From: an uncultured Ruminococcus sp.
GTDB lineage: Bacteria > Bacillota > Clostridia > Oscillospirales > Acutalibacteraceae
Reading direction: 5' to 3'
DNA: 46,347 nt
Assembly (NCBI GenBank): GCA_902798365.1
Contig: CADBWP010000028.1
Span: 1-46,347 of the forward strand
The position numbers and the translations under genes are program-made. The notes beneath the pieces were generated by a model. That model searched no databases, was not told where the DNA came from, and saw nothing but the letters and a program-made list of their open reading frames with translations. Positions within the stretch are counted from its first letter, which is position 1, and each line of letters begins with the position of its first letter. Shown one piece after another: positions 1 through 46,347 of this stretch.

Positions 1-375
1 TAGGCGAAAGGTTTGGTTCCCGACTGTATCACTATGGTGCGAATATGTTATGTGCATTACATATATGCCTACGCCAAAAGCCTCCCCTGCGATAAGGGGA
101 GGTGTCAGCGATAGCTGACGGAGGGGTCGAAAACCTTTCCTCTCTTGGTCGGTGTTTGATGATTGCCAAGCGTTAACGACCCCTCAGTCGCCTTACGGCG
201 ACAGCTTTTTCTGCGAAAACGGCAACCCTTTTGTCGCTGCGCGACATTTTCCCTGACAGGGAAATCACCTTAGCGCAGGGGAGCCTAACGTGCTGTCAAA
301 AAGGGTTCGCACACTATTAATACAACCGGGCACAAAACCCTTCTCATTAGAAAAACCTATCTGCCCGACCGAAAT
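1..375. repeat. Composite dispersed repeat, nested copy
   Basis: No gene is supported here. The outer part (about 1-45 and 220-375) belongs to the same family as the block at 10295-10510: both hold the string CTATTAATACAACCGGGCAC or close variants, CCCGACTGTATCACTAT, and the palindromic TTTCCCTGACAGGGAAA. Inside it, at about 78-215, lies a second repeat with imperfect inverted ends (CCTCCCCTGCGATAAGGGG on the left, and CCCCTCAGTCGCC further right). That inner unit recurs inverted at 5764-5882. The arrangement suggests one repeat inserted into another. A short open frame at 290-523 is made of repeat sequence and is not called. Confidence 0.6.
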
Positions 376-442
376 TCTCCATTCAAAAAACCTCTATTTA
401 GTAATAACCTATAAATTTATGTCGGAACGCCTTAAAAATTAC

Positions 443-471
443 TTGACTATGACTGTATTTACGTCTATAAT
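443..471 (+). promoter_or_regulatory. Promoter for the NifU-like/GGGtGRT pair
   Basis: TTGACT at 443-448 and TATAAT at 466-471 are separated by 17 bp, a near-consensus housekeeping promoter. It leaves an untranslated leader of about 70 nt before the ATG at 547. Confidence 0.75.
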
Positions 472-546
472 TAGAGTAGGGAAAGTGTGTTGGCTCTTAA
501 TCCCGACAATTGTATTGCCTTAATAAATATCAAGGAGGAAACACTT

Positions 547-1239
547 ATGTATTACACAGCAGAAGTTACCAAGATGTGTCCCGTAGCAAAAGGCGCATAT
601 CACGGACCTGCGCCCATCCCCGAGGAGGGCAAGTGGGTTCAGGCTAAGGAAATCAAGGATATTTCCGGCTTCACCCACGGCATCGGCTGGTGCGCACCTC
701 AGCAGGGCGCCTGCAAGCTGACGCTCAACGTTAAGGAGGGAATCATAGAGGAGGCTCTGGTTGAGACCATCGGCTGCTCGGGCATGACCCACTCCGCCGC
801 TATGGCTTCCGAGATCCTTATCGGCAAAACTCTTCTCGAGGCTCTTAACACAGACTTGGTTTGCGACGCTATCAACACCGCTATGAGAGAGCTGTTCCTG
901 CAAATAGTATATGGCAGAACCCAGAGCGCCTTCTCGGAGGGCGGCCTGCTTGTGGGCGCTTCTCTTGAGGATCTGGGCAAGGGTCTTCGCTCTCAGGTCG
1001 GCACAATGTTTGCCACCAAAGAAAAGGGTCCCCGTTATCTTGAGATGACAGAGGGCTACTGCACACGCATCGCGCTCAATGCCGACGACGAGATCATCGG
1101 CTACGAGTTTGTAAGCCTCGGCAAAATGATGGACTTCATCAAGGGCGGCATGGACGCCAACGAGGCTCTTGAAAAAGCAAAGGGTCACTACGGCCAGTTT
1201 GACAACGCCGCCAAGTACATTGACCCGCGTCACGAATAA
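547..1239 (+). CDS. NifU/IscU-like iron-sulfur scaffold family protein
   Basis: This 230-residue cytoplasmic protein resembles the N-terminal domain of NifU/IscU scaffolds, which assemble Fe-S clusters on conserved cysteines. Visible signs are Cys residues in GWCAPQQGAC (about residues 48-57) and in ETIGCSGMTHSAAMASE (about 73-89), the latter matching the GCG...A..S pattern of IscU, and a third Cys in EGYC near residue 180. The start at 547 is chosen because AAGGAGG lies just upstream at 531-537; an upstream in-frame GTG/TTG extension has no such site. The next gene follows after 15 bp with its own ribosome site, so the two form an operon. The pairing with a GGGtGRT gene is one I recognise from Clostridia and spirochaetes. 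The true substrate is unknown; the Fe-S role is inferred from the family and the Cys pattern. Confidence 0.7.
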   Translation: MYYTAEVTKMCPVAKGAYHGPAPIPEEGKWVQAKEIKDISGFTHGIGWCAPQQGACKLTLNVKEGIIEEALVETIGCSGMTHSAAMASEILIGKTLLEALNTDLVCDAINTAMRELFLQIVYGRTQSAFSEGGLLVGASLEDLGKGLRSQVGTMFATKEKGPRYLEMTEGYCTRIALNADDEIIGYEFVSLGKMMDFIKGGMDANEALEKAKGHYGQFDNAAKYIDPRHE

Positions 1240-1254
1240 AGGAGGGGGAGCAAC

Positions 1255-2253
1255 ATGAGTTTATTTGAAAATTACGACAGAAGAATCGAAAAAATCAACG
1301 GCGTTTTGGCGCAGTACGGCATTGCCTCTGTTGAGGAAAGCCGCGAGATCTGCAAAAACGCAGGCTTCGACCCCTACGAGATCGCCAAGGGAATCCAGCC
1401 CATCTGCTTTGAAAACGTATGCTGGGCTTACTGCGTAGGCGCTGCCATCGCTCTTAAGGCAGGCGCAAAGAACGCCGAAGAGGCAGCAAGATACATCGGC
1501 ATCGGTCTGCAGAGCTTCTGCATCGACGGCTCTGTTGCCGAAAACCGCAAGGTTGGCATCGGCCACGGCAATCTTGCCGCTATGCTTCTTTCAAACGACA
1601 CCAAATGCTTTGCCTTCCTGGCAGGTCACGAGTCCTTTGCCGCGGCAGAGGGCGCTATCGGCATCGTTCGCAACGCCAACAAGGTTCGTGAGCAGCCCCT
1701 CAGAGTTATCCTCAACGGTCTTGGCAAGGACGCCGCTCAGATCATCTCCAGAATCAACGGCTTTACATATGTTCAGACTCAGTTTGACTACTTCTCGGGC
1801 GAGCTTACCATAGTTAAAGAAACTCCCTACTCCGACGGCGAGCGCGCCAACGTTCGCTGCTACGGCGCAGACGACGTTCGTGAGGGCGTTGCTATCATGC
1901 ACAAGGAGGGCGTTGACGTTTCCATCACCGGCAACTCAACCAACCCCACCCGCTTCCAGCACCCCGTTGCAGGCACCTACAAAAAGGAATGCAACGAGCA
2001 GGGCAAAAAGTACTTCTCGGTTGCCTCGGGCGGCGGCACAGGCAGAACCCTGCACCCCGACAACATGGCTGCGGGCCCCGCTTCTTACGGCATGACCGAC
2101 ACCATGGGACGCATGCACTCCGACGCTCAGTTCGCAGGCTCCTCGTCCGTTCCCGCTCACGTAGAGATGATGGGCTTCCTCGGCATGGGCAACAACCCGA
2201 TGGTAGGCGCTACCGTTGCTGTTGCCGTTGCAATCCAGAACAGCCTCAAATAA
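1255..2253 (+). CDS. GGGtGRT family protein
   Basis: The 332-residue protein carries the family signature ASGGGTGRTLHPDN near residue 257, which names the Pfam family GGGtGRT. It has no signal peptide or membrane segment. Other conserved-looking stretches are GHGNLAAMLL near residue 102 and GNSTNPTRFQHPVAGTYKKE near residue 222. Its biochemical role is not established as far as I know. It is the second gene of a two-gene operon with the NifU-like protein and starts at an ATG preceded by GGAGGGGG. Linkage to a scaffold-like protein suggests work on a metal or sulfur cofactor, but this is inference. It ends 28 bp before a clear terminator. Confidence 0.8.
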   Translation: MSLFENYDRRIEKINGVLAQYGIASVEESREICKNAGFDPYEIAKGIQPICFENVCWAYCVGAAIALKAGAKNAEEAARYIGIGLQSFCIDGSVAENRKVGIGHGNLAAMLLSNDTKCFAFLAGHESFAAAEGAIGIVRNANKVREQPLRVILNGLGKDAAQIISRINGFTYVQTQFDYFSGELTIVKETPYSDGERANVRCYGADDVREGVAIMHKEGVDVSITGNSTNPTRFQHPVAGTYKKECNEQGKKYFSVASGGGTGRTLHPDNMAAGPASYGMTDTMGRMHSDAQFAGSSSVPAHVEMMGFLGMGNNPMVGATVAVAVAIQNSLK

Positions 2254-2280
2254 TTAATTATACATTCTTTTCAAAAACAG

Positions 2281-2313
2281 GCGACGGCTCATGCTGTCGC
2301 TTGTTAATTTTTT
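2281..2313 (+). terminator. Rho-independent terminator after GGGtGRT gene
   Basis: An 8-bp stem GCGACGGC/GCTGTCGC with loop TCAT is followed by a T-rich run. Its right half is part of the 21-bp direct repeat found again at 3932-3952. Confidence 0.7.
2285..2305. repeat. 21-bp direct repeat, left copy
   Basis: The 21 bases starting CGGCTCATGCTGTCGC are identical at 3932-3952. The two copies bracket the ATPase gene and are 1,647 bp apart. The left copy lies inside the terminator of the preceding operon. Confidence 0.7.
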
Positions 2314-2380
2314 GCCTTAAAACCGATAGATCCCGCCGTTTTGCACGGTTATGGTTATAAGCGCAGTTATGATAGGCGGG

Positions 2381-2420
2381 AAAAAGCCGACCCAAAACTC
2401 AAAAGAGTTATGAGCCGGCT
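2381..2420 (-). terminator. Terminator of the AAA ATPase gene
   Basis: Read on the minus strand, AGCCG and CGGCT pair around an inner AACTC/GAGTT hairpin and are followed by TTTTT. It lies just after the stop codon of the minus-strand ATPase gene. Confidence 0.6.
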
Positions 2421-2430
2421 GCCTTGATCG

Positions 2431-3789
2431 TTACAGACAGATCGTCATATAAGGCGGTATGCACACAATGTCATCCTTGAAGTTGAGGTTTCGCGGGTGG
2501 ATAACATAGCATTCGCCTATTCTTGCCTTGTATTTTTCTTTGAAGCGTCTGAGCGACTGTATCGAATACTTCATGCCCGATTTGACTTCTATCGGGAACA
2601 TTTTGTATTTCAGCTTGCTGTTGTTAGAGATAATAAAATCTATCTCAATGTCGTTGCGGTGCTTCTCCGGGCTGTACTGCGTATAAAAATACAGCGTGTG
2701 TCCGTTTGCGGTTAGCATTTGAGCAATGGTGTTCTCATAGAGCATACCCTCGTTCATATTCAGCCTGTCGCCGAGTATCTGCTTATATACCTCATCTTCA
2801 AGCAGTTCGTTTTCGCTGAAGGCGTGGCTGACCAGCAGTCCCGTGTCACCGAGATAGCACTTAACATACGCTCTGTTCTCGTTTATCGAAAGTCCGACAT
2901 TAGGATCGTTACACAGGAAGCACTCATTGGATATCATCGAATCGGAAAGCCAGAAGAAGGTCTCCTCATAGTGATTTGCCTTGCTACCTGCCGAAATACC
3001 GTTGAAAACCACACGTTTTTCATGCTGAGAGAGCAGCCCCGGTATCTGATCGAATATGGTGAGAACCTTGCTCCTGTATTTGCTGTCTATCTTCATGATG
3101 TCGCTGCGGTAAAGAGCAAGAATGTCACGCTTCTCAATATCGGCTTTGTCAAAGTCCTTCCTGCTTTCAAGGAAGGCTATAACGCTCTGCGGCATACCGC
3201 CGACGAGCATATACTGCTTGAACAGGAGCATTGCTTTATGGTGCAGCTCGGTTGCAAGCGGTGTTTTATCGGCAAAGCACTTGCGGATATAACCGCATAT
3301 CTGCTCTTCACCAAGAGCATAGCAGAATTCTTCAAAATCAAGAGGATACATACTCAGATGACGCTCTTCCGATGGAATGACGATATCCTTGACGTTTTCC
3401 TTTATCGAGATAAGCGACCCTGTTTCGATATAGTCGTATCTGCCGTCGGCAACAAGATACTTGATACACTCCCTCGCCTTCGGGTACATTTGCACTTCAT
3501 CAAAGATTATAAGCGACTCACGCTCATACAGCTTCACGCCGAAATAAGCGGAAAGAAGCATGAAGAATGTATCAAGATCGTTTATATGCTTTACGAAATA
3601 GTCCTTTACCTCGACAGGACACTTGGCAAAGTCAATCAGAATGTAGCTTTTATAATTGTTTCTGCCGAATTCCTCGCATATCGTTGACTTTCCGATACGT
3701 CTTGCCCCTTCGATAAGAAAGGCTTTTTTGCCGTTCAGTTCTTTTTTCAGCTTTAGCAGCTTGTCATACATTTTACGCTTAAGTATCAT
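2431..3789 (-). CDS. AAA family ATPase with DUF4143-type C-terminal domain
   Basis: This 452-residue protein begins with a P-loop NTPase domain: Walker A EGARRIGKST near residue 30, Walker B LIIFDEVQ near residue 97, and the polar ETGSLIS segment near residue 122. The C-terminal part holds EIDFII and FPIEVKSG near residues 393-410, which look like the acidic and Lys residues of a PD-(D/E)XK nuclease-like fold, typical of the DUF4143 family of single-gene ATPases. The function of this large family is not settled. The start at 3789 (MILKRK) is preferred over an upstream start because AAGAGG lies just before it, and the longer frame would translate the leader repeats. A lone gene with its own promoter, repeats and terminator, bracketed by a direct repeat, it looks like an accessory insertion. 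Confidence 0.8.
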   Translation of the reverse strand: MILKRKMYDKLLKLKKELNGKKAFLIEGARRIGKSTICEEFGRNNYKSYILIDFAKCPVEVKDYFVKHINDLDTFFMLLSAYFGVKLYERESLIIFDEVQMYPKARECIKYLVADGRYDYIETGSLISIKENVKDIVIPSEERHLSMYPLDFEEFCYALGEEQICGYIRKCFADKTPLATELHHKAMLLFKQYMLVGGMPQSVIAFLESRKDFDKADIEKRDILALYRSDIMKIDSKYRSKVLTIFDQIPGLLSQHEKRVVFNGISAGSKANHYEETFFWLSDSMISNECFLCNDPNVGLSINENRAYVKCYLGDTGLLVSHAFSENELLEDEVYKQILGDRLNMNEGMLYENTIAQMLTANGHTLYFYTQYSPEKHRNDIEIDFIISNNSKLKYKMFPIEVKSGMKYSIQSLRRFKEKYKARIGECYVIHPRNLNFKDDIVCIPPYMTICL

Positions 3790-3810
3790 GTCAACGCCTC
3801 TTTTCCATAA

Positions 3811-3897
3811 TGCGCAGGTTTGCAATACGCCGTAAACTCCCGAATGCGCAGGTTTACAATACGCTGTAAATTCCATTATGCGCAGGCTTGCGATAAT
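3811..3897. repeat. 34-bp tandem repeat in ATPase leader
   Basis: Two full copies and one partial copy start at 3811, 3845 and 3879 with an exact 34-bp period. Each begins TGCGCAGG(T/C)TT(G/A)C. They lie between the ATPase promoter and its ribosome site, so they are transcribed as leader RNA, and the third copy touches the promoter -10 region. There are no unique spacers, so this is not a CRISPR array. Confidence 0.85.
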
Positions 3898-3924
3898 TAT
3901 ACTACATGACAACGAAAAAGTCAA
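3896..3924 (-). promoter_or_regulatory. Promoter of the AAA ATPase gene
   Basis: On the minus strand TTGACT (3919-3924) and TATAAT (3896-3901) are 17 bp apart. The -35 box lies 8 bp from the right copy of the direct repeat. Confidence 0.8.
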
Positions 3925-3931
3925 ACGCTCT

Positions 3932-3952
3932 CGGCTCATGCTGTCGCTTGTT
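3932..3952. repeat. 21-bp direct repeat, right copy
   Basis: Identical to 2285-2305 over 21 bases and not beyond. It is followed by TGTTTTTAAA, which may be the original T-run of the ancestral terminator. Confidence 0.7.
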
Positions 3953-3999
3953 TGTTTTTAAAGTTCAAAAAAACTTTTAAAAAAATTACTTGAAAACTA

Positions 4000-4028
4000 T
4001 TGACAGTCAAATGAACCTGTGATATAAT
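4000..4028 (+). promoter_or_regulatory. Promoter for DUF1836-SPFH operon
   Basis: TTGACA at 4000-4005 and TATAAT at 4023-4028 with a 17-bp spacer: a consensus housekeeping promoter. Confidence 0.85.
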
Positions 4029-4059
4029 CTAATAAACTTTTGGAAAGGATGTGATGCGA

Positions 4060-4602
4060 ATGCAGCTTGGAATGCCAAAAAGCGGCAGGGGAATGTTTTC
4101 GGAGTTTCTGCCTCTTATCCGGGCGGCGGACGGGCTCAGCCTTAGGCAGGTTTGTTCGCTTACGGGGCTTGAGGCAAGCACCATCCAAAACTGGATAAAG
4201 CGCGGCTTTGTGTCGCACCCCGAGCAAAAGAAGTACCGCGAGCGGCAGCTTGCAAGGATATTGCTGATCTCGGCGCTGCGCGACTGCATGAAGATCGACA
4301 GCATAGGCAGTCTGCTTGCCATGGTAAACGGCGACGCGGACGACACCGAGGACGATATAATCAGCGAGGAGCAGCTTTACGACTATCTTTGTCTGATTAT
4401 CGCCGCCACAGACAAGCCGCTGTCGGCAGCCGACGCGCCCGGGCTTGCCCAAAGAGTGACAAGCGACTGGGAGCCGCCGTCCGACGACGCACGCGAAAGA
4501 CTTATAAACGCGCTTACCGTAATGGCGCTTGCCTACACGGCAGGACAGTACAAAAAGGAAGCGGACAGAATTTTTAACAGCATGAAGGAGAAAGCACTAT
4601 GA
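4060..4602 (+). CDS. DUF1836 domain-containing helix-turn-helix protein
   Basis: The 180-residue protein contains a MerR-like helix-turn-helix near residues 28-50 (SLRQVCSLTGLEASTIQNWI) followed by KKYRERQLARILLI, the pattern of the Firmicutes DUF1836 family, which is thought to be regulatory. The ATG at 4060 fits the extended ribosome site AAAGGATGTGAT; GTG 4051 and ATG 4054 would overlap that site. It overlaps the next gene by 4 bp (ATGA), so it is translationally coupled to the SPFH protein and may control the same operon. DNA binding is inferred from the fold, and the target is unknown. Confidence 0.75.
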   Translation: MQLGMPKSGRGMFSEFLPLIRAADGLSLRQVCSLTGLEASTIQNWIKRGFVSHPEQKKYRERQLARILLISALRDCMKIDSIGSLLAMVNGDADDTEDDIISEEQLYDYLCLIIAATDKPLSAADAPGLAQRVTSDWEPPSDDARERLINALTVMALAYTAGQYKKEADRIFNSMKEKAL

Positions 4603-5438
4603 AAATCAATGCGGAAGGCGTAAAGAACAGCGCCTCTGTAAAAAAGTTTGTAATAATCGGCATAGCCGCAGTTATAGCAATCGTGATAGGACTGAATTGC
4701 TTTACAGTTGTTGACGCAGGTCACACGGGCGTTGTGGTTACGCTGGGCAGCGTCAACGAGGGCGTTTTGCAGGAGGGCATCCACGCAAAGATACCGTTCA
4801 TTCAGGACGTTGTAAAGATAGACAACCGAATCCAAAAGCTCGAGGTCAATACCGAGGCGTTTTCAAAGGACTTGCAGAGCGTTAACACCGTGCTCGCCAT
4901 CAACTACCGCGTCGATACCTCAAAAAGCTACAGCATATACAAAAACATCGGCGCCGACTACGAAAACGTGCTTGTGGTTCCCGCCGTCAACGAGGTGCTC
5001 AAGGCTATCACCGCCACCTACACCGCCGAGGAAAGCGTAACAAACCGCGCGCTCATTTCGGACGGACTTGTCGAGGGGCTCAACGAAAAGCTCAACGACA
5101 TCGGACTTTATGTTACCGACGTCAACATCATCGACTTCGACTTTTCCGAGGCGTTCATCACCGCCATCGAGGAAAAGCAGGTTGCTCAGCAGCAGCTTTT
5201 AAAGGCTGAGACCGAAAAGCAGACCGCAATAACCAACGCCGAGGCTGCCGCAGAGGCTGCAAAAATAAAGGCGGCGGGCGACGCGGCTGCAAACAAGGCA
5301 ATCAACGATTCGCTCACCGACAAGGTCATCGCCAACAAAAAGATCGAAAAATGGAACGGCGAGCTGCCCAAGGTCACGGGCGGCGAGGGCACCATCATCG
5401 ACATCGGCGACATCACATCAGACAACAAAACACAATAA
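4599..5438 (+). CDS. SPFH/Band 7 (prohibitin-like) membrane protein
   Basis: This 279-residue protein has one N-terminal membrane anchor (about residues 18-38), then an SPFH domain (DAGHTGVVVTLGSV at about 41-54, FSKDLQSVNTVLAINYRVD at about 88-106), then an Ala/Glu/Lys-rich coiled coil (about 190-235). SPFH proteins form large oligomeric rings or microdomains at the membrane and often scaffold proteases or stress systems. It starts within the stop of the DUF1836 gene with GAAGGAG upstream and is followed after 13 bp by a tiny membrane protein that is probably a partner. No protease gene is adjacent, so the client is unknown. Confidence 0.85.
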   Translation: MKINAEGVKNSASVKKFVIIGIAAVIAIVIGLNCFTVVDAGHTGVVVTLGSVNEGVLQEGIHAKIPFIQDVVKIDNRIQKLEVNTEAFSKDLQSVNTVLAINYRVDTSKSYSIYKNIGADYENVLVVPAVNEVLKAITATYTAEESVTNRALISDGLVEGLNEKLNDIGLYVTDVNIIDFDFSEAFITAIEEKQVAQQQLLKAETEKQTAITNAEAAAEAAKIKAAGDAAANKAINDSLTDKVIANKKIEKWNGELPKVTGGEGTIIDIGDITSDNKTQ

Positions 5439-5451
5439 GGAGCTTGTATTT

Positions 5452-5652
5452 ATGATTTTCTCAATTATTATATTTATCGTTGTTGTGGCAGTAATAATGA
5501 CGCTCATCGTGCGCAACTACAACTTTAACCACCGCCTGGGCGAGGGCATGTTCAAGGACAGCGAATTCAACCTTGACGAAAAGGACGACTTTGTCGATAA
5601 AAACTACTACGACAAGGACGCGTTCAACGATTTTCTGGGCAAAAAGAAATAA
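5452..5652 (+). CDS. Small single-pass membrane protein
   Basis: A 66-residue protein with a strongly hydrophobic N-terminus (about residues 2-20, mostly Ile/Val) and a charged tail rich in Asp and Lys ending in GKKK. I do not recognise a family. It has a good ribosome site (AAGGAG) and lies 13 bp after the SPFH gene, so it is the last gene of that operon. The tail probably faces the cytoplasm or cell wall side depending on orientation, which cannot be decided. It may be a subunit or anchor for the SPFH complex; this is inference from position only. Confidence 0.65.
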   Translation: MIFSIIIFIVVVAVIMTLIVRNYNFNHRLGEGMFKDSEFNLDEKDDFVDKNYYDKDAFNDFLGKKK

Positions 5653-5686
5653 GCGGAACAAAAGCAAATATTTTCTTTTTAGATAG

Positions 5687-5905
5687 CACGTTAGGCTCCC
5701 CTGCGCTAAGGTGATTTCCCTGTCAGGGTAATGTAGGCAACTTAACGTTTTTTGATAGCATATTAGGCTCCCCTGCGCTAAGGGGAGCTGTCGCCGTAAG
5801 GCGACTGAGGAAGAGCGGAAACGTTTTCGACCCTTCCGTCAGCTATCGCTGACACCTCCCCTTATCGCAGGGGAGGCTTTTCGGCGTAGGCATATATGTT
5901 TCATA
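5687..5905. repeat. Dispersed repeats with inverted ends
   Basis: A partial unit at 5687-5735 (GGCTCCCCTGCGCTAAGG then TTTCCCTGTCAGGG) is followed by a full unit at 5764-5882 with imperfect inverted ends: GGCTCCCCTGCGCTAAGGGG on the left and CCCCTTATCGCAGGGGAGGC on the right. The full unit is the inverted counterpart of the one inside 78-215. No gene lies between 5653 and 6241 apart from the T-box leader. Confidence 0.7.
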
Positions 5906-5950
5906 TATGTTTTCAGAATCATTTGATGTGCTTGCATCACAAAAAAACAC

Positions 5951-5979
5951 TTGCATTTTTTTAAATCCGGTGCTATTAT
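5951..5979 (+). promoter_or_regulatory. Promoter for T-box pheST transcript
   Basis: TTGCAT at 5951-5956 and TATTAT at 5974-5979 are 17 bp apart, placing the transcript start near 5986 at the beginning of the T-box leader. Confidence 0.7.
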
Positions 5980-5985
5980 ATTACA

Positions 5986-6230
5986 AGACAACACGGCGAC
6001 GGAGAGAGTAGCAAAAACCGCCTGTTTAAAAGAGAGACGCGTCGGCGGCTGAAAGCGCGTCATACAGGTCTTTTGTGAAGTTCACTCCCGAGTGGTGCCG
6101 CTGAAACACTTTAGTAGGCGGCAACGGCTGACCCCGTTACAGGTTTTGAGAGCTTATCTTTTGATAAGAACAAGGGTGGTACCGCGGATTTTTTCGTCCC
6201 TGTGCATTTGCACGGGGACTTATTTTTTAT
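5986..6230 (+). promoter_or_regulatory. T-box leader (tRNA-Phe sensing) of pheST
   Basis: The conserved T-box sequence AGGGTGGTACCGCG lies at 6173-6186, preceded by a stem I region beginning GGAGAGAGTAGC near 6000. The likely specifier codon is TTC (Phe) at 6081-6083, chosen because it sits in the expected part of stem I and the downstream genes are phenylalanyl-tRNA synthetase. A terminator follows: 10-bp stem 6196-6205/6210-6219 with loop ATTT, then a T-rich run to 6230. Uncharged tRNA-Phe should stabilise the antiterminator and let transcription enter pheS. Confidence 0.9.
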
Positions 6231-6241
6231 TGGAGGTTAAC

Positions 6242-7291
6242 ATGGAGAAAATCAAAACCATAATGGATGAAGTAAAGCAAAAGCTTTCCGACGTCACCGA
6301 CCTCGGCGAGCTTGACAAGGTAAGAGTAGATTACCTTGGCAAAAAGGGCAGAGTGACCGCTCTGCTTAAGGGCATGAAGGATCTTTCAAACGAAGAAAAA
6401 AAGACCTTCGGCGCAGAGGTCAACAAGCTCAAGGGCTTTGTGGCTCAGAAGGTTGACGAAAGGATAGCCGAGCTCAAGCAGCTTGAGATCGAACGCGAGA
6501 TCGCCGCAATGCCCAAGTTTGACATCACCGCGCCTGCCGACCTGTCGCGCGGCTCCTATCACCCCATCACGCTTGTGCAGCGCCAGTGCGAGGCTATTTT
6601 TAAGTCGATGGGCTTTACGGTAGAGGATTATCCCGAGGTGGTCACCGACTACGAGTGCTTTGAGTCGGTCAACATTCCCAAGCACCATCCCGCCCGTGAT
6701 ATGCAGGACACCTATTATCTTGAGAACGGTCAGCTGCTCAAATCGCAGACCTCCGCGGCTCAGAACGCCATTCTCAGAAAGTACGGCAAAAACCTTAAGG
6801 AAAACGGCGTGCCCATCAAGGCTATTTTCCCGGGACGCTGCTTCCGCAACGAGGCTACCGACGCCAGCCACGAAAACACCTTCTTCCAGATGGAGGGCAT
6901 GATGGTGGATAAGGACATCTCTATCTCCAACCTGATTTTCTTTATGAAAACCATGCTTTCCGAGGTGTTCCGCCGCGACGTAAAGGTCAGGCTGCGCCCG
7001 GGCTTCTTCCCGTTCGTAGAACCGGGCTTTGAGCTTGACATAAACTGCCTTATCTGCGGCGGTGAGGGCTGCTCGTCCTGCAAGCACAGCGGCTGGCTCG
7101 AGCTTTGCCCCTGCGGAATGATCCACCCCAACGTGCTGCGCGAGGGCGGCATTGACCCAGACGAATACACCGGCTTTGCCTTTGGACTTGGTCTTACAAG
7201 GCTTGCCATGATGAAGTATAAGATCAAGGACATCCGCGACCTGAACAGCGGCAGCCTTAAGGCGCTGTCGCAGTTTACGGATGACGAGTAA
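6242..7291 (+). CDS. pheS: Phenylalanine--tRNA ligase alpha subunit
   Basis: The 349-residue product is the catalytic subunit of the (alpha-beta)2 enzyme that charges tRNA-Phe. An N-terminal coiled-coil region (about 1-85) precedes the class II catalytic core. Motif 2 is seen as FPGRCFRNEATDASHENTFF near residue 195 and motif 3 as GFAFGLGLTRLAMMKY near residue 315. A Cys cluster CLICGGEGCSSCKHSG near residue 260 is of the kind found in many bacterial PheS. The start at 6242 follows TGGAGG directly after the T-box terminator; the longer frame from 6092 would translate the leader RNA. pheT follows after 18 bp. Confidence 0.97.
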   Translation: MEKIKTIMDEVKQKLSDVTDLGELDKVRVDYLGKKGRVTALLKGMKDLSNEEKKTFGAEVNKLKGFVAQKVDERIAELKQLEIEREIAAMPKFDITAPADLSRGSYHPITLVQRQCEAIFKSMGFTVEDYPEVVTDYECFESVNIPKHHPARDMQDTYYLENGQLLKSQTSAAQNAILRKYGKNLKENGVPIKAIFPGRCFRNEATDASHENTFFQMEGMMVDKDISISNLIFFMKTMLSEVFRRDVKVRLRPGFFPFVEPGFELDINCLICGGEGCSSCKHSGWLELCPCGMIHPNVLREGGIDPDEYTGFAFGLGLTRLAMMKYKIKDIRDLNSGSLKALSQFTDDE

Positions 7292-7309
7292 GAGGAAGGA
7301 GAGCAAGCT

Positions 7310-9676
7310 ATGTTTTTATCAATGAACTGGATATCCGACTTCGTTGACTTTACCGGTCTTGACAAGCTGGAGCTTATCCGTCAGTTTTCACTTTCCACCG
7401 CCGAGGTGGAGAACGATATATTCTTCAAGGGCTCGCAGCTCAGCGGCGTTGTTGTTGCCGAGATCAAATCCGTAGAGCCCCATCCCGAGTCAAAAAAGCT
7501 CCATCTGCTCAAGGTTGATGCCGGCGGGGAAGAGCTTACCGACGTTGTGTGCGGCGCTCCCAACGTGCGCGTCGGCATGAAAACCGCCTTTGCCAAGGTG
7601 GGCGCAAAAATCGGCGACATCACCATCGAGCCCAGACCCCTTGCGGGCTTTATGTCCTGCGGAATGTGCTGCTCCGAGGCTGAGATAGGCATTTCCGACG
7701 ACAACTCGGGCATTATGGACATTACCGACGACATCGCAAACGGTACCGACATCAAGGACGTCTATGAAATCGACGACATCGTGTTTGAGGTTGACAACAA
7801 GTCCCTCACCAACCGCCCCGACCTGTGGGGTCACTACGGCATTGCGCGCGAGTTTGCCGCTCTTGCCGGCAGAGAGCTTAAGCCCCTTGACGTTGAGGAG
7901 CTTAAGGCGTATGACGGCCTGCAAAAGGTCGATCTCAAAATCGAGGACCCGCTTTGCTACCGCTACAGCTGTTTGCAGGTTGAGAACATCAAGCGCAGCG
8001 TAAGCCCCGTCAATATGAGGATTCGCCTGTACTACTGCGGAATGCGCGGCATAAACTTCCTTGCCGACCTCACAAACTACCTCATGCTCGAGATGGGTCA
8101 GCCCATGCACGCCTTTGACTCGCGCAAGGTGGGCAAGATTCGCATAAAGCGCTTTGACAAGCCGTTTGTGTTCACCACTCTCGACGGCGTTGAGCGCAAC
8201 ATCGACGAAAACACCCTGATGATCTGCAACGACAACACCCCTGTTGCCATAGCCGGCATTATGGGCGGCCTCGACTCAGAGATAGTTGAGGACACCACCA
8301 CCCTCACGCTTGAATCCGCCACCTTTGACGCGGCTTCCATACGCAAATCCACAGTCCGTCTGGCTCACCGCACCGACGCATCCATGCGCTACGAAAAGAG
8401 CCTCGACCCCGAGCTGACAGACGTTGCCATCGCAAGATTCTTAAATCTTTTAAAGAAATATGACAGCGGCATAAAGGTTGTTTCGGCGCTTACCGACGAG
8501 TATGCCTACCGCTATCCCAAGGTTGAGCTCAGCTTTGACAAGGCGTTTGTTGACCGCTACACGGGTATTCAAATTGACAACGACACCATCGTAAAAACGC
8601 TTAAGAGCCTGGGCTTCGGCGTCAGCCTCGACGGCGACAGCTTTGACGTGGTTGTGCCGAGCTGGCGCGCCACAAAGGACGTCACCATCAAGGCGGACAT
8701 CATCGAGGAAATCACCAGAATCTACGGCTACGATAATTTTGAGGTGAACACCACCCGTTCGCCGCTTTATCCGGTAAGACCCGACGCCGTCAAAACAGAC
8801 GAGGACAAGATAAAGGACATGCTTGTAAAGCGCTTCGGTCTGCACGAGCTTCACTCCTACGTATGGGCTTACGCCGACGAATACAAGGCGCTGGGCATTC
8901 CCGTTGAGGAGAATATCCGCCTTGCAAACGCCACAAACCCCAACATCGAGACCATCCGCAACTCGATCATTCCCACCCAGCTTTGCCAGGTAAAGACAAA
9001 CGTGGGCTACGCCGCCGATTTCGGTATCTTTGAGGTCGGCAGAGTTGTCACCGGCATGGACGAAAACAACCTGTGCGTCGAGCACAAAAAGCTCGCTGTG
9101 ACCCTCTACAGCAAGACCGACGACGTAAAGACGCTCTACCTTAAGCTGCGCGACATTTTGGCTGTGGTGACCGACGACATCAAGCACAAGACCATCACCT
9201 TTGAGCAGGCGGCTCCCACTCACAGCTATGAGCACCCGGTAAACCTCAACACCGTTCTTCTCGACGGCAAAGAGCTGGGCGTTATGGGAATAGTTCACCC
9301 CGAGGTGGGCAAAAAGATAGACAAAAAGGCGGCGATCGTTTTTGCCGAGATAGATATGCAGGCGTTTGCCGACGCAGAAAACGCCTCCATAGTGTATGAC
9401 GAGCCGTCAAAGTATCCGCCCATGGATTATGACATCAGCGTTATTATCCCCGACGGCGTGCTGTTTGCCGACATGGCAAAGTGCTGGCTCAACGAGGGCG
9501 GAGAAATTCTCAAAAACGTGAGAATTGTAGATACCTACGACACTCCGGCCTTCCACAGCGTCACCGTCCGCTTTGAGTTCTCCTCAAAGGAACGCACCCT
9601 TTCCTCTGCCGAGGTTCAGGAGATAATGGACAGGATCGTTGAAAACCTTAAGGGCATAGAGGTTTATCTCAGATAA
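7310..9676 (+). CDS. pheT: Phenylalanine--tRNA ligase beta subunit
   Basis: At 788 residues it has the usual length and domain order: N-terminal tRNA-binding OB domain (about 40-150, with VCGAPNVRVGMKTAFAKVGA), B3/B4 editing domain (about 200-390), B5 domain (about 400-475), class II-like core (about 490-680) and C-terminal ferredoxin-fold anticodon-binding domain (about 695-788, with PPMDYDISVI near residue 704). It forms the heterotetramer with PheS and edits mischarged Tyr-tRNA-Phe. The ATG at 7310 follows GAAGGAGA. It is cotranscribed with pheS and thus under T-box control, and ends before a hairpin terminator. Confidence 0.97.
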   Translation: MFLSMNWISDFVDFTGLDKLELIRQFSLSTAEVENDIFFKGSQLSGVVVAEIKSVEPHPESKKLHLLKVDAGGEELTDVVCGAPNVRVGMKTAFAKVGAKIGDITIEPRPLAGFMSCGMCCSEAEIGISDDNSGIMDITDDIANGTDIKDVYEIDDIVFEVDNKSLTNRPDLWGHYGIAREFAALAGRELKPLDVEELKAYDGLQKVDLKIEDPLCYRYSCLQVENIKRSVSPVNMRIRLYYCGMRGINFLADLTNYLMLEMGQPMHAFDSRKVGKIRIKRFDKPFVFTTLDGVERNIDENTLMICNDNTPVAIAGIMGGLDSEIVEDTTTLTLESATFDAASIRKSTVRLAHRTDASMRYEKSLDPELTDVAIARFLNLLKKYDSGIKVVSALTDEYAYRYPKVELSFDKAFVDRYTGIQIDNDTIVKTLKSLGFGVSLDGDSFDVVVPSWRATKDVTIKADIIEEITRIYGYDNFEVNTTRSPLYPVRPDAVKTDEDKIKDMLVKRFGLHELHSYVWAYADEYKALGIPVEENIRLANATNPNIETIRNSIIPTQLCQVKTNVGYAADFGIFEVGRVVTGMDENNLCVEHKKLAVTLYSKTDDVKTLYLKLRDILAVVTDDIKHKTITFEQAAPTHSYEHPVNLNTVLLDGKELGVMGIVHPEVGKKIDKKAAIVFAEIDMQAFADAENASIVYDEPSKYPPMDYDISVIIPDGVLFADMAKCWLNEGGEILKNVRIVDTYDTPAFHSVTVRFEFSSKERTLSSAEVQEIMDRIVENLKGIEVYLR

Positions 9677-9704
9677 AATAAATAACACGGCAAATTGTTT
9701 CGGT

Positions 9705-9755
9705 CGGGAAGAAGCCCCCTTCGCTTGAAAGGCGTTTTCTTCCCGGCTGTTTTTT
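9705..9755 (+). terminator. Terminator after pheT
   Basis: CGGGAAGAA (9705-9713) pairs with TTCTTCCCG (9737-9745), followed by GCTGTTTTTT. The same arm sequence reappears in the hairpin at 18340-18390 and in fragments at 10195 and 21710, so the terminator is built from a dispersed repeat. Confidence 0.8.
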
Positions 9756-9821
9756 ACGCTCTGAAACGGAAGTATGATAAAAATGCGGCTGCTGTGCGAA
9801 AAATCGGCGCGAGCCGACAAA

Positions 9822-9934
9822 TATTCTTCTTTTTCTTTTTTCTTTTTCTTCTTCGTCTTCTTCTTTGTCTTCTTCTTTGTCTTCTTATTTGTCTTCTTAT
9901 TTGTCTTCTTTTTTGTCTTCTTCTTCTTATTGGT
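9822..9934. repeat. Pyrimidine tract with 12-bp tandem units
   Basis: Nearly all C and T. From 9855 to 9926 six units beginning GTCTTCTT recur at exactly 12-bp spacing (9855, 9867, 9879, 9891, 9903, 9915). The minus strand reads as a Lys/Thr-rich frame, but it is unlikely to be a gene because it overlaps the pheT end and has no family similarity. Confidence 0.9.
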
Positions 9935-9940
9935 CGCCGT

Positions 9941-10010
9941 CGTATCCACTCGTCACCACTCGTCACCACTCGTCACCGCTCGTAACCAATCGTATCCGTT
10001 CGCTTCCCCT
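9941..10010. repeat. 10-bp tandem array (CGTCACCACT-like)
   Basis: Seven degenerate units start every 10 bp from 9941 (CGTATCCACT, CGTCACCACT twice, CGTCACCGCT, CGTAACCAAT, CGTATCCGTT, CGCTTCCCCT). It abuts the 12-bp array. Confidence 0.85.
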
Positions 10011-10019
10011 TAGCGCAAG

Positions 10020-10580
10020 GTCATAAACACCCTGAAAAAGTCCCCTTCACTTATAGTGAAATATCGGGAAAAATTGCATAGTTTTATGCAATTTTTGAAT
10101 TGAAAATTGAAAATGGAAAATGGAAATTCTTTCGTATCAAAAGACAGCTTTTTTGTGAAAAATGAACAATGAACGGTGAATGGTGAATAGTTTCGGTCGG
10201 GAAGATAGGTTTGCTTGAATTGAGAATTGAGAATTGAGTTGAAAGTTGAGAGTGGAGAGTTTCGGTTAGTGAATAGTGAATGGTGAATAGTGAATAGTTT
10301 CGGGAAGATAGGTTTTTCTAATGAGAAGGGTTTTGTGCCCGGTTGTATTAATAGTGTGGGAACCCTTTTGTCGCTGCGCGACATTTTCCCTGACAGGGAA
10401 ATCACCTTAGCGCAGGGGAGCCTGACGTGCTGTAAAAAAGACCCGCGCAATAGTGATACAGTCGGGAACAAAACCTTTCGCCCAAGCGAAGCTATCTTCC
10501 CGACCGAAACTCTCAACTTTCAACTTTCAACTAAAAAATTCTCCATTCTCAATTCTCCGGTCTCAATTCAAAAAAAATCG
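10020..10580. repeat. Dispersed repeat block, imperfect inverted ends
   Basis: No gene is supported. The block holds a hairpin AATTGCAT/ATGCAATT (10072-10093), short A/T/G tandem words (GAATTGAGAATTGAGAATTG near 10217, GTGAATAGTGAATGGTGAAT near 10267), the string TTTCGGTCGGGAAGATAGG near 10192 and its inverted counterpart near 10490, and a core with TTTCCCTGACAGGGAAA near 10386. The left arm words recur inverted on the right (CTCAACTTTCAAC, CTCCATTCTCAATTCTC), giving a large imperfect inverted repeat. The core is shared with 220-375. Confidence 0.7.
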
Positions 10581-10589
10581 TTTTACCTG

Positions 10590-10618
10590 TTGATTTAGTT
10601 CTTATCCGGTAGTACAAT
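10590..10618 (+). promoter_or_regulatory. Promoter for ClC-type channel gene
   Basis: TTGATT at 10590-10595 and TACAAT at 10613-10618, 17-bp spacer. Confidence 0.6.
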
Positions 10619-10650
10619 AAAATTATAAGATGATTTTCGGAGGGATTCCT

Positions 10651-11868
10651 TTGAGCAAACTGAAAAACAACGCGCTGTTTTTGCTTTACACGATAATGCT
10701 CGGCGCCATCGTCGGCGTTATCGTCTGGGGCTTTTTGCGCGTTATGAACCTCGGCATGGAGTTCTTGTGGGTATATGTGCCGTCGCAGATAAGCTTTCCG
10801 CTCTATACGCTGTGCGTGTGCACGGCAGGCGGCTTGCTTACGGGGCTTTGGAAGCGCAAATTCGGCGATTATCCCGAGGAGCTGCACGTCGTTCTGGGCA
10901 CCGTAAAAAAGACGGGTCGCTATCCCTATCACAATGTTTTTTCAACCCTCGGCTCGGCGCTGCTTCCGCTGCTCTTCGGCGCAAGCGTAGGCCCCGAGGC
11001 AGGTCTTACGGGCGTGATAGCAGGGCTGTGCTCCTGGGTGGGCGACAAGCTCAGGCGTTTCAGGCGCGAGGTCGAGGAGCTTACCGCCATCGGTCTGAGC
11101 GCGACGCTCGGCACCATATTCCGCTCGCCCATGTTCGGCTTTATGGAGCCGATCGAGTCGGACAGGGACACCGTGCTGCCCAAGGCGTCCAAAACGGTTT
11201 TGTACTTTGCCGCCATACTCAGCTCGTTCGGAGTGTTTATCCTGCTCAACAGGCTGTTCGGCATAAGCACGGGCATGGAGGGGCTCGAGGCGGAACGGCA
11301 GGAGCTTTGGGTTTATCTGTACGCCGTGCCGCTCACGCTTGCGGGCATTGCCGCAGGCTGGCTGTTCTTCGCCTTTAAAAGACTTACGTCCTCAATAAAG
11401 AAGAGACTTGAAAAATACGTTGTTCTGCGCGCGGTTGCGGGCGGTCTGCTTTTGGGAACAGCCGGAACCTTTTTGCCGCTCACCATGTTTTCGGGCGAGC
11501 ATCAGATAGGCGAGGTGACCGCCGACATGACCGAAATAGGCGCGGTAATGCTGCTTGTGACAGCCGCGGTAAAGCTGCTGCTCACAAACATTTGCATAGA
11601 TTCCGGCATGAAGGGCGGTCACTTTTTCCCGGTTATTTTCTGCGGAGTCGCCATAGGCTTTGCAATAGGTATGCTCACGGGGCTTGATCCCGTGTTCTGC
11701 GCCGCGGCTGTAACCACGGCGCTTGTGGGTCACACGCTCAAAAAGCCGCTTGCCACCGTGCTGCTGCTTATGATCGTTTTTCCGCCCGGGCTCATTCCGA
11801 TAATGCTCTTTGCGGCGATGGCTGCAAAATTCATTCCCACGCCAAAGCCCTTGCTCGGCAGGGATTAA
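10651..11868 (+). CDS. ClC-family chloride channel/transporter-like protein
   Basis: This 405-residue polytopic membrane protein has about ten hydrophobic segments. It shows ClC hallmarks: GASVGPEAGLTGVIAGL near residue 113, corresponding to the G(K/R)EGP helix, and GGHFFPVIF near residue 325, corresponding to GxFxP. The position of the usual gating Glu is Val here, so transport behaviour may differ from classic Cl-/H+ exchangers. The TTG at 10651 is preferred because GGAGGG lies 6 bp upstream; an ATG at 10630 has no ribosome site. Its stop codon overlaps that of the convergent DAHP synthase gene by 2 bp, with no terminator between them. Confidence 0.75.
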   Translation: MSKLKNNALFLLYTIMLGAIVGVIVWGFLRVMNLGMEFLWVYVPSQISFPLYTLCVCTAGGLLTGLWKRKFGDYPEELHVVLGTVKKTGRYPYHNVFSTLGSALLPLLFGASVGPEAGLTGVIAGLCSWVGDKLRRFRREVEELTAIGLSATLGTIFRSPMFGFMEPIESDRDTVLPKASKTVLYFAAILSSFGVFILLNRLFGISTGMEGLEAERQELWVYLYAVPLTLAGIAAGWLFFAFKRLTSSIKKRLEKYVVLRAVAGGLLLGTAGTFLPLTMFSGEHQIGEVTADMTEIGAVMLLVTAAVKLLLTNICIDSGMKGGHFFPVIFCGVAIGFAIGMLTGLDPVFCAAAVTTALVGHTLKKPLATVLLLMIVFPPGLIPIMLFAAMAAKFIPTPKPLLGRD

Positions 11869-12869
11869 AGCGCTTTCTTAAGCGAGAACAGCCTGCCTGC
11901 AACGCTGTCAAACTGCTCTGGGGTAAGCGACTGTGCGCCGTCCGACAGCGCGTGCGGCGGATCGTTGTGCACCTCAATAATAAGCCCGTCCGCGCCTGCC
12001 GCAACCGCCGCCATTGCCAGCGGCTCCACAAGCCAGCTTTTCCCTGCGGCGTGGCTGGGGTCAACAATAACGGGCAGGTGCGAAAGCCGTTTGATCACGG
12101 GTATAGCCGACACGTCAAGCGTGTTTCGCGTAAAGGTTTCATATGTGCGTATGCCGCGCTCGCACAGCATTACCTTGCTGTTGCCGTTTGCCATTATGTA
12201 TTCGGCGCTCATCAGCCATTCCTCAATTGTTGCTGACAGTCCGCGCTTAAGCAGTATGGGCTTGTCGGTTTTGCCCAGCTCCTTCAGCAGCTCAAAGTTT
12301 TGCATGTTGCGCGCGCCCACCTGGATTATATCGACGTTTTCAAACATGTCTATGTGCGAAACGCGCATTATCTCGGTTACTATCGGCAGTCCCGTTTGTC
12401 TGCGCGCCGTTTTAAGCAGGTCAAGCCCCTCGGACTTAAGCCCCTGAAACGCATAGGGAGAGGTTCTGGGCTTGAACGCGCCGCCGCGCAGCAGGGTCGC
12501 GCCCGATTTTTTGACGCTTTCGGCAATGCTCACAATCTGCTCCTCGCTCTCTACCGAGCAGGGGCCTGCCATAATATGAAGGCTTCCGTCACCGATGGTC
12601 ACGCCGTCGGTGATTTTTATTTGCGTGTTTTCGGGGTGGAACTTTCTGTTCGCCTTTTTGTACGGCTCCTGAACGCGCTTTACGCTCTCTACAATGCTCT
12701 GCGCCTCGATATATTCGATATCCACCCGGGTGGTGTCGCCTATAAGACCCAAAACGGTGGAGTGTATGCCGTCCCAGCGGTTTATGGTGACGTCATAATC
12801 GGTCTTGAGCTTTTCGGTAAAAAGCGTAAGCTGTTCGGATGAGGTGTTTGGTTTTAATACAATGATCAT
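11865..12869 (-). CDS. aroF: 3-deoxy-7-phosphoheptulonate (DAHP) synthase
   Basis: The enzyme joins phosphoenolpyruvate and erythrose 4-phosphate in the first step of aromatic amino acid synthesis. The 334 residues comprise an N-terminal ferredoxin-like regulatory domain (about 1-70) and a TIM-barrel core with AGPCSVES near residue 99, LRGGAFKPRTSPY near 127, LLKRGLSA near 207, CERGIRTYE near 235 and VDPSHAAGKSW near 272. This is the type with an allosteric N-terminal domain, as in Thermotoga. The ATG at 12869 follows GAAAGGA. An attenuator and Phe-rich leader peptide lie upstream, so expression should respond to Phe supply. The symbol follows common annotation practice for this class; isozyme naming is uncertain. 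Confidence 0.95.
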   Translation of the reverse strand: MIIVLKPNTSSEQLTLFTEKLKTDYDVTINRWDGIHSTVLGLIGDTTRVDIEYIEAQSIVESVKRVQEPYKKANRKFHPENTQIKITDGVTIGDGSLHIMAGPCSVESEEQIVSIAESVKKSGATLLRGGAFKPRTSPYAFQGLKSEGLDLLKTARRQTGLPIVTEIMRVSHIDMFENVDIIQVGARNMQNFELLKELGKTDKPILLKRGLSATIEEWLMSAEYIMANGNSKVMLCERGIRTYETFTRNTLDVSAIPVIKRLSHLPVIVDPSHAAGKSWLVEPLAMAAVAAGADGLIIEVHNDPPHALSDGAQSLTPEQFDSVAGRLFSLKKAL

Positions 12870-12886
12870 ATCGGTTTTCCTTTCAA

Positions 12887-12928
12887 AATAAAAAATAAGG
12901 GTGCGGCACCGGTCAAAGTGCCACACCC
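12887..12928 (-). terminator. Attenuator terminator upstream of DAHP synthase
   Basis: On the minus strand GGGTGTGGCAC (12918-12928) pairs with GTGCCGCACCC (12899-12909) over 11 bp with loop TTTGACCG, followed by a run of mostly T. It lies between the leader peptide stop and the DAHP synthase ribosome site, so it must act as an attenuator. An upstream GGTC...GTGCC segment (12961-12977) can pair instead with GGCACTTTGACC of the terminator arm and loop. Confidence 0.85.
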
Positions 12929-12948
12929 GTGTTTTGTTCTGCTAAAGC

Positions 12949-13047
12949 TTACAAACGACGGCACAGCAAATCGACCCTACCCTTGTTAAAAAAGGTAAAG
13001 CTGAATGTAAAGCCGAAATATTTGCTGCGGTCAAAGGTCATGTTCAT
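12949..13047 (-). CDS. Phe-rich leader peptide of DAHP synthase operon
   Basis: A 32-codon frame starts at ATG 13047 behind AGAGG and stops with TAA at 12949. It has seven Phe (residues 5, 11, 13, 15, 17, 19, 20) and Tyr at 10; residues 10-20 read YFGFTFSFTFF. Segment CAGCAAAT (codons 7-10) is complementary to ATTTGCTG (codons 26-28), giving a protector stem whose loop holds the Phe codons. Segment GTGCC just after can pair with GGCAC in the terminator arm. These are the parts of a ribosome-mediated attenuator: a ribosome stalled on Phe codons would free the second segment to block the terminator. This is too short for routine gene callers. Confidence 0.85.
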   Translation of the reverse strand: MNMTFDRSKYFGFTFSFTFFNKGRVDLLCRRL

Positions 13048-13077
13048 AGCGGTTCCTCTGTAAGCTTATTTACTGCT

Positions 13078-13106
13078 ATTATAAAATAGTTGTTTTTGGT
13101 TGTCAA
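13078..13106 (-). promoter_or_regulatory. Promoter for leader peptide and DAHP synthase
   Basis: On the minus strand TTGACA (13101-13106) and TATAAT (13078-13083), 17-bp spacer: full consensus. Confidence 0.9.
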
Positions 13107-13289
13107 GAATAAATTTTTGCTGTTTGTTTGGAATATAATGTCGGAAGCGGCTTTGCTTTCTCGGCTCTTTTTTGCTGTCGTGTGCAACAGTATATAATTT
13201 CACTTTCATTTACACGCGGACAATTTTGCCGATTCTGTTAAAAATCAGATAAAATTGCAGGAATAAACCGCTAAACTTGCAAATACATA
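13107..13289. other. AT-rich divergent intergenic region, no gene seen
   Basis: The stretch separates the divergent DAHP synthase and glmS promoters. I see TATAAT-like words at 13134 and 13193 without well-spaced -35 boxes, and no open frame, ribozyme or riboswitch pattern. Confidence 0.5.
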
Positions 13290-13318
13290 TTGACAAACAA
13301 TTAACAAGAGCATATAAT
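13290..13318 (+). promoter_or_regulatory. Promoter of glmS
   Basis: TTGACA at 13290-13295 and TATAAT at 13313-13318, 17-bp spacer. The start site near 13325 leaves only about 25 nt before the ATG, too short for a glmS ribozyme. Confidence 0.9.
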
Positions 13319-13350
13319 AGTCAGGTAAAACACTAAAAGGAGCGAGTTAT

Positions 13351-15177
13351 ATGTGCGGAATTGTTGGATATGTGGGTCCGCGCGACTGTACCGACGTGTT
13401 GGTATCGGCGCTGACAAAGTTAGAGTACCGCGGATACGATTCGGCAGGCATTGCCGTTTTTGAGGACGGCAAAATAGCCGTTGCAAAGGCAAAGGGCAGG
13501 CTTACCGACCTTACCGCCAAAATGGAGCGCGAGGGCAAGCCGCGCGGTCACGCGGGAATAGGCCATACGCGCTGGGCTACCCACGGCGAGCCGTCCGACG
13601 TCAACTCTCACCCCCATTCGGGCAGAAGGGTCACCATAGTTCACAACGGCATAATCGAGAATTACAAGCAGCTTAAGCAGTTTTTGATAGAGAACGACCG
13701 CGACGAGTTTTTGTCCGACACCGACACCGAGGTAGTGGCTCAGCTGCTCGACTTTTACTACGACGGCAATCCCATAAAGTGCATACGCAAGGTGCTTCAC
13801 GAGCTGCGCGGTTCGTTTGCGCTGGGCATAGTTTTTGCCGACCGCCCCGAAACGGTTTATGCCGTGCGGTGCGAAAGTCCGCTCATCGTCGGTCAGGGCA
13901 AGGGCGAGGTTTTTGTAGCCTCCGACGTTCCCGCCATAATAAAATACACAAAGGACTACTATCTGCTTGAATACGGCGAGATCGCCGTGCTCAAAAACGG
14001 CTCGGTTCATTTTTGCAGCCTGCACGGACGGCTCATCGAAAAGGAGCTTTTCACTGCCGACTGGGACGAGGACAGCGCCGAAAAGGGCGGCTATCCGCAC
14101 TATATGCTCAAGGAGATACACGAGCAGCCCACAGCGGTAAAGACGACGGTAACTCCGCGCATAGAGGACGGGCTTCCCAATCTGAGCGAGTGCGGAATTA
14201 CGCCGGATTCTCTAAAGGAGTTTCAGAATATATTCATAGTGGCGTGCGGCACCGCAATGCACGCGGGCATGGTGGGCAAATACGTCATAGAAAAGCTTGC
14301 GCGAGTGTCGGTCACGGTGGATATAGCAAGCGAGTTCCGTTACCGCGATCCGCTGCTCACGCCAAAGGATCTGGTGATAATCATAAGCCAGTCGGGCGAG
14401 ACAGCCGACTCAAAGGCGGTGCTCGGGCTTGCAAAGCAGACCGGCGCCAAAACCCTTGCCATAGTAAACGTAAAGGGCAGCTCCATAGCCCGTGAGGCGG
14501 ACATGGTCATCTATACCCATGCGGGTCCCGAGATAGCCGTAGCCTCAACAAAGGCGTATATGGTTCAGCTCAGCGTAATGTATCTGCTCGCGTTTGAAAT
14601 GGCGTTTGCAAAGGGCATGATAGACGCCGACCGTTGCCGCAGCCTTACCCGTGAGCTGGTGAGGATGCCCGAGATAATAGAAAAAACCATAAACAGCTGC
14701 ATTGATGTGTGCCAGTATGTTTCCACAAAGCTCATTACAGCCGACAGCCTGCTTTACATCGGTCGCGGGCTCGACTATGCGCTGTCTATGGAGGGCTCGC
14801 TCAAGCTGAAGGAGATAAGCTACATCCACTCCGAAAGCTATGCGGCAGGCGAGCTTAAGCACGGAACCATCTCTCTTATCACCGAGGGTATGCCCGTTAT
14901 CGCCGTAGCTACTCAAAATTCCTTATTGGAAAAAACCGTGTCCAATATCAAGGAGGTAAAGGCGCGCGGAGCGATGACGATAGTTATTTGCGACAAGGAA
15001 GCCGACATCGACCGCGAGGCTGCCGATTACCTTGTGCGGATCCCCAAAATAAGCGAAATGCTAATGCCCATGGTGGCAACGGTGCCCATGCAGCTGCTTG
15101 CGTACTACACCTCGGTCAACAAGGGCAACGACGTTGACAAGCCGAGAAACCTTGCGAAATCGGTGACGGTTGAATAA
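13351..15177 (+). CDS. glmS: Glutamine--fructose-6-phosphate aminotransferase (isomerizing)
   Basis: This enzyme makes glucosamine 6-phosphate from fructose 6-phosphate and glutamine, the entry to peptidoglycan amino sugars. The 608-residue length is standard. Cys2 (MCGIVGYVG) is the N-terminal nucleophile of the class II glutaminase domain (about 1-225), with RGYDSAGIAV near residue 28 and GHTRWATHGEP near 73. Two SIS sugar isomerase domains follow (about 285-425 with SQSGETADS near 349, and 455-595 with SYAAGELKHG near 492). The C-terminus DKPRNLAKSVTVE is conserved. The ATG at 13351 follows AGGAGCG. It is a single-gene unit with its own consensus promoter and terminator. Confidence 0.97.
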   Translation: MCGIVGYVGPRDCTDVLVSALTKLEYRGYDSAGIAVFEDGKIAVAKAKGRLTDLTAKMEREGKPRGHAGIGHTRWATHGEPSDVNSHPHSGRRVTIVHNGIIENYKQLKQFLIENDRDEFLSDTDTEVVAQLLDFYYDGNPIKCIRKVLHELRGSFALGIVFADRPETVYAVRCESPLIVGQGKGEVFVASDVPAIIKYTKDYYLLEYGEIAVLKNGSVHFCSLHGRLIEKELFTADWDEDSAEKGGYPHYMLKEIHEQPTAVKTTVTPRIEDGLPNLSECGITPDSLKEFQNIFIVACGTAMHAGMVGKYVIEKLARVSVTVDIASEFRYRDPLLTPKDLVIIISQSGETADSKAVLGLAKQTGAKTLAIVNVKGSSIAREADMVIYTHAGPEIAVASTKAYMVQLSVMYLLAFEMAFAKGMIDADRCRSLTRELVRMPEIIEKTINSCIDVCQYVSTKLITADSLLYIGRGLDYALSMEGSLKLKEISYIHSESYAAGELKHGTISLITEGMPVIAVATQNSLLEKTVSNIKEVKARGAMTIVICDKEADIDREAADYLVRIPKISEMLMPMVATVPMQLLAYYTSVNKGNDVDKPRNLAKSVTVE

Positions 15178-15204
15178 ATTATTACTCAAATTCTGAATAA
15201 CAAC

Positions 15205-15253
15205 ACGGCGGCGCGTTCCCGGCAGGGGGCGCGCCGTCAACTTATTGTTTTTT
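15205..15253 (+). terminator. Terminator of glmS
   Basis: GGCGCG (15210-15215) and CGCGCC (15230-15235) pair around an inner TTCCC/GGGGG stem, followed within a few bases by a T-rich run near 15245-15252. Confidence 0.75.
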
Positions 15254-15310
15254 GATAACGCATAAAAAAGTGTCGAAATCAGATTCACGCGAAATCGTCA
15301 AAAAAGCGGA

Positions 15311-15339
15311 TAGACATAATACCGAAAAAATGTTATAAT
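15311..15339 (+). promoter_or_regulatory. Promoter for dockerin metalloprotease gene
   Basis: TAGACA at 15311-15316 and TATAAT at 15334-15339, 17-bp spacer. Confidence 0.65.
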
Positions 15340-15403
15340 TATAATATAAGGGTCACGACCCGAACAAAGGCAGGAACGGAATTAAAAAAAAAGGATGGTC
15401 ATT

Positions 15404-18304
15404 ATGAAAGCTTGTAAAAAGGTTGTTGCGGTATTGTTATCGCTGCTGACGCTTCTGTCTGCCGCGTCCTTTGCGGCGGGGGCGATCACGTTTGAAAAGG
15501 ACGGCAATTTCTATTATCTGCGGTCGCACACGCCCACCACGGGAGACATCAACGTGCTTGTGGTAAGGGTCGGCTTTGCGGATTATCCGGTTGATGATGA
15601 AATGTATCCTGCCGACAGCGAGGAAACCATAGCGTCGTTTTTTGACGGCTCGCCCGACAGCATAAACGGGTTTTACCAAATCTCGTCCTACGGCAAGCTG
15701 CGCATGAGCTGCGACACGATCTTCACCTACAACGCGATGTATGACCGCAGGGAGTATGATGAAGAGAACTCAGACGCGATGTCCTCTCCCGAAGGCCTGA
15801 TGCTCGAGGCGTTCACCGCGTTTGACGGCGAGATCGATTTTGACAAATACGACAGCGACGGCGACGGATACCTTGACGTGGTCTGCTTTGATTACGCGGG
15901 TCCCACAAGCAGTTACGCATCCACCTGGTGGCCGCATGTAGACACGGCGGGCGACCTTGAATATGCCGGCAAAAAGGTGGATACATATACCTTCCTTAAA
16001 AACTTTGACGACGCGGGCTCCGAGGTTTTTATCCATGAATTCGGGCATATCTTCGGCGCAGCGGATTACTACTCCACCATGAACACCACACACCAAACCA
16101 TCATGTCGTGGGATATGATGTGCTCCAACGTCGGAGATCACGACGGCTTTACCAAGTGGAGCTACGGCTGGCTGGGTGACGACGACATCGAGTACGTTGA
16201 AAAATCAACCGAAGACAAAACCGTGACGCTGGCGCCCATTGAGACCGATTTGGGCGACGGCAAAAAAATAGCCGTGGTGGCGCCCTCAATAGACCGTTCA
16301 AACGCCTTTTTTAACGAGTACTTTCTTGTGGAGTACGACAGCGGCATAAAAAACAACGCCTCTGCCTTTGAAAAATACGGTGTTGAGCCGGGCTTCAGGA
16401 TCTTTCACGTTATCGCAGACACCGCCTTTGTCTCTCCCGATGAAATCATAGATTATACACATGACAATACAGAGCTTCGCTGCTGTCTGATTCACAACGT
16501 TAAAAACGAGGACAAATTCCCCGTAGAATCGTATTTTAAAGACAGCATATACAGAGAAGGCGATTCACTCACTCCCGAGGGCTGGCCTAACACGGGTATG
16601 CTTGCGGACGGCGTATATAACGGACTGTTCACGGGAATAAGCTTCACCGATTTTGTAACCGGCGACAACCCGTCGTTCAAGGTTAGCTTTTCGGACGAGC
16701 CCGTGTCCGACGAGCCCGTTGAGCTGACGCTTTCCTACGGAGAGCTCGGTGCCGACATGAAAATGACCGTAACGGGCGACAAGCCGCTCACCTGTGTTTC
16801 GCCCGATAAGGATAACGCTCCCTATCTGCTTGACGGCGACGGCAACAGGTTTCCGCTTGAGATGAAAAACGCGGACACCGGTGTGTATAACTTCACCCTT
16901 TATTATCAGCTCAATTATCCCACCATATCGCCCGACACCGAATACACCCTTGTTATTCCCGAGGGCAACCTTAAATACGGCTACAACAAAACCGTCCCCG
17001 AGTTCCGTCAGACGGTAAGATCCTCTCATTTCTTCTCTCCCGAGGCTATCGCAATCGTAAAGGCAGCCCCCCGCGGTTACACGCGCTCCACATTATTTGC
17101 CGTGACCGACAGCACCTACGGCATGATCTATGTGCCCATGTACAACGATACCTTACGCTGCCGCTTTGACGAATACAACCTCAACGGCGAAAGGGTATCG
17201 GGCTTTGAGTTTGAGCTTCCCGACTACAACACAACAAACAGCACGGTCTATAAGTGCATTGTAAGAACGCTCAACGACGGCAATTTCGCCCTTGAGCTCT
17301 GCACAATGGACAACACCTATTTTGTAAAGATCGACGGCAGCGGAAACATCCTCAGCGATGTGTATTCCGTTACGGACAACGCCGTATATGGTTATTCCGA
17401 CTCGGTGTTCCAAATTGATTTTGACCTGTACAAGAACGGACTCTGCGCCAACCTCTATTCATCATCAGATCACAGGTATCTGTTTTTGAGCATAGACTTT
17501 GAGAACGCTCCCAAGTTTGAATACGATGACAGCTTTAAAAAATATTATTCCATAGACAGCGATACCTATATGGTTTCAAAAAGCGCGGACGGCAAAGACT
17601 GTCTGTATGCCTACGACGCCTCGGATGAGCTTTTGTTCACATGGGAGGTACCCGAGAATAAAACAATAGTCGGCGTCTTTGAGGATGACGGCAAAATATT
17701 TGTCCTGTATTACTACTATGACAAAAGCAAAATCGCTCACGTGATGAAGGCGCTTTTTGACAGGGACGGCACGCTGACAGAGGAAACCGACATAACCGAC
17801 GACGGAGAGCAGGCGACGCGTGAAATGTTTGTAAAAGCTGTTTCAACCGGCTCGGGCTATTATTCGGAGATAACGAACAGGCGCAGAAATAAGCTCCTTG
17901 CCTTTGACTCCGACTGGAAATACAAGGGCGAGATCGACCTCGGCGGCTACGACGATCCCGTTATAGTCGGAGTTTGCGGATTGTACGAGAGAACCGAATA
18001 CATAGACGGCGTGGGAATGGCAAACATCATTTTCCGCTTTAATGTGGGCGACTTTGAGATCGTGCCCGCCCGCGAGTCGGCTCTGCTGGGTGACGCGGAC
18101 GGCGACGGAAGCATCACCATAAATGACGCAACCCTCATTCAAAGAGCGTCGATAGATCTTGCAGAGCTTGACGACTTGCATACGCTGCTAGCCGACGTAA
18201 ACGGCGACGGCAGGGTCTCTATTCTCGACGTTACATGGGTGCAGAAATACCTTGCGGAATACAAGCTGCCGTACAAGATCGGCAGACCGGTTGAAAGCGC
18301 ATGA
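15404..18304 (+). CDS. Secreted M6-type metalloprotease with C-terminal dockerin
   Basis: The 966-residue protein starts with a signal peptide (about 1-27, KACKK then a hydrophobic stretch ending near AAGA). The catalytic region carries the zinc motif HEFGH at residues 211-215 followed by IFGAADYY, as in immune inhibitor A/M6 peptidases, and MSWDMMC (about 234-240) as a likely Met-turn. An Asp-rich YDSDGDGYLD near residue 150 may bind calcium. The large middle part (about 430-880) is beta-rich with no motif I recognise. Two dockerin type I repeats close the protein (DADGDGSITINDATLIQR and DVNGDGRVSILDVTWVQK, about 897-955), which should bind a cohesin on a scaffold or cell surface. The start at 15404 is preferred over 15395 because AAAAAGGATGG then has correct spacing. 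Confidence 0.9.
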   Translation: MKACKKVVAVLLSLLTLLSAASFAAGAITFEKDGNFYYLRSHTPTTGDINVLVVRVGFADYPVDDEMYPADSEETIASFFDGSPDSINGFYQISSYGKLRMSCDTIFTYNAMYDRREYDEENSDAMSSPEGLMLEAFTAFDGEIDFDKYDSDGDGYLDVVCFDYAGPTSSYASTWWPHVDTAGDLEYAGKKVDTYTFLKNFDDAGSEVFIHEFGHIFGAADYYSTMNTTHQTIMSWDMMCSNVGDHDGFTKWSYGWLGDDDIEYVEKSTEDKTVTLAPIETDLGDGKKIAVVAPSIDRSNAFFNEYFLVEYDSGIKNNASAFEKYGVEPGFRIFHVIADTAFVSPDEIIDYTHDNTELRCCLIHNVKNEDKFPVESYFKDSIYREGDSLTPEGWPNTGMLADGVYNGLFTGISFTDFVTGDNPSFKVSFSDEPVSDEPVELTLSYGELGADMKMTVTGDKPLTCVSPDKDNAPYLLDGDGNRFPLEMKNADTGVYNFTLYYQLNYPTISPDTEYTLVIPEGNLKYGYNKTVPEFRQTVRSSHFFSPEAIAIVKAAPRGYTRSTLFAVTDSTYGMIYVPMYNDTLRCRFDEYNLNGERVSGFEFELPDYNTTNSTVYKCIVRTLNDGNFALELCTMDNTYFVKIDGSGNILSDVYSVTDNAVYGYSDSVFQIDFDLYKNGLCANLYSSSDHRYLFLSIDFENAPKFEYDDSFKKYYSIDSDTYMVSKSADGKDCLYAYDASDELLFTWEVPENKTIVGVFEDDGKIFVLYYYYDKSKIAHVMKALFDRDGTLTEETDITDDGEQATREMFVKAVSTGSGYYSEITNRRRNKLLAFDSDWKYKGEIDLGGYDDPVIVGVCGLYERTEYIDGVGMANIIFRFNVGDFEIVPARESALLGDADGDGSITINDATLIQRASIDLAELDDLHTLLADVNGDGRVSILDVTWVQKYLAEYKLPYKIGRPVESA

Positions 18305-18440
18305 CAGAGTATAGAGCATAGAGCTTAGAGTATAGAGCATAGAGTCGGTCGGGAAGAAGGCTTTGCTTAGGCGAGGACTTTTCTTCCCGACCGGTATTTT
18401 AGTGAACAATGAACGGTGAATGGTGAATAATTGAAAGAAA
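18305..18440. repeat. Short tandem words plus 13-bp arm hairpin
   Basis: After the protease stop comes a degenerate array of TAGAGCATAGAG/TAGAGTATAGAG words (18306-18343), then a perfect 13-bp inverted repeat CGGTCGGGAAGAA ... TTCTTCCCGACCG (about 18346-18393) that may terminate transcription, then GAACAATGAACGGTGAATGG as at 10160. The arms match the pheT terminator and fragments at 10192 and 21710. Confidence 0.75.
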
Positions 18441-18442
18441 CT

Positions 18443-18458
18443 GTTCCTTATAAGGAAC
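18443..18458. other. 16-bp perfect palindrome
   Basis: GTTCCTTATAAGGAAC reads the same on both strands and lies 25 bp before the start codon of the broken GNAT gene. It could be an operator or a repeat remnant. Confidence 0.4.
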
Positions 18459-18483
18459 AATACTTGCCGTGAGGTGATTTGTT

Positions 18484-18743
18484 ATGATAGAAACCGAAAG
18501 ACTGATTCTTCGTCCGTTCGTGCCGGGCGACGCCGAGGATGTGTTTGAATACCTGCAAAGCCCTGCCGTCAACTGCTTTTGTCCATGAGGCTCGGCTCGG
18601 TTGACGAGGCGCGGGACATGATAGCAAAGCGCCGCGAGGACTTTTTTAAGGAGTTTGTCTCCTTTGTGAACAACCCCGACGGTACCCCGCACTACGAAAA
18701 CACCTATCAGTACGCTATACTTAAAAAGGAATGGGACAATTAA
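18484..18743 (+). pseudogene. GNAT acetyltransferase remnant
   Basis: The frame opens with MIETERLILRPFVPGDAEDV, the classic start of RimJ-type GNAT N-acetyltransferases, behind a good GAGGTG ribosome site, but hits TGA at 18586-18588 after 34 codons. In the +1 frame coding sense resumes at about 18584 (MRLGSVDEARDMIAKRR) and runs to TAA at 18741-18743, ending YENTYQYAILKKEWDN, which looks like a GNAT C-terminus. The combined product of about 86 residues is only half a normal GNAT, so the gene has both a frameshift and an internal deletion. It is not expected to be functional. Confidence 0.75.
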
Positions 18744-18746
18744 ATC

Positions 18747-18812
18747 AGCAGCCCCAATCGGCAACGCCTTTATCCAAAATCGGCGCCGCCGCGTTGAACG
18801 GGCTGCTTTTTC
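18747..18812 (+). terminator. Hairpin terminator after GNAT remnant
   Basis: AGCAGCCC (18747-18754) pairs with GGGCTGCT (18800-18807), with an inner CAACGC/GCGTTG stem, followed by TTTTTC. Confidence 0.65.
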
Positions 18813-18839
18813 GACTACAAAACACGGGCAAATTGTATA

Positions 18840-18868
18840 TTGCTTTTGTGCCGAAACTATGCTATATT
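18840..18868 (+). promoter_or_regulatory. Promoter for HAD phosphatase gene
   Basis: TTGCTT at 18840-18845 and TATATT at 18863-18868, 17-bp spacer. Confidence 0.6.
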
Positions 18869-18906
18869 ATAGTACGTTAAAGACAAAGAAAACGGAGGAA
18901 TGAAAG

Positions 18907-20049
18907 ATGGAAACAAAAAAGAAAAACCCCGCAACAGCATGGAAGATAGTATCGGCGACCCTTGCCGTGTCGCTTATCGCCGTGTCGTGCACATGGGCGA
19001 TCACCGCCAACAGCGGTCAGTCCGCTCCCGCCTCAGGCACAGCTGCCACTCAGTCTGTGACCGAAACGGCAGCGTCCGATACAAGCGCCGATCATCTTAA
19101 TATGTGGACAGAGACCGCACCCCTTAAGGCAGAGCTCACAGATTACATGAAGTCGATAACCGACGAAGGCTCCGCAGAGTATATCCCCGTTGAGGATCGC
19201 ATTGCGGTGTTCGATATGGACGGAACTCTGTGCTGCGAGACCGATCCCGGCTATTTTGACCACAAGCTGCTCTATCACCGCGTTACCGAGGATCCCGATT
19301 ACAAGGACAAGGCGAGCGCCGAGGAGAAAGAGACCGCGGCAATCATAAAAGAATACTTTGACACGGGAAAGTACCCCGAGGGCTTGGACGTTAAGCACGG
19401 CAAGGCTGTTGCTTCCGCCTTTAAGGGCATGACCCCCGAAGAATTTGACGCCTATGTCAAGGCATACAGAGATCAGCCTGCCCAGGGCTACAACGGCATG
19501 ACTAACGGTCAGGCGTTCTATCAGCCCATGCTCCAGGTAGTCAGCTATTTGCAGAAGAACGACTTTACCGTATATATCATCAGCGGCACCGACCGCCTCA
19601 TCACGCGCGGACTTGTTGACGGTGTTATAGATATTCCGCTTGGTCACATGATAGGCTCGGACGAAAGCTTTGTTGCAAGCAATCAGGGCGACGCCGACGG
19701 GCTCAAATACACCTTCTCAAAGGACGACAAGCTCATCACGGGCGGCGATTTTATCATAAAGAACCTCAAGATGAACAAGGTCAGCGTTATCGAGAGAGAG
19801 ATCGGCAAGCAGCCGGTGCTCTGCTTCGGCAACAGCTCGGGCGACGAGGCGATGGCAAACTACACCATCAACAACAACAAATACAGAAGCGGCGCGTATA
19901 TGCTGTGCTGCGACGACCTCAAGCGCGAGAACGGCAACACCGAAAAGGCTGACAAAATGCGCGCAAGCTGTGAAAAGAACGGCTACACCGCAGTTTCGAT
20001 GAAGGACGACTGGACGACCATCTACGGCAACGGCGTTACAAGAAAGTAA
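18907..20049 (+). CDS. Exported HAD-family phosphatase
   Basis: This 380-residue protein has an N-terminal signal or anchor (about 12-33) with a possible lipobox around IAVSC, then a Ser/Thr/Ala-rich linker, then a HAD hydrolase domain of the phosphoserine phosphatase-like group. Motif I is VFDMDGTL (about residues 100-107, two catalytic Asp), motif II YIISGTDR near residue 224, and motif IV FGNSSGDEAMA near residue 303. It probably removes phosphate from a small substrate outside the membrane; the substrate is unknown. The ATG at 18907 follows GGAGG. It is monocistronic, with a repeat element starting 3 bp after its stop and then a bidirectional terminator. Confidence 0.85.
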   Translation: METKKKNPATAWKIVSATLAVSLIAVSCTWAITANSGQSAPASGTAATQSVTETAASDTSADHLNMWTETAPLKAELTDYMKSITDEGSAEYIPVEDRIAVFDMDGTLCCETDPGYFDHKLLYHRVTEDPDYKDKASAEEKETAAIIKEYFDTGKYPEGLDVKHGKAVASAFKGMTPEEFDAYVKAYRDQPAQGYNGMTNGQAFYQPMLQVVSYLQKNDFTVYIISGTDRLITRGLVDGVIDIPLGHMIGSDESFVASNQGDADGLKYTFSKDDKLITGGDFIIKNLKMNKVSVIEREIGKQPVLCFGNSSGDEAMANYTINNNKYRSGAYMLCCDDLKRENGNTEKADKMRASCEKNGYTAVSMKDDWTTIYGNGVTRK

Positions 20050-20051
20050 TA

Positions 20052-20163
20052 AAGGCAACACCGCACAATTCAAGGCGCACGGCTTGCTTGAATATTATTC
20101 CGTCAGCTTGCCCAAAAAATCTTACTGTGCAATCCGCACACCTGAATTATGCGGTATTGCCTT
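20052..20163. mobile_element. MITE-like inverted-repeat element, copy 1 (112 bp)
   Basis: The left end AAGGCAACACCGCACAAT and the right end (reverse complement AAGGCAATACCGCATAAT) form 21-bp terminal inverted repeats with two mismatches, and the complementarity continues imperfectly inward. Related copies lie at 26173-26335 and 31580-31685. No transposase is encoded, so it would need one supplied in trans. Confidence 0.75.
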
Positions 20164-20217
20164 AAAAAAGCAGGTATCAAGCGCCGAAAGGCATTTGATA
20201 CCTGTGTTTTTTGTTTT
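20164..20217. terminator. Bidirectional terminator
   Basis: A perfect 10-bp stem CAGGTATCAA/TTGATACCTG (20171-20180 and 20195-20204) has an A-run on the left and TGTTTTTTGTTTT on the right. It serves the HAD phosphatase on the plus strand and the convergent transporter on the minus strand. Confidence 0.8.
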
Positions 20218-20239
20218 ATATCAGGCTGCTCGCCGACGC

Positions 20240-21601
20240 TTATTTTCCCGAAGGGATCAAGCCCATGATGAACACGAACAGCATCAGCACCGGCAGCACG
20301 TATTTAAAGTAATACACCAGTCCGCGCCGCAGTTTGATTCCCTTGCCTGTGTTTGCCTCGGCAAGAAAACTGTCAAAGCCCCAGCCGGCTTTGAGCGTGC
20401 AGAACAGCAGGAACACTATTGAGCCGCCCGGAAGCAGCAGATTGCTCACGGCAAAATCCTCCATGTCGAGAATGTTCATGCCGAAAAGGCTGACGCCCGA
20501 CAGCAGGTTGAAGCCCAGCACGCACGGTATGCTTCCTATCAGCACAACGGCGCAGTTTATCAGGGTGGATTTTTTGCGCGAGATCCCAAAATTATCCATA
20601 CAGCTCGATATAAGGTTCTCAAACACCGCGCTCAGGGTGGAGAAGCTTGCAAAGCTCATAAACAGGAAGAACAGCGTGCCCCATATCCTGCCGAACGGCA
20701 TGTTTATGAATATTTTGGGCAAAGCCGAGAATACCAGCGACGGACCCTCGGCAGGCGTTACGTTGTAGGTAAAGCAGGCAGGGAATATTATAAGTCCGCT
20801 CATTATCGCCACAAAGGTGTCCAGCACCGTAATGCGCACAGCCTCGCTCGTAAGCGTGTTGTCCTTTGACATATAGCTGCCGAAGATCTGCATGGAGCCA
20901 ATGCCCACGCTCAGCGTAAAGAACGCCTGGCTCATTGCCGAGGAGATTATGTTTATAAACCCGACCCTTTCAAGCGACGAAAAATCGGGCAGCAGGTAAA
21001 AGCTCAGTCCTTCTCCCGCACCGCTCAAAAACAGGCTGTTGACAGCCAGCACGACGATAAGCCCCAGCAGGGCGATCATCATCCACTTGGAAATGCGCTC
21101 CAAGCCATTTTTTATGCCGCCTGCGCACACGGCAAAGCCGAGTATGACGTTAATCGCCATAAACAAAAGCATTTCGGCGGGATTTGCCAGCATATCGTTA
21201 AAAACGCCGTCCGCCTGCTCGGTGGTTACCCCGACAAAGGCTCCGAAGCCGAACTTGCAGGCGTAATCCACCATCCAGCCTGCTACGCAGGTGTAAAACA
21301 TCATCAGCAGATAACAGCCGCCAAGTCCTGCCCAGCCGTGAATGTGCCATTTGCTGCCCCTTGGCTCAAGCGTTTTGTACGCCTTAACAAGGCTTTTGCG
21401 GCTTGCCCTGCCCAGCGAAAGCTCCAGCACAAGTATGGGGATACCCATTATTGCCAGAAAGAACAGATATATCAAAACAAACAGACCGCCGCCGTTTTTT
21501 CCTGCGACGTAAGGAAACTTCCAGACGTTTCCTATACCGATAGCGCAGCCGGCGCTCACTAAAATAAACCCAAGCCGCGACTTAAAGCTTTCCCTTTCCA
21601 T
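20240..21601 (-). CDS. Sodium-dependent neurotransmitter-symporter family transporter
   Basis: The 453-residue membrane protein has about 11-12 hydrophobic segments and the hallmark first helix SAGCAIGIGNVWKFPYVAGKNGGG (residues about 16-39), which forms the Na+ and substrate site in the NSS/SLC6 family (LeuT, Tyt1). Prokaryotic members import amino acids with Na+; the substrate here is unknown. The start at 21601 (MERESFKSR) lies behind GGGAGA; a longer frame begins at 21634 without a better ribosome site and overlaps the promoter. It is transcribed alone from its own promoter and converges on the HAD gene at a shared terminator. Confidence 0.9.
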   Translation of the reverse strand: MERESFKSRLGFILVSAGCAIGIGNVWKFPYVAGKNGGGLFVLIYLFFLAIMGIPILVLELSLGRASRKSLVKAYKTLEPRGSKWHIHGWAGLGGCYLLMMFYTCVAGWMVDYACKFGFGAFVGVTTEQADGVFNDMLANPAEMLLFMAINVILGFAVCAGGIKNGLERISKWMMIALLGLIVVLAVNSLFLSGAGEGLSFYLLPDFSSLERVGFINIISSAMSQAFFTLSVGIGSMQIFGSYMSKDNTLTSEAVRITVLDTFVAIMSGLIIFPACFTYNVTPAEGPSLVFSALPKIFINMPFGRIWGTLFFLFMSFASFSTLSAVFENLISSCMDNFGISRKKSTLINCAVVLIGSIPCVLGFNLLSGVSLFGMNILDMEDFAVSNLLLPGGSIVFLLFCTLKAGWGFDSFLAEANTGKGIKLRRGLVYYFKYVLPVLMLFVFIMGLIPSGK

Positions 21602-21633
21602 AACCGTCTCCCGTCTATATTGATTCCGATACA

Positions 21634-21662
21634 ATTATAAATAAAACCGCCGCAAAATGCAA
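21634..21662 (-). promoter_or_regulatory. Promoter for NSS transporter gene
   Basis: On the minus strand TTGCAT (21657-21662) and TATAAT (21634-21639), 17-bp spacer. Confidence 0.8.
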
Positions 21663-21675
21663 TATATATATTTTT

Positions 21676-21790
21676 TAATTGAGAATGGAGAATTGAAGAA
21701 TTGAGAATTTCGGTCGGGCAGATATATTTGCTTGGAAGAAGGGCTTGGCTCCCGACTGTATCAATACTGTGCGAATCTTCCGGAATTTAT
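21676..21790. repeat. Partial copy of dispersed repeat
   Basis: GAATTGAGAATTTCGGTCGGGCAGATA followed by GGCTCCCGACTGTATCAATACTGTGCGAA corresponds to one arm of the family seen at 1-45 and, inverted, 10440-10510. The other half is missing. Confidence 0.6.
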
Positions 21791-21888
21791 GGGGTTGCCC
21801 GTCGGGTCGTTAATAATTGTTTTGTGAATTCGGCTACACCTGACCTTTGATGTGTAAGTATAGCTACAAACAGGCAGTATATTGCATA

Positions 21889-21917
21889 TTGTATCCGCCG
21901 CAAAAAAGTGCTATTAT
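21889..21917 (+). promoter_or_regulatory. Promoter for DUF3592 gene
   Basis: TTGTAT at 21889-21894 and TATTAT at 21912-21917, 17-bp spacer. Confidence 0.55.
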
Positions 21918-21969
21918 ACAGTTACCGAAGCAAAACGTTAAAAAATTCAAATAAAGAGAGGTAATTGCA

Positions 21970-23010
21970 ATGTTAGGTTCGTTCAAGGGTATTCCACTCA
22001 AAATCTTTGCCGCTGTTCTCGGTCTGATCGCGCTGGGCGCGGGAATTTATGTTTCCTTTTTTCAGACGGCGGGCTTTGAAACCACAACAGCCGTCATCAC
22101 GTCCATTGAAGAGGATCCAAACTACATTCCCGACCCGAACACCGCGAATGATAAGCAGTACATCGCCACCATCCGCTATACGGTCGATGGAAAGAACTAC
22201 ACCCAAACGCTCGATTCCTATGCTCCCGACTACGAGGTAGGCAAGGAGATCGAGGTGAAGTACGATCCCAAAAACCCCGGCACCGTTCACTCCACACCGG
22301 TATTCGGCTATATTATAATGGCTGCCGGATGCGTGGTACTCCTGATCGTTGTTGTATGGACGGTAAAGGATAAGAAATCCGTGAAGGAGTTGAAGGAAAC
22401 GCGCGGCGAAACCGTGTATCTGCCCTCGGAAAAGGGCGAACAGCGCACGCTCTACTTCAAGACCGATCTGGGCACACCCAAGTACGGCCATCAGATAGAG
22501 GACAAAAACCGCAAAGTTCTGTACGAAGCCAAGATGACTAAGTTCACCATGACAAGCCCCTACGGCTTTGACTTTATCGACCACGAGCACAACACCGTAA
22601 CTCCGCACCTTGTCGGTCACGAGGAGGAAACCGACTGGAACTCCCTGCTGCTCGACAACCATTACACCTTCAAGCTCGACGGCGAGGACATCTGGAAGCA
22701 CCTCAAGCGCAACGGAATCACCGTTGAATCAAAACTCGCGCTTAACAACACCGTGACCTCGGCTTATCGCATACTCCGCGACGGCAGAGAGATCGCCGCA
22801 ATGGAAGCCACAAGCAAGTATGTTCACGAGGAGGACGAGGCGGAGCACAAGGTAGCCTCAAAGATACCCGTTCGCGGCTTCTACCGCATAAGCACCGCCG
22901 AGAAGAACCTTGACCTTCTGTTTACGGTCATCCTCGCCTTCGCACGCAGCGGAGCGGCTGACGACAGAGGCGGCAGAATGGGTATGCTCAAGGGCACGCT
23001 TAAGGGTTGA
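21970..23010 (+). CDS. DUF3592 domain-containing membrane protein
   Basis: This 346-residue protein has two membrane segments (about 10-32 and 113-135) enclosing an extracytoplasmic domain with the DUF3592 pattern: a variable start TTAVITSIEE, a middle YIATIRYTVDGKNYT, and a conserved end VGKEIEVKYDPKNPGTVHS. The 210-residue cytoplasmic part after the second helix has no motif I can name; it contains GTPKYGHQIEDKNRKVLYEA and resembles LURP/Tubby-like lipid-associated folds only in general beta character, which is not enough to call. It has a good GAGAGGTAA ribosome site and its own promoter and terminator. Function unknown. Confidence 0.7.
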   Translation: MLGSFKGIPLKIFAAVLGLIALGAGIYVSFFQTAGFETTTAVITSIEEDPNYIPDPNTANDKQYIATIRYTVDGKNYTQTLDSYAPDYEVGKEIEVKYDPKNPGTVHSTPVFGYIIMAAGCVVLLIVVVWTVKDKKSVKELKETRGETVYLPSEKGEQRTLYFKTDLGTPKYGHQIEDKNRKVLYEAKMTKFTMTSPYGFDFIDHEHNTVTPHLVGHEEETDWNSLLLDNHYTFKLDGEDIWKHLKRNGITVESKLALNNTVTSAYRILRDGREIAAMEATSKYVHEEDEAEHKVASKIPVRGFYRISTAEKNLDLLFTVILAFARSGAADDRGGRMGMLKGTLKG

Positions 23011-23066
23011 CAGTCACTATATAACACAGATTAAACCGACAATAAGACACTACAAATCATAAAAGG

Positions 23067-23108
23067 CGGAAGGAAAGCAGCAAACGCTTTTCTTCCGTCA
23101 CTTTTTTT
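23067..23108 (+). terminator. Terminator after DUF3592 gene
   Basis: CGGAAGGAAAGC (23067-23078) pairs with GCTTTTCTTCCG (23086-23097), followed by TCACTTTTTTT. Confidence 0.8.
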
Positions 23109-23169
23109 GCGGCTTCTTGCTGCAAATCATTTTGAAACGCAAAAACGCAAAAACTGACCTTATCACGGC

Positions 23170-23198
23170 TTGAAAACCGCTGTTTTTTGTGTTATACT
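23170..23198 (+). promoter_or_regulatory. Promoter for TetR-vanX pair
   Basis: TTGAAA at 23170-23175 and TATACT at 23193-23198, 17-bp spacer, with a TG just before the -10. The TGTGTTATACT string is shared with the promoter of the second TetR gene at 31684-31711. Confidence 0.75.
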
Positions 23199-23219
23199 TT
23201 CATAAGGGAAGTGAGAATT

Positions 23220-23810
23220 ATGGCTGAAAAGAAAACAAACCGCCGCGCTCAAAAAACAAAGCAGGCGATTTTTACCGCGCTTGCAGAGCTTATGTGTGAC
23301 AAGGAGCTGCGGCATATCACCGTGCAGGATATTTCCGACAAGGCGGATATTCACCGCGTCACCTTTTACAAGCATTTTCTCGATATATATGACGTGTATG
23401 AGCAGCTCGAGACCATAATACTCAGCGACGTGGGCATGATAATAACCGAATACGGCGAAAAGACCTCGGAGGAGCTGTACCGCGCCGTTTTGAAATATAT
23501 TGCCGATCACCCGGCATACTGCAAGCTGGTGTTCAGTCCTCACAACACGGGCGTGCTCTATCAAAAGCTGCTCAAAATGTTTGATGGTGTTCGGCGGCTT
23601 GTGCTCACCGAGCAGCTCGGCGTCGACTTTTCGGACATCAATGCGGATACCGTCATCCGCTACCACGCCAACGGCTGCTTTTCGGTCATTTCCAACTGGG
23701 TTATGACGGGCTTTGAACAGCCGCAGAGCGCTATTATTCAAACGCTGTCGTGGCTTGACAAAAACGTGCAGGATTATCTTGGCTCACGGACAAAAAAGCA
23801 AGGCAGGTGA
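23220..23810 (+). CDS. TetR/AcrR family transcriptional regulator
   Basis: The 196-residue protein has an N-terminal TetR helix-turn-helix (about residues 12-60: KTKQAIFTALAELM, then ITVQDISDKADIHRVTFYKHF) and a C-terminal all-helical ligand/dimer domain of the kind annotated TetR_C_33-like. The ATG at 23220 lies behind AAGGGAAGTGAG; an upstream TTG/GTG start would include the promoter -10. It is followed after 6 bp by a VanX-type dipeptidase gene, so the two are probably cotranscribed, and the regulator may control its own operon. Ligand and operator are unknown. Confidence 0.85.
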   Translation: MAEKKTNRRAQKTKQAIFTALAELMCDKELRHITVQDISDKADIHRVTFYKHFLDIYDVYEQLETIILSDVGMIITEYGEKTSEELYRAVLKYIADHPAYCKLVFSPHNTGVLYQKLLKMFDGVRRLVLTEQLGVDFSDINADTVIRYHANGCFSVISNWVMTGFEQPQSAIIQTLSWLDKNVQDYLGSRTKKQGR

Positions 23811-23816
23811 CGCGTT

Positions 23817-24473
23817 ATGAAGGTTATTAATTCAGGCTTTGAGGCTGATCCCTCGGGCTTTGTGGCGCTTGCGGATTATGTGCCCGCCGTTGTTCAGGAG
23901 ATACGCTATCACTCCACCTACAACTTTATAGGCGACCGCATAGACGGATATGAGGAGCCCGTGGCGCTTATCACAAAGGAGGCTGCAAGGGCTCTTAAGG
24001 AAGTAAGCAATGAAATGATTGTTCAGGGCTTCAGGCTTAAGATTTTTGACGCCTACCGCCCCGTGTGCGCGGTAAAGCACTTTATGCTGTGGGGAATAGA
24101 GGATCAGGACGTTCGCATGAAGCCGTATTTTTATCCCGACCTCAAAAAGCAGGAACTGTTTGAAAAGGGCTACATAGCAAAGCGGTTGGGTCACAGCCGC
24201 GGCAGCACGGTCGATCTGACCCTGCTTGACATGAACACGGGCAAGGAGCTTGACATGGGCAGTCCGTTCGATCTGTTCAGCCCTGCGTCTCACCCCGATT
24301 ACCGCGGAATAACCGAGGAGCAGTACAACAACCGCATGATTTTGCAGCATGCCATGCTGCGGTGCGGCTTTGTGCCAATCGACTGCGAGTGGTGGCACTT
24401 TACGCTTAAGGACGAGCCGTACCCCGACACGTACTTTACATTCCCCGTGTCGTCGGAATACCTCAGAAGATGA
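23817..24473 (+). CDS. D-alanyl-D-alanine dipeptidase (VanX/DdpX type, M15D)
   Basis: VanX-type enzymes are zinc peptidases that hydrolyse D-Ala-D-Ala. The 218-residue length matches the family. All key residues appear: Arg81 in AYRPV, His126 and Asp133 in GHSRGSTVDLTL, Glu191 and His194 in CEWWHF. These are each exactly ten positions later than the published VanX residues R71, H116, D123, E181 and H184. No signal peptide is present, so it acts in the cytoplasm. There is no vanH or vanA ligase beside it, so it more likely recycles or catabolises D-Ala-D-Ala than confers glycopeptide resistance. It follows a TetR gene by 6 bp with an AGGTGA ribosome site. Confidence 0.92.
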   Translation: MKVINSGFEADPSGFVALADYVPAVVQEIRYHSTYNFIGDRIDGYEEPVALITKEAARALKEVSNEMIVQGFRLKIFDAYRPVCAVKHFMLWGIEDQDVRMKPYFYPDLKKQELFEKGYIAKRLGHSRGSTVDLTLLDMNTGKELDMGSPFDLFSPASHPDYRGITEEQYNNRMILQHAMLRCGFVPIDCEWWHFTLKDEPYPDTYFTFPVSSEYLRR

Positions 24474-24489
24474 CCGTGGGCGTTAGCGA

Positions 24490-24560
24490 ACGATGAATAG
24501 TTTTGAGTTGAGAGCTGAGAGTTTTAGTGAACGGTGAACGGTGAATAATGAAAAATTTCC
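24490..24560. repeat. Dispersed GTGAACGGTGAA-type words
   Basis: GAGTTGAGAGCTGAGAG followed by GTGAACGGTGAACGGTGAAT belongs to the short-word family seen at 10160-10300 and 18400-18430. No gene is present between 24474 and the promoter at 24595. Confidence 0.55.
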
Positions 24561-24594
24561 AAAAAAGTTTCACGTAAAGACCCAAAATTAAATA

Positions 24595-24623
24595 TTGCAT
24601 TTTTCCCTTGTTTGTGATACAAT
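24595..24623 (+). promoter_or_regulatory. Promoter for queuosine-precursor transporter operon
   Basis: TTGCAT at 24595-24600 and TACAAT at 24618-24623, 17-bp spacer, giving a leader of about 80 nt. Confidence 0.7.
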
Positions 24624-24629
24624 ACGATA

Positions 24630-24701
24630 CGTTCGGCGTTTGCCGGCTATCAGCGGAGTTCGGGCTCTAAATCCTTCGCTTAAAACAATAAAACCAAGGA
24701 G
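24630..24701 (+). promoter_or_regulatory. Candidate preQ1 riboswitch (class unresolved)
   Basis: The leader holds a small hairpin CGGC/GCCG (24634-24645), then a stem AGCGGAG/CTTCGCT (24652-24658 and 24674-24680, one wobble) enclosing TTCGGGCTCTAAATC, then an A-rich tail TAAAACAATAAAACC that runs straight into the ribosome site AAGGAG. A stem-loop followed by an A-rich tail that can fold back is the plan of preQ1 riboswitches, and the gene downstream is of the queuosine-precursor transporter family that such switches control. I could not match a specific class consensus, so this remains a candidate. Control would be translational. Confidence 0.45.
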
Positions 24702-24708
24702 AATCACA

Positions 24709-25437
24709 ATGAAAGAGAGAATATCATCCGCGACAGCGGATACGAAGTTGCTGTTTCGCAACATCCCGTCTGTCATCACGGCGCTGTTTACAATATCCGT
24801 GGTGGTTATGAACATACTTGCCAACAAAACCATTTATCAAAATGACTGGCTGGCGATAGACGGGGGCATACTCGTATCCTGGCTGTCGTTTTTGTGTATG
24901 GACATAATAACAAAATCCTTCGGACCGAAGGCGGCGACTAAGCTGTCGGTGTTTGCAATGCTCACCAACCTGCTTGTATGCCTGCTGTTCTTTGCGGTAA
25001 GCGCAATTCCCACCGAGGCTGACTTTTCGGCGTTCAACACCGTAATAGGCGGCACATGGTTCATTCTGCTGTCAAGCACCGTCGCCTTTATCTCGTCGGC
25101 TGTCATCAACAACTTTTTAAACTGGAGCATCGGCAGAGCCTTCCGAGCAAACCCGGACGGCAAGCTCGCCTATGTTACGCGCAGCTACATTTCCACATTT
25201 ATTGCCCAGTTTTGCGATAATTTCATTTTTGCCGCGCTCACCTTCATGGTGTTCGCGCCTATATTCTGGGACGGCTTTCATTGGACGCTCATACAATGCG
25301 TCACCTGCTCGCTGCTGGGCGCGGTGCTCGAGCTGCTTATGGAGGTCATCTTCTCTCCCATAGGCTACATAGTGCTCAAAAAGTGGAACCGCGACGGCGT
25401 CGGCGCCGAATACAGGCGCAGAAGGGCGCTTGCATGA
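24709..25437 (+). CDS. Queuosine precursor transporter, VUT/YhhQ family
   Basis: This 242-residue membrane protein has about six hydrophobic segments. VVVMNILANKTI (about residues 29-40) and MDIITKSFGPKAATK (about 66-80) fit the YhhQ/VUT family (formerly DUF165), whose E. coli member imports the queuosine precursors preQ0 and preQ1. The start at 24709 follows AAGGAG; a longer frame from 24595 would translate the promoter and leader. The last codons overlap the start of an SDR gene (ATGA), so the two are translationally coupled. Regulation by a leader RNA is suggested. Confidence 0.85.
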   Translation: MKERISSATADTKLLFRNIPSVITALFTISVVVMNILANKTIYQNDWLAIDGGILVSWLSFLCMDIITKSFGPKAATKLSVFAMLTNLLVCLLFFAVSAIPTEADFSAFNTVIGGTWFILLSSTVAFISSAVINNFLNWSIGRAFRANPDGKLAYVTRSYISTFIAQFCDNFIFAALTFMVFAPIFWDGFHWTLIQCVTCSLLGAVLELLMEVIFSPIGYIVLKKWNRDGVGAEYRRRRALA

Positions 25438-26084
25438 GGGTTATAATAACAGGCGCCTCGGGCGGCATCGGCAGCGCGGTAAGCCGGCGCTTTCTGTCCC
25501 TTGGGCACACGGTCTATGGCATAGACATACAGCCTGCCGCCGTGGCTCACCCTGACTATATACATTTTCAGTCGGACATCCGCAGCGACATACCCGACAT
25601 CACCGACGCTCAGATACTGTTCAACAACGCGGGTGTGCAAAACAGCGGCGATGACATAGGCTGCAACCTTACCGCGACAGTAAGGCTGACCGAGCGCTGC
25701 ATAGAGCGCTGTCCGCTCAGCTCCGTGCTGTTCAACGCGTCCGCCTCGGCGGTATCGGGTCAGGAGTTTCCCGAGTATGCGGCGTCAAAGTCGGGGCTGC
25801 TGGGCTATATGCGCAACGTGGCAATTCGCCTTGCTCCAAGGGGAGCCACCGCAAACGCGATAAGTCTCGGCGGTGTTTATACGCCGCTCAACGATCCCGT
25901 GATGAACGATCCCGAAAGCTGGGAAAAAATAATGGCGGTCACTCCGCTCAAAAAGTGGATGACAACGGACGAGGTCGCCGACTGGGTGGTGTTTCTCACC
26001 ACGCAAAACCGCTCCATGTCGGGTCAGAACCTGATAATAGACAACGGAGAAATGCATCTCAACCCCACCTTTGTATGGAATTGA
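25434..26084 (+). CDS. SDR family oxidoreductase
   Basis: A 216-residue short-chain dehydrogenase. It has the NAD(P)-binding TGASGGIG (residues 6-13), NNAG near residue 64, a catalytic Ser in FNASAS near residue 100, and YAASK (Tyr and Lys) near residue 114. Asp32 in YGIDIQ suggests NAD(H) preference. The protein is shorter than the usual 240-260 residues. It begins inside the stop codon of the transporter gene and ends just before a terminator, so it is the second gene of that operon. A link to queuosine or 7-deazapurine metabolism is implied only by position; substrate unknown. Confidence 0.88.
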   Translation: MRVIITGASGGIGSAVSRRFLSLGHTVYGIDIQPAAVAHPDYIHFQSDIRSDIPDITDAQILFNNAGVQNSGDDIGCNLTATVRLTERCIERCPLSSVLFNASASAVSGQEFPEYAASKSGLLGYMRNVAIRLAPRGATANAISLGGVYTPLNDPVMNDPESWEKIMAVTPLKKWMTTDEVADWVVFLTTQNRSMSGQNLIIDNGEMHLNPTFVWN

Positions 26085-26089
26085 TAAGC

Positions 26090-26126
26090 GCACCGGAAGC
26101 TTTGGCTTTTCGGTGCTTTTGTTTTT
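26090..26126 (+). terminator. Terminator after SDR gene
   Basis: GCACCG (26090-26095) pairs with CGGTGC (26111-26116), extended by GAAGC/GCTTTT, followed by TTTTGTTTTT. Confidence 0.75.
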
Positions 26127-26140
26127 GCGCACGGCAGATA

Positions 26141-26169
26141 TTGACATTGACCCGTTTTTGGAATATGAT
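26141..26169 (+). promoter_or_regulatory. Promoter for serine hydrolase operon
   Basis: TTGACA at 26141-26146 and TATGAT at 26164-26169, 17-bp spacer. The predicted start site falls at about 26176, just inside the inverted-repeat element. Confidence 0.7.
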
Positions 26170-26172
26170 ATT

Positions 26173-26335
26173 AAGGCAACACCGCACAAATCAAGGCGCA
26201 CGGCTTGCTTGAATATTATTCCGTCAGCTTGTCCAAAAAATCTCGGCAAGGCGTCAGCCTTACCTCGATTTATTTGTTCAACCTGACGAAAAATCTTGCT
26301 GCGCAATCCGTACACCTGAATTATGCGGTATGCCC
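26173..26335. mobile_element. MITE-like element, copy 2 (about 163 bp), merged with gene start
   Basis: The left end AAGGCAACACCGCACAAA and most of the interior match copies 1 and 3. The right end reads TGAATTATGCGGTATGCC where copy 1 has TGAATTATGCGGTATTGCC, i.e. one T is lost. This is the longest copy and has both the segment unique to copy 3 (TCGGCAAGGCGTCAGCC) and the right part unique to copy 1. Its ATG at 26323 is the start codon of the next gene. Confidence 0.75.
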
Positions 26336-27483
26336 TGCTGCTTGCGGCGCTCACAGCCGTGCTTGCGTCCGCCTGCGGCAGCGCATCAAGTGAAACAAAT
26401 ACCGCCGCGCCTGTCGCCACAGCTACAGCCGACGAGCCGGCTGATACTTATGTGACCGACATGATTATGCCCGACAGCCTGCAGGAATATCTTGACCGCC
26501 GCCTTGAAGGAACCGAGTTCAGCGGCGTGGTGCTTATGACCCAAAACGGCGAAACGCTGTGCGAGGCTGCACGCGGCATTGAGAACAGCGGCACCAAAGA
26601 GCCGATAACCACCGACAGCCTGTTTTGCGTGGGCTCGGTGTCAAAGCAGTTCACCGCTGCCGCCGTGCTTCTTTTGCAGCAGGACGGCGCACTCAGCGTT
26701 GACGATCCGCTGTCAAAGTACTATCCCGACTGCGAGTACGCAAATAAGCTTAAGCTGTTGCATTTGCTTTCCATGCGCTCGGGCATAGCCGAGTTTTACG
26801 ACGTTGAATACATCGACGGCATTTTTACCGAGCTGCCCACGGGAAGCCTTAGCAAAACCGTAACAAACGAAAACACAGCAGAGAAGAACCGCGACCTGCT
26901 CGAGGAATGGCTGCTTTCTCAGCCGCTTGTTTTTGAGCCCGATACGGATTACGAGTACTCAAACTCCAACTTTTTCCTGCTTGCGCGCATAGTTGAGCAG
27001 GTGTCGGGGCAAAGCTTTGAGAGCTTTGTAAGAGAGCGCATCTTCGAGCCGATCGGCATGACTCACTCGGGCTTTATAGACGAGAATGAGCTCAGCGACA
27101 TCGAGCACCTTGCAGCGCCCACGGGTATGCCCAAAACCGTATATAAGGGAGTTACGATGGGCTTGGGCGATATTATCACCAACGCCCGTGACATAGACCT
27201 GTGGCTGACAGCTTTGCGCACCAACGCCGTGCTGTCGCCCGAGAGCACCCAAATGATGACCACCAACCGCACGCTCGACGGCGAGGACTACGCCTTCGGC
27301 ATCCACAACGATGACTACGGCTGGCACCACTCGGGCTTTTTTACCACCTATCAGGCGTTTGTGTGCACCGTGCCCGAAACGGGGCTGAACCTGTTCACCG
27401 TTACCAACGACGACCCCGTGTCAAACGTGATCGCCTCCGAAATAGGTTGGGATCTGCTGGAAATGCAGAGCCTTTATTCGTAA
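26323..27483 (+). CDS. Beta-lactamase-family serine hydrolase, lipoprotein
   Basis: The 386-residue protein has a short lipoprotein signal with the likely acylated Cys18 (TAVLASAC), a Ser/Thr/Ala linker, and a class C beta-lactamase/DD-peptidase-like domain: SVSK (Ser105, Lys108), YSN (212-214) and HSG (336-338) are the three active-site motifs. Such enzymes hydrolyse peptidoglycan peptides or other amides and esters; the substrate is unknown. The only possible start is ATG 26323, since an in-frame TGA lies two codons upstream. That ATG and the codons for Met-Arg-Tyr come from the end of the inverted-repeat element, and no Shine-Dalgarno sequence is visible, so the gene's 5-prime end appears to have been rebuilt by the insertion. 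Confidence 0.88.
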   Translation: MRYALLLAALTAVLASACGSASSETNTAAPVATATADEPADTYVTDMIMPDSLQEYLDRRLEGTEFSGVVLMTQNGETLCEAARGIENSGTKEPITTDSLFCVGSVSKQFTAAAVLLLQQDGALSVDDPLSKYYPDCEYANKLKLLHLLSMRSGIAEFYDVEYIDGIFTELPTGSLSKTVTNENTAEKNRDLLEEWLLSQPLVFEPDTDYEYSNSNFFLLARIVEQVSGQSFESFVRERIFEPIGMTHSGFIDENELSDIEHLAAPTGMPKTVYKGVTMGLGDIITNARDIDLWLTALRTNAVLSPESTQMMTTNRTLDGEDYAFGIHNDDYGWHHSGFFTTYQAFVCTVPETGLNLFTVTNDDPVSNVIASEIGWDLLEMQSLYS

Positions 27484-27525
27484 AACAAACAGATAACATC
27501 AACAGCAGTTTATCGGGAGTCTTAC

Positions 27526-28686
27526 ATGAAATTCTTACAGAACGCGACGCGCACAATACGCGTGTGCTGCTTTTTCCTCACCGTGCTGGTGTCCTGCCTT
27601 GTGCTGCAGCAATACTTTTTGCGCAATGTTGACCACAACACCCTGCGCGTAGAGGGCTACTATCAGGAGGAGCGCAATTCGCTCGACGTTGTGCTTATCG
27701 GAGCAAGCGACATATACACAAGCTTCATGCCCGGGCGCGCTTATGAGCAGTTCGGCTTTACCGGATATCTGCTCGCCTCCGAGTCCATAACCGCGAGCGG
27801 AGTTGAGACCGCCGTAAAAGAGGTGGTTCGCACCCAGCACCCGGGGCTTATCGTTATCGAGGCAAACGCCTTTTTGTACGGCAACGCCGAAAACGAGGAT
27901 GACGAGGCGCATTTGCGCAAGTTCTTCGACAACCTTCCGCTCAGCCGCAACAAGCTTGATTATATTCTTAAAAATGTTCCCGAGGACAAAAAGGCGGAAT
28001 ATCTTTTTCCTTTCGTCAAATACCACGGTCTGTGGAACGAATATCCCGACAGGTTCTTTATGACCGCCAACGACCTTTCGCTCGACGTGCGCGGCTACAA
28101 CTACCTCAAGGGCTTTCGCACCACGGCAGAGATATACAAGACCGACAGGGAGTGCTTTAACAGCCGCATAGCCGACGAGCACGGCGAGCTTGACCTTGAC
28201 CCCAAGCTTGAAAAAAAGCTTACCGACCTGCTCGACTACTGCAAAAGCCAAGACCTGAACGTTGTGTTTGTGCGTGCTCCGCACTATGTCACCGCCGAAA
28301 CCTACGACCGCGTAAAGCGCTCAAACAGAATGGCGGGGATAGTAAAGGAATACGGCTATGATTACTACCGCTTTGAAAACGACGCGGTCAGCATAGGCAT
28401 CGACGAAAAGCGCGATTTTTACAACGACGACCACATGAACGTGTATGGTGCGCTCAAATTCACCGATTATCTCGCGTCAAAGATCGTCACCGAGCAAAAG
28501 CTGCGCCCCGATCCGCTCACCGACTCTCAGCGCGAGGCGTGGCAGGACACGGTGTCGGCAACCAATCAGCTTTACCGCTACTGCGACCACCTCATGTCAA
28601 CCGGCGATGTGCGCGGCGCCCAGGAGGACGTGCTTACGCTGCTTGCGCTGGGCGACTATTCGGACGCGCCGTTAACGCGCAGATAA
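27526..28686 (+). CDS. SGNH-hydrolase-like membrane-anchored protein
   Basis: This 386-residue protein has one N-terminal membrane segment (about 10-30) and an extracytoplasmic domain reminiscent of SGNH hydrolases of the AlgJ/DltD kind: LIGASDIYTSFMPGRAYEQ near residue 57 gives a nucleophile-elbow-like GAS block, and DDHMNVYGA near residue 304 gives the Asp-x-His-type C-terminal block. In this family such proteins modify cell-wall or exopolysaccharide polymers, often by O-acyl transfer. The ATG follows ATCGGGAG. It lies 42 bp after the serine hydrolase and 12 bp before a membrane protein, so the three form an operon. The function is inferred from distant motifs only. Confidence 0.6.
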   Translation: MKFLQNATRTIRVCCFFLTVLVSCLVLQQYFLRNVDHNTLRVEGYYQEERNSLDVVLIGASDIYTSFMPGRAYEQFGFTGYLLASESITASGVETAVKEVVRTQHPGLIVIEANAFLYGNAENEDDEAHLRKFFDNLPLSRNKLDYILKNVPEDKKAEYLFPFVKYHGLWNEYPDRFFMTANDLSLDVRGYNYLKGFRTTAEIYKTDRECFNSRIADEHGELDLDPKLEKKLTDLLDYCKSQDLNVVFVRAPHYVTAETYDRVKRSNRMAGIVKEYGYDYYRFENDAVSIGIDEKRDFYNDDHMNVYGALKFTDYLASKIVTEQKLRPDPLTDSQREAWQDTVSATNQLYRYCDHLMSTGDVRGAQEDVLTLLALGDYSDAPLTRR

Positions 28687-28698
28687 GGGGGCGACTGT

Positions 28699-29322
28699 AT
28701 GTATAATAACGCAAGGAGCGGCATAAAGGCTCTCCGCTCATCCGCTGTGCTCAACACTATCGCCGGTGCGGTGTATTGCGCCGCCGCCATGTTCACCCTG
28801 TTTGTGGGGCGCAAAAGCGCCGATTCGGGCGTTGTGCTCGCCGCGTTTTTCATTTTGCTTGCCGCAGCGGCAGGCGGCGTTGCCGCGCTGTTTTTGCAGA
28901 TGAAGGGGCTTGCCCGTGCGCGGCGCGACGAGCCGTTGTTCGGCACCGCCTTCACCTTTGTAATCGTCGGCATAATATGCACGGTGGTTTCCGTTTTTAC
29001 CGCGGGCACGTTCAGCAATATTTTTTCGGGAGTAAACGAGGTCGCCACGCTTTTGGCAAGCCTTTACACCGTTTTGGGCGTTTACAGCCTTGCCCTCGGC
29101 TTTGACAATAAAAGGGTGCAGAGCGCAGGCAAGGTGACGACTGTGGCGCTTGCGGTCGTTTTTGCCCTCGCCGTCGCCGGCAGGATAATCAGCGTGTTTA
29201 CCCCGGCAATCGACTTTGCCCTTGACGCCGCCGTGTCGGTGCTCAACCTTTTCGGTTACGCCGTGTATCTTACATATATTTCAAGAGCGGCAAAAATGTG
29301 TGATCCCGGATACATCGGGTAA
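28699..29322 (+). CDS. Six-helix membrane protein of unknown function
   Basis: A 207-residue hydrophobic protein with about six membrane segments (near residues 18-38, 45-66, 82-104, 112-132, 143-165 and 172-195). I do not recognise a family. It follows the SGNH-like gene by 12 bp and ends just before a terminator, so it closes the operon of serine hydrolase, SGNH-like protein and membrane protein. A role in cell-envelope modification would fit the neighbours, but nothing in the protein itself shows this. Confidence 0.65.
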   Translation: MYNNARSGIKALRSSAVLNTIAGAVYCAAAMFTLFVGRKSADSGVVLAAFFILLAAAAGGVAALFLQMKGLARARRDEPLFGTAFTFVIVGIICTVVSVFTAGTFSNIFSGVNEVATLLASLYTVLGVYSLALGFDNKRVQSAGKVTTVALAVVFALAVAGRIISVFTPAIDFALDAAVSVLNLFGYAVYLTYISRAAKMCDPGYIG

Positions 29323-29340
29323 AATTCAATAAGCATTACG

Positions 29341-29396
29341 GTCGGAAGGACTGCGGCATGGCGACATGCTCACTCTTTCCGGCTTTTTTATTTTTT
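29341..29396 (+). terminator. Terminator after membrane protein gene
   Basis: GTCGGAAGG pairs with CTTTCCGGC around an inner GCATG/CATGC stem, followed by a long T-rich run (29384-29396). Confidence 0.8.
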
Positions 29397-29407
29397 CGGT
29401 ATTTGTT

Positions 29408-29470
29408 TTTGGAAAATTGCATATTTTTATGCAATTTTTATTCCGTATTTCCCTATTAGTGAAGGGAGCG
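29408..29470. repeat. AATTGCAT/ATGCAATT hairpin and flank
   Basis: The 8-bp palindromic arms at 29415-29422 and 29429-29436, and a following AGTGAAGGG near 29458, also occur together at 10030-10093 in the opposite order on the other strand. It is a dispersed element, here directly before the tail-fibre genes. I see no strong promoter in 29397-29490. Confidence 0.5.
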
Positions 29471-29500
29471 CTTCCTTCAATAAAACAATCAGGAGGAAAA

Positions 29501-31054
29501 ATGGAAACAAAAACGATATTTGTGAGCTATGACATTAACCGCGCAGACCCGTTTCGCGGGATAGTCATTACTCACGAGAACAACAACAAAACAAGAACCG
29601 TCGAGCTTGAGCTGACCGAGGACGGGCAAAAGCTTGCGATTGGCGGCTGTACCGCAACTGCCGCCTTTGTAAGCCGTACAAAGACGGGTAGGGTGCTGGT
29701 AGATGATTCCCTCAGCTGCTCGGTCTCGCAGTCGGGCAACATTCTTATTCCGCTTGACAGCGATCATACGGCAGGAACCTCGGTTTTGGAGATCTCGGTA
29801 ACCGTGGAGGACGCCCTGACGCAGCAAAAGCTTGTCCTGCCTTATCCGCTGCAGGTGTATGTGGCGTCGGACATTTTGCGCGATTCCGTTCCCGAAACCA
29901 CCTCAAGGGGCACCGTTGCCGACGCAATTCGTCAGCTTCAGGAGAGCGTATCGGCGATAAGCTCCGGCTTTGACGGCAATGTGCGCAATAGCATTTTTGC
30001 CGTCCTCGACAGCGCAATGTCGGGCAGCGCCGAGCTTCCGCCCGCCCTGCTGATAGATAACGACAATCAGTCGGGGGAGTACATCATGTATTACACCGAC
30101 AGCAGCAACACGCGGCATGATATATTCAACTTTTCACGGCACTTTGCCGAGGGACAGGGAGCCGACGGAAAATCCGCCTACGAAATAGCCGTTGAAAACG
30201 GATTCTCCGGCACTCAGTCGGAATGGCTTGCGTCGCTTAAGGGCGCCGACGGAACAAACGGAACCGACGGTGCAGACGGTGCGAACGGCGCAGACGGTGC
30301 GGACGGAGTTTCTCCCACGGCGACGGTGACTCAGACCGCAGGCGGCGCGACCATTTCGATCACTGACAAAAACGGCACCACCACCGCCAACATCTCAAAC
30401 GGCAGCGACGGTAATGATTATGTTCTTACGTCGCAGGACAAAACCGCTATCGCCGCCCAGGCTGCGGCAATGGTCGTTGTGCCTCAGCCGTCCGACGACA
30501 GCAGCGACGACACGGGCTATTACATAACCCCTGCCACGGCGGTGGAGTTTATAGATCTGTCTTTTACGGGACAGCTCAGAGCCTACAACGGCAAGCTGCA
30601 ATATCAGGACACCTTTGACAGCAGCGTATATTATGACGTTGCGGACTTTACCGGCTCGTTCTACACAAAGGCGCAGGTGGATTCGGCGCTTTCGGGCAAG
30701 GCGGCTTCAAGCCACACGCACTCTCAGTACCTCACCGCCCATCAGGATATAAGCGGCAAGGAGAATTTGTCAAACAAGGTGAACTCCGTCGGCAACTCCT
30801 CGTCCGAGACCGAATATCCTTCCGTCAGGGCGATGACCACCTATGTGGGGTCGGCTGTTTCGGGCAAGGCGGATTCAAACCACACTCATGCGCAGTACCT
30901 CACCGCTCATCAGGACATCAGCGGCAAGGAGAACATCTCAGACCGCGTTACCACGGTCAGTTCTTCATCGACAAACAGCAAATATCCGACCGCAAAAGCG
31001 GTATGGGACGCTATTCAGGCGGCTATAGGAGGTGTTGAGAATGGCTCTTACTGA
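29501..31054 (+). CDS. Phage tail-fibre/baseplate upper protein-like
   Basis: The 517-residue protein has an N-terminal domain like phage BppU/DUF2479 baseplate upper proteins (about 1-160), then SAYEIAVENGFSGTQSEWLASL, a linker common in tail fibres, a short collagen-like run of Gly-Ala-Asp/Gly-Thr-Asn triplets (about 247-267), and two copies of HTHxQYLTAHQDISGKEN (about 405 and 460). The end, TNSKYPTAKAVWDAI, is also a fibre motif. Such proteins form trimeric receptor-binding fibres. The ATG at 29501 sits behind AGGAGG; the longer frame from 29366 would cross the preceding terminator. No other phage genes surround it apart from the overlapping next gene. Confidence 0.8.
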   Translation: METKTIFVSYDINRADPFRGIVITHENNNKTRTVELELTEDGQKLAIGGCTATAAFVSRTKTGRVLVDDSLSCSVSQSGNILIPLDSDHTAGTSVLEISVTVEDALTQQKLVLPYPLQVYVASDILRDSVPETTSRGTVADAIRQLQESVSAISSGFDGNVRNSIFAVLDSAMSGSAELPPALLIDNDNQSGEYIMYYTDSSNTRHDIFNFSRHFAEGQGADGKSAYEIAVENGFSGTQSEWLASLKGADGTNGTDGADGANGADGADGVSPTATVTQTAGGATISITDKNGTTTANISNGSDGNDYVLTSQDKTAIAAQAAAMVVVPQPSDDSSDDTGYYITPATAVEFIDLSFTGQLRAYNGKLQYQDTFDSSVYYDVADFTGSFYTKAQVDSALSGKAASSHTHSQYLTAHQDISGKENLSNKVNSVGNSSSETEYPSVRAMTTYVGSAVSGKADSNHTHAQYLTAHQDISGKENISDRVTTVSSSSTNSKYPTAKAVWDAIQAAIGGVENGSY

Positions 31055-31559
31055 TAAGCTCACCGACATTGCCGACGCGATAAGAGCAAAAACGGGCACA
31101 AGCGCCGCGCTTTCGCTTACTCAGATGGCTCAGGCGGTTCAGTCAATAACCCTCGGCTCGGCAAATTCAAGGTGTTTTCTCAAAACCCTGGCGGCGGACG
31201 CCTCGGGCACACAGGTCGAGATAAACCCCACGGGCGACGCAGCATTGGCAGCCCACCGCAGCGACAGCAGCTTCACCGTGGGCGTCATCGCTCTGGGAAT
31301 AACCTCAAGCGCAAGCTTTCGCTGTGCGGTAGTGGGAAACAATTCTCTGCATTCCGCAACAAGCAGCACGGTGTATGGAGTGTATCTGAGAAGCTCGTCG
31401 TCGGGCGTGTCAGGTATGTATATGACCGCTCCCGTCAATTCAAGCCCCGACAATTCACCCGGAAACGTCACAGTAGATTCAAACGGCGTTGTACGAGTGT
31501 TTGCAAGCTCGGCATATCCGCTTAAGGCGGGAAGCTATATCTGCGTCTGCGGGTGGTAA
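31041..31559 (+). CDS. Phage tail-associated protein, hypothetical
   Basis: The 172-residue product begins LTDKLTDIADAIRAKTGTSAALSLTQMAQAV, a pattern often seen at the start of phage tail or fibre-tip proteins in Firmicutes prophages; the rest is Ser/Thr-rich and beta-like with a C-terminal YICVCGW. It overlaps the fibre gene by 14 bp and has AGGAGGTG upstream of ATG 31041, so the two are coupled. It may be the fibre tip or an accessory subunit. The inverted-repeat element copy 3 starts 20 bp after its stop. Function is inferred from the N-terminal motif and the neighbour. Confidence 0.65.
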   Translation: MALTDKLTDIADAIRAKTGTSAALSLTQMAQAVQSITLGSANSRCFLKTLAADASGTQVEINPTGDAALAAHRSDSSFTVGVIALGITSSASFRCAVVGNNSLHSATSSTVYGVYLRSSSSGVSGMYMTAPVNSSPDNSPGNVTVDSNGVVRVFASSAYPLKAGSYICVCGW

Positions 31560-31579
31560 CTGCCGGTACCATGCACTTG

Positions 31580-31685
31580 AGGCAACACCGCACAAATCAA
31601 GGCGCACGGCTTGCTTGAATATTATTCCGTCAGCTTGCCCAAAAAATCTCGGCAAGGCGTCAGCCTTACCTCGCGGTATTGCCTT
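31580..31685. mobile_element. MITE-like element, copy 3 (106 bp)
   Basis: Ends AGGCAACACCGC and GCGGTATTGCCTT; the interior matches copy 2 through TCGGCAAGGCGTCAGCCTTACCTCG, after which the right half of copies 1 and 2 is missing. The inner GGCAAGGC/GCCTTACC arms form a small hairpin. Its right end overlaps the -35 box of the TetR promoter. Confidence 0.75.
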
Positions 31686-31711
31686 GAATATTTTTTTATT
31701 TGTGTTATACT
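31684..31711 (+). promoter_or_regulatory. Promoter for second TetR gene
   Basis: TTGAAT at 31684-31689 and TATACT at 31706-31711, 16-bp spacer with an upstream TG. The first two bases of the -35 box are the last bases of the inverted-repeat element. Confidence 0.65.
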
Positions 31712-31738
31712 GTAATCAGAAAAAGTATGAGGTGCAAA

Positions 31739-32317
31739 ATGACTACGCTGACCAAGGACGCAATTAAAAAATCTTTTTTAAAGCTGCTCAACCGCAAGCC
31801 CATAAACAAAATCACGGTCAAAGAGATTGTAGAGGACTGCGGAATAAACCGCAATTCCTTTTACTATCATTATGAGGACATACTCTCGCTTATGGAGGAG
31901 GTTTTCAACGACCAGGCAGACGAGTTTATTAGCCGCAACATAAGCTATGAAAATCTGTACGACAGCATTATGGAGGCAATAAAATTTTCGCTTGAAAACA
32001 AAGCCGCCATCATGCACATCTTCGATTCGCCCAACCGTCAGGTGTTCGACTGCTACTTTAACAGGGTGGCTTACCGCGCGGTGTCCGAGTTCTTCAACGC
32101 CATGACCGCCGACGCCGACGACATTGCCGCCGAGGACAAGGAGGCGGTGATAATGTATTACAAATGCCTGCTTATAGGCTTTGTGTTCGACTGGATCTCG
32201 GAGGGCGCAAAGTATGACCTGTCTTTAGAGGTCAGGCGGATATGCGAGCTGTTCGAGGGCACCGCCGAGCTTGCCCTTGAAAGGTGCAGAAAAACAGATA
32301 ACAAAGGTAACGGTTAG
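31739..32317 (+). CDS. TetR/AcrR family transcriptional regulator
   Basis: The 192-residue protein has a TetR helix-turn-helix (KDAIKKSFLKLL, then ITVKEIVEDCGINRNSFYYHY, about residues 6-46) and a C-terminal helical domain of the TetR_C_33-like type, similar in plan to the regulator at 23220. The start at 31739 follows GAGGTG; the longer frame from TTG 31700 would include the promoter. The stop codon lies inside a terminator hairpin. The next gene, an MMPL transporter, is on the same strand 137 bp on, so this is a likely local repressor of the transporter. The ligand is unknown. Confidence 0.85.
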   Translation: MTTLTKDAIKKSFLKLLNRKPINKITVKEIVEDCGINRNSFYYHYEDILSLMEEVFNDQADEFISRNISYENLYDSIMEAIKFSLENKAAIMHIFDSPNRQVFDCYFNRVAYRAVSEFFNAMTADADDIAAEDKEAVIMYYKCLLIGFVFDWISEGAKYDLSLEVRRICELFEGTAELALERCRKTDNKGNG

Positions 32318-32337
32318 GAAACTAACCGTTATTTTTG
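32308..32337 (+). terminator. Terminator overlapping TetR stop codon
   Basis: Perfect 10-bp stem TAACGGTTAG/CTAACCGTTA with loop GAAA, followed by TTTTT. The TAG stop codon is part of the stem. Confidence 0.8.
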
Positions 32338-32398
32338 CCTTAATATAGGCAAAATAGCAAAAGTGTCTGAAAACCCGTCACACTCACGGCTCTGTCTG

Positions 32399-32426
32399 TT
32401 TATAAAAAGTGTTGTTTGAATATAAT
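32399..32426 (+). promoter_or_regulatory. Possible weak promoter for MMPL operon
   Basis: TATAAT at 32421-32426 with only a weak TTTATA 16 bp upstream. GTCACACT near 32377 and AGTGTGAC at 32443 are inverted copies on either side and could be part of an operator. Confidence 0.35.
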
Positions 32427-32454
32427 GTTATTTGAAAAAAGGAGTGTGACAACC

Positions 32455-34530
32455 ATGAAATTCGGAAAAGCGGTTGTAAAATGCCGCGTGGTCATCCTTA
32501 TTGCAGCCGTCGTGCTGCTGGTGCCGTCGGTGCTCGGAATGATATTTACGCGCGTCAACTACGACATGCTTAACTATTTGCCCGAGGATCTTGACACGGT
32601 AAAGGGTCAGCATTATATGCTTGATGACTTTGGCAAGGGCGCGTTTTCATTTTTGATTTTTGAAAATGCCGACGAAAAAACCATGCGCGACGCTTCCAAA
32701 CAGATTAAAGAGGTGGAGCATGTAGCCACCGTGCTCAATTTCAGCGACATTGCCGACGGGGCTGTTCCCGAGGAGCTGCTTCCCGACAAGATCTACGACG
32801 CGCTTAATTCGGGCAGCGATTCGCTGATGGCGGTGTTTTTTGATTCGTCAAGCTCTTCCGACGAAACCATGAACGCCATCACGCAGATACGCAAAATCTG
32901 CGGCAGGCAATGCCTTGTGTCGGGCATTTCGGCAATGGTAACCGACCTGCGCGAGCTGTGCGAAAGGGAAGAGGCCGTGTATGTGGCAATAGCCGTTGTG
33001 CTTGCCGTGCTTGCCATGATGCTCTTTATGGACAATTTTTTGGTGCCGTTCGTCTTTTTGGCAAGCATAGGTGCGGCGATACTTTTAAATCTCGGCTCAA
33101 ACTTCTTTTTGGGGGAAATATCCTACATCACCAAGGCGCTTTCGGCGGTGCTTCAGCTTGCGGTCACAATGGACTACTCCATTTTCCTGTGGAGCAGCTA
33201 CAACGAGCAAAAGCAAAAGTGCCCCGACAACAGGGAGGCAATGGCAAAGGCGATACACGAGACCGTTACCTCGGTTTTGGGTAGCTCGGTGACGACTGTG
33301 GCAGGCTTTATCGCACTTTGCTTTATGACCTTCACGCTGGGCAGAGATTTGGGCATAGTAATGGCAAAGGGTGTGCTGCTCGGTGTTTTGGGATGTGTAA
33401 CGGTGCTTCCCTCCATGGTACTTGTGCTTGACAAGCCGCTTACTAAAACCATGCACAGGTCGCTCATTCCTAAAACCAAAAAGCTTGCGGCAGGCATGGT
33501 CAAAATATTCCCCGTATTCATAATACTTTTCGGCGCACTTGCCGTGCCCGCCTTTTACGGCTACAACCAAACCAACAGCGAGGTGTATTACGACATTTCC
33601 AAAAGCCTGCCCAAGGACATGGCAAACGTTGTTGCCAACACCAAGCTGAAGGAAGAGTTTGGCATGAGCAACACCCACATGGTTTTGGTGGATTCAAACC
33701 TCGGGCAAAAGGAGATGCGCAGCCTGACCGCAGAGCTGAAGGACACCGACGGAATAAAGCTTGCGCTCGGTCTTGACAGCGTTGTAGGCAGTATGGTTCC
33801 CGAGGAAATGCTGCCCGACTCGATAAAAAGCATTTTCAAAAGCGACCGCTTCCAAATGATCATTCTCAGTTCGGAGTATTCAACAGCCTCGCCCGAGATG
33901 AAGGCACAGGTCAGCGCTCTCAAAAAAATCATCAAAAGCTACGACCCCGACAGCCTGCTTGTTGGTGAAGCGGCGTGCACCGACGACCTTATAAATATAA
34001 CGTCGGTCGATTTTGCCACGGTCAACACGATTTCGATAGCCGCTATTTTTATCATAATAATGATAGTTGAAAAAAGCATTACGCTGCCCGTCATTCTGGT
34101 TGCGGTAATAGAGCTTGCCATATTCATCAATCTCGGTATGCCGCACTATATGGGCGAGTCGCTGCCGTTTATTGCGCCTATTTGCATAAGCACCATCCAG
34201 CTTGGCGCAACGGTTGACTACGCCATACTGATGACTACGCGATACAAGCGCGAAAGGCATTTGGGCAACGACAAGCGAACGGCGGTAATCACCGCACTTG
34301 AAACCTCGATACCCTCCATAGTAGTGTCTGCAATGGGTCTGTTTGCCGCCACCGTGGGCGTTGCGATATACTCCGACGTGGATATGATAGGCTCGCTGTG
34401 TGCGCTTATGGCAAGAGGAGCGGTAGTAAGCATGTTATGTGTTATCCTTATCCTTCCGGCGATGTTTATGCTGCTCGATAAGGTGATAGGCAAAACAACC
34501 ATAGGATTCAGTCCGAAGAAAAGTGTATAG
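32455..34530 (+). CDS. MMPL/RND-superfamily transporter
   Basis: The 691-residue protein has the two-fold RND plan: one N-terminal helix, an extracellular domain (about 35-165), a block of five to six helices (about 175-345), a second helix (about 350), a second extracellular domain (about 375-505) and a final block of helices (about 515-690). MDYSIFLWSSY near residue 240 and VDYAILMTTRY near 590 are equivalent Asp-containing transmembrane motifs of the MMPL family. Such proteins move lipids, peptides or drugs out of the cell using the proton gradient. The ATG at 32455 has AAAGGAG upstream. It lies behind a TetR gene and 11 bp before a large secreted protein, so it forms an operon with the latter. 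Confidence 0.9.
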   Translation: MKFGKAVVKCRVVILIAAVVLLVPSVLGMIFTRVNYDMLNYLPEDLDTVKGQHYMLDDFGKGAFSFLIFENADEKTMRDASKQIKEVEHVATVLNFSDIADGAVPEELLPDKIYDALNSGSDSLMAVFFDSSSSSDETMNAITQIRKICGRQCLVSGISAMVTDLRELCEREEAVYVAIAVVLAVLAMMLFMDNFLVPFVFLASIGAAILLNLGSNFFLGEISYITKALSAVLQLAVTMDYSIFLWSSYNEQKQKCPDNREAMAKAIHETVTSVLGSSVTTVAGFIALCFMTFTLGRDLGIVMAKGVLLGVLGCVTVLPSMVLVLDKPLTKTMHRSLIPKTKKLAAGMVKIFPVFIILFGALAVPAFYGYNQTNSEVYYDISKSLPKDMANVVANTKLKEEFGMSNTHMVLVDSNLGQKEMRSLTAELKDTDGIKLALGLDSVVGSMVPEEMLPDSIKSIFKSDRFQMIILSSEYSTASPEMKAQVSALKKIIKSYDPDSLLVGEAACTDDLINITSVDFATVNTISIAAIFIIIMIVEKSITLPVILVAVIELAIFINLGMPHYMGESLPFIAPICISTIQLGATVDYAILMTTRYKRERHLGNDKRTAVITALETSIPSIVVSAMGLFAATVGVAIYSDVDMIGSLCALMARGAVVSMLCVILILPAMFMLLDKVIGKTTIGFSPKKSV

Positions 34531-34541
34531 CGGAGGTAGTT

Positions 34542-36884
34542 ATGAAGATGAAAAAATATTTGCCAAAGGCTTTGTCGGCGGCTATGTGCGCGGTCATTCT
34601 TTGCGCATCCGTTGGAACGGCGGCGTTCAGCGCGGGAGCCGAAAGCGCGGGCAAGCCGCAGGCGGCTGCTCAGACAAATAACAGCGAAGCCCAAAAGCAA
34701 GGCGGCGGTGCGTCGGCAAAATACAGTAAAAACGAGACCGTTTATGTAATTGCCGACGAGCACGGTACGCCGCAAAAGGTGATAGTAAGCAACTGGATTC
34801 AAAACACCGAAAAGGCTGCAAGGCTGTCGGACGTTACAAGCCTTACCGACATCGAGGTGCTAAAGAACGACGTAAGCTACACCATCGACGAAAACAACGC
34901 CTGCCAATGGGACGCAGGCGGCAGCGACGTTTATTACAAGGGCACAGGCTCGGCAAGCCTTCCCGTGGGCGTGAACATCACATATCAGCTCGACGGAAAA
35001 ACTATCGCTCCCGATGAGCTTGCAGGCAAAAGCGGAAAGCTGAAAATCACGCTCGACTATACAAACCGTCAGTACAAGACCGAAAAAATCAACGGAAAAG
35101 ACGAAAAGATATACGTTCCCTTTGTAATGCTCACGGGCATGATGCTCGATAACGAAAAAGCTGAAAATGTGACCGTAAGCAACGGCAAGGTGATAAACGA
35201 CGGCAGCCGCACCTTTGTTGTGGGCTTTGCTCTGCCCGGTATGCAGGAGTCGCTCGGGCTTAAGCGCGACGTGCTCGACCTTCCGTCATCGGTGGAGATC
35301 ACGGCGGACGTTAAGGATTTTGAGCTGTCAACAACGCTTACGCTTGCGTCAAACGACTTGTTCGGCGACCTTGATACGGATAAGCTCGACAGCAAGACAA
35401 AGGAGCTCAACGATAAGATAGGCGAGCTTGTGACGGCTGCCGACAAGCTGATCGACGGTTCCTCGCAGCTCTACAACGGGCTGAGCACTCTGTACGACAA
35501 GTCGGGCGAGCTCATCGGCGGAGTTGATAAGCTGTACAGCGGCTCCGCTCAGATTAAAAACGGCACCGGCAGCCTGAGAGACGGCTCTGCGGCGTTGAGT
35601 GACGGCGTGCAAAAGCTCGACGGCGGCGCAGCTCAGCTTAAAAGCGGCGCGGCACAGCTTGACAGCGGCGCAGAACGGCTAAAGAGCGGTGCGGCACAGC
35701 TTGACAGCGGCGTAGAGCAGCTTCGGGGTTATATCGCACAGCTTTCGGGCGGACTGAATACAATATCTCAGAACAGCGCACAGCTTACCGGCGGCGCAAA
35801 GCAGGTGTTCGCGTCGCTGCTTTCGGCTGCCGACACTCAGATAGCCGCTGCAGGGCTTACCGCCCCGTCGCTCACCATCGACAACTACGGTTCCGTGCTG
35901 ACGCAGCTTGCAGGCTCTTTGAGCGAAGAAAACGCGAGGGCGCTTGCCGAAAAAACAGCGCGCGAAACCGTGACGGCAACCGTGGAGAGTCAGCGCGACC
36001 TGATACGTCAGGGCGTTGAAAACGCGGTGAGAAAGCAGGTCACCGAGGCTGTGCTGGCGTCGGCAGGCTACTCAATGACCGCAGACGAATACGACGCAGC
36101 GGCAGCGGCAGGGCAGATACCCGCGGAAGCTCAGGCGCAGATTACCTCTGCAATAGGAGCTCAAATGACCGCAATGCAGGGTACCATTGACGAAAACACC
36201 GACGCACAGGTGCAGTCGCTTATCGAGCAGAACATGCAGTCAGAGCAGGTTCAGGCTCAGATAAATGAGGGCGTTCAAAAGGCTGCCGGCGGCAAAAAGC
36301 AGCTTGAGGCGTTAAAGACCCAGCTCGACAGCTACAACACCTTCTATAACGGCGTAATAAGCTACACGGCAGGCGTAGATAAGGCGAACAGCGGAGCAGC
36401 CGAGATACTAAAGGGTGCGCAGTCGCTTAAAAGCGGTTCGGGCGAGCTTGCCGACGGAGCTTCTCAGCTTGCAGGCGGTACGGGCGAGCTCAAGAACGGA
36501 GCCTCTCAGCTTAAGGACGGCTCGGGCGAGCTGTACGACGGAGCCAAAACCCTCAGCGAGGGCGCCGAAAGGCTTGACAGCGGCATGGGCGAGCTGTCCG
36601 ACGGACTTCAAACTCTTAATAACAGCGCACCTGCGCTTTCGGACGGTGTGGGCAGGCTTAAGGACGGAGCAATGCAGCTCAACGACGGCATGAAGAAGTT
36701 TAAGGAGCAGGGAGTCGATAAGCTTAAGGAAGCCGCCGACGGCGACATGAAAACGCTTATAGAGCGTATCAAGGCAATTTCCGCCGCTTCAAAGGCGTAC
36801 AAGAGCTACAGCGGCATTTCGGACGAAGCCGACGGCAAAGTGGATTTCATCTTCAAAACCGCAGGCATAGAAAACAAAGAATGA
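34542..36884 (+). CDS. Large secreted coiled-coil/repeat protein, YhgE-like
   Basis: A 780-residue protein with a signal peptide (about 1-33) and no other clear membrane helix. Two regions (about residues 300-400 and 625-725) are runs of a short repeat of the form L-x-x-G-x-x-x-L/x-x-G (for example GAAQLKSGAAQLDSGAERL), the Gly/Leu-spaced repeat typical of YhgE/Pip-like proteins associated with MMPL transporters. The middle (about 440-600) is Ala/Gln-rich and probably helical. The start at 34542 follows GGAGG. It lies 11 bp after the MMPL gene, so it is likely an extracellular partner, perhaps forming a conduit or periplasm-like adaptor in the wall; this is inference. Confidence 0.7.
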   Translation: MKMKKYLPKALSAAMCAVILCASVGTAAFSAGAESAGKPQAAAQTNNSEAQKQGGGASAKYSKNETVYVIADEHGTPQKVIVSNWIQNTEKAARLSDVTSLTDIEVLKNDVSYTIDENNACQWDAGGSDVYYKGTGSASLPVGVNITYQLDGKTIAPDELAGKSGKLKITLDYTNRQYKTEKINGKDEKIYVPFVMLTGMMLDNEKAENVTVSNGKVINDGSRTFVVGFALPGMQESLGLKRDVLDLPSSVEITADVKDFELSTTLTLASNDLFGDLDTDKLDSKTKELNDKIGELVTAADKLIDGSSQLYNGLSTLYDKSGELIGGVDKLYSGSAQIKNGTGSLRDGSAALSDGVQKLDGGAAQLKSGAAQLDSGAERLKSGAAQLDSGVEQLRGYIAQLSGGLNTISQNSAQLTGGAKQVFASLLSAADTQIAAAGLTAPSLTIDNYGSVLTQLAGSLSEENARALAEKTARETVTATVESQRDLIRQGVENAVRKQVTEAVLASAGYSMTADEYDAAAAAGQIPAEAQAQITSAIGAQMTAMQGTIDENTDAQVQSLIEQNMQSEQVQAQINEGVQKAAGGKKQLEALKTQLDSYNTFYNGVISYTAGVDKANSGAAEILKGAQSLKSGSGELADGASQLAGGTGELKNGASQLKDGSGELYDGAKTLSEGAERLDSGMGELSDGLQTLNNSAPALSDGVGRLKDGAMQLNDGMKKFKEQGVDKLKEAADGDMKTLIERIKAISAASKAYKSYSGISDEADGKVDFIFKTAGIENKE

Positions 36885-36891
36885 CATCAAC

Positions 36892-36926
36892 GCAGCGTCA
36901 CGGTCTTACGGCTGTGGCGCTGCTTT
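36892..36926 (+). terminator. Hairpin after MMPL operon
   Basis: GCAGCGTCAC (36892-36901) pairs with GTGGCGCTGC (36914-36923); the T-run is short (TTT), so efficiency is uncertain. Confidence 0.5.
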
Positions 36927-36957
36927 GGCACACATTTCGGGAAAAAGCAAAAAAACC

Positions 36958-36986
36958 TTGACAAAAAGGCATGGATATGATATATT
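36958..36986 (+). promoter_or_regulatory. Promoter of the feo operon
   Basis: TTGACA at 36958-36963 and TATATT at 36981-36986, 17-bp spacer. It is directly followed by a palindrome covering the predicted start site. Confidence 0.8.
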
Positions 36987-36992
36987 ACACTT

Positions 36993-37018
36993 GTAAAGTT
37001 AGCTATGGGTAACTTTAC
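36993..37018. promoter_or_regulatory. Palindromic operator at feo transcription start
   Basis: GTAAAGTTA and TAACTTTAC are perfect 9-bp arms separated by 8 bp. It includes GTTAG as in the downstream palindromes. Position over the start site fits a repressor site; as RNA it could also form a hairpin. Confidence 0.6.
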
Positions 37019-37026
37019 ATGCCGAT

Positions 37027-37055
37027 AACATCCTCAGACGGGATGTTTGTTTTTT
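37027..37055 (+). terminator. Terminator-like hairpin in feo leader
   Basis: AACATCC (37027-37033) pairs with GGATGTT (37041-37047) and is followed by TTGTTTTTTG. It lies about 130 bp before the first feoA start, so it could be an attenuator or end a short leader RNA. A second hairpin AAAGCTGC/GCAGCTTT follows at 37090-37108. Confidence 0.5.
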
Positions 37056-37063
37056 GAACTGTA

Positions 37064-37079
37064 GTTAGCACAAACTAAC
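37064..37079. promoter_or_regulatory. DtxR-like palindrome in feo leader, site 2
   Basis: GTTAG-6-CTAAC at 37064-37079, related to the TTAGGTTAG...CTAACCTAA consensus of DtxR/IdeR iron regulators. Confidence 0.55.
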
Positions 37080-37139
37080 CATGCGGTGCAAAGCTGCGTG
37101 GCAGCTTTTAGACTAAAACAGTTGATTTTTTTACCATAC

Positions 37140-37157
37140 GGTTAGCTTTAACTAACC
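37140..37157. promoter_or_regulatory. DtxR-like palindrome before feoA, site 3
   Basis: GGTTAG-CTTTAA-CTAACC, perfect 6-bp arms, 30 bp before the first feoA start codon. The best match of the set to a DtxR-type box. Confidence 0.65.
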
Positions 37158-37186
37158 TATTGCAAAAACGGAAAAGAGGTATCGCT

Positions 37187-37396
37187 ATGCCGCTTAATCT
37201 CGCTGCACTCGGGCAGGATTACATCATCAAGCGTATCGGCGGAAACGCCGAGGTAAGGGCGCATCTGCAAAATCTTGGCTTTGTTCCGGGCGCTTCCGTA
37301 ACAGTCGTAAGCTCTATGGGCGGCAATCTGATCGTCAGGGTAAAGGATGCGCGCGTTGCGGTCAGCAAGGAATTAGCAGTAAAAATCTTTATATGA
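37187..37396 (+). CDS. feoA: FeoA-domain ferrous iron transport protein
   Basis: This 69-residue SH3-like protein has the FeoA pattern RIGGNAEVRAHLQNLGFVPGASVTVVSSMGGNLIVRV. FeoA is a small cytoplasmic partner needed for FeoB-mediated Fe(II) uptake. The start at 37187 follows AAGAGGT; the frame upstream of it has no start with a ribosome site and runs into the operator at 37157. It is the first of two consecutive feoA-like genes, followed by the second after 32 bp. Confidence 0.9.
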   Translation: MPLNLAALGQDYIIKRIGGNAEVRAHLQNLGFVPGASVTVVSSMGGNLIVRVKDARVAVSKELAVKIFI

Positions 37397-37428
37397 TTAT
37401 TATGATGTCAAAACAAGGAGGGATAGAA

Positions 37429-37650
37429 ATGAAAACACTCAGAGAGGTTGCCGTGGGCGGCAGCTGCAAGGTCAAAAAGCTCCACGGTGAGGGCGCCGTA
37501 AAACGCCGCATAATGGATATGGGCATCACCAAGGGCGTAGAGATAAAGGTGCAGAAGGTCGCTCCGCTGGGCGATCCCATGGAGGTCACCGTGCGCGGCT
37601 ATCAGCTTTCCATACGCAAGGCAGACGCCGAAATGGTTGAGGTGGAATAA
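37429..37650 (+). CDS. feoA: FeoA-domain ferrous iron transport protein (second copy)
   Basis: The 73-residue protein has the same fold pattern: VAVGGSCKVKKLHGEGAVKRRIMDMGITKGVEIKVQKVAPLGDPMEV, including the conserved RRIMDMGIT and PLGDPM that the first copy lacks. It is thus the more canonical FeoA. The start at 37429 follows CAAGGAGGG. Two FeoA proteins encoded next to FeoB are common in Clostridia. A palindrome resembling a DtxR box lies between its stop and feoB. Confidence 0.92.
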   Translation: MKTLREVAVGGSCKVKKLHGEGAVKRRIMDMGITKGVEIKVQKVAPLGDPMEVTVRGYQLSIRKADAEMVEVE

Positions 37651-37701
37651 CTTTTTTAAGCGGCACCCGGGAAAAAACGGGATGGCGCCGCATATTCTGC
37701 C

Positions 37702-37717
37702 GTTAGCCTAAGCTAAC
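37702..37717. promoter_or_regulatory. DtxR-like palindrome between feoA2 and feoB, site 4
   Basis: GTTAGC-CTAA-GCTAAC, perfect 6-bp arms, ending 27 bp before the feoB start. It suggests separate iron control of feoB. A hairpin GCGGCACCCG/CGGGATGGCGCCGC lies just upstream (about 37661-37691) and may pause or partly terminate transcription. Confidence 0.55.
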
Positions 37718-37744
37718 TAAAACATCGGGAAATGAGGAGCATAT

Positions 37745-40222
37745 ATGAAGATGACGATTGCCTTGGCAGGCAACCCGAACAGCGGCAAAACCACGCTGTT
37801 CAACGCGCTTACGGGCGCAAACCAATTTGTCGGCAACTGGCCCGGCGTTACCGTTGAAAAAAAGGAAGGTAAGCTGAAAAAGCACAGCGACGTGACTGTC
37901 ACCGACCTTCCGGGTATTTATTCGCTTTCTCCCTACACAATGGAGGAGGTTGTCGCGCGTAATTACCTTATAGACGAGCGACCCGACGCGATACTCAATA
38001 TCGTTGACGGTACCAACCTTGAAAGAAACCTGTATCTCACAACACAGCTTTGCGAGCTGGGCATCCCCGTGGTGGTTGCCGTCAACATGATGGACGTTGT
38101 TGAGAAAACGGGCGTTAAAATCAACACCGCCGAGCTGTCGCGCGCTCTGGGATGCAAGGTCGTTGAGATCTCCGCGCTTAAGAGCAAGGGTATCCGGGAG
38201 GCAGCCGAAGCCGCAATAAAGGCGGCAGAGGAGAAAAAGCCTGTTCCCGGGCACACCTTTGAGGGCTCGGTAGAGCACGCCATAGCGCACATCGAGGAGG
38301 CGTGCGTGCACAACATGCCCGAGGAGCAGCAGCGCTGGTACGCGGTCAAAATATTTGAGCGCGACGAAAAGGTGATCGAAAAGCTCGGGCTCGACGAGGC
38401 TACCGGGAACCACGTAGAAAAGGACATCAAAGCTGTTGAGCAGGAGTATGACGACGACGCCGAAAGCATAATCACCAACGAGCGTTATCTGTACATCGGA
38501 AAGATCATCGACGGCGTGTATAAGAACAAGCAGAAGGGACAGCTTTCAACCTCCGACAAGATCGACAAGGTGGTCACCAACCGCTTTTTGGGTCTGCCGA
38601 TATTCATTGTTGTTATGTTCCTTGTCTATTACATTTCCATGGTCACCGTGGGAACGGCAGCCACCGACTGGGCTAACGACGGTCTGTTCGGCGACGGTTA
38701 TCACCTGTTCGCCATAGGCGATGCGGAGTCCGAGGAACACGCCGAGGCTATAGGCGTACTGGCAGGTTCTGCCGAGTCGGCGGAAAACGACGCGGTGCTT
38801 GAGGCTCTTGATTTTGAGAGCGAGGAATATGACCCCGACGCGGCTGTTTCCGCCGTAAAGGACTTTGCGGCAGGCGTTAAGGCTGACGACGAATTTACCT
38901 ATGAGGTCGAGGATGAGGAAACGCTCGAGGTGAGCGAGGAAACCGTCACGGGCGAGAACGTCAAGGCGGCAGCCGAGGTCTTTGAAAAGAACGGCGGCAA
39001 ATCGGACGACCCCGCCGAGTTCGGCGTATGGGTTCCCGGTATTCCCGCGATAGTCGGCAATTGGCTTGACGCCGCAAACGCCCCCGAATGGCTGTCGGGC
39101 TTGATTTTGGACGGTATCATCGCGGGCGTGGGCGCGGTGCTCGGCTTTGTGCCGCAAATGCTGGTGCTCTTCCTGCTGCTGGCTGTTTTGGAGGCGTGCG
39201 GTTACATGGCGCGAATCGCCTTTGTGCTTGACCGTATCTTCCGCCGCTTCGGTCTTTCGGGCAAATCCTTTATACCGATCCTGATAGGTACGGGCTGCGG
39301 AATCCCCGGCATTATGGCGTCGCGCACCATCGAAAACGAGCGCGACCGCCGCATGACTATAATTACCACCACATTTATTCCGTGCGGCGCCAAGGTTCCC
39401 TTTATTTCCATGATAGCCGGCGCGATCTTCGGCAAGTCGCCGTGGGTCGCCACGGGCGCGTACTTTATCGGAATGGCGGCTATCATCATTTCGGGAATCA
39501 TGCTTAAAAAGACAAAGCCCTTTGCAGGCGAGCCCGCTCCGTTTGTTATGGAGCTTCCTGCATACCACCTGCCCACAATAGGCAATGTGCTCCGTTCAAT
39601 GTGGGAGCGCGGCTGGTCGTTCATCAAAAAGGCAGGCACAATCATCCTGCTTTCAACCATCGTGCTCTGGTTCCTCAGCCGCTTCGGTTGGATCGACGGA
39701 AGCTTTACAATGCTCGGCGAGGAAGAGATCGGCAACAGTATGCTTGCCGCGTTCGGCAACGCTGTGTCGTGGATATTCGCGCCTCTGGGCTGGGGCAACT
39801 GGCAGGCAGCCGTGGCTTCCGTTACGGGTCTTATCGCAAAGGAAAACATCGTGGGCACCATGGGCGTGCTCTACGGCGGCGGAGAGCTCTCAACCTGGGC
39901 AACTCTCGCACAGGTATTCACAGGCATAACGGGCTTCTCCTTCCTCGTGTTCAATCTGCTTTGCGCTCCCTGCTTTGCCGCAATGGGCGCAATCAAAAGA
40001 GAAATGAACTCCGCAAAATGGACGGCGTTCGCTATCCTTTATCAATGCGGCTTTGCTTATGCAGTCGCACTCTGCATCAACCAGATAGGCGGCGCGTTCA
40101 CGGGCAGCCTGAACGTTATCGGTCTTATAGTTTCTATCCTTCTCATAGCAGGTATGCTGTTTATGCTGTTTAAGCCTTACAAGGAGGCAAGCAAGCTGAC
40201 CAAGAATGTAAAAATCAAATAA
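37745..40222 (+). CDS. feoB: Ferrous iron transporter B
   Basis: The 825-residue protein is the Fe(II) permease of the inner membrane. The N-terminal G domain shows G1 GNPNSGKT (residues 9-16), G3 DLPG (54-57), G4 NMMD (114-117) and a G5-like SALKSKG (about 143-149), followed by the GDI helix bundle. About ten membrane helices follow, including two Gate-like cores (LIGTGCGIPGIMASR near 513 and LLCAPCFAAMGAIKRE near 738). Between the first and second helix is an unusually long acidic, non-membrane insert (about residues 310-425). The ATG follows GAGGAG. It is the third gene of the feo operon and is followed after 13 bp by its small Cys-rich partner. Confidence 0.96.
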   Translation: MKMTIALAGNPNSGKTTLFNALTGANQFVGNWPGVTVEKKEGKLKKHSDVTVTDLPGIYSLSPYTMEEVVARNYLIDERPDAILNIVDGTNLERNLYLTTQLCELGIPVVVAVNMMDVVEKTGVKINTAELSRALGCKVVEISALKSKGIREAAEAAIKAAEEKKPVPGHTFEGSVEHAIAHIEEACVHNMPEEQQRWYAVKIFERDEKVIEKLGLDEATGNHVEKDIKAVEQEYDDDAESIITNERYLYIGKIIDGVYKNKQKGQLSTSDKIDKVVTNRFLGLPIFIVVMFLVYYISMVTVGTAATDWANDGLFGDGYHLFAIGDAESEEHAEAIGVLAGSAESAENDAVLEALDFESEEYDPDAAVSAVKDFAAGVKADDEFTYEVEDEETLEVSEETVTGENVKAAAEVFEKNGGKSDDPAEFGVWVPGIPAIVGNWLDAANAPEWLSGLILDGIIAGVGAVLGFVPQMLVLFLLLAVLEACGYMARIAFVLDRIFRRFGLSGKSFIPILIGTGCGIPGIMASRTIENERDRRMTIITTTFIPCGAKVPFISMIAGAIFGKSPWVATGAYFIGMAAIIISGIMLKKTKPFAGEPAPFVMELPAYHLPTIGNVLRSMWERGWSFIKKAGTIILLSTIVLWFLSRFGWIDGSFTMLGEEEIGNSMLAAFGNAVSWIFAPLGWGNWQAAVASVTGLIAKENIVGTMGVLYGGGELSTWATLAQVFTGITGFSFLVFNLLCAPCFAAMGAIKREMNSAKWTAFAILYQCGFAYAVALCINQIGGAFTGSLNVIGLIVSILLIAGMLFMLFKPYKEASKLTKNVKIK

Positions 40223-40235
40223 GGAGTTGAGCAGT

Positions 40236-40424
40236 ATGCTCCAATGGATATCCGCAAATATCTGGACGATAATAATATGCGCCGTGCTTATCGGCATTGT
40301 TGCTGCTATCATTATAAGTATGATAAGAAAAAAACGCAGCGGCAAATCCGTGGTATGCAACTGCGGCTGCTGCAAGGGCTGTGCCATGCAGGGCTCGTGC
40401 CACGGCACACATAAAGAATCATAA
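40236..40424 (+). CDS. FeoB-associated Cys-rich membrane protein
   Basis: This 62-residue protein has one N-terminal helix (about 8-32), a basic IRKKRSGK stop-transfer, and a C-terminal Cys cluster CNCGCCKGCAMQGSC with six Cys. This matches the FeoB-associated family (Pfam FeoB_associated), which may play the role FeoC plays elsewhere. The ATG at 40236 has AAGGAG 9 bp upstream; a TTG at 40227 would overlap that site. It is the last gene of the feo operon, before a strong terminator. Its biochemical role is not proven; a metal-binding or FeoB-assembly role is likely. Confidence 0.85.
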   Translation: MLQWISANIWTIIICAVLIGIVAAIIISMIRKKRSGKSVVCNCGCCKGCAMQGSCHGTHKES

Positions 40425-40433
40425 GCAAAACAA

Positions 40434-40475
40434 ACCGCCGTGTCACCTTTGGTTTGGGTGACACGGCGGTTTATA
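40434..40475. terminator. Bidirectional terminator, feo operon and ubiquitin-domain gene
   Basis: A perfect 14-bp stem ACCGCCGTGTCACC/GGTGACACGGCGGT (40434-40447 and 40457-40470) with a 9-nt loop has an A-rich left flank and TT-rich right flank, serving genes arriving from both sides. Confidence 0.85.
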
Positions 40476-40496
40476 TTATCTGCCGTTATTGTTTTG

Positions 40497-42707
40497 TTAT
40501 CCCAAAGCAACGCTGTATTCCGCTGCGAACTGCTGAATAAGCGTAGCGTCGGCTATGGTGACATTTTCGTCGCCGTCAACGTCGGCAGCCGCAAAGTATG
40601 CGCCGTTCAGGGGTTCATACTCGGCAATATGGCGCTGCACCGCCGTGACGTCGCGCACATCGACCACACCGTCGCCGTTGGCGTCGCCCTTGACGGGCAC
40701 GTCGATCGCCTGTGCCGACAGAAACATCCACAGCAACATTCTGCCGGAGGAATCGGTCACAGTTGCGTTTTTGATGTTGACAACGGTTTTATCATCAAAC
40801 CAGTAGCCAAAAGCGGGTTCGAGCATTAGGTCTGTATAATAAGTTTCGCCCGCTGCAAAGGTTCCCTCAAAAACGTCGTTATAGCCGTCGCTGTTCTCGT
40901 ACTGCCAGTAGGTATACTGATAGTCGTCCGGGGCATAAATCGTGTAGTGCGCGCCGGCTTCGGTGATTATAACGGGCGCGGGGGTAAGAAAATCGTTGAC
41001 CATGGTCACCGTGGTGCCTGCCACGGGCTTTTCAAGCGCGAGGCTGACGCTTTTAATTTTTGTGAAGAAGCAGGCATATACGGTCATGTCAGAGGTGACG
41101 GGAGTATCCAGCAGCGTTCCCGCGTCGTTATTGAATTCCTCATCATCGTTAAAATCCGCCAAAGGCTTTGTGGCGAGGTCGCGGAAAATGCGGTCTTCGT
41201 TTTCCATTGCGTCCAATGTTTCATAAACCCCATCATAATATACTGCCTCAAAGAATCGAGTGCCGTGCGCGGCAGTCACCGTCAGGGGCTCGCCGTTGCC
41301 GTCCAAATCGATCGTTATGGTGTGCCGAATCAATTCAAACACAGGGGTAAGCTCAACGTCGGACGACGGCATAACAAAGCTGTTGTTCTCTATGCTCACA
41401 TCGGCGCCTGCAATCTGCCAGCCGCTCAGGCAGTAATTCTCCTCGGGTGTTACGGTCAGGCTGACAATATCGCCGAGGTTGGCGCTGTTCGTTCCTGCGG
41501 TCACGGTTCCGTGCTCTGCCTGATTTACGGTAACGCTGTGCGGGGAGCCATACACATAGGTGACAAAGCGCACGGTGTCGCCCTTGTAGGCATAATCGCC
41601 CACGCTTACGATAAAGGTCACGGCGGCTTCGGTGCTTCTGCGGTAATCAAAGCTGAACCTGCCGTCCTCGTCGGTCGTTCTCGTCCAGTAGCCTGCGGAG
41701 CTGTCGGTGGTGATGTGTATTTCCGTATTCGGCAGGGGGAGGCCGTCGGGATAGGTGAGAGTGCCTTCAAGGGTGAAAAAAGTATCTATCTGTGCCTGAC
41801 GCGGAGCAGACGCGGTGAGAATAACGTCTGTCTGCGGCAGCACGGTAACGGGAGCAAGATACTCCGCGCCGCCCGTATCGCACTTATAGTAGAGCCGCAG
41901 GGTGTAATCCCCGGGTTCTGCATCCTCGGGCACGGTAACAGAGCAAACGATATTTAAGTCTCCGAAAAGTGAGAAGGTACTGCGGATACCCTCTGTCAAT
42001 ACCTCGCCGTCGTGAATCAGCTGATAATGGTAATTATCTCTGCTGACGGGTGTGCCGTCGATGCTGTTTGTAAGCAAGCCCTGCGCTCCGATAGTTTCGC
42101 CCGGATAAGCGGTTTCGTTGGCATACATGTTCACAAACGAGAATCCGACATAGGTGTCATAAAACACGGGTCTGTAGGTTTTGCCGAATTGATCGTAGCT
42201 CGCAAGGCTCCAGCTGTCAAAGAGAAATCTGCCCTCGGTGTCGCCGGGCTTTTCGGGTACAAGCTCAGTCTCGGGCTCGGGCTCTCCCGGGTACCATATT
42301 TTTTCGTCAAGCACGGAGCCGTCGCCGTTCAGCCAGGTCACGCTGTAGTCATCGTCGTCATCGTCGCGGGTCCTGAGTACCAGCTGAAGCGTGCTTTCGT
42401 TGTGAATGTTGTAATCGGCGAGCGTTCTGCCGTCCTCCAGCCAGTTGCCGTTAAACATCAGCCGCTGCTGATCGGGCGGAAGCCCTTCCTTGTCCTGTAT
42501 CTTCTGCTTGATGTTTTCAATGGTGTCGCTGCCATCCACCTCTAAGGTGAGGGCTTTTCCCGACAGCATGCGCACGAATATCTGCATGCCCACAGGCTCC
42601 GAGCCTGCCGAGGCTGCGCCTGCCGACAGCGGAAAAGCGCCGAGCAGTATGCAAAGTGAAAGTGCAAAAGCTAAGATTTTTGCCAAGGTTTTACGCGTCT
42701 TTTTCAT
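40497..42707 (-). CDS. Secreted ubiquitin-domain protein with C-terminal dockerin
   Basis: This 736-residue exported protein has a signal peptide (about 1-32, cleaved near AGAA-S), then a ubiquitin-like domain (residues 41-116) starting MQIFV and matching eukaryotic ubiquitin at 55 of 76 positions by hand alignment. A run of six Asp follows directly. Then come a short beta-repeat ([21 protein letters not shown]), two Ig/carboxypeptidase-regulatory-like beta domains (about 180-270 and 285-375), and an InlB B-repeat-like unit (about 385-450). A dockerin pair closes the protein ([19 protein letters not shown] and [18 protein letters not shown], about 673-733). The ATG at 42707 follows AAGGAGG. 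Ubiquitin in a bacterial extracellular protein suggests origin from a eukaryote; its role is unknown. Confidence 0.9.
42360..42587 (-). other. Ubiquitin domain within secreted protein
   Basis: Codons 41-116. Conserved with ubiquitin: Lys11, Lys27, Lys29, Lys33, Leu8, Val70, Arg42, Arg72, and the blocks KIQDKEG, PPDQQRL and LEDGRTL. Changed: Lys6 to Arg, Lys48 to Asn, Lys63 to Asn, Ile44 to Met, His68 to Gln, Gly75-Gly76 to Asp-Asp. It therefore lacks the C-terminal diglycine needed for conjugation and the two main chain-forming lysines. Confidence 0.92.
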
Positions 42708-42748
42708 GGTTGATGCCTCCTTGTTTCAGTAGTTTTTTCTTTGGTTAT

Positions 42749-42778
42749 ATTGTACAATATTTCATTTATTGTTGTCAA
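42749..42778 (-). promoter_or_regulatory. Promoter of ubiquitin-domain gene
   Basis: On the minus strand TTGACA (42773-42778) and TACAAT (42749-42754), 18-bp spacer. It gives a leader of about 35 nt. Confidence 0.7.
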
Positions 42779-42817
42779 TATTAAAACGAAAATAACCTGT
42801 AATACGGCAAAAATAAC

Positions 42818-42848
42818 TTGTGGATAAATGCCGCTTTTCTGTTATAAT
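42818..42848 (+). promoter_or_regulatory. Possible promoter for GNAT gene
   Basis: TATAAT at 42843-42848 with TTGTGG at 42818-42823; the 19-bp spacer is long, so the -35 assignment is uncertain. Confidence 0.4.
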
Positions 42849-42883
42849 GTAATTGACGGAAAATATGTTGAAAGGGTGTCAAA

Positions 42884-43363
42884 ATGATTATCAGAGCATA
42901 TGAACAGGGCGATTTAAGCCAAATGATCCCGATTTGGAACGAGGTCGTCGAGGAAGGAACGGCGTTTCCGCAGGAGGAATGTCTGGACATGGTGTCAGGC
43001 GCGGAGTTTTTTGCCTCGCAAAGCCATTGCGGAGTCGCGGTTGAGGACGGCACGGTATATGGTCTGTACATCCTGCACCCGAACAATATCGGCAGGTGCG
43101 GTCACATTTGCAACGCAAGCTATGCGGTGGCATCGCACAGCAGAGGAATGCACATAGGGGAGAGGCTTGTGACGGACTGCATCAAAACCGCAAGGGAGCT
43201 GGGCTTTTTGGTTTTGCAGTTCAATGCCGTTGTTGAGACAAACACACGCGCGCGGCGGCTTTATGAAAAGCTGGGATTTACTCAGCTCGGCGTTATTCCC
43301 AACGGATTCAGAATGAAGGACGGCAGCTACGAGGCGATCTGTCCGTATTATATAGAGCTGTAA
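42884..43363 (+). CDS. GNAT family N-acetyltransferase
   Basis: The 159-residue protein has the GNAT fold pattern: IIRAYEQGDLSQMIPIWNEV at the start, the acetyl-CoA site SRGMHIGERLVTDCI (about residues 87-101, RxxGxG/A-like) and NTRARRLYEKLGF near residue 122. Acetyl-CoA-dependent acetylation of a small amine or antibiotic is likely; the substrate is unknown. ATG 42884 follows GAAAGGGTG. It is transcribed divergently from the ubiquitin-domain gene and stands alone before the DtxR-family regulator. Unlike the remnant at 18484, it is intact. Confidence 0.88.
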   Translation: MIIRAYEQGDLSQMIPIWNEVVEEGTAFPQEECLDMVSGAEFFASQSHCGVAVEDGTVYGLYILHPNNIGRCGHICNASYAVASHSRGMHIGERLVTDCIKTARELGFLVLQFNAVVETNTRARRLYEKLGFTQLGVIPNGFRMKDGSYEAICPYYIEL

Positions 43364-43383
43364 TAAAACGGAAGCTCGGACAC

Positions 43384-43412
43384 TTGCCAAACAAAGCAAA
43401 ACATGCTATAAT
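43384..43412 (+). promoter_or_regulatory. Promoter of DtxR-family regulator
   Basis: TTGCCA at 43384-43389 and TATAAT at 43407-43412, 17-bp spacer. CTGTTAGTAAACA just after the -10 contains a GTTAG half-site like those in the feo leader. Confidence 0.7.
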
Positions 43413-43441
43413 CCTGTTAGTAAACAACGGAGGTGGGCTCT

Positions 43442-43810
43442 ATGGTACTCAAGGAATCGGGCGAGATGTATCTTGAGACGATCTATGTCCTCAGCAAGCA
43501 AAAGGGCTTTGTACGCGCTATCGACGTCGGTGCGGAGCTCGGCTATTCAAAACCCAGCGTAAGCCGCGCCATGGGACTTTTGCGCGAGGGCGGCTATATA
43601 ACCGTAGGCAAGGACGGAGGTCTTTCTCTTACAGAGGCAGGCATAGAGGTTGCCGAGCGCACCTATGAGCGCCATACCATTTTAAGCGAGCTGTTTATGA
43701 GGCTCGGCGTTGATGAAGAAAACGCCGTCAATGACGCCTGCAAAATAGAGCATGTTATCAGCGCAACCACCTTTGACGCGCTGAAAAAGCATTTAAATGA
43801 GCATCTTTAA
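43442..43810 (+). CDS. DtxR/MntR-family metal-dependent regulator
   Basis: The 122-residue protein has an N-terminal winged helix (GEMYLETIYVLSKQKGFVRAIDVGAELGYSKPSVSRAMGLL, about 7-47) and a metal-binding dimer domain with ERHTILSELFMRLGV near residue 80 and CKIEHVISATTFDALKKHL near 101; the His/Cys/Glu pattern (E..RH, CxxEH) is that of DtxR/MntR. The short size, with no SH3-like third domain, is MntR-like. It probably represses metal uptake when Fe(II) or Mn(II) is high. The palindromes at the feo operon, 6 kb upstream, resemble DtxR boxes and are good candidate targets. The start at 43442 follows GGAGGTG. Confidence 0.9.
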   Translation: MVLKESGEMYLETIYVLSKQKGFVRAIDVGAELGYSKPSVSRAMGLLREGGYITVGKDGGLSLTEAGIEVAERTYERHTILSELFMRLGVDEENAVNDACKIEHVISATTFDALKKHLNEHL

Positions 43811-43894
43811 TTCCCCAGCCGACGGATCGATTTCTGCCGGCTGATATTTATTGGGGCGTGCTGCAACAAAAAGACTTCGCAGGGAAGTGATAAC

Positions 43895-45685
43895 GTGAAA
43901 CAATTGAAGGGCAGGGTATGGCTGTCGGTCATAGCCGCGCTCATGCTGATATTGCTGGGCTGGCTTATCTGGCAAAACGCGAGGATCGCGGCAAGGGTCG
44001 ATTCAACCTCACGATATACCGTTATGCTCGAGGGCGAATACTCGCTTGACGGCGGCGACTGGAAGCCCATCGACAACGAAAAGCCGATAGAGGAGCATTT
44101 TAAAAAGGCCGTGTTTCGCGGCAGGCTGCTTGAGGACATCGAATTTTACGGCATAATGAACGTTTTTTCAAAGAACGTATGGTACAGGCTTTGTGACAGC
44201 GACGGAGACGAGCTTTGCTCCTACAAGCCCCTCGCTTCCGATACTCCCGGCTACCACGTGAATCTGGTCAATCACGACGAACCGGTGTTTTACACGGGCA
44301 AGGATGTGACGCTTGAGGTGGAGTTTCCCTATGAGCCCGCGACCGAGAGCTTTTCCGACTGCTTCAAGGTAATGCTGAGCGAGAGCGAGGGCGCGTATCT
44401 GCGGTTTTTCTTTGACGCCCTGCCGTCTATAGTAATGTTTCTGCTCGTGTGCTTTTTCGGCGTGTTCTTTTTCCCCGTGGCAAGCGGACTTTTGGGCAGA
44501 ATAGATTTCAGATACGTGGCGTTCGGCGGACTGTGCTTTTTTGCGGGTCTATTCATGGTGATCGAAAAAATCTGCGGCTATACGAACCTGTGGATAATGG
44601 ATCCCGCCGTTTGCATGATGACGGACAAGGTCGCGGGCTGCTTCTTTGCGCTTGCGGTGCTCATATACCTGCGCTCGCTGCTGCGCGGCAGGGTGGTAAA
44701 AATAATTGCAAATGTTGTTATCACGGCGTTTTTTGCCCTTACGCTCGGCTGCGTCGTTTTGCAGGCTACGGGCACGGCAGATATGATGACCACCGCCGCC
44801 GTAAGGTATCCTGCGGTTATAGTCTGTGCTGCGGTAACGGCTGCGCTGCTTTGCACGGAGATCCCCGGCAAAAAGGGCTTTGCGCTGTTTGACTATCTTA
44901 TTTCGTGGCTGCCGCTGGGCATATCTCTTGTTATAGACATCATCGACTTTTACCTGCATATCTCGGGCTCAAAATATCTGCAAATCGGTCTTGCCGTCAC
45001 CATCATCTATCAGATGGTGCGCTTTGGTATGGATTTCAGCCGCCAGTACAGGGAGGCTATCCGATATCAGCAGGTGCAGCGCGAGCTGTACGAGGCAAAG
45101 GTGAGCGTTATGGTCAGCCAGATAAGACCGCATTTTATGTACAATGCGCTCAGCTCCATCGCAATTCTTTGCAAGCTCGACCCCGACACCGCCTACAAGG
45201 CGACGGTGACGTTTTCCGATTACCTGCGCGGCAATATGGATTCTCTTAAGCAGACCGCGCCCGTTCCCTTCTCGCAGGAGCTTGAGCACCTTAAAAAGTA
45301 TTTGTACATCGAAAAGCTCAGATTTGACGATAAGCTCAACATCGAGTACGACATTCGTGACATCGATTTTGAGATACCTCTGCTGTCGGTTCAGCCTCTT
45401 GTGGAAAACGCCGTCAAGCACGGCGTGGGCATGAAGGAGGACGGCGGCACGGTAAAAATATCATCCCGCGAAACCGAAACAGCCCACGAGGTTATAATCG
45501 AGGACGACGGCGTGGGCTTTGACATAAACCAAACAAAGGACGACGGCAGGTCGCACGTAGGCATGGAAAACACCAAAAAACGCCTGCGCGACATGTGCGG
45601 CGGCGAGGTGATAATAACAAGCGAAACAGGCAAGGGAACCACGGCGAGGGTTGTTATCCCCAAAAAGGAGGAAAAAGCCATATGA
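43895..45685 (+). CDS. LytS/YehU-type sensor histidine kinase
   Basis: The 596-residue protein has an N-terminal membrane segment (about 8-27), an extracellular sensor domain (about 30-165), a seven-helix membrane block of 7TMR-DISM type (about 170-375), then a His_kinase domain with phospho-acceptor His413 in SQIRPHFMYNALSSI and an ATPase domain with LVENAVKHG near residue 503 and DDGVGFD near residue 540. It should phosphorylate the response regulator encoded next, whose ATG overlaps its TGA. It starts at GTG 43895 behind AGGGAAGTGA. The signal is unknown. Confidence 0.9.
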   Translation: MKQLKGRVWLSVIAALMLILLGWLIWQNARIAARVDSTSRYTVMLEGEYSLDGGDWKPIDNEKPIEEHFKKAVFRGRLLEDIEFYGIMNVFSKNVWYRLCDSDGDELCSYKPLASDTPGYHVNLVNHDEPVFYTGKDVTLEVEFPYEPATESFSDCFKVMLSESEGAYLRFFFDALPSIVMFLLVCFFGVFFFPVASGLLGRIDFRYVAFGGLCFFAGLFMVIEKICGYTNLWIMDPAVCMMTDKVAGCFFALAVLIYLRSLLRGRVVKIIANVVITAFFALTLGCVVLQATGTADMMTTAAVRYPAVIVCAAVTAALLCTEIPGKKGFALFDYLISWLPLGISLVIDIIDFYLHISGSKYLQIGLAVTIIYQMVRFGMDFSRQYREAIRYQQVQRELYEAKVSVMVSQIRPHFMYNALSSIAILCKLDPDTAYKATVTFSDYLRGNMDSLKQTAPVPFSQELEHLKKYLYIEKLRFDDKLNIEYDIRDIDFEIPLLSVQPLVENAVKHGVGMKEDGGTVKISSRETETAHEVIIEDDGVGFDINQTKDDGRSHVGMENTKKRLRDMCGGEVIITSETGKGTTARVVIPKKEEKAI

Positions 45686-46347
45686 GAATGTTATGTGTTG
45701 ACGACGAGCCCCTGATGCTCAAAATGCTTGAAATGGCGATAAAGGAGGCAAAGCCCGACGCCGACATAACCGCGCACAAAAAGCAGGCGGAGCTGCTTGA
45801 GGACGCAAGGCAAAACGGATGTGATATCGCCTTTCTTGATATTCACATGCGCGGCATGAACGGCGTTGAGCTTGCAAAGGAGCTTAAGGCGGTCAACCCC
45901 AAAATGAACATTATTTTTGTAACGGGCTTTTCCGAGTACGCGGGCGACGCAATGAGCCTTCACGCCAGCGGCTATATAATGAAGCCCGTCACCAAGGAGA
46001 AAATCGAAAGCGAGCTTGCCGACCTGCGGTTTCCGATAGTTCCCAAAAGCAACGCCCTTTTGCGTGTGCAATGCTTCGGCAACTTTGACGTGTTTTTGCC
46101 TGACGGCAGCCATATGCGCTTTGAGCGTCAGCGCTCCAAAGAGGTTTTTGCCTATCTGGTGCACCGTCACGGAAGCTCCTGCAGCACTCGTGAGATAGCC
46201 GCGGCGCTGTTTGAGGACGAACCGTTTGACAAAAAGCAGCAGAATCACGTTCAGCAGCTTATATACGCAATGATAAAAAGCCTTAAGGCGGCAGGCGCGG
46301 AAAAGGCTGTGGTGCGCAGCTACAACGCCCTTGCCGTAAACCCCGAC
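45682..46347 (+). CDS. Response regulator with winged-helix output domain (partial)
   Basis: The frame is open to the window end, so only the first 222 residues are seen. A receiver domain occupies about residues 1-118: Asp7-Asp8 (CVDDEP), the phospho-acceptor Asp53 (FLDIHM), Thr81 and Lys101 (YIMKPV). A second domain from about 125 (RVQCFGNFDVFLPDG, then RSKEVFAYLVHRHG) is a winged helix of the OmpR/SARP kind. The receiver matches LytS-like partners although the output is not LytTR. It overlaps the kinase stop codon by 4 bp (ATGA) with AAGGAGG upstream, so the two are coupled. The C-terminal part, perhaps a BTAD-like domain, lies outside the window. Confidence 0.9.
   Translation, partial: MRMLCVDDEPLMLKMLEMAIKEAKPDADITAHKKQAELLEDARQNGCDIAFLDIHMRGMNGVELAKELKAVNPKMNIIFVTGFSEYAGDAMSLHASGYIMKPVTKEKIESELADLRFPIVPKSNALLRVQCFGNFDVFLPDGSHMRFERQRSKEVFAYLVHRHGSSCSTREIAAALFEDEPFDKKQQNHVQQLIYAMIKSLKAAGAEKAVVRSYNALAVNPD

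What the first reader, a model, noticed from the sequence alone, without database searches (positions are those of the whole stretch)
42360..42587. Secreted bacterial protein with a near-authentic ubiquitin domain lacking Gly-Gly, Lys48 and Lys63
Directly after a Gram-positive signal peptide the protein has 76 residues aligning without gaps to ubiquitin, 55 identical by hand count. Bacterial beta-grasp proteins rarely approach this identity, so gene transfer from a eukaryote is the likely origin. The residues required for conjugation (Gly75-Gly76) and for the two dominant chain types (Lys48, Lys63) are exactly those changed, to Asp-Asp, Asn and Asn. Leu8 and Val70 of the hydrophobic patch are kept and Ile44 is Met, so it might still bind ubiquitin-recognising domains. 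I infer a role as a displayed binding module or decoy rather than a conjugated tag.
Basis: partly seen in the sequence, partly recalled or inferred. Interest (0 to 1): 0.95.

Follow-up and report, generated by a model that had tools for sequence, protein, structure and literature searches.

The report
Ubiquitin displayed on a gut bacterium
A gut bacterium makes a secreted protein whose front end is nearly a copy of the eukaryotic protein tag ubiquitin, altered so that it should not be attachable to other proteins and probably docked on the cell surface; relatives and some unrelated bacteria do much the same, and what it is for is not known.

Summary
In detail: window residues 41-116 match human ubiquitin without gaps at 55 of 76 positions (Pfam E 2.9e-26), and the model has the ubiquitin fold.

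It is not a lone oddity. PF00240 matches in 33 of 161 genomes of the genus. Seven of nine relatives scanned are signal peptide, ubiquitin and dockerin. In other phyla near-ubiquitin sits in proteins with autotransporter, IPTL-CTERM or S-layer anchors. In the genus, ubiquitin is under stronger purifying selection than the rest of the same proteins (dN/dS 0.03-0.12 in 26 of 28 pairs, against 0.22-0.47).

Gly-Gly is absent in 24 of 24 genus copies; Lys48 (21) and Lys63 (22) are mostly kept, so their loss here is private to the window.

Best reading: a captured, non-conjugable ubiquitin displayed as a recognition or antagonism module, closest to the secreted antibacterial ubiquitin BfUbb of Bacteroides fragilis. 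Its function here is inferred.

The parts
40497..42707 (-). Whole gene: 736-aa secreted modular protein (signal peptide, ubiquitin, body, InlB-type repeat, dockerin)
42615..42707 (-). Signal peptide, residues 1-31 (positively charged start, hydrophobic core, likely cleavage after AGA; by eye, no predictor run)
   Evidence: sequence
42360..42587 (-). Ubiquitin domain, residues 41-116; 55 of 76 identical to human ubiquitin; I44M, K48N, K63N, G75D, G76D
42348..42359 (-). Aspartate run (residues 117-120) continuing Asp75-Asp76, linker to the body
   Evidence: sequence
41634..41774 (-). Carboxypeptidase regulatory-like stretch, residues 312-358, below Pfam's cut-off (26.9 against 32.3 bits)
41328..41540 (-). 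Divergent InlB B-repeat domain (Flg_new_2), residues 390-460
40533..40691 (-). Type I dockerin, residues 673-725; predicted attachment to a cohesin

Best explanation
The gene encodes a secreted protein that carries a eukaryotic-type ubiquitin at its N-terminal end and a dockerin at its C-terminal end. Steps: (1) ubiquitin was captured by horizontal transfer from a eukaryote, at some earlier point and not necessarily by this lineage (inferred from identity and trees); (2) the protein is exported by its signal peptide (inferred from sequence); (3) the dockerin docks it on a cohesin held at the cell surface (domains shown; pairing inferred); (4) the ubiquitin cannot be activated through its C terminus because Gly-Gly is gone and the chain runs on into the body (sequence shown; consequence from established ubiquitin chemistry); (5) the displayed ubiquitin is kept by selection as a protein-recognition module acting outside the cell, not as a modifier (selection shown for the genus; recognition inferred). 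The likeliest use, given BfUbb and the tandem ubiquitin-like genes with bacteriocin-type leaders in the same family, is contact or short-range antagonism or recognition between microbes rather than manipulation of an animal host. In the window copy the Ile44 face is remodelled (44, 46, 48, 49, 68 changed), so its partner may have shifted.
For: Ubiquitin and dockerin over Pfam cut-offs; ubiquitin fold (pLDDT 87.5; TM 0.91-0.98 in 49 of the 50 PDB rows shown). Own genome: 51 dockerin places and 7 cohesin places, 6 over cut-off; two cohesin proteins end in a likely membrane anchor by eye (L113 402-1328, L116 1060-1944); 58 of 60 genus genomes drawn have a cohesin match. PF00240 in 33 of 161 genus genomes, 41 places, against 20 of 398 in the family draw and 5 of 398 in the phylum draw; Fisher p 8e-15 against the phylum, own genome left out. 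Seven of nine relatives scanned are ubiquitin and dockerin with nothing else recognised apart from EF-hand matches on the dockerin loops, after a hydrophobic signal; genes near them are core bacterial ones such as rpsI, gatB, NFACT and an HtrA-type protease. dN/dS in 28 pairs: ubiquitin 0.03-0.12 in 26 (the other two 0 and 0.28, at dS 0.06 and 0.02), rest of the same proteins 0.22-0.47; window against genus copies 0.06-0.16 in 15 of 23 comparisons, 8 being saturated and several near saturation. GG 0 of 24. In 58 proteins of other lineages, different anchors: autotransporter 7, IPTL-CTERM 7, SLH 5, type IX tail 2. In 46 of 78 wider proteins a hydrophobic stretch and an AxA-type site (a permissive rule, no control run) directly precede Met1 of ubiquitin. 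Four tandem ubiquitin-like genes with double-glycine-type leaders in family member G093, whose genome has one Peptidase_C39.
Against: No partner, target or activity is known for any ruminococcal copy. Body relatives in the same genus lack ubiquitin and carry InlB-type repeats in its place (L102-L105), so ubiquitin is dispensable in this protein family; 128 of 161 genus genomes have no match at all. The Ile44 face is the least conserved of three site classes in the genus and more variable than other surface in the wider, pattern-selected set. No shared neighbour that could be an immunity gene was seen at three groups of ubiquitin-dockerin loci (short flanks). Dockerin-cohesin pairing was not tested. 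Divergent ubiquitin-like domains inside long secreted relatives suit a plain building block as well. 19 of 78 wider proteins have five or fewer residues before ubiquitin, hence no signal peptide as read.
Confidence: 0.55

Rival explanations
1. Antibacterial ubiquitin of the BfUbb type: the domain itself poisons or inhibits related bacteria, here tethered by a dockerin instead of being released. (A sharper sub-case of the best explanation; the odds overlap.)
For: BfUbb, a secreted near-ubiquitin without Gly-Gly, mediates intraspecies antagonism in B. fragilis and is potent as the synthetic mature protein (PMC5705921, abstract and passages; Gly-Gly from PMC3352274, passages). Four tandem ubiquitin-like genes with bacteriocin-type leaders in the same family (leader matches below NCBIfam cut-offs) in a genome with one Peptidase_C39. 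Patchy spread: 33 of 161 genomes.
Against: BfUbb is a free 76-residue mature protein; the window domain is fused and probably anchored. No candidate immunity gene seen beside the genus copies. The Bacteroides copy in L089 is 55% identical to the window domain, less than human ubiquitin (55 of 76, 72%).
Confidence: 0.25
2. Passive building block: ubiquitin is a very stable, protease-resistant fold (recalled) used as an end cap or spacer in gut surface proteins.
For: Swapped with InlB-type repeats in body relatives; divergent ubiquitin-like domains inside long secreted relatives; many different partner domains. Ile44 face not specially conserved.
Against: Exposed residues are nearly as constrained as the core (general surface dN/dS 0.09, core 0.06) and more than the rest of the proteins (0.22-0.47). 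Seven proteins consist of little but ubiquitin and dockerin, where there is nothing to cap or space.
Confidence: 0.2
3. Mimic or decoy for eukaryotic ubiquitin-binding proteins of rumen protozoa, fungi or the animal host; the lost Gly76 would also stop deubiquitinases cutting the display off.
For: L8, I44, H68 and V70 all kept in 21 of 24 genus copies; G76 lost in 21 of 24 and GG absent in 24 of 24. BfUbb inhibits ubiquitination in vitro (PMC3352274, abstract passage).
Against: The window copy has lost I44, H68, K48 and K63. The Ile44 face has the highest dN/dS of the three site classes. By their names many carriers are free-living. No route into a eukaryotic cytosol is apparent.
Confidence: 0.12
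4. Contaminating eukaryotic or mis-binned sequence, or a decaying import without function.
For: The window comes from a draft assembly, 86% complete. A few of the wider hits may be contaminants (L031, L035, L059: near-authentic ubiquitin with Gly-Gly; my judgement, not tested).
Against: One open frame with a bacterial signal peptide and dockerin on a 46-kb contig with FeoAB and a histidine kinase; relatives near rpsI and gatB; the complete plasmid of Ruminococcus albus 7 carries one; strong purifying selection.
Confidence: 0.01
5. An old bacterial ubiquitin-like protein, not a transfer from eukaryotes.
For: Many bacterial copies; the trees of 72 columns are poorly resolved, and one eukaryotic clade is not rejected.
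Against: Genus copies reach 67 of 76 and other bacterial copies 72-73 of 76 identity with human ubiquitin; eukaryotic ubiquitins intermix with the bacterial ones, and distribution is patchy.
Confidence: 0.03

Closest known systems
BfUbb of Bacteroides fragilis (PMC3352274, PMC5705921; passages seen)
   Same: Bacterial, signal peptide, eukaryotic-type ubiquitin, no terminal Gly-Gly, attributed to inter-kingdom transfer, present in some strains only
   Different: BfUbb is a free mature protein of 76 residues that begins exactly at Met1; the window domain is fused to a 620-residue body with dockerin and has a short spacer before Met1. Antibacterial activity is shown for BfUbb only
'Ubiquitin family protein' WP_013483628.1 of Ruminococcus albus 7 plasmid pRUMAL01
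   Same: Signal peptide then near-ubiquitin without Gly-Gly, in a named ruminococcal strain
   Different: No dockerin; its C-terminal part resembles, by eye, the repeated secreted proteins encoded beside it, one of which has a sub-cut-off spore-coat-U match
Dockerin-bearing (cellulosome-type) proteins
   Same: Signal peptide, modular body, C-terminal type I dockerin, cohesins in the same genome
   Different: No enzyme or carbohydrate-binding domain recognised; the N-terminal module is ubiquitin
Eukaryotic ubiquitin
   Same: 55 of 76 residues, same fold
   Different: No Gly75-Gly76, no Lys48 or Lys63, exported, fused at the C terminus

Membership tests
Pfam PF00240 ubiquitin family | Profile score over the curated cut-off | tested here: met
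   91.5 bits against 25.4
Pfam PF00240 ubiquitin family | Beta-grasp ubiquitin fold | tested here: met
   Predicted model, pLDDT 87.5; the 50 PDB rows shown are ubiquitin chains or complexes
Conjugable ubiquitin (protein modifier) | C-terminal Gly-Gly, free or exposed by cleavage | tested here: not met
   Asp-Asp, and the chain continues
Conjugable ubiquitin (protein modifier) | Conjugating enzyme in the genome | tested here: inconclusive
   PF00179 gave no match in the own genome, but rang in none of 14 control genomes either; assembly 86% complete. E1 and deubiquitinase families were not searched
BfUbb-type secreted bacterial ubiquitin | Signal peptide followed by ubiquitin without Gly-Gly | tested here: met
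   (signal peptide by eye)
BfUbb-type secreted bacterial ubiquitin | Free single-domain protein, mature end at Met1 | tested here: not met
   736-aa fusion; about nine residues before Met1
BfUbb-type secreted bacterial ubiquitin | Antagonises related strains | not testable with these tools
   needs an assay
Dockerin-bearing (cellulosome-type) proteins | Dockerin profile over cut-off at the C terminus | tested here: met
   40.6 bits against 22.9, residues 673-725
Dockerin-bearing (cellulosome-type) proteins | Cohesin-bearing, surface-anchored proteins in the genome | tested here: met
   7 cohesin places, 6 over cut-off; two proteins with a hydrophobic C-terminal anchor by eye
Dockerin-bearing (cellulosome-type) proteins | The dockerin binds one of these cohesins | not testable with these tools
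   needs a binding assay

The most novel reading that the evidence does not exclude
Bacteria of many phyla have captured eukaryotic ubiquitin and set it out on the cell surface, each with the anchor of its own lineage (dockerin, autotransporter, IPTL-CTERM, S-layer domain, type IX tail), as a contact-dependent weapon or recognition badge against other microbes; BfUbb is the one released, already characterised member of this class.
Probability: 0.3. Interest if true: 0.92.

Novelty: new variant of a known kind. Interest (0 to 1): 0.74.

Why it matters
Ubiquitin is the textbook eukaryotic signal, and the one bacterial case characterised in the papers that I found is BfUbb. If ubiquitin has repeatedly become an extracellular module in bacteria, with selection holding it nearly fixed, then it has a job outside the cell that does not use conjugation. 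Ubiquitin-dockerin proteins of 170-210 residues and the copy in Ruminococcus albus 7 make that testable with small proteins and a named strain. Ten literature searches were seen as listings only, with passages of two BfUbb papers. Among the titles listed I saw none on ubiquitin joined to dockerins or to these surface anchors; but one search found 39 papers with both 'dockerin' and 'ubiquitin' and listed 25, one search found 19 and listed 10, none of these was opened, and the library lacks most subscription papers.

Tried and rejected
Tree of 116 ubiquitin sequences over 72 columns: 5 of 111 inner branches starred, so it cannot date or source the transfer. The free tree put the window beside an Oscillospiraceae copy (L027, support 80), but holding it with 18 genus copies gave a log-likelihood 23.2 higher, so the free placement is dropped. 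Two further clade tests (eukaryotes; all 25 genus copies) did not finish; on a smaller tree one eukaryotic clade is not rejected (p 0.27).

Gln28 as a bacterial signature: rejected, because the scan used exact peptides and 69 of the 76 wider segments hold KQKIQDKE. All residue counts in that wider set are therefore biased; the genus and family counts come from a profile search.

Ile44-face conservation: entropy lower than other surface in the genus (p 0.13, or 0.048 without the window; 0.49 in the 8 family copies), but dN/dS higher; not claimed. The face and surface lists are recalled, not computed.

Shared neighbour or immunity gene at ubiquitin-dockerin loci: three syntenic groups (L149/L157/L163, L150/L152/L158, L153/L154), no gene common to all but ubiquitin itself (flanks of roughly 1-3 kb). 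Viral contigs: one weak relative, L118, 44%; phage records: none; plasmids: two.

Rows dropped: five profile hits (L017-L020, L023) had no BLAST match to ubiquitin; gapped or incomplete segments were left out of the site counts, as were copies under 55 of 76 identities in the genus set and under 44 in the others; 58 of 81 candidate wider proteins were given to the domain scan, leaving out second copies per locus, partial and doubtful ones and some others.

Full report
What is there. The window's minus strand holds one open frame, 40497-42707, 736 residues. It begins with a Gram-positive-type signal peptide (by eye); residues 41-116 (42360-42587) are ubiquitin, residues 390-460 a divergent InlB B-repeat, residues 673-725 a type I dockerin. 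Against human ubiquitin the match has no gaps and 55 of 76 identities. A model from 33 aligned bacterial domains has the ubiquitin fold (pLDDT 87.5) and finds ubiquitin in the PDB (TM 0.91-0.98 in 49 of the 50 rows shown, 0.31 in one).

Not contamination. The contig is 46 kb of a 2.03-Mb draft genome, 86% complete, with FeoA, FeoB, a GNAT enzyme, an iron-dependent repressor and a histidine kinase around the gene. G+C of the ubiquitin part (0.544) equals that of the rest of the gene (0.544). Same-genus relatives lie near rpsI, NFACT, gatB and an HtrA-type protease, and the complete plasmid pRUMAL01 of Ruminococcus albus 7 carries a ubiquitin family protein.

A recurrent module in this genus. 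PF00240 matches in 33 of 161 genomes of the genus, 41 places, in 20 of 398 of a family draw and in 5 of 398 of a phylum draw (one of the four others is near-ubiquitin, G722, the rest are weak), each count including the window's own genome; leaving it out, genus against phylum gives odds ratio 24.6, p 8e-15. Of nine relatives scanned, seven are ubiquitin and dockerin with nothing else recognised apart from EF-hand matches on the dockerin loops, one has a large unrecognised body before the dockerin, one has no dockerin. Relatives of the window's body in the same genus come in two forms: with InlB-type repeats in place of ubiquitin (L102-L105, about 39-45% identity) and with a near-authentic ubiquitin at the front (L108, L111, L112). 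So ubiquitin is a swappable front module. Longer relatives carry a divergent form inside the protein, in which the second half (typically QRLIFAGKQLED.KTLAEYNI.KESTIHL) is best kept.

Selection. In eight same-genus proteins with alignable bodies (28 pairs), dN/dS is 0.03-0.12 in the ubiquitin domain in 26 pairs (0 and 0.28 in two pairs of very low dS) and 0.22-0.47 in the rest of the same proteins. Across genus copies without the window the median is 0.07 in 97 usable pairs; window against genus copies gives 0.06-0.16 in 15 of 23 comparisons, 8 being saturated and several near it. Dividing the domain, core 0.06, general surface 0.09, Ile44 face 0.15-0.16 (51-52 pairs). The whole surface is therefore constrained, which a mere spacer would not need, but the Ile44 face is not the most constrained part, which does not favour a decoy for eukaryotic ubiquitin receptors.

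What is and is not special in the window copy. Among 24 distinct genus copies, Gly-Gly is present in none and Gly76 in 3; Lys48 is kept in 21, Lys63 in 22, Ile44 in 23, the set L8/I44/H68/V70 in 21. Loss of Gly-Gly is the rule; loss of both Lys48 and Lys63 occurs in the window alone of these 24.

Wider spread. One scan of bacterial and archaeal genomes gave 76 loci at 44-78% identity from many phyla, including named isolates such as Conexibacter, Rhodobacter amnigenus, Cellulomonas algicola, Rhodoferax lacus, Paenibacillus cellulositrophicus and Verrucomicrobia bacterium IMCC26134, the last two complete genomes. The scan is pattern-selected, so residue counts in it are biased. In 46 of 78 of these proteins a hydrophobic stretch and an AxA-type site, by a permissive rule without a control, stand directly before ubiquitin's Met1; 19 of 78 have five or fewer residues before it. 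Of 58 proteins scanned, 7 carry an autotransporter barrel, 7 (NCBIfam) or 6 (Pfam) IPTL-CTERM, 5 SLH, 2 a type IX sorting tail, 6 choice-of-anchor U, 8 fibronectin III; overlaps between these groups were not resolved. Among the 25 of 38 NCBIfam families shown, the only one matching all 58 is rad23, far below its cut-off in the members whose scores I saw.

Origin. That supports capture of eukaryotic ubiquitin, but with 72 columns neither the number nor the direction of later transfers is resolved. The window domain groups with 18 genus copies in the smaller tree (93/88, not starred), and holding it with them raises the likelihood of the larger one. Other genus and family copies form further groups, so more than one lineage of the module may exist in the family.

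How it probably works. Export, then docking on a cohesin: the genome has 51 dockerin and 7 cohesin places, two of the cohesin proteins ending in a likely membrane anchor. The ubiquitin then faces outwards, cannot be activated, and can only act by binding. For what, precedent and kin point to microbial competition: BfUbb is a secreted ubiquitin without Gly-Gly that mediates antagonism between B. fragilis strains, and its mature end is exactly Met1 (PMC5705921, abstract and passages; PMC3352274, abstract and passages); it was also reported to inhibit ubiquitination in vitro. I recall, from no call, a later report of a bacterial prolyl isomerase as its target. In family member G093 four tandem small genes join a bacteriocin-type double-glycine leader to a ubiquitin-like domain, three of four over the PF00240 cut-off (one barely), in a genome with one Peptidase_C39; the leader motif is recalled and its NCBIfam matches are below cut-off. 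A passive role and mimicry of eukaryotic ubiquitin remain open.

Verdict. The wider pattern, ubiquitin on secreted and probably surface-held proteins of many bacteria, under strong selection where that was measured (this genus), is the more interesting result, and its function is unproven.

Noticed in passing
L188:8497-10003 (-) (genome G093, same family): Four tandem small genes: bacteriocin-type double-glycine leader followed by a ubiquitin-like domain, lying between what look like leuS and ribosomal protein genes (by eye); one Peptidase_C39 elsewhere in the genome.
   Followed up: partly
L187:383-7273 (R. albus 7 pRUMAL01): Cluster of secreted proteins sharing a 'Y.VTIPA' stretch, one capped by ubiquitin, with a PI-PLC-X protein, a protein with an NPATG sortase-like end (by eye) and a dockerin protein.
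   Followed up: partly
L167-L176, L178, L180 (same genus; not L175): Divergent ubiquitin-like domains inside long secreted proteins; in most the second half of ubiquitin is much better kept than the first.
   Followed up: partly
L040, L045, L050, L063, L070, L084 (mostly Actinomycetota): Tandem genes, most starting directly with ubiquitin and without a signal peptide as read, followed by a TGVVTYQ-type motif; probably another system.
   Followed up: no
L037, L038, L043, L044, L060, L067, L073: Proteobacterial copies with ubiquitin only 57-73 residues in, and an extra stretch (often with a 'F.S.A'-like segment) before the hydrophobic signal.
   Followed up: no
window:18086-18253 (+): Second dockerin in the window, in a 972-aa open frame.
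   Followed up: no
L030, L062, L077: Near-ubiquitin also in archaeal draft genomes (Methanothrix, Methanosarcinales); L030 lies in a 1493-aa protein with repeats that look SdrD-like.
   Followed up: no
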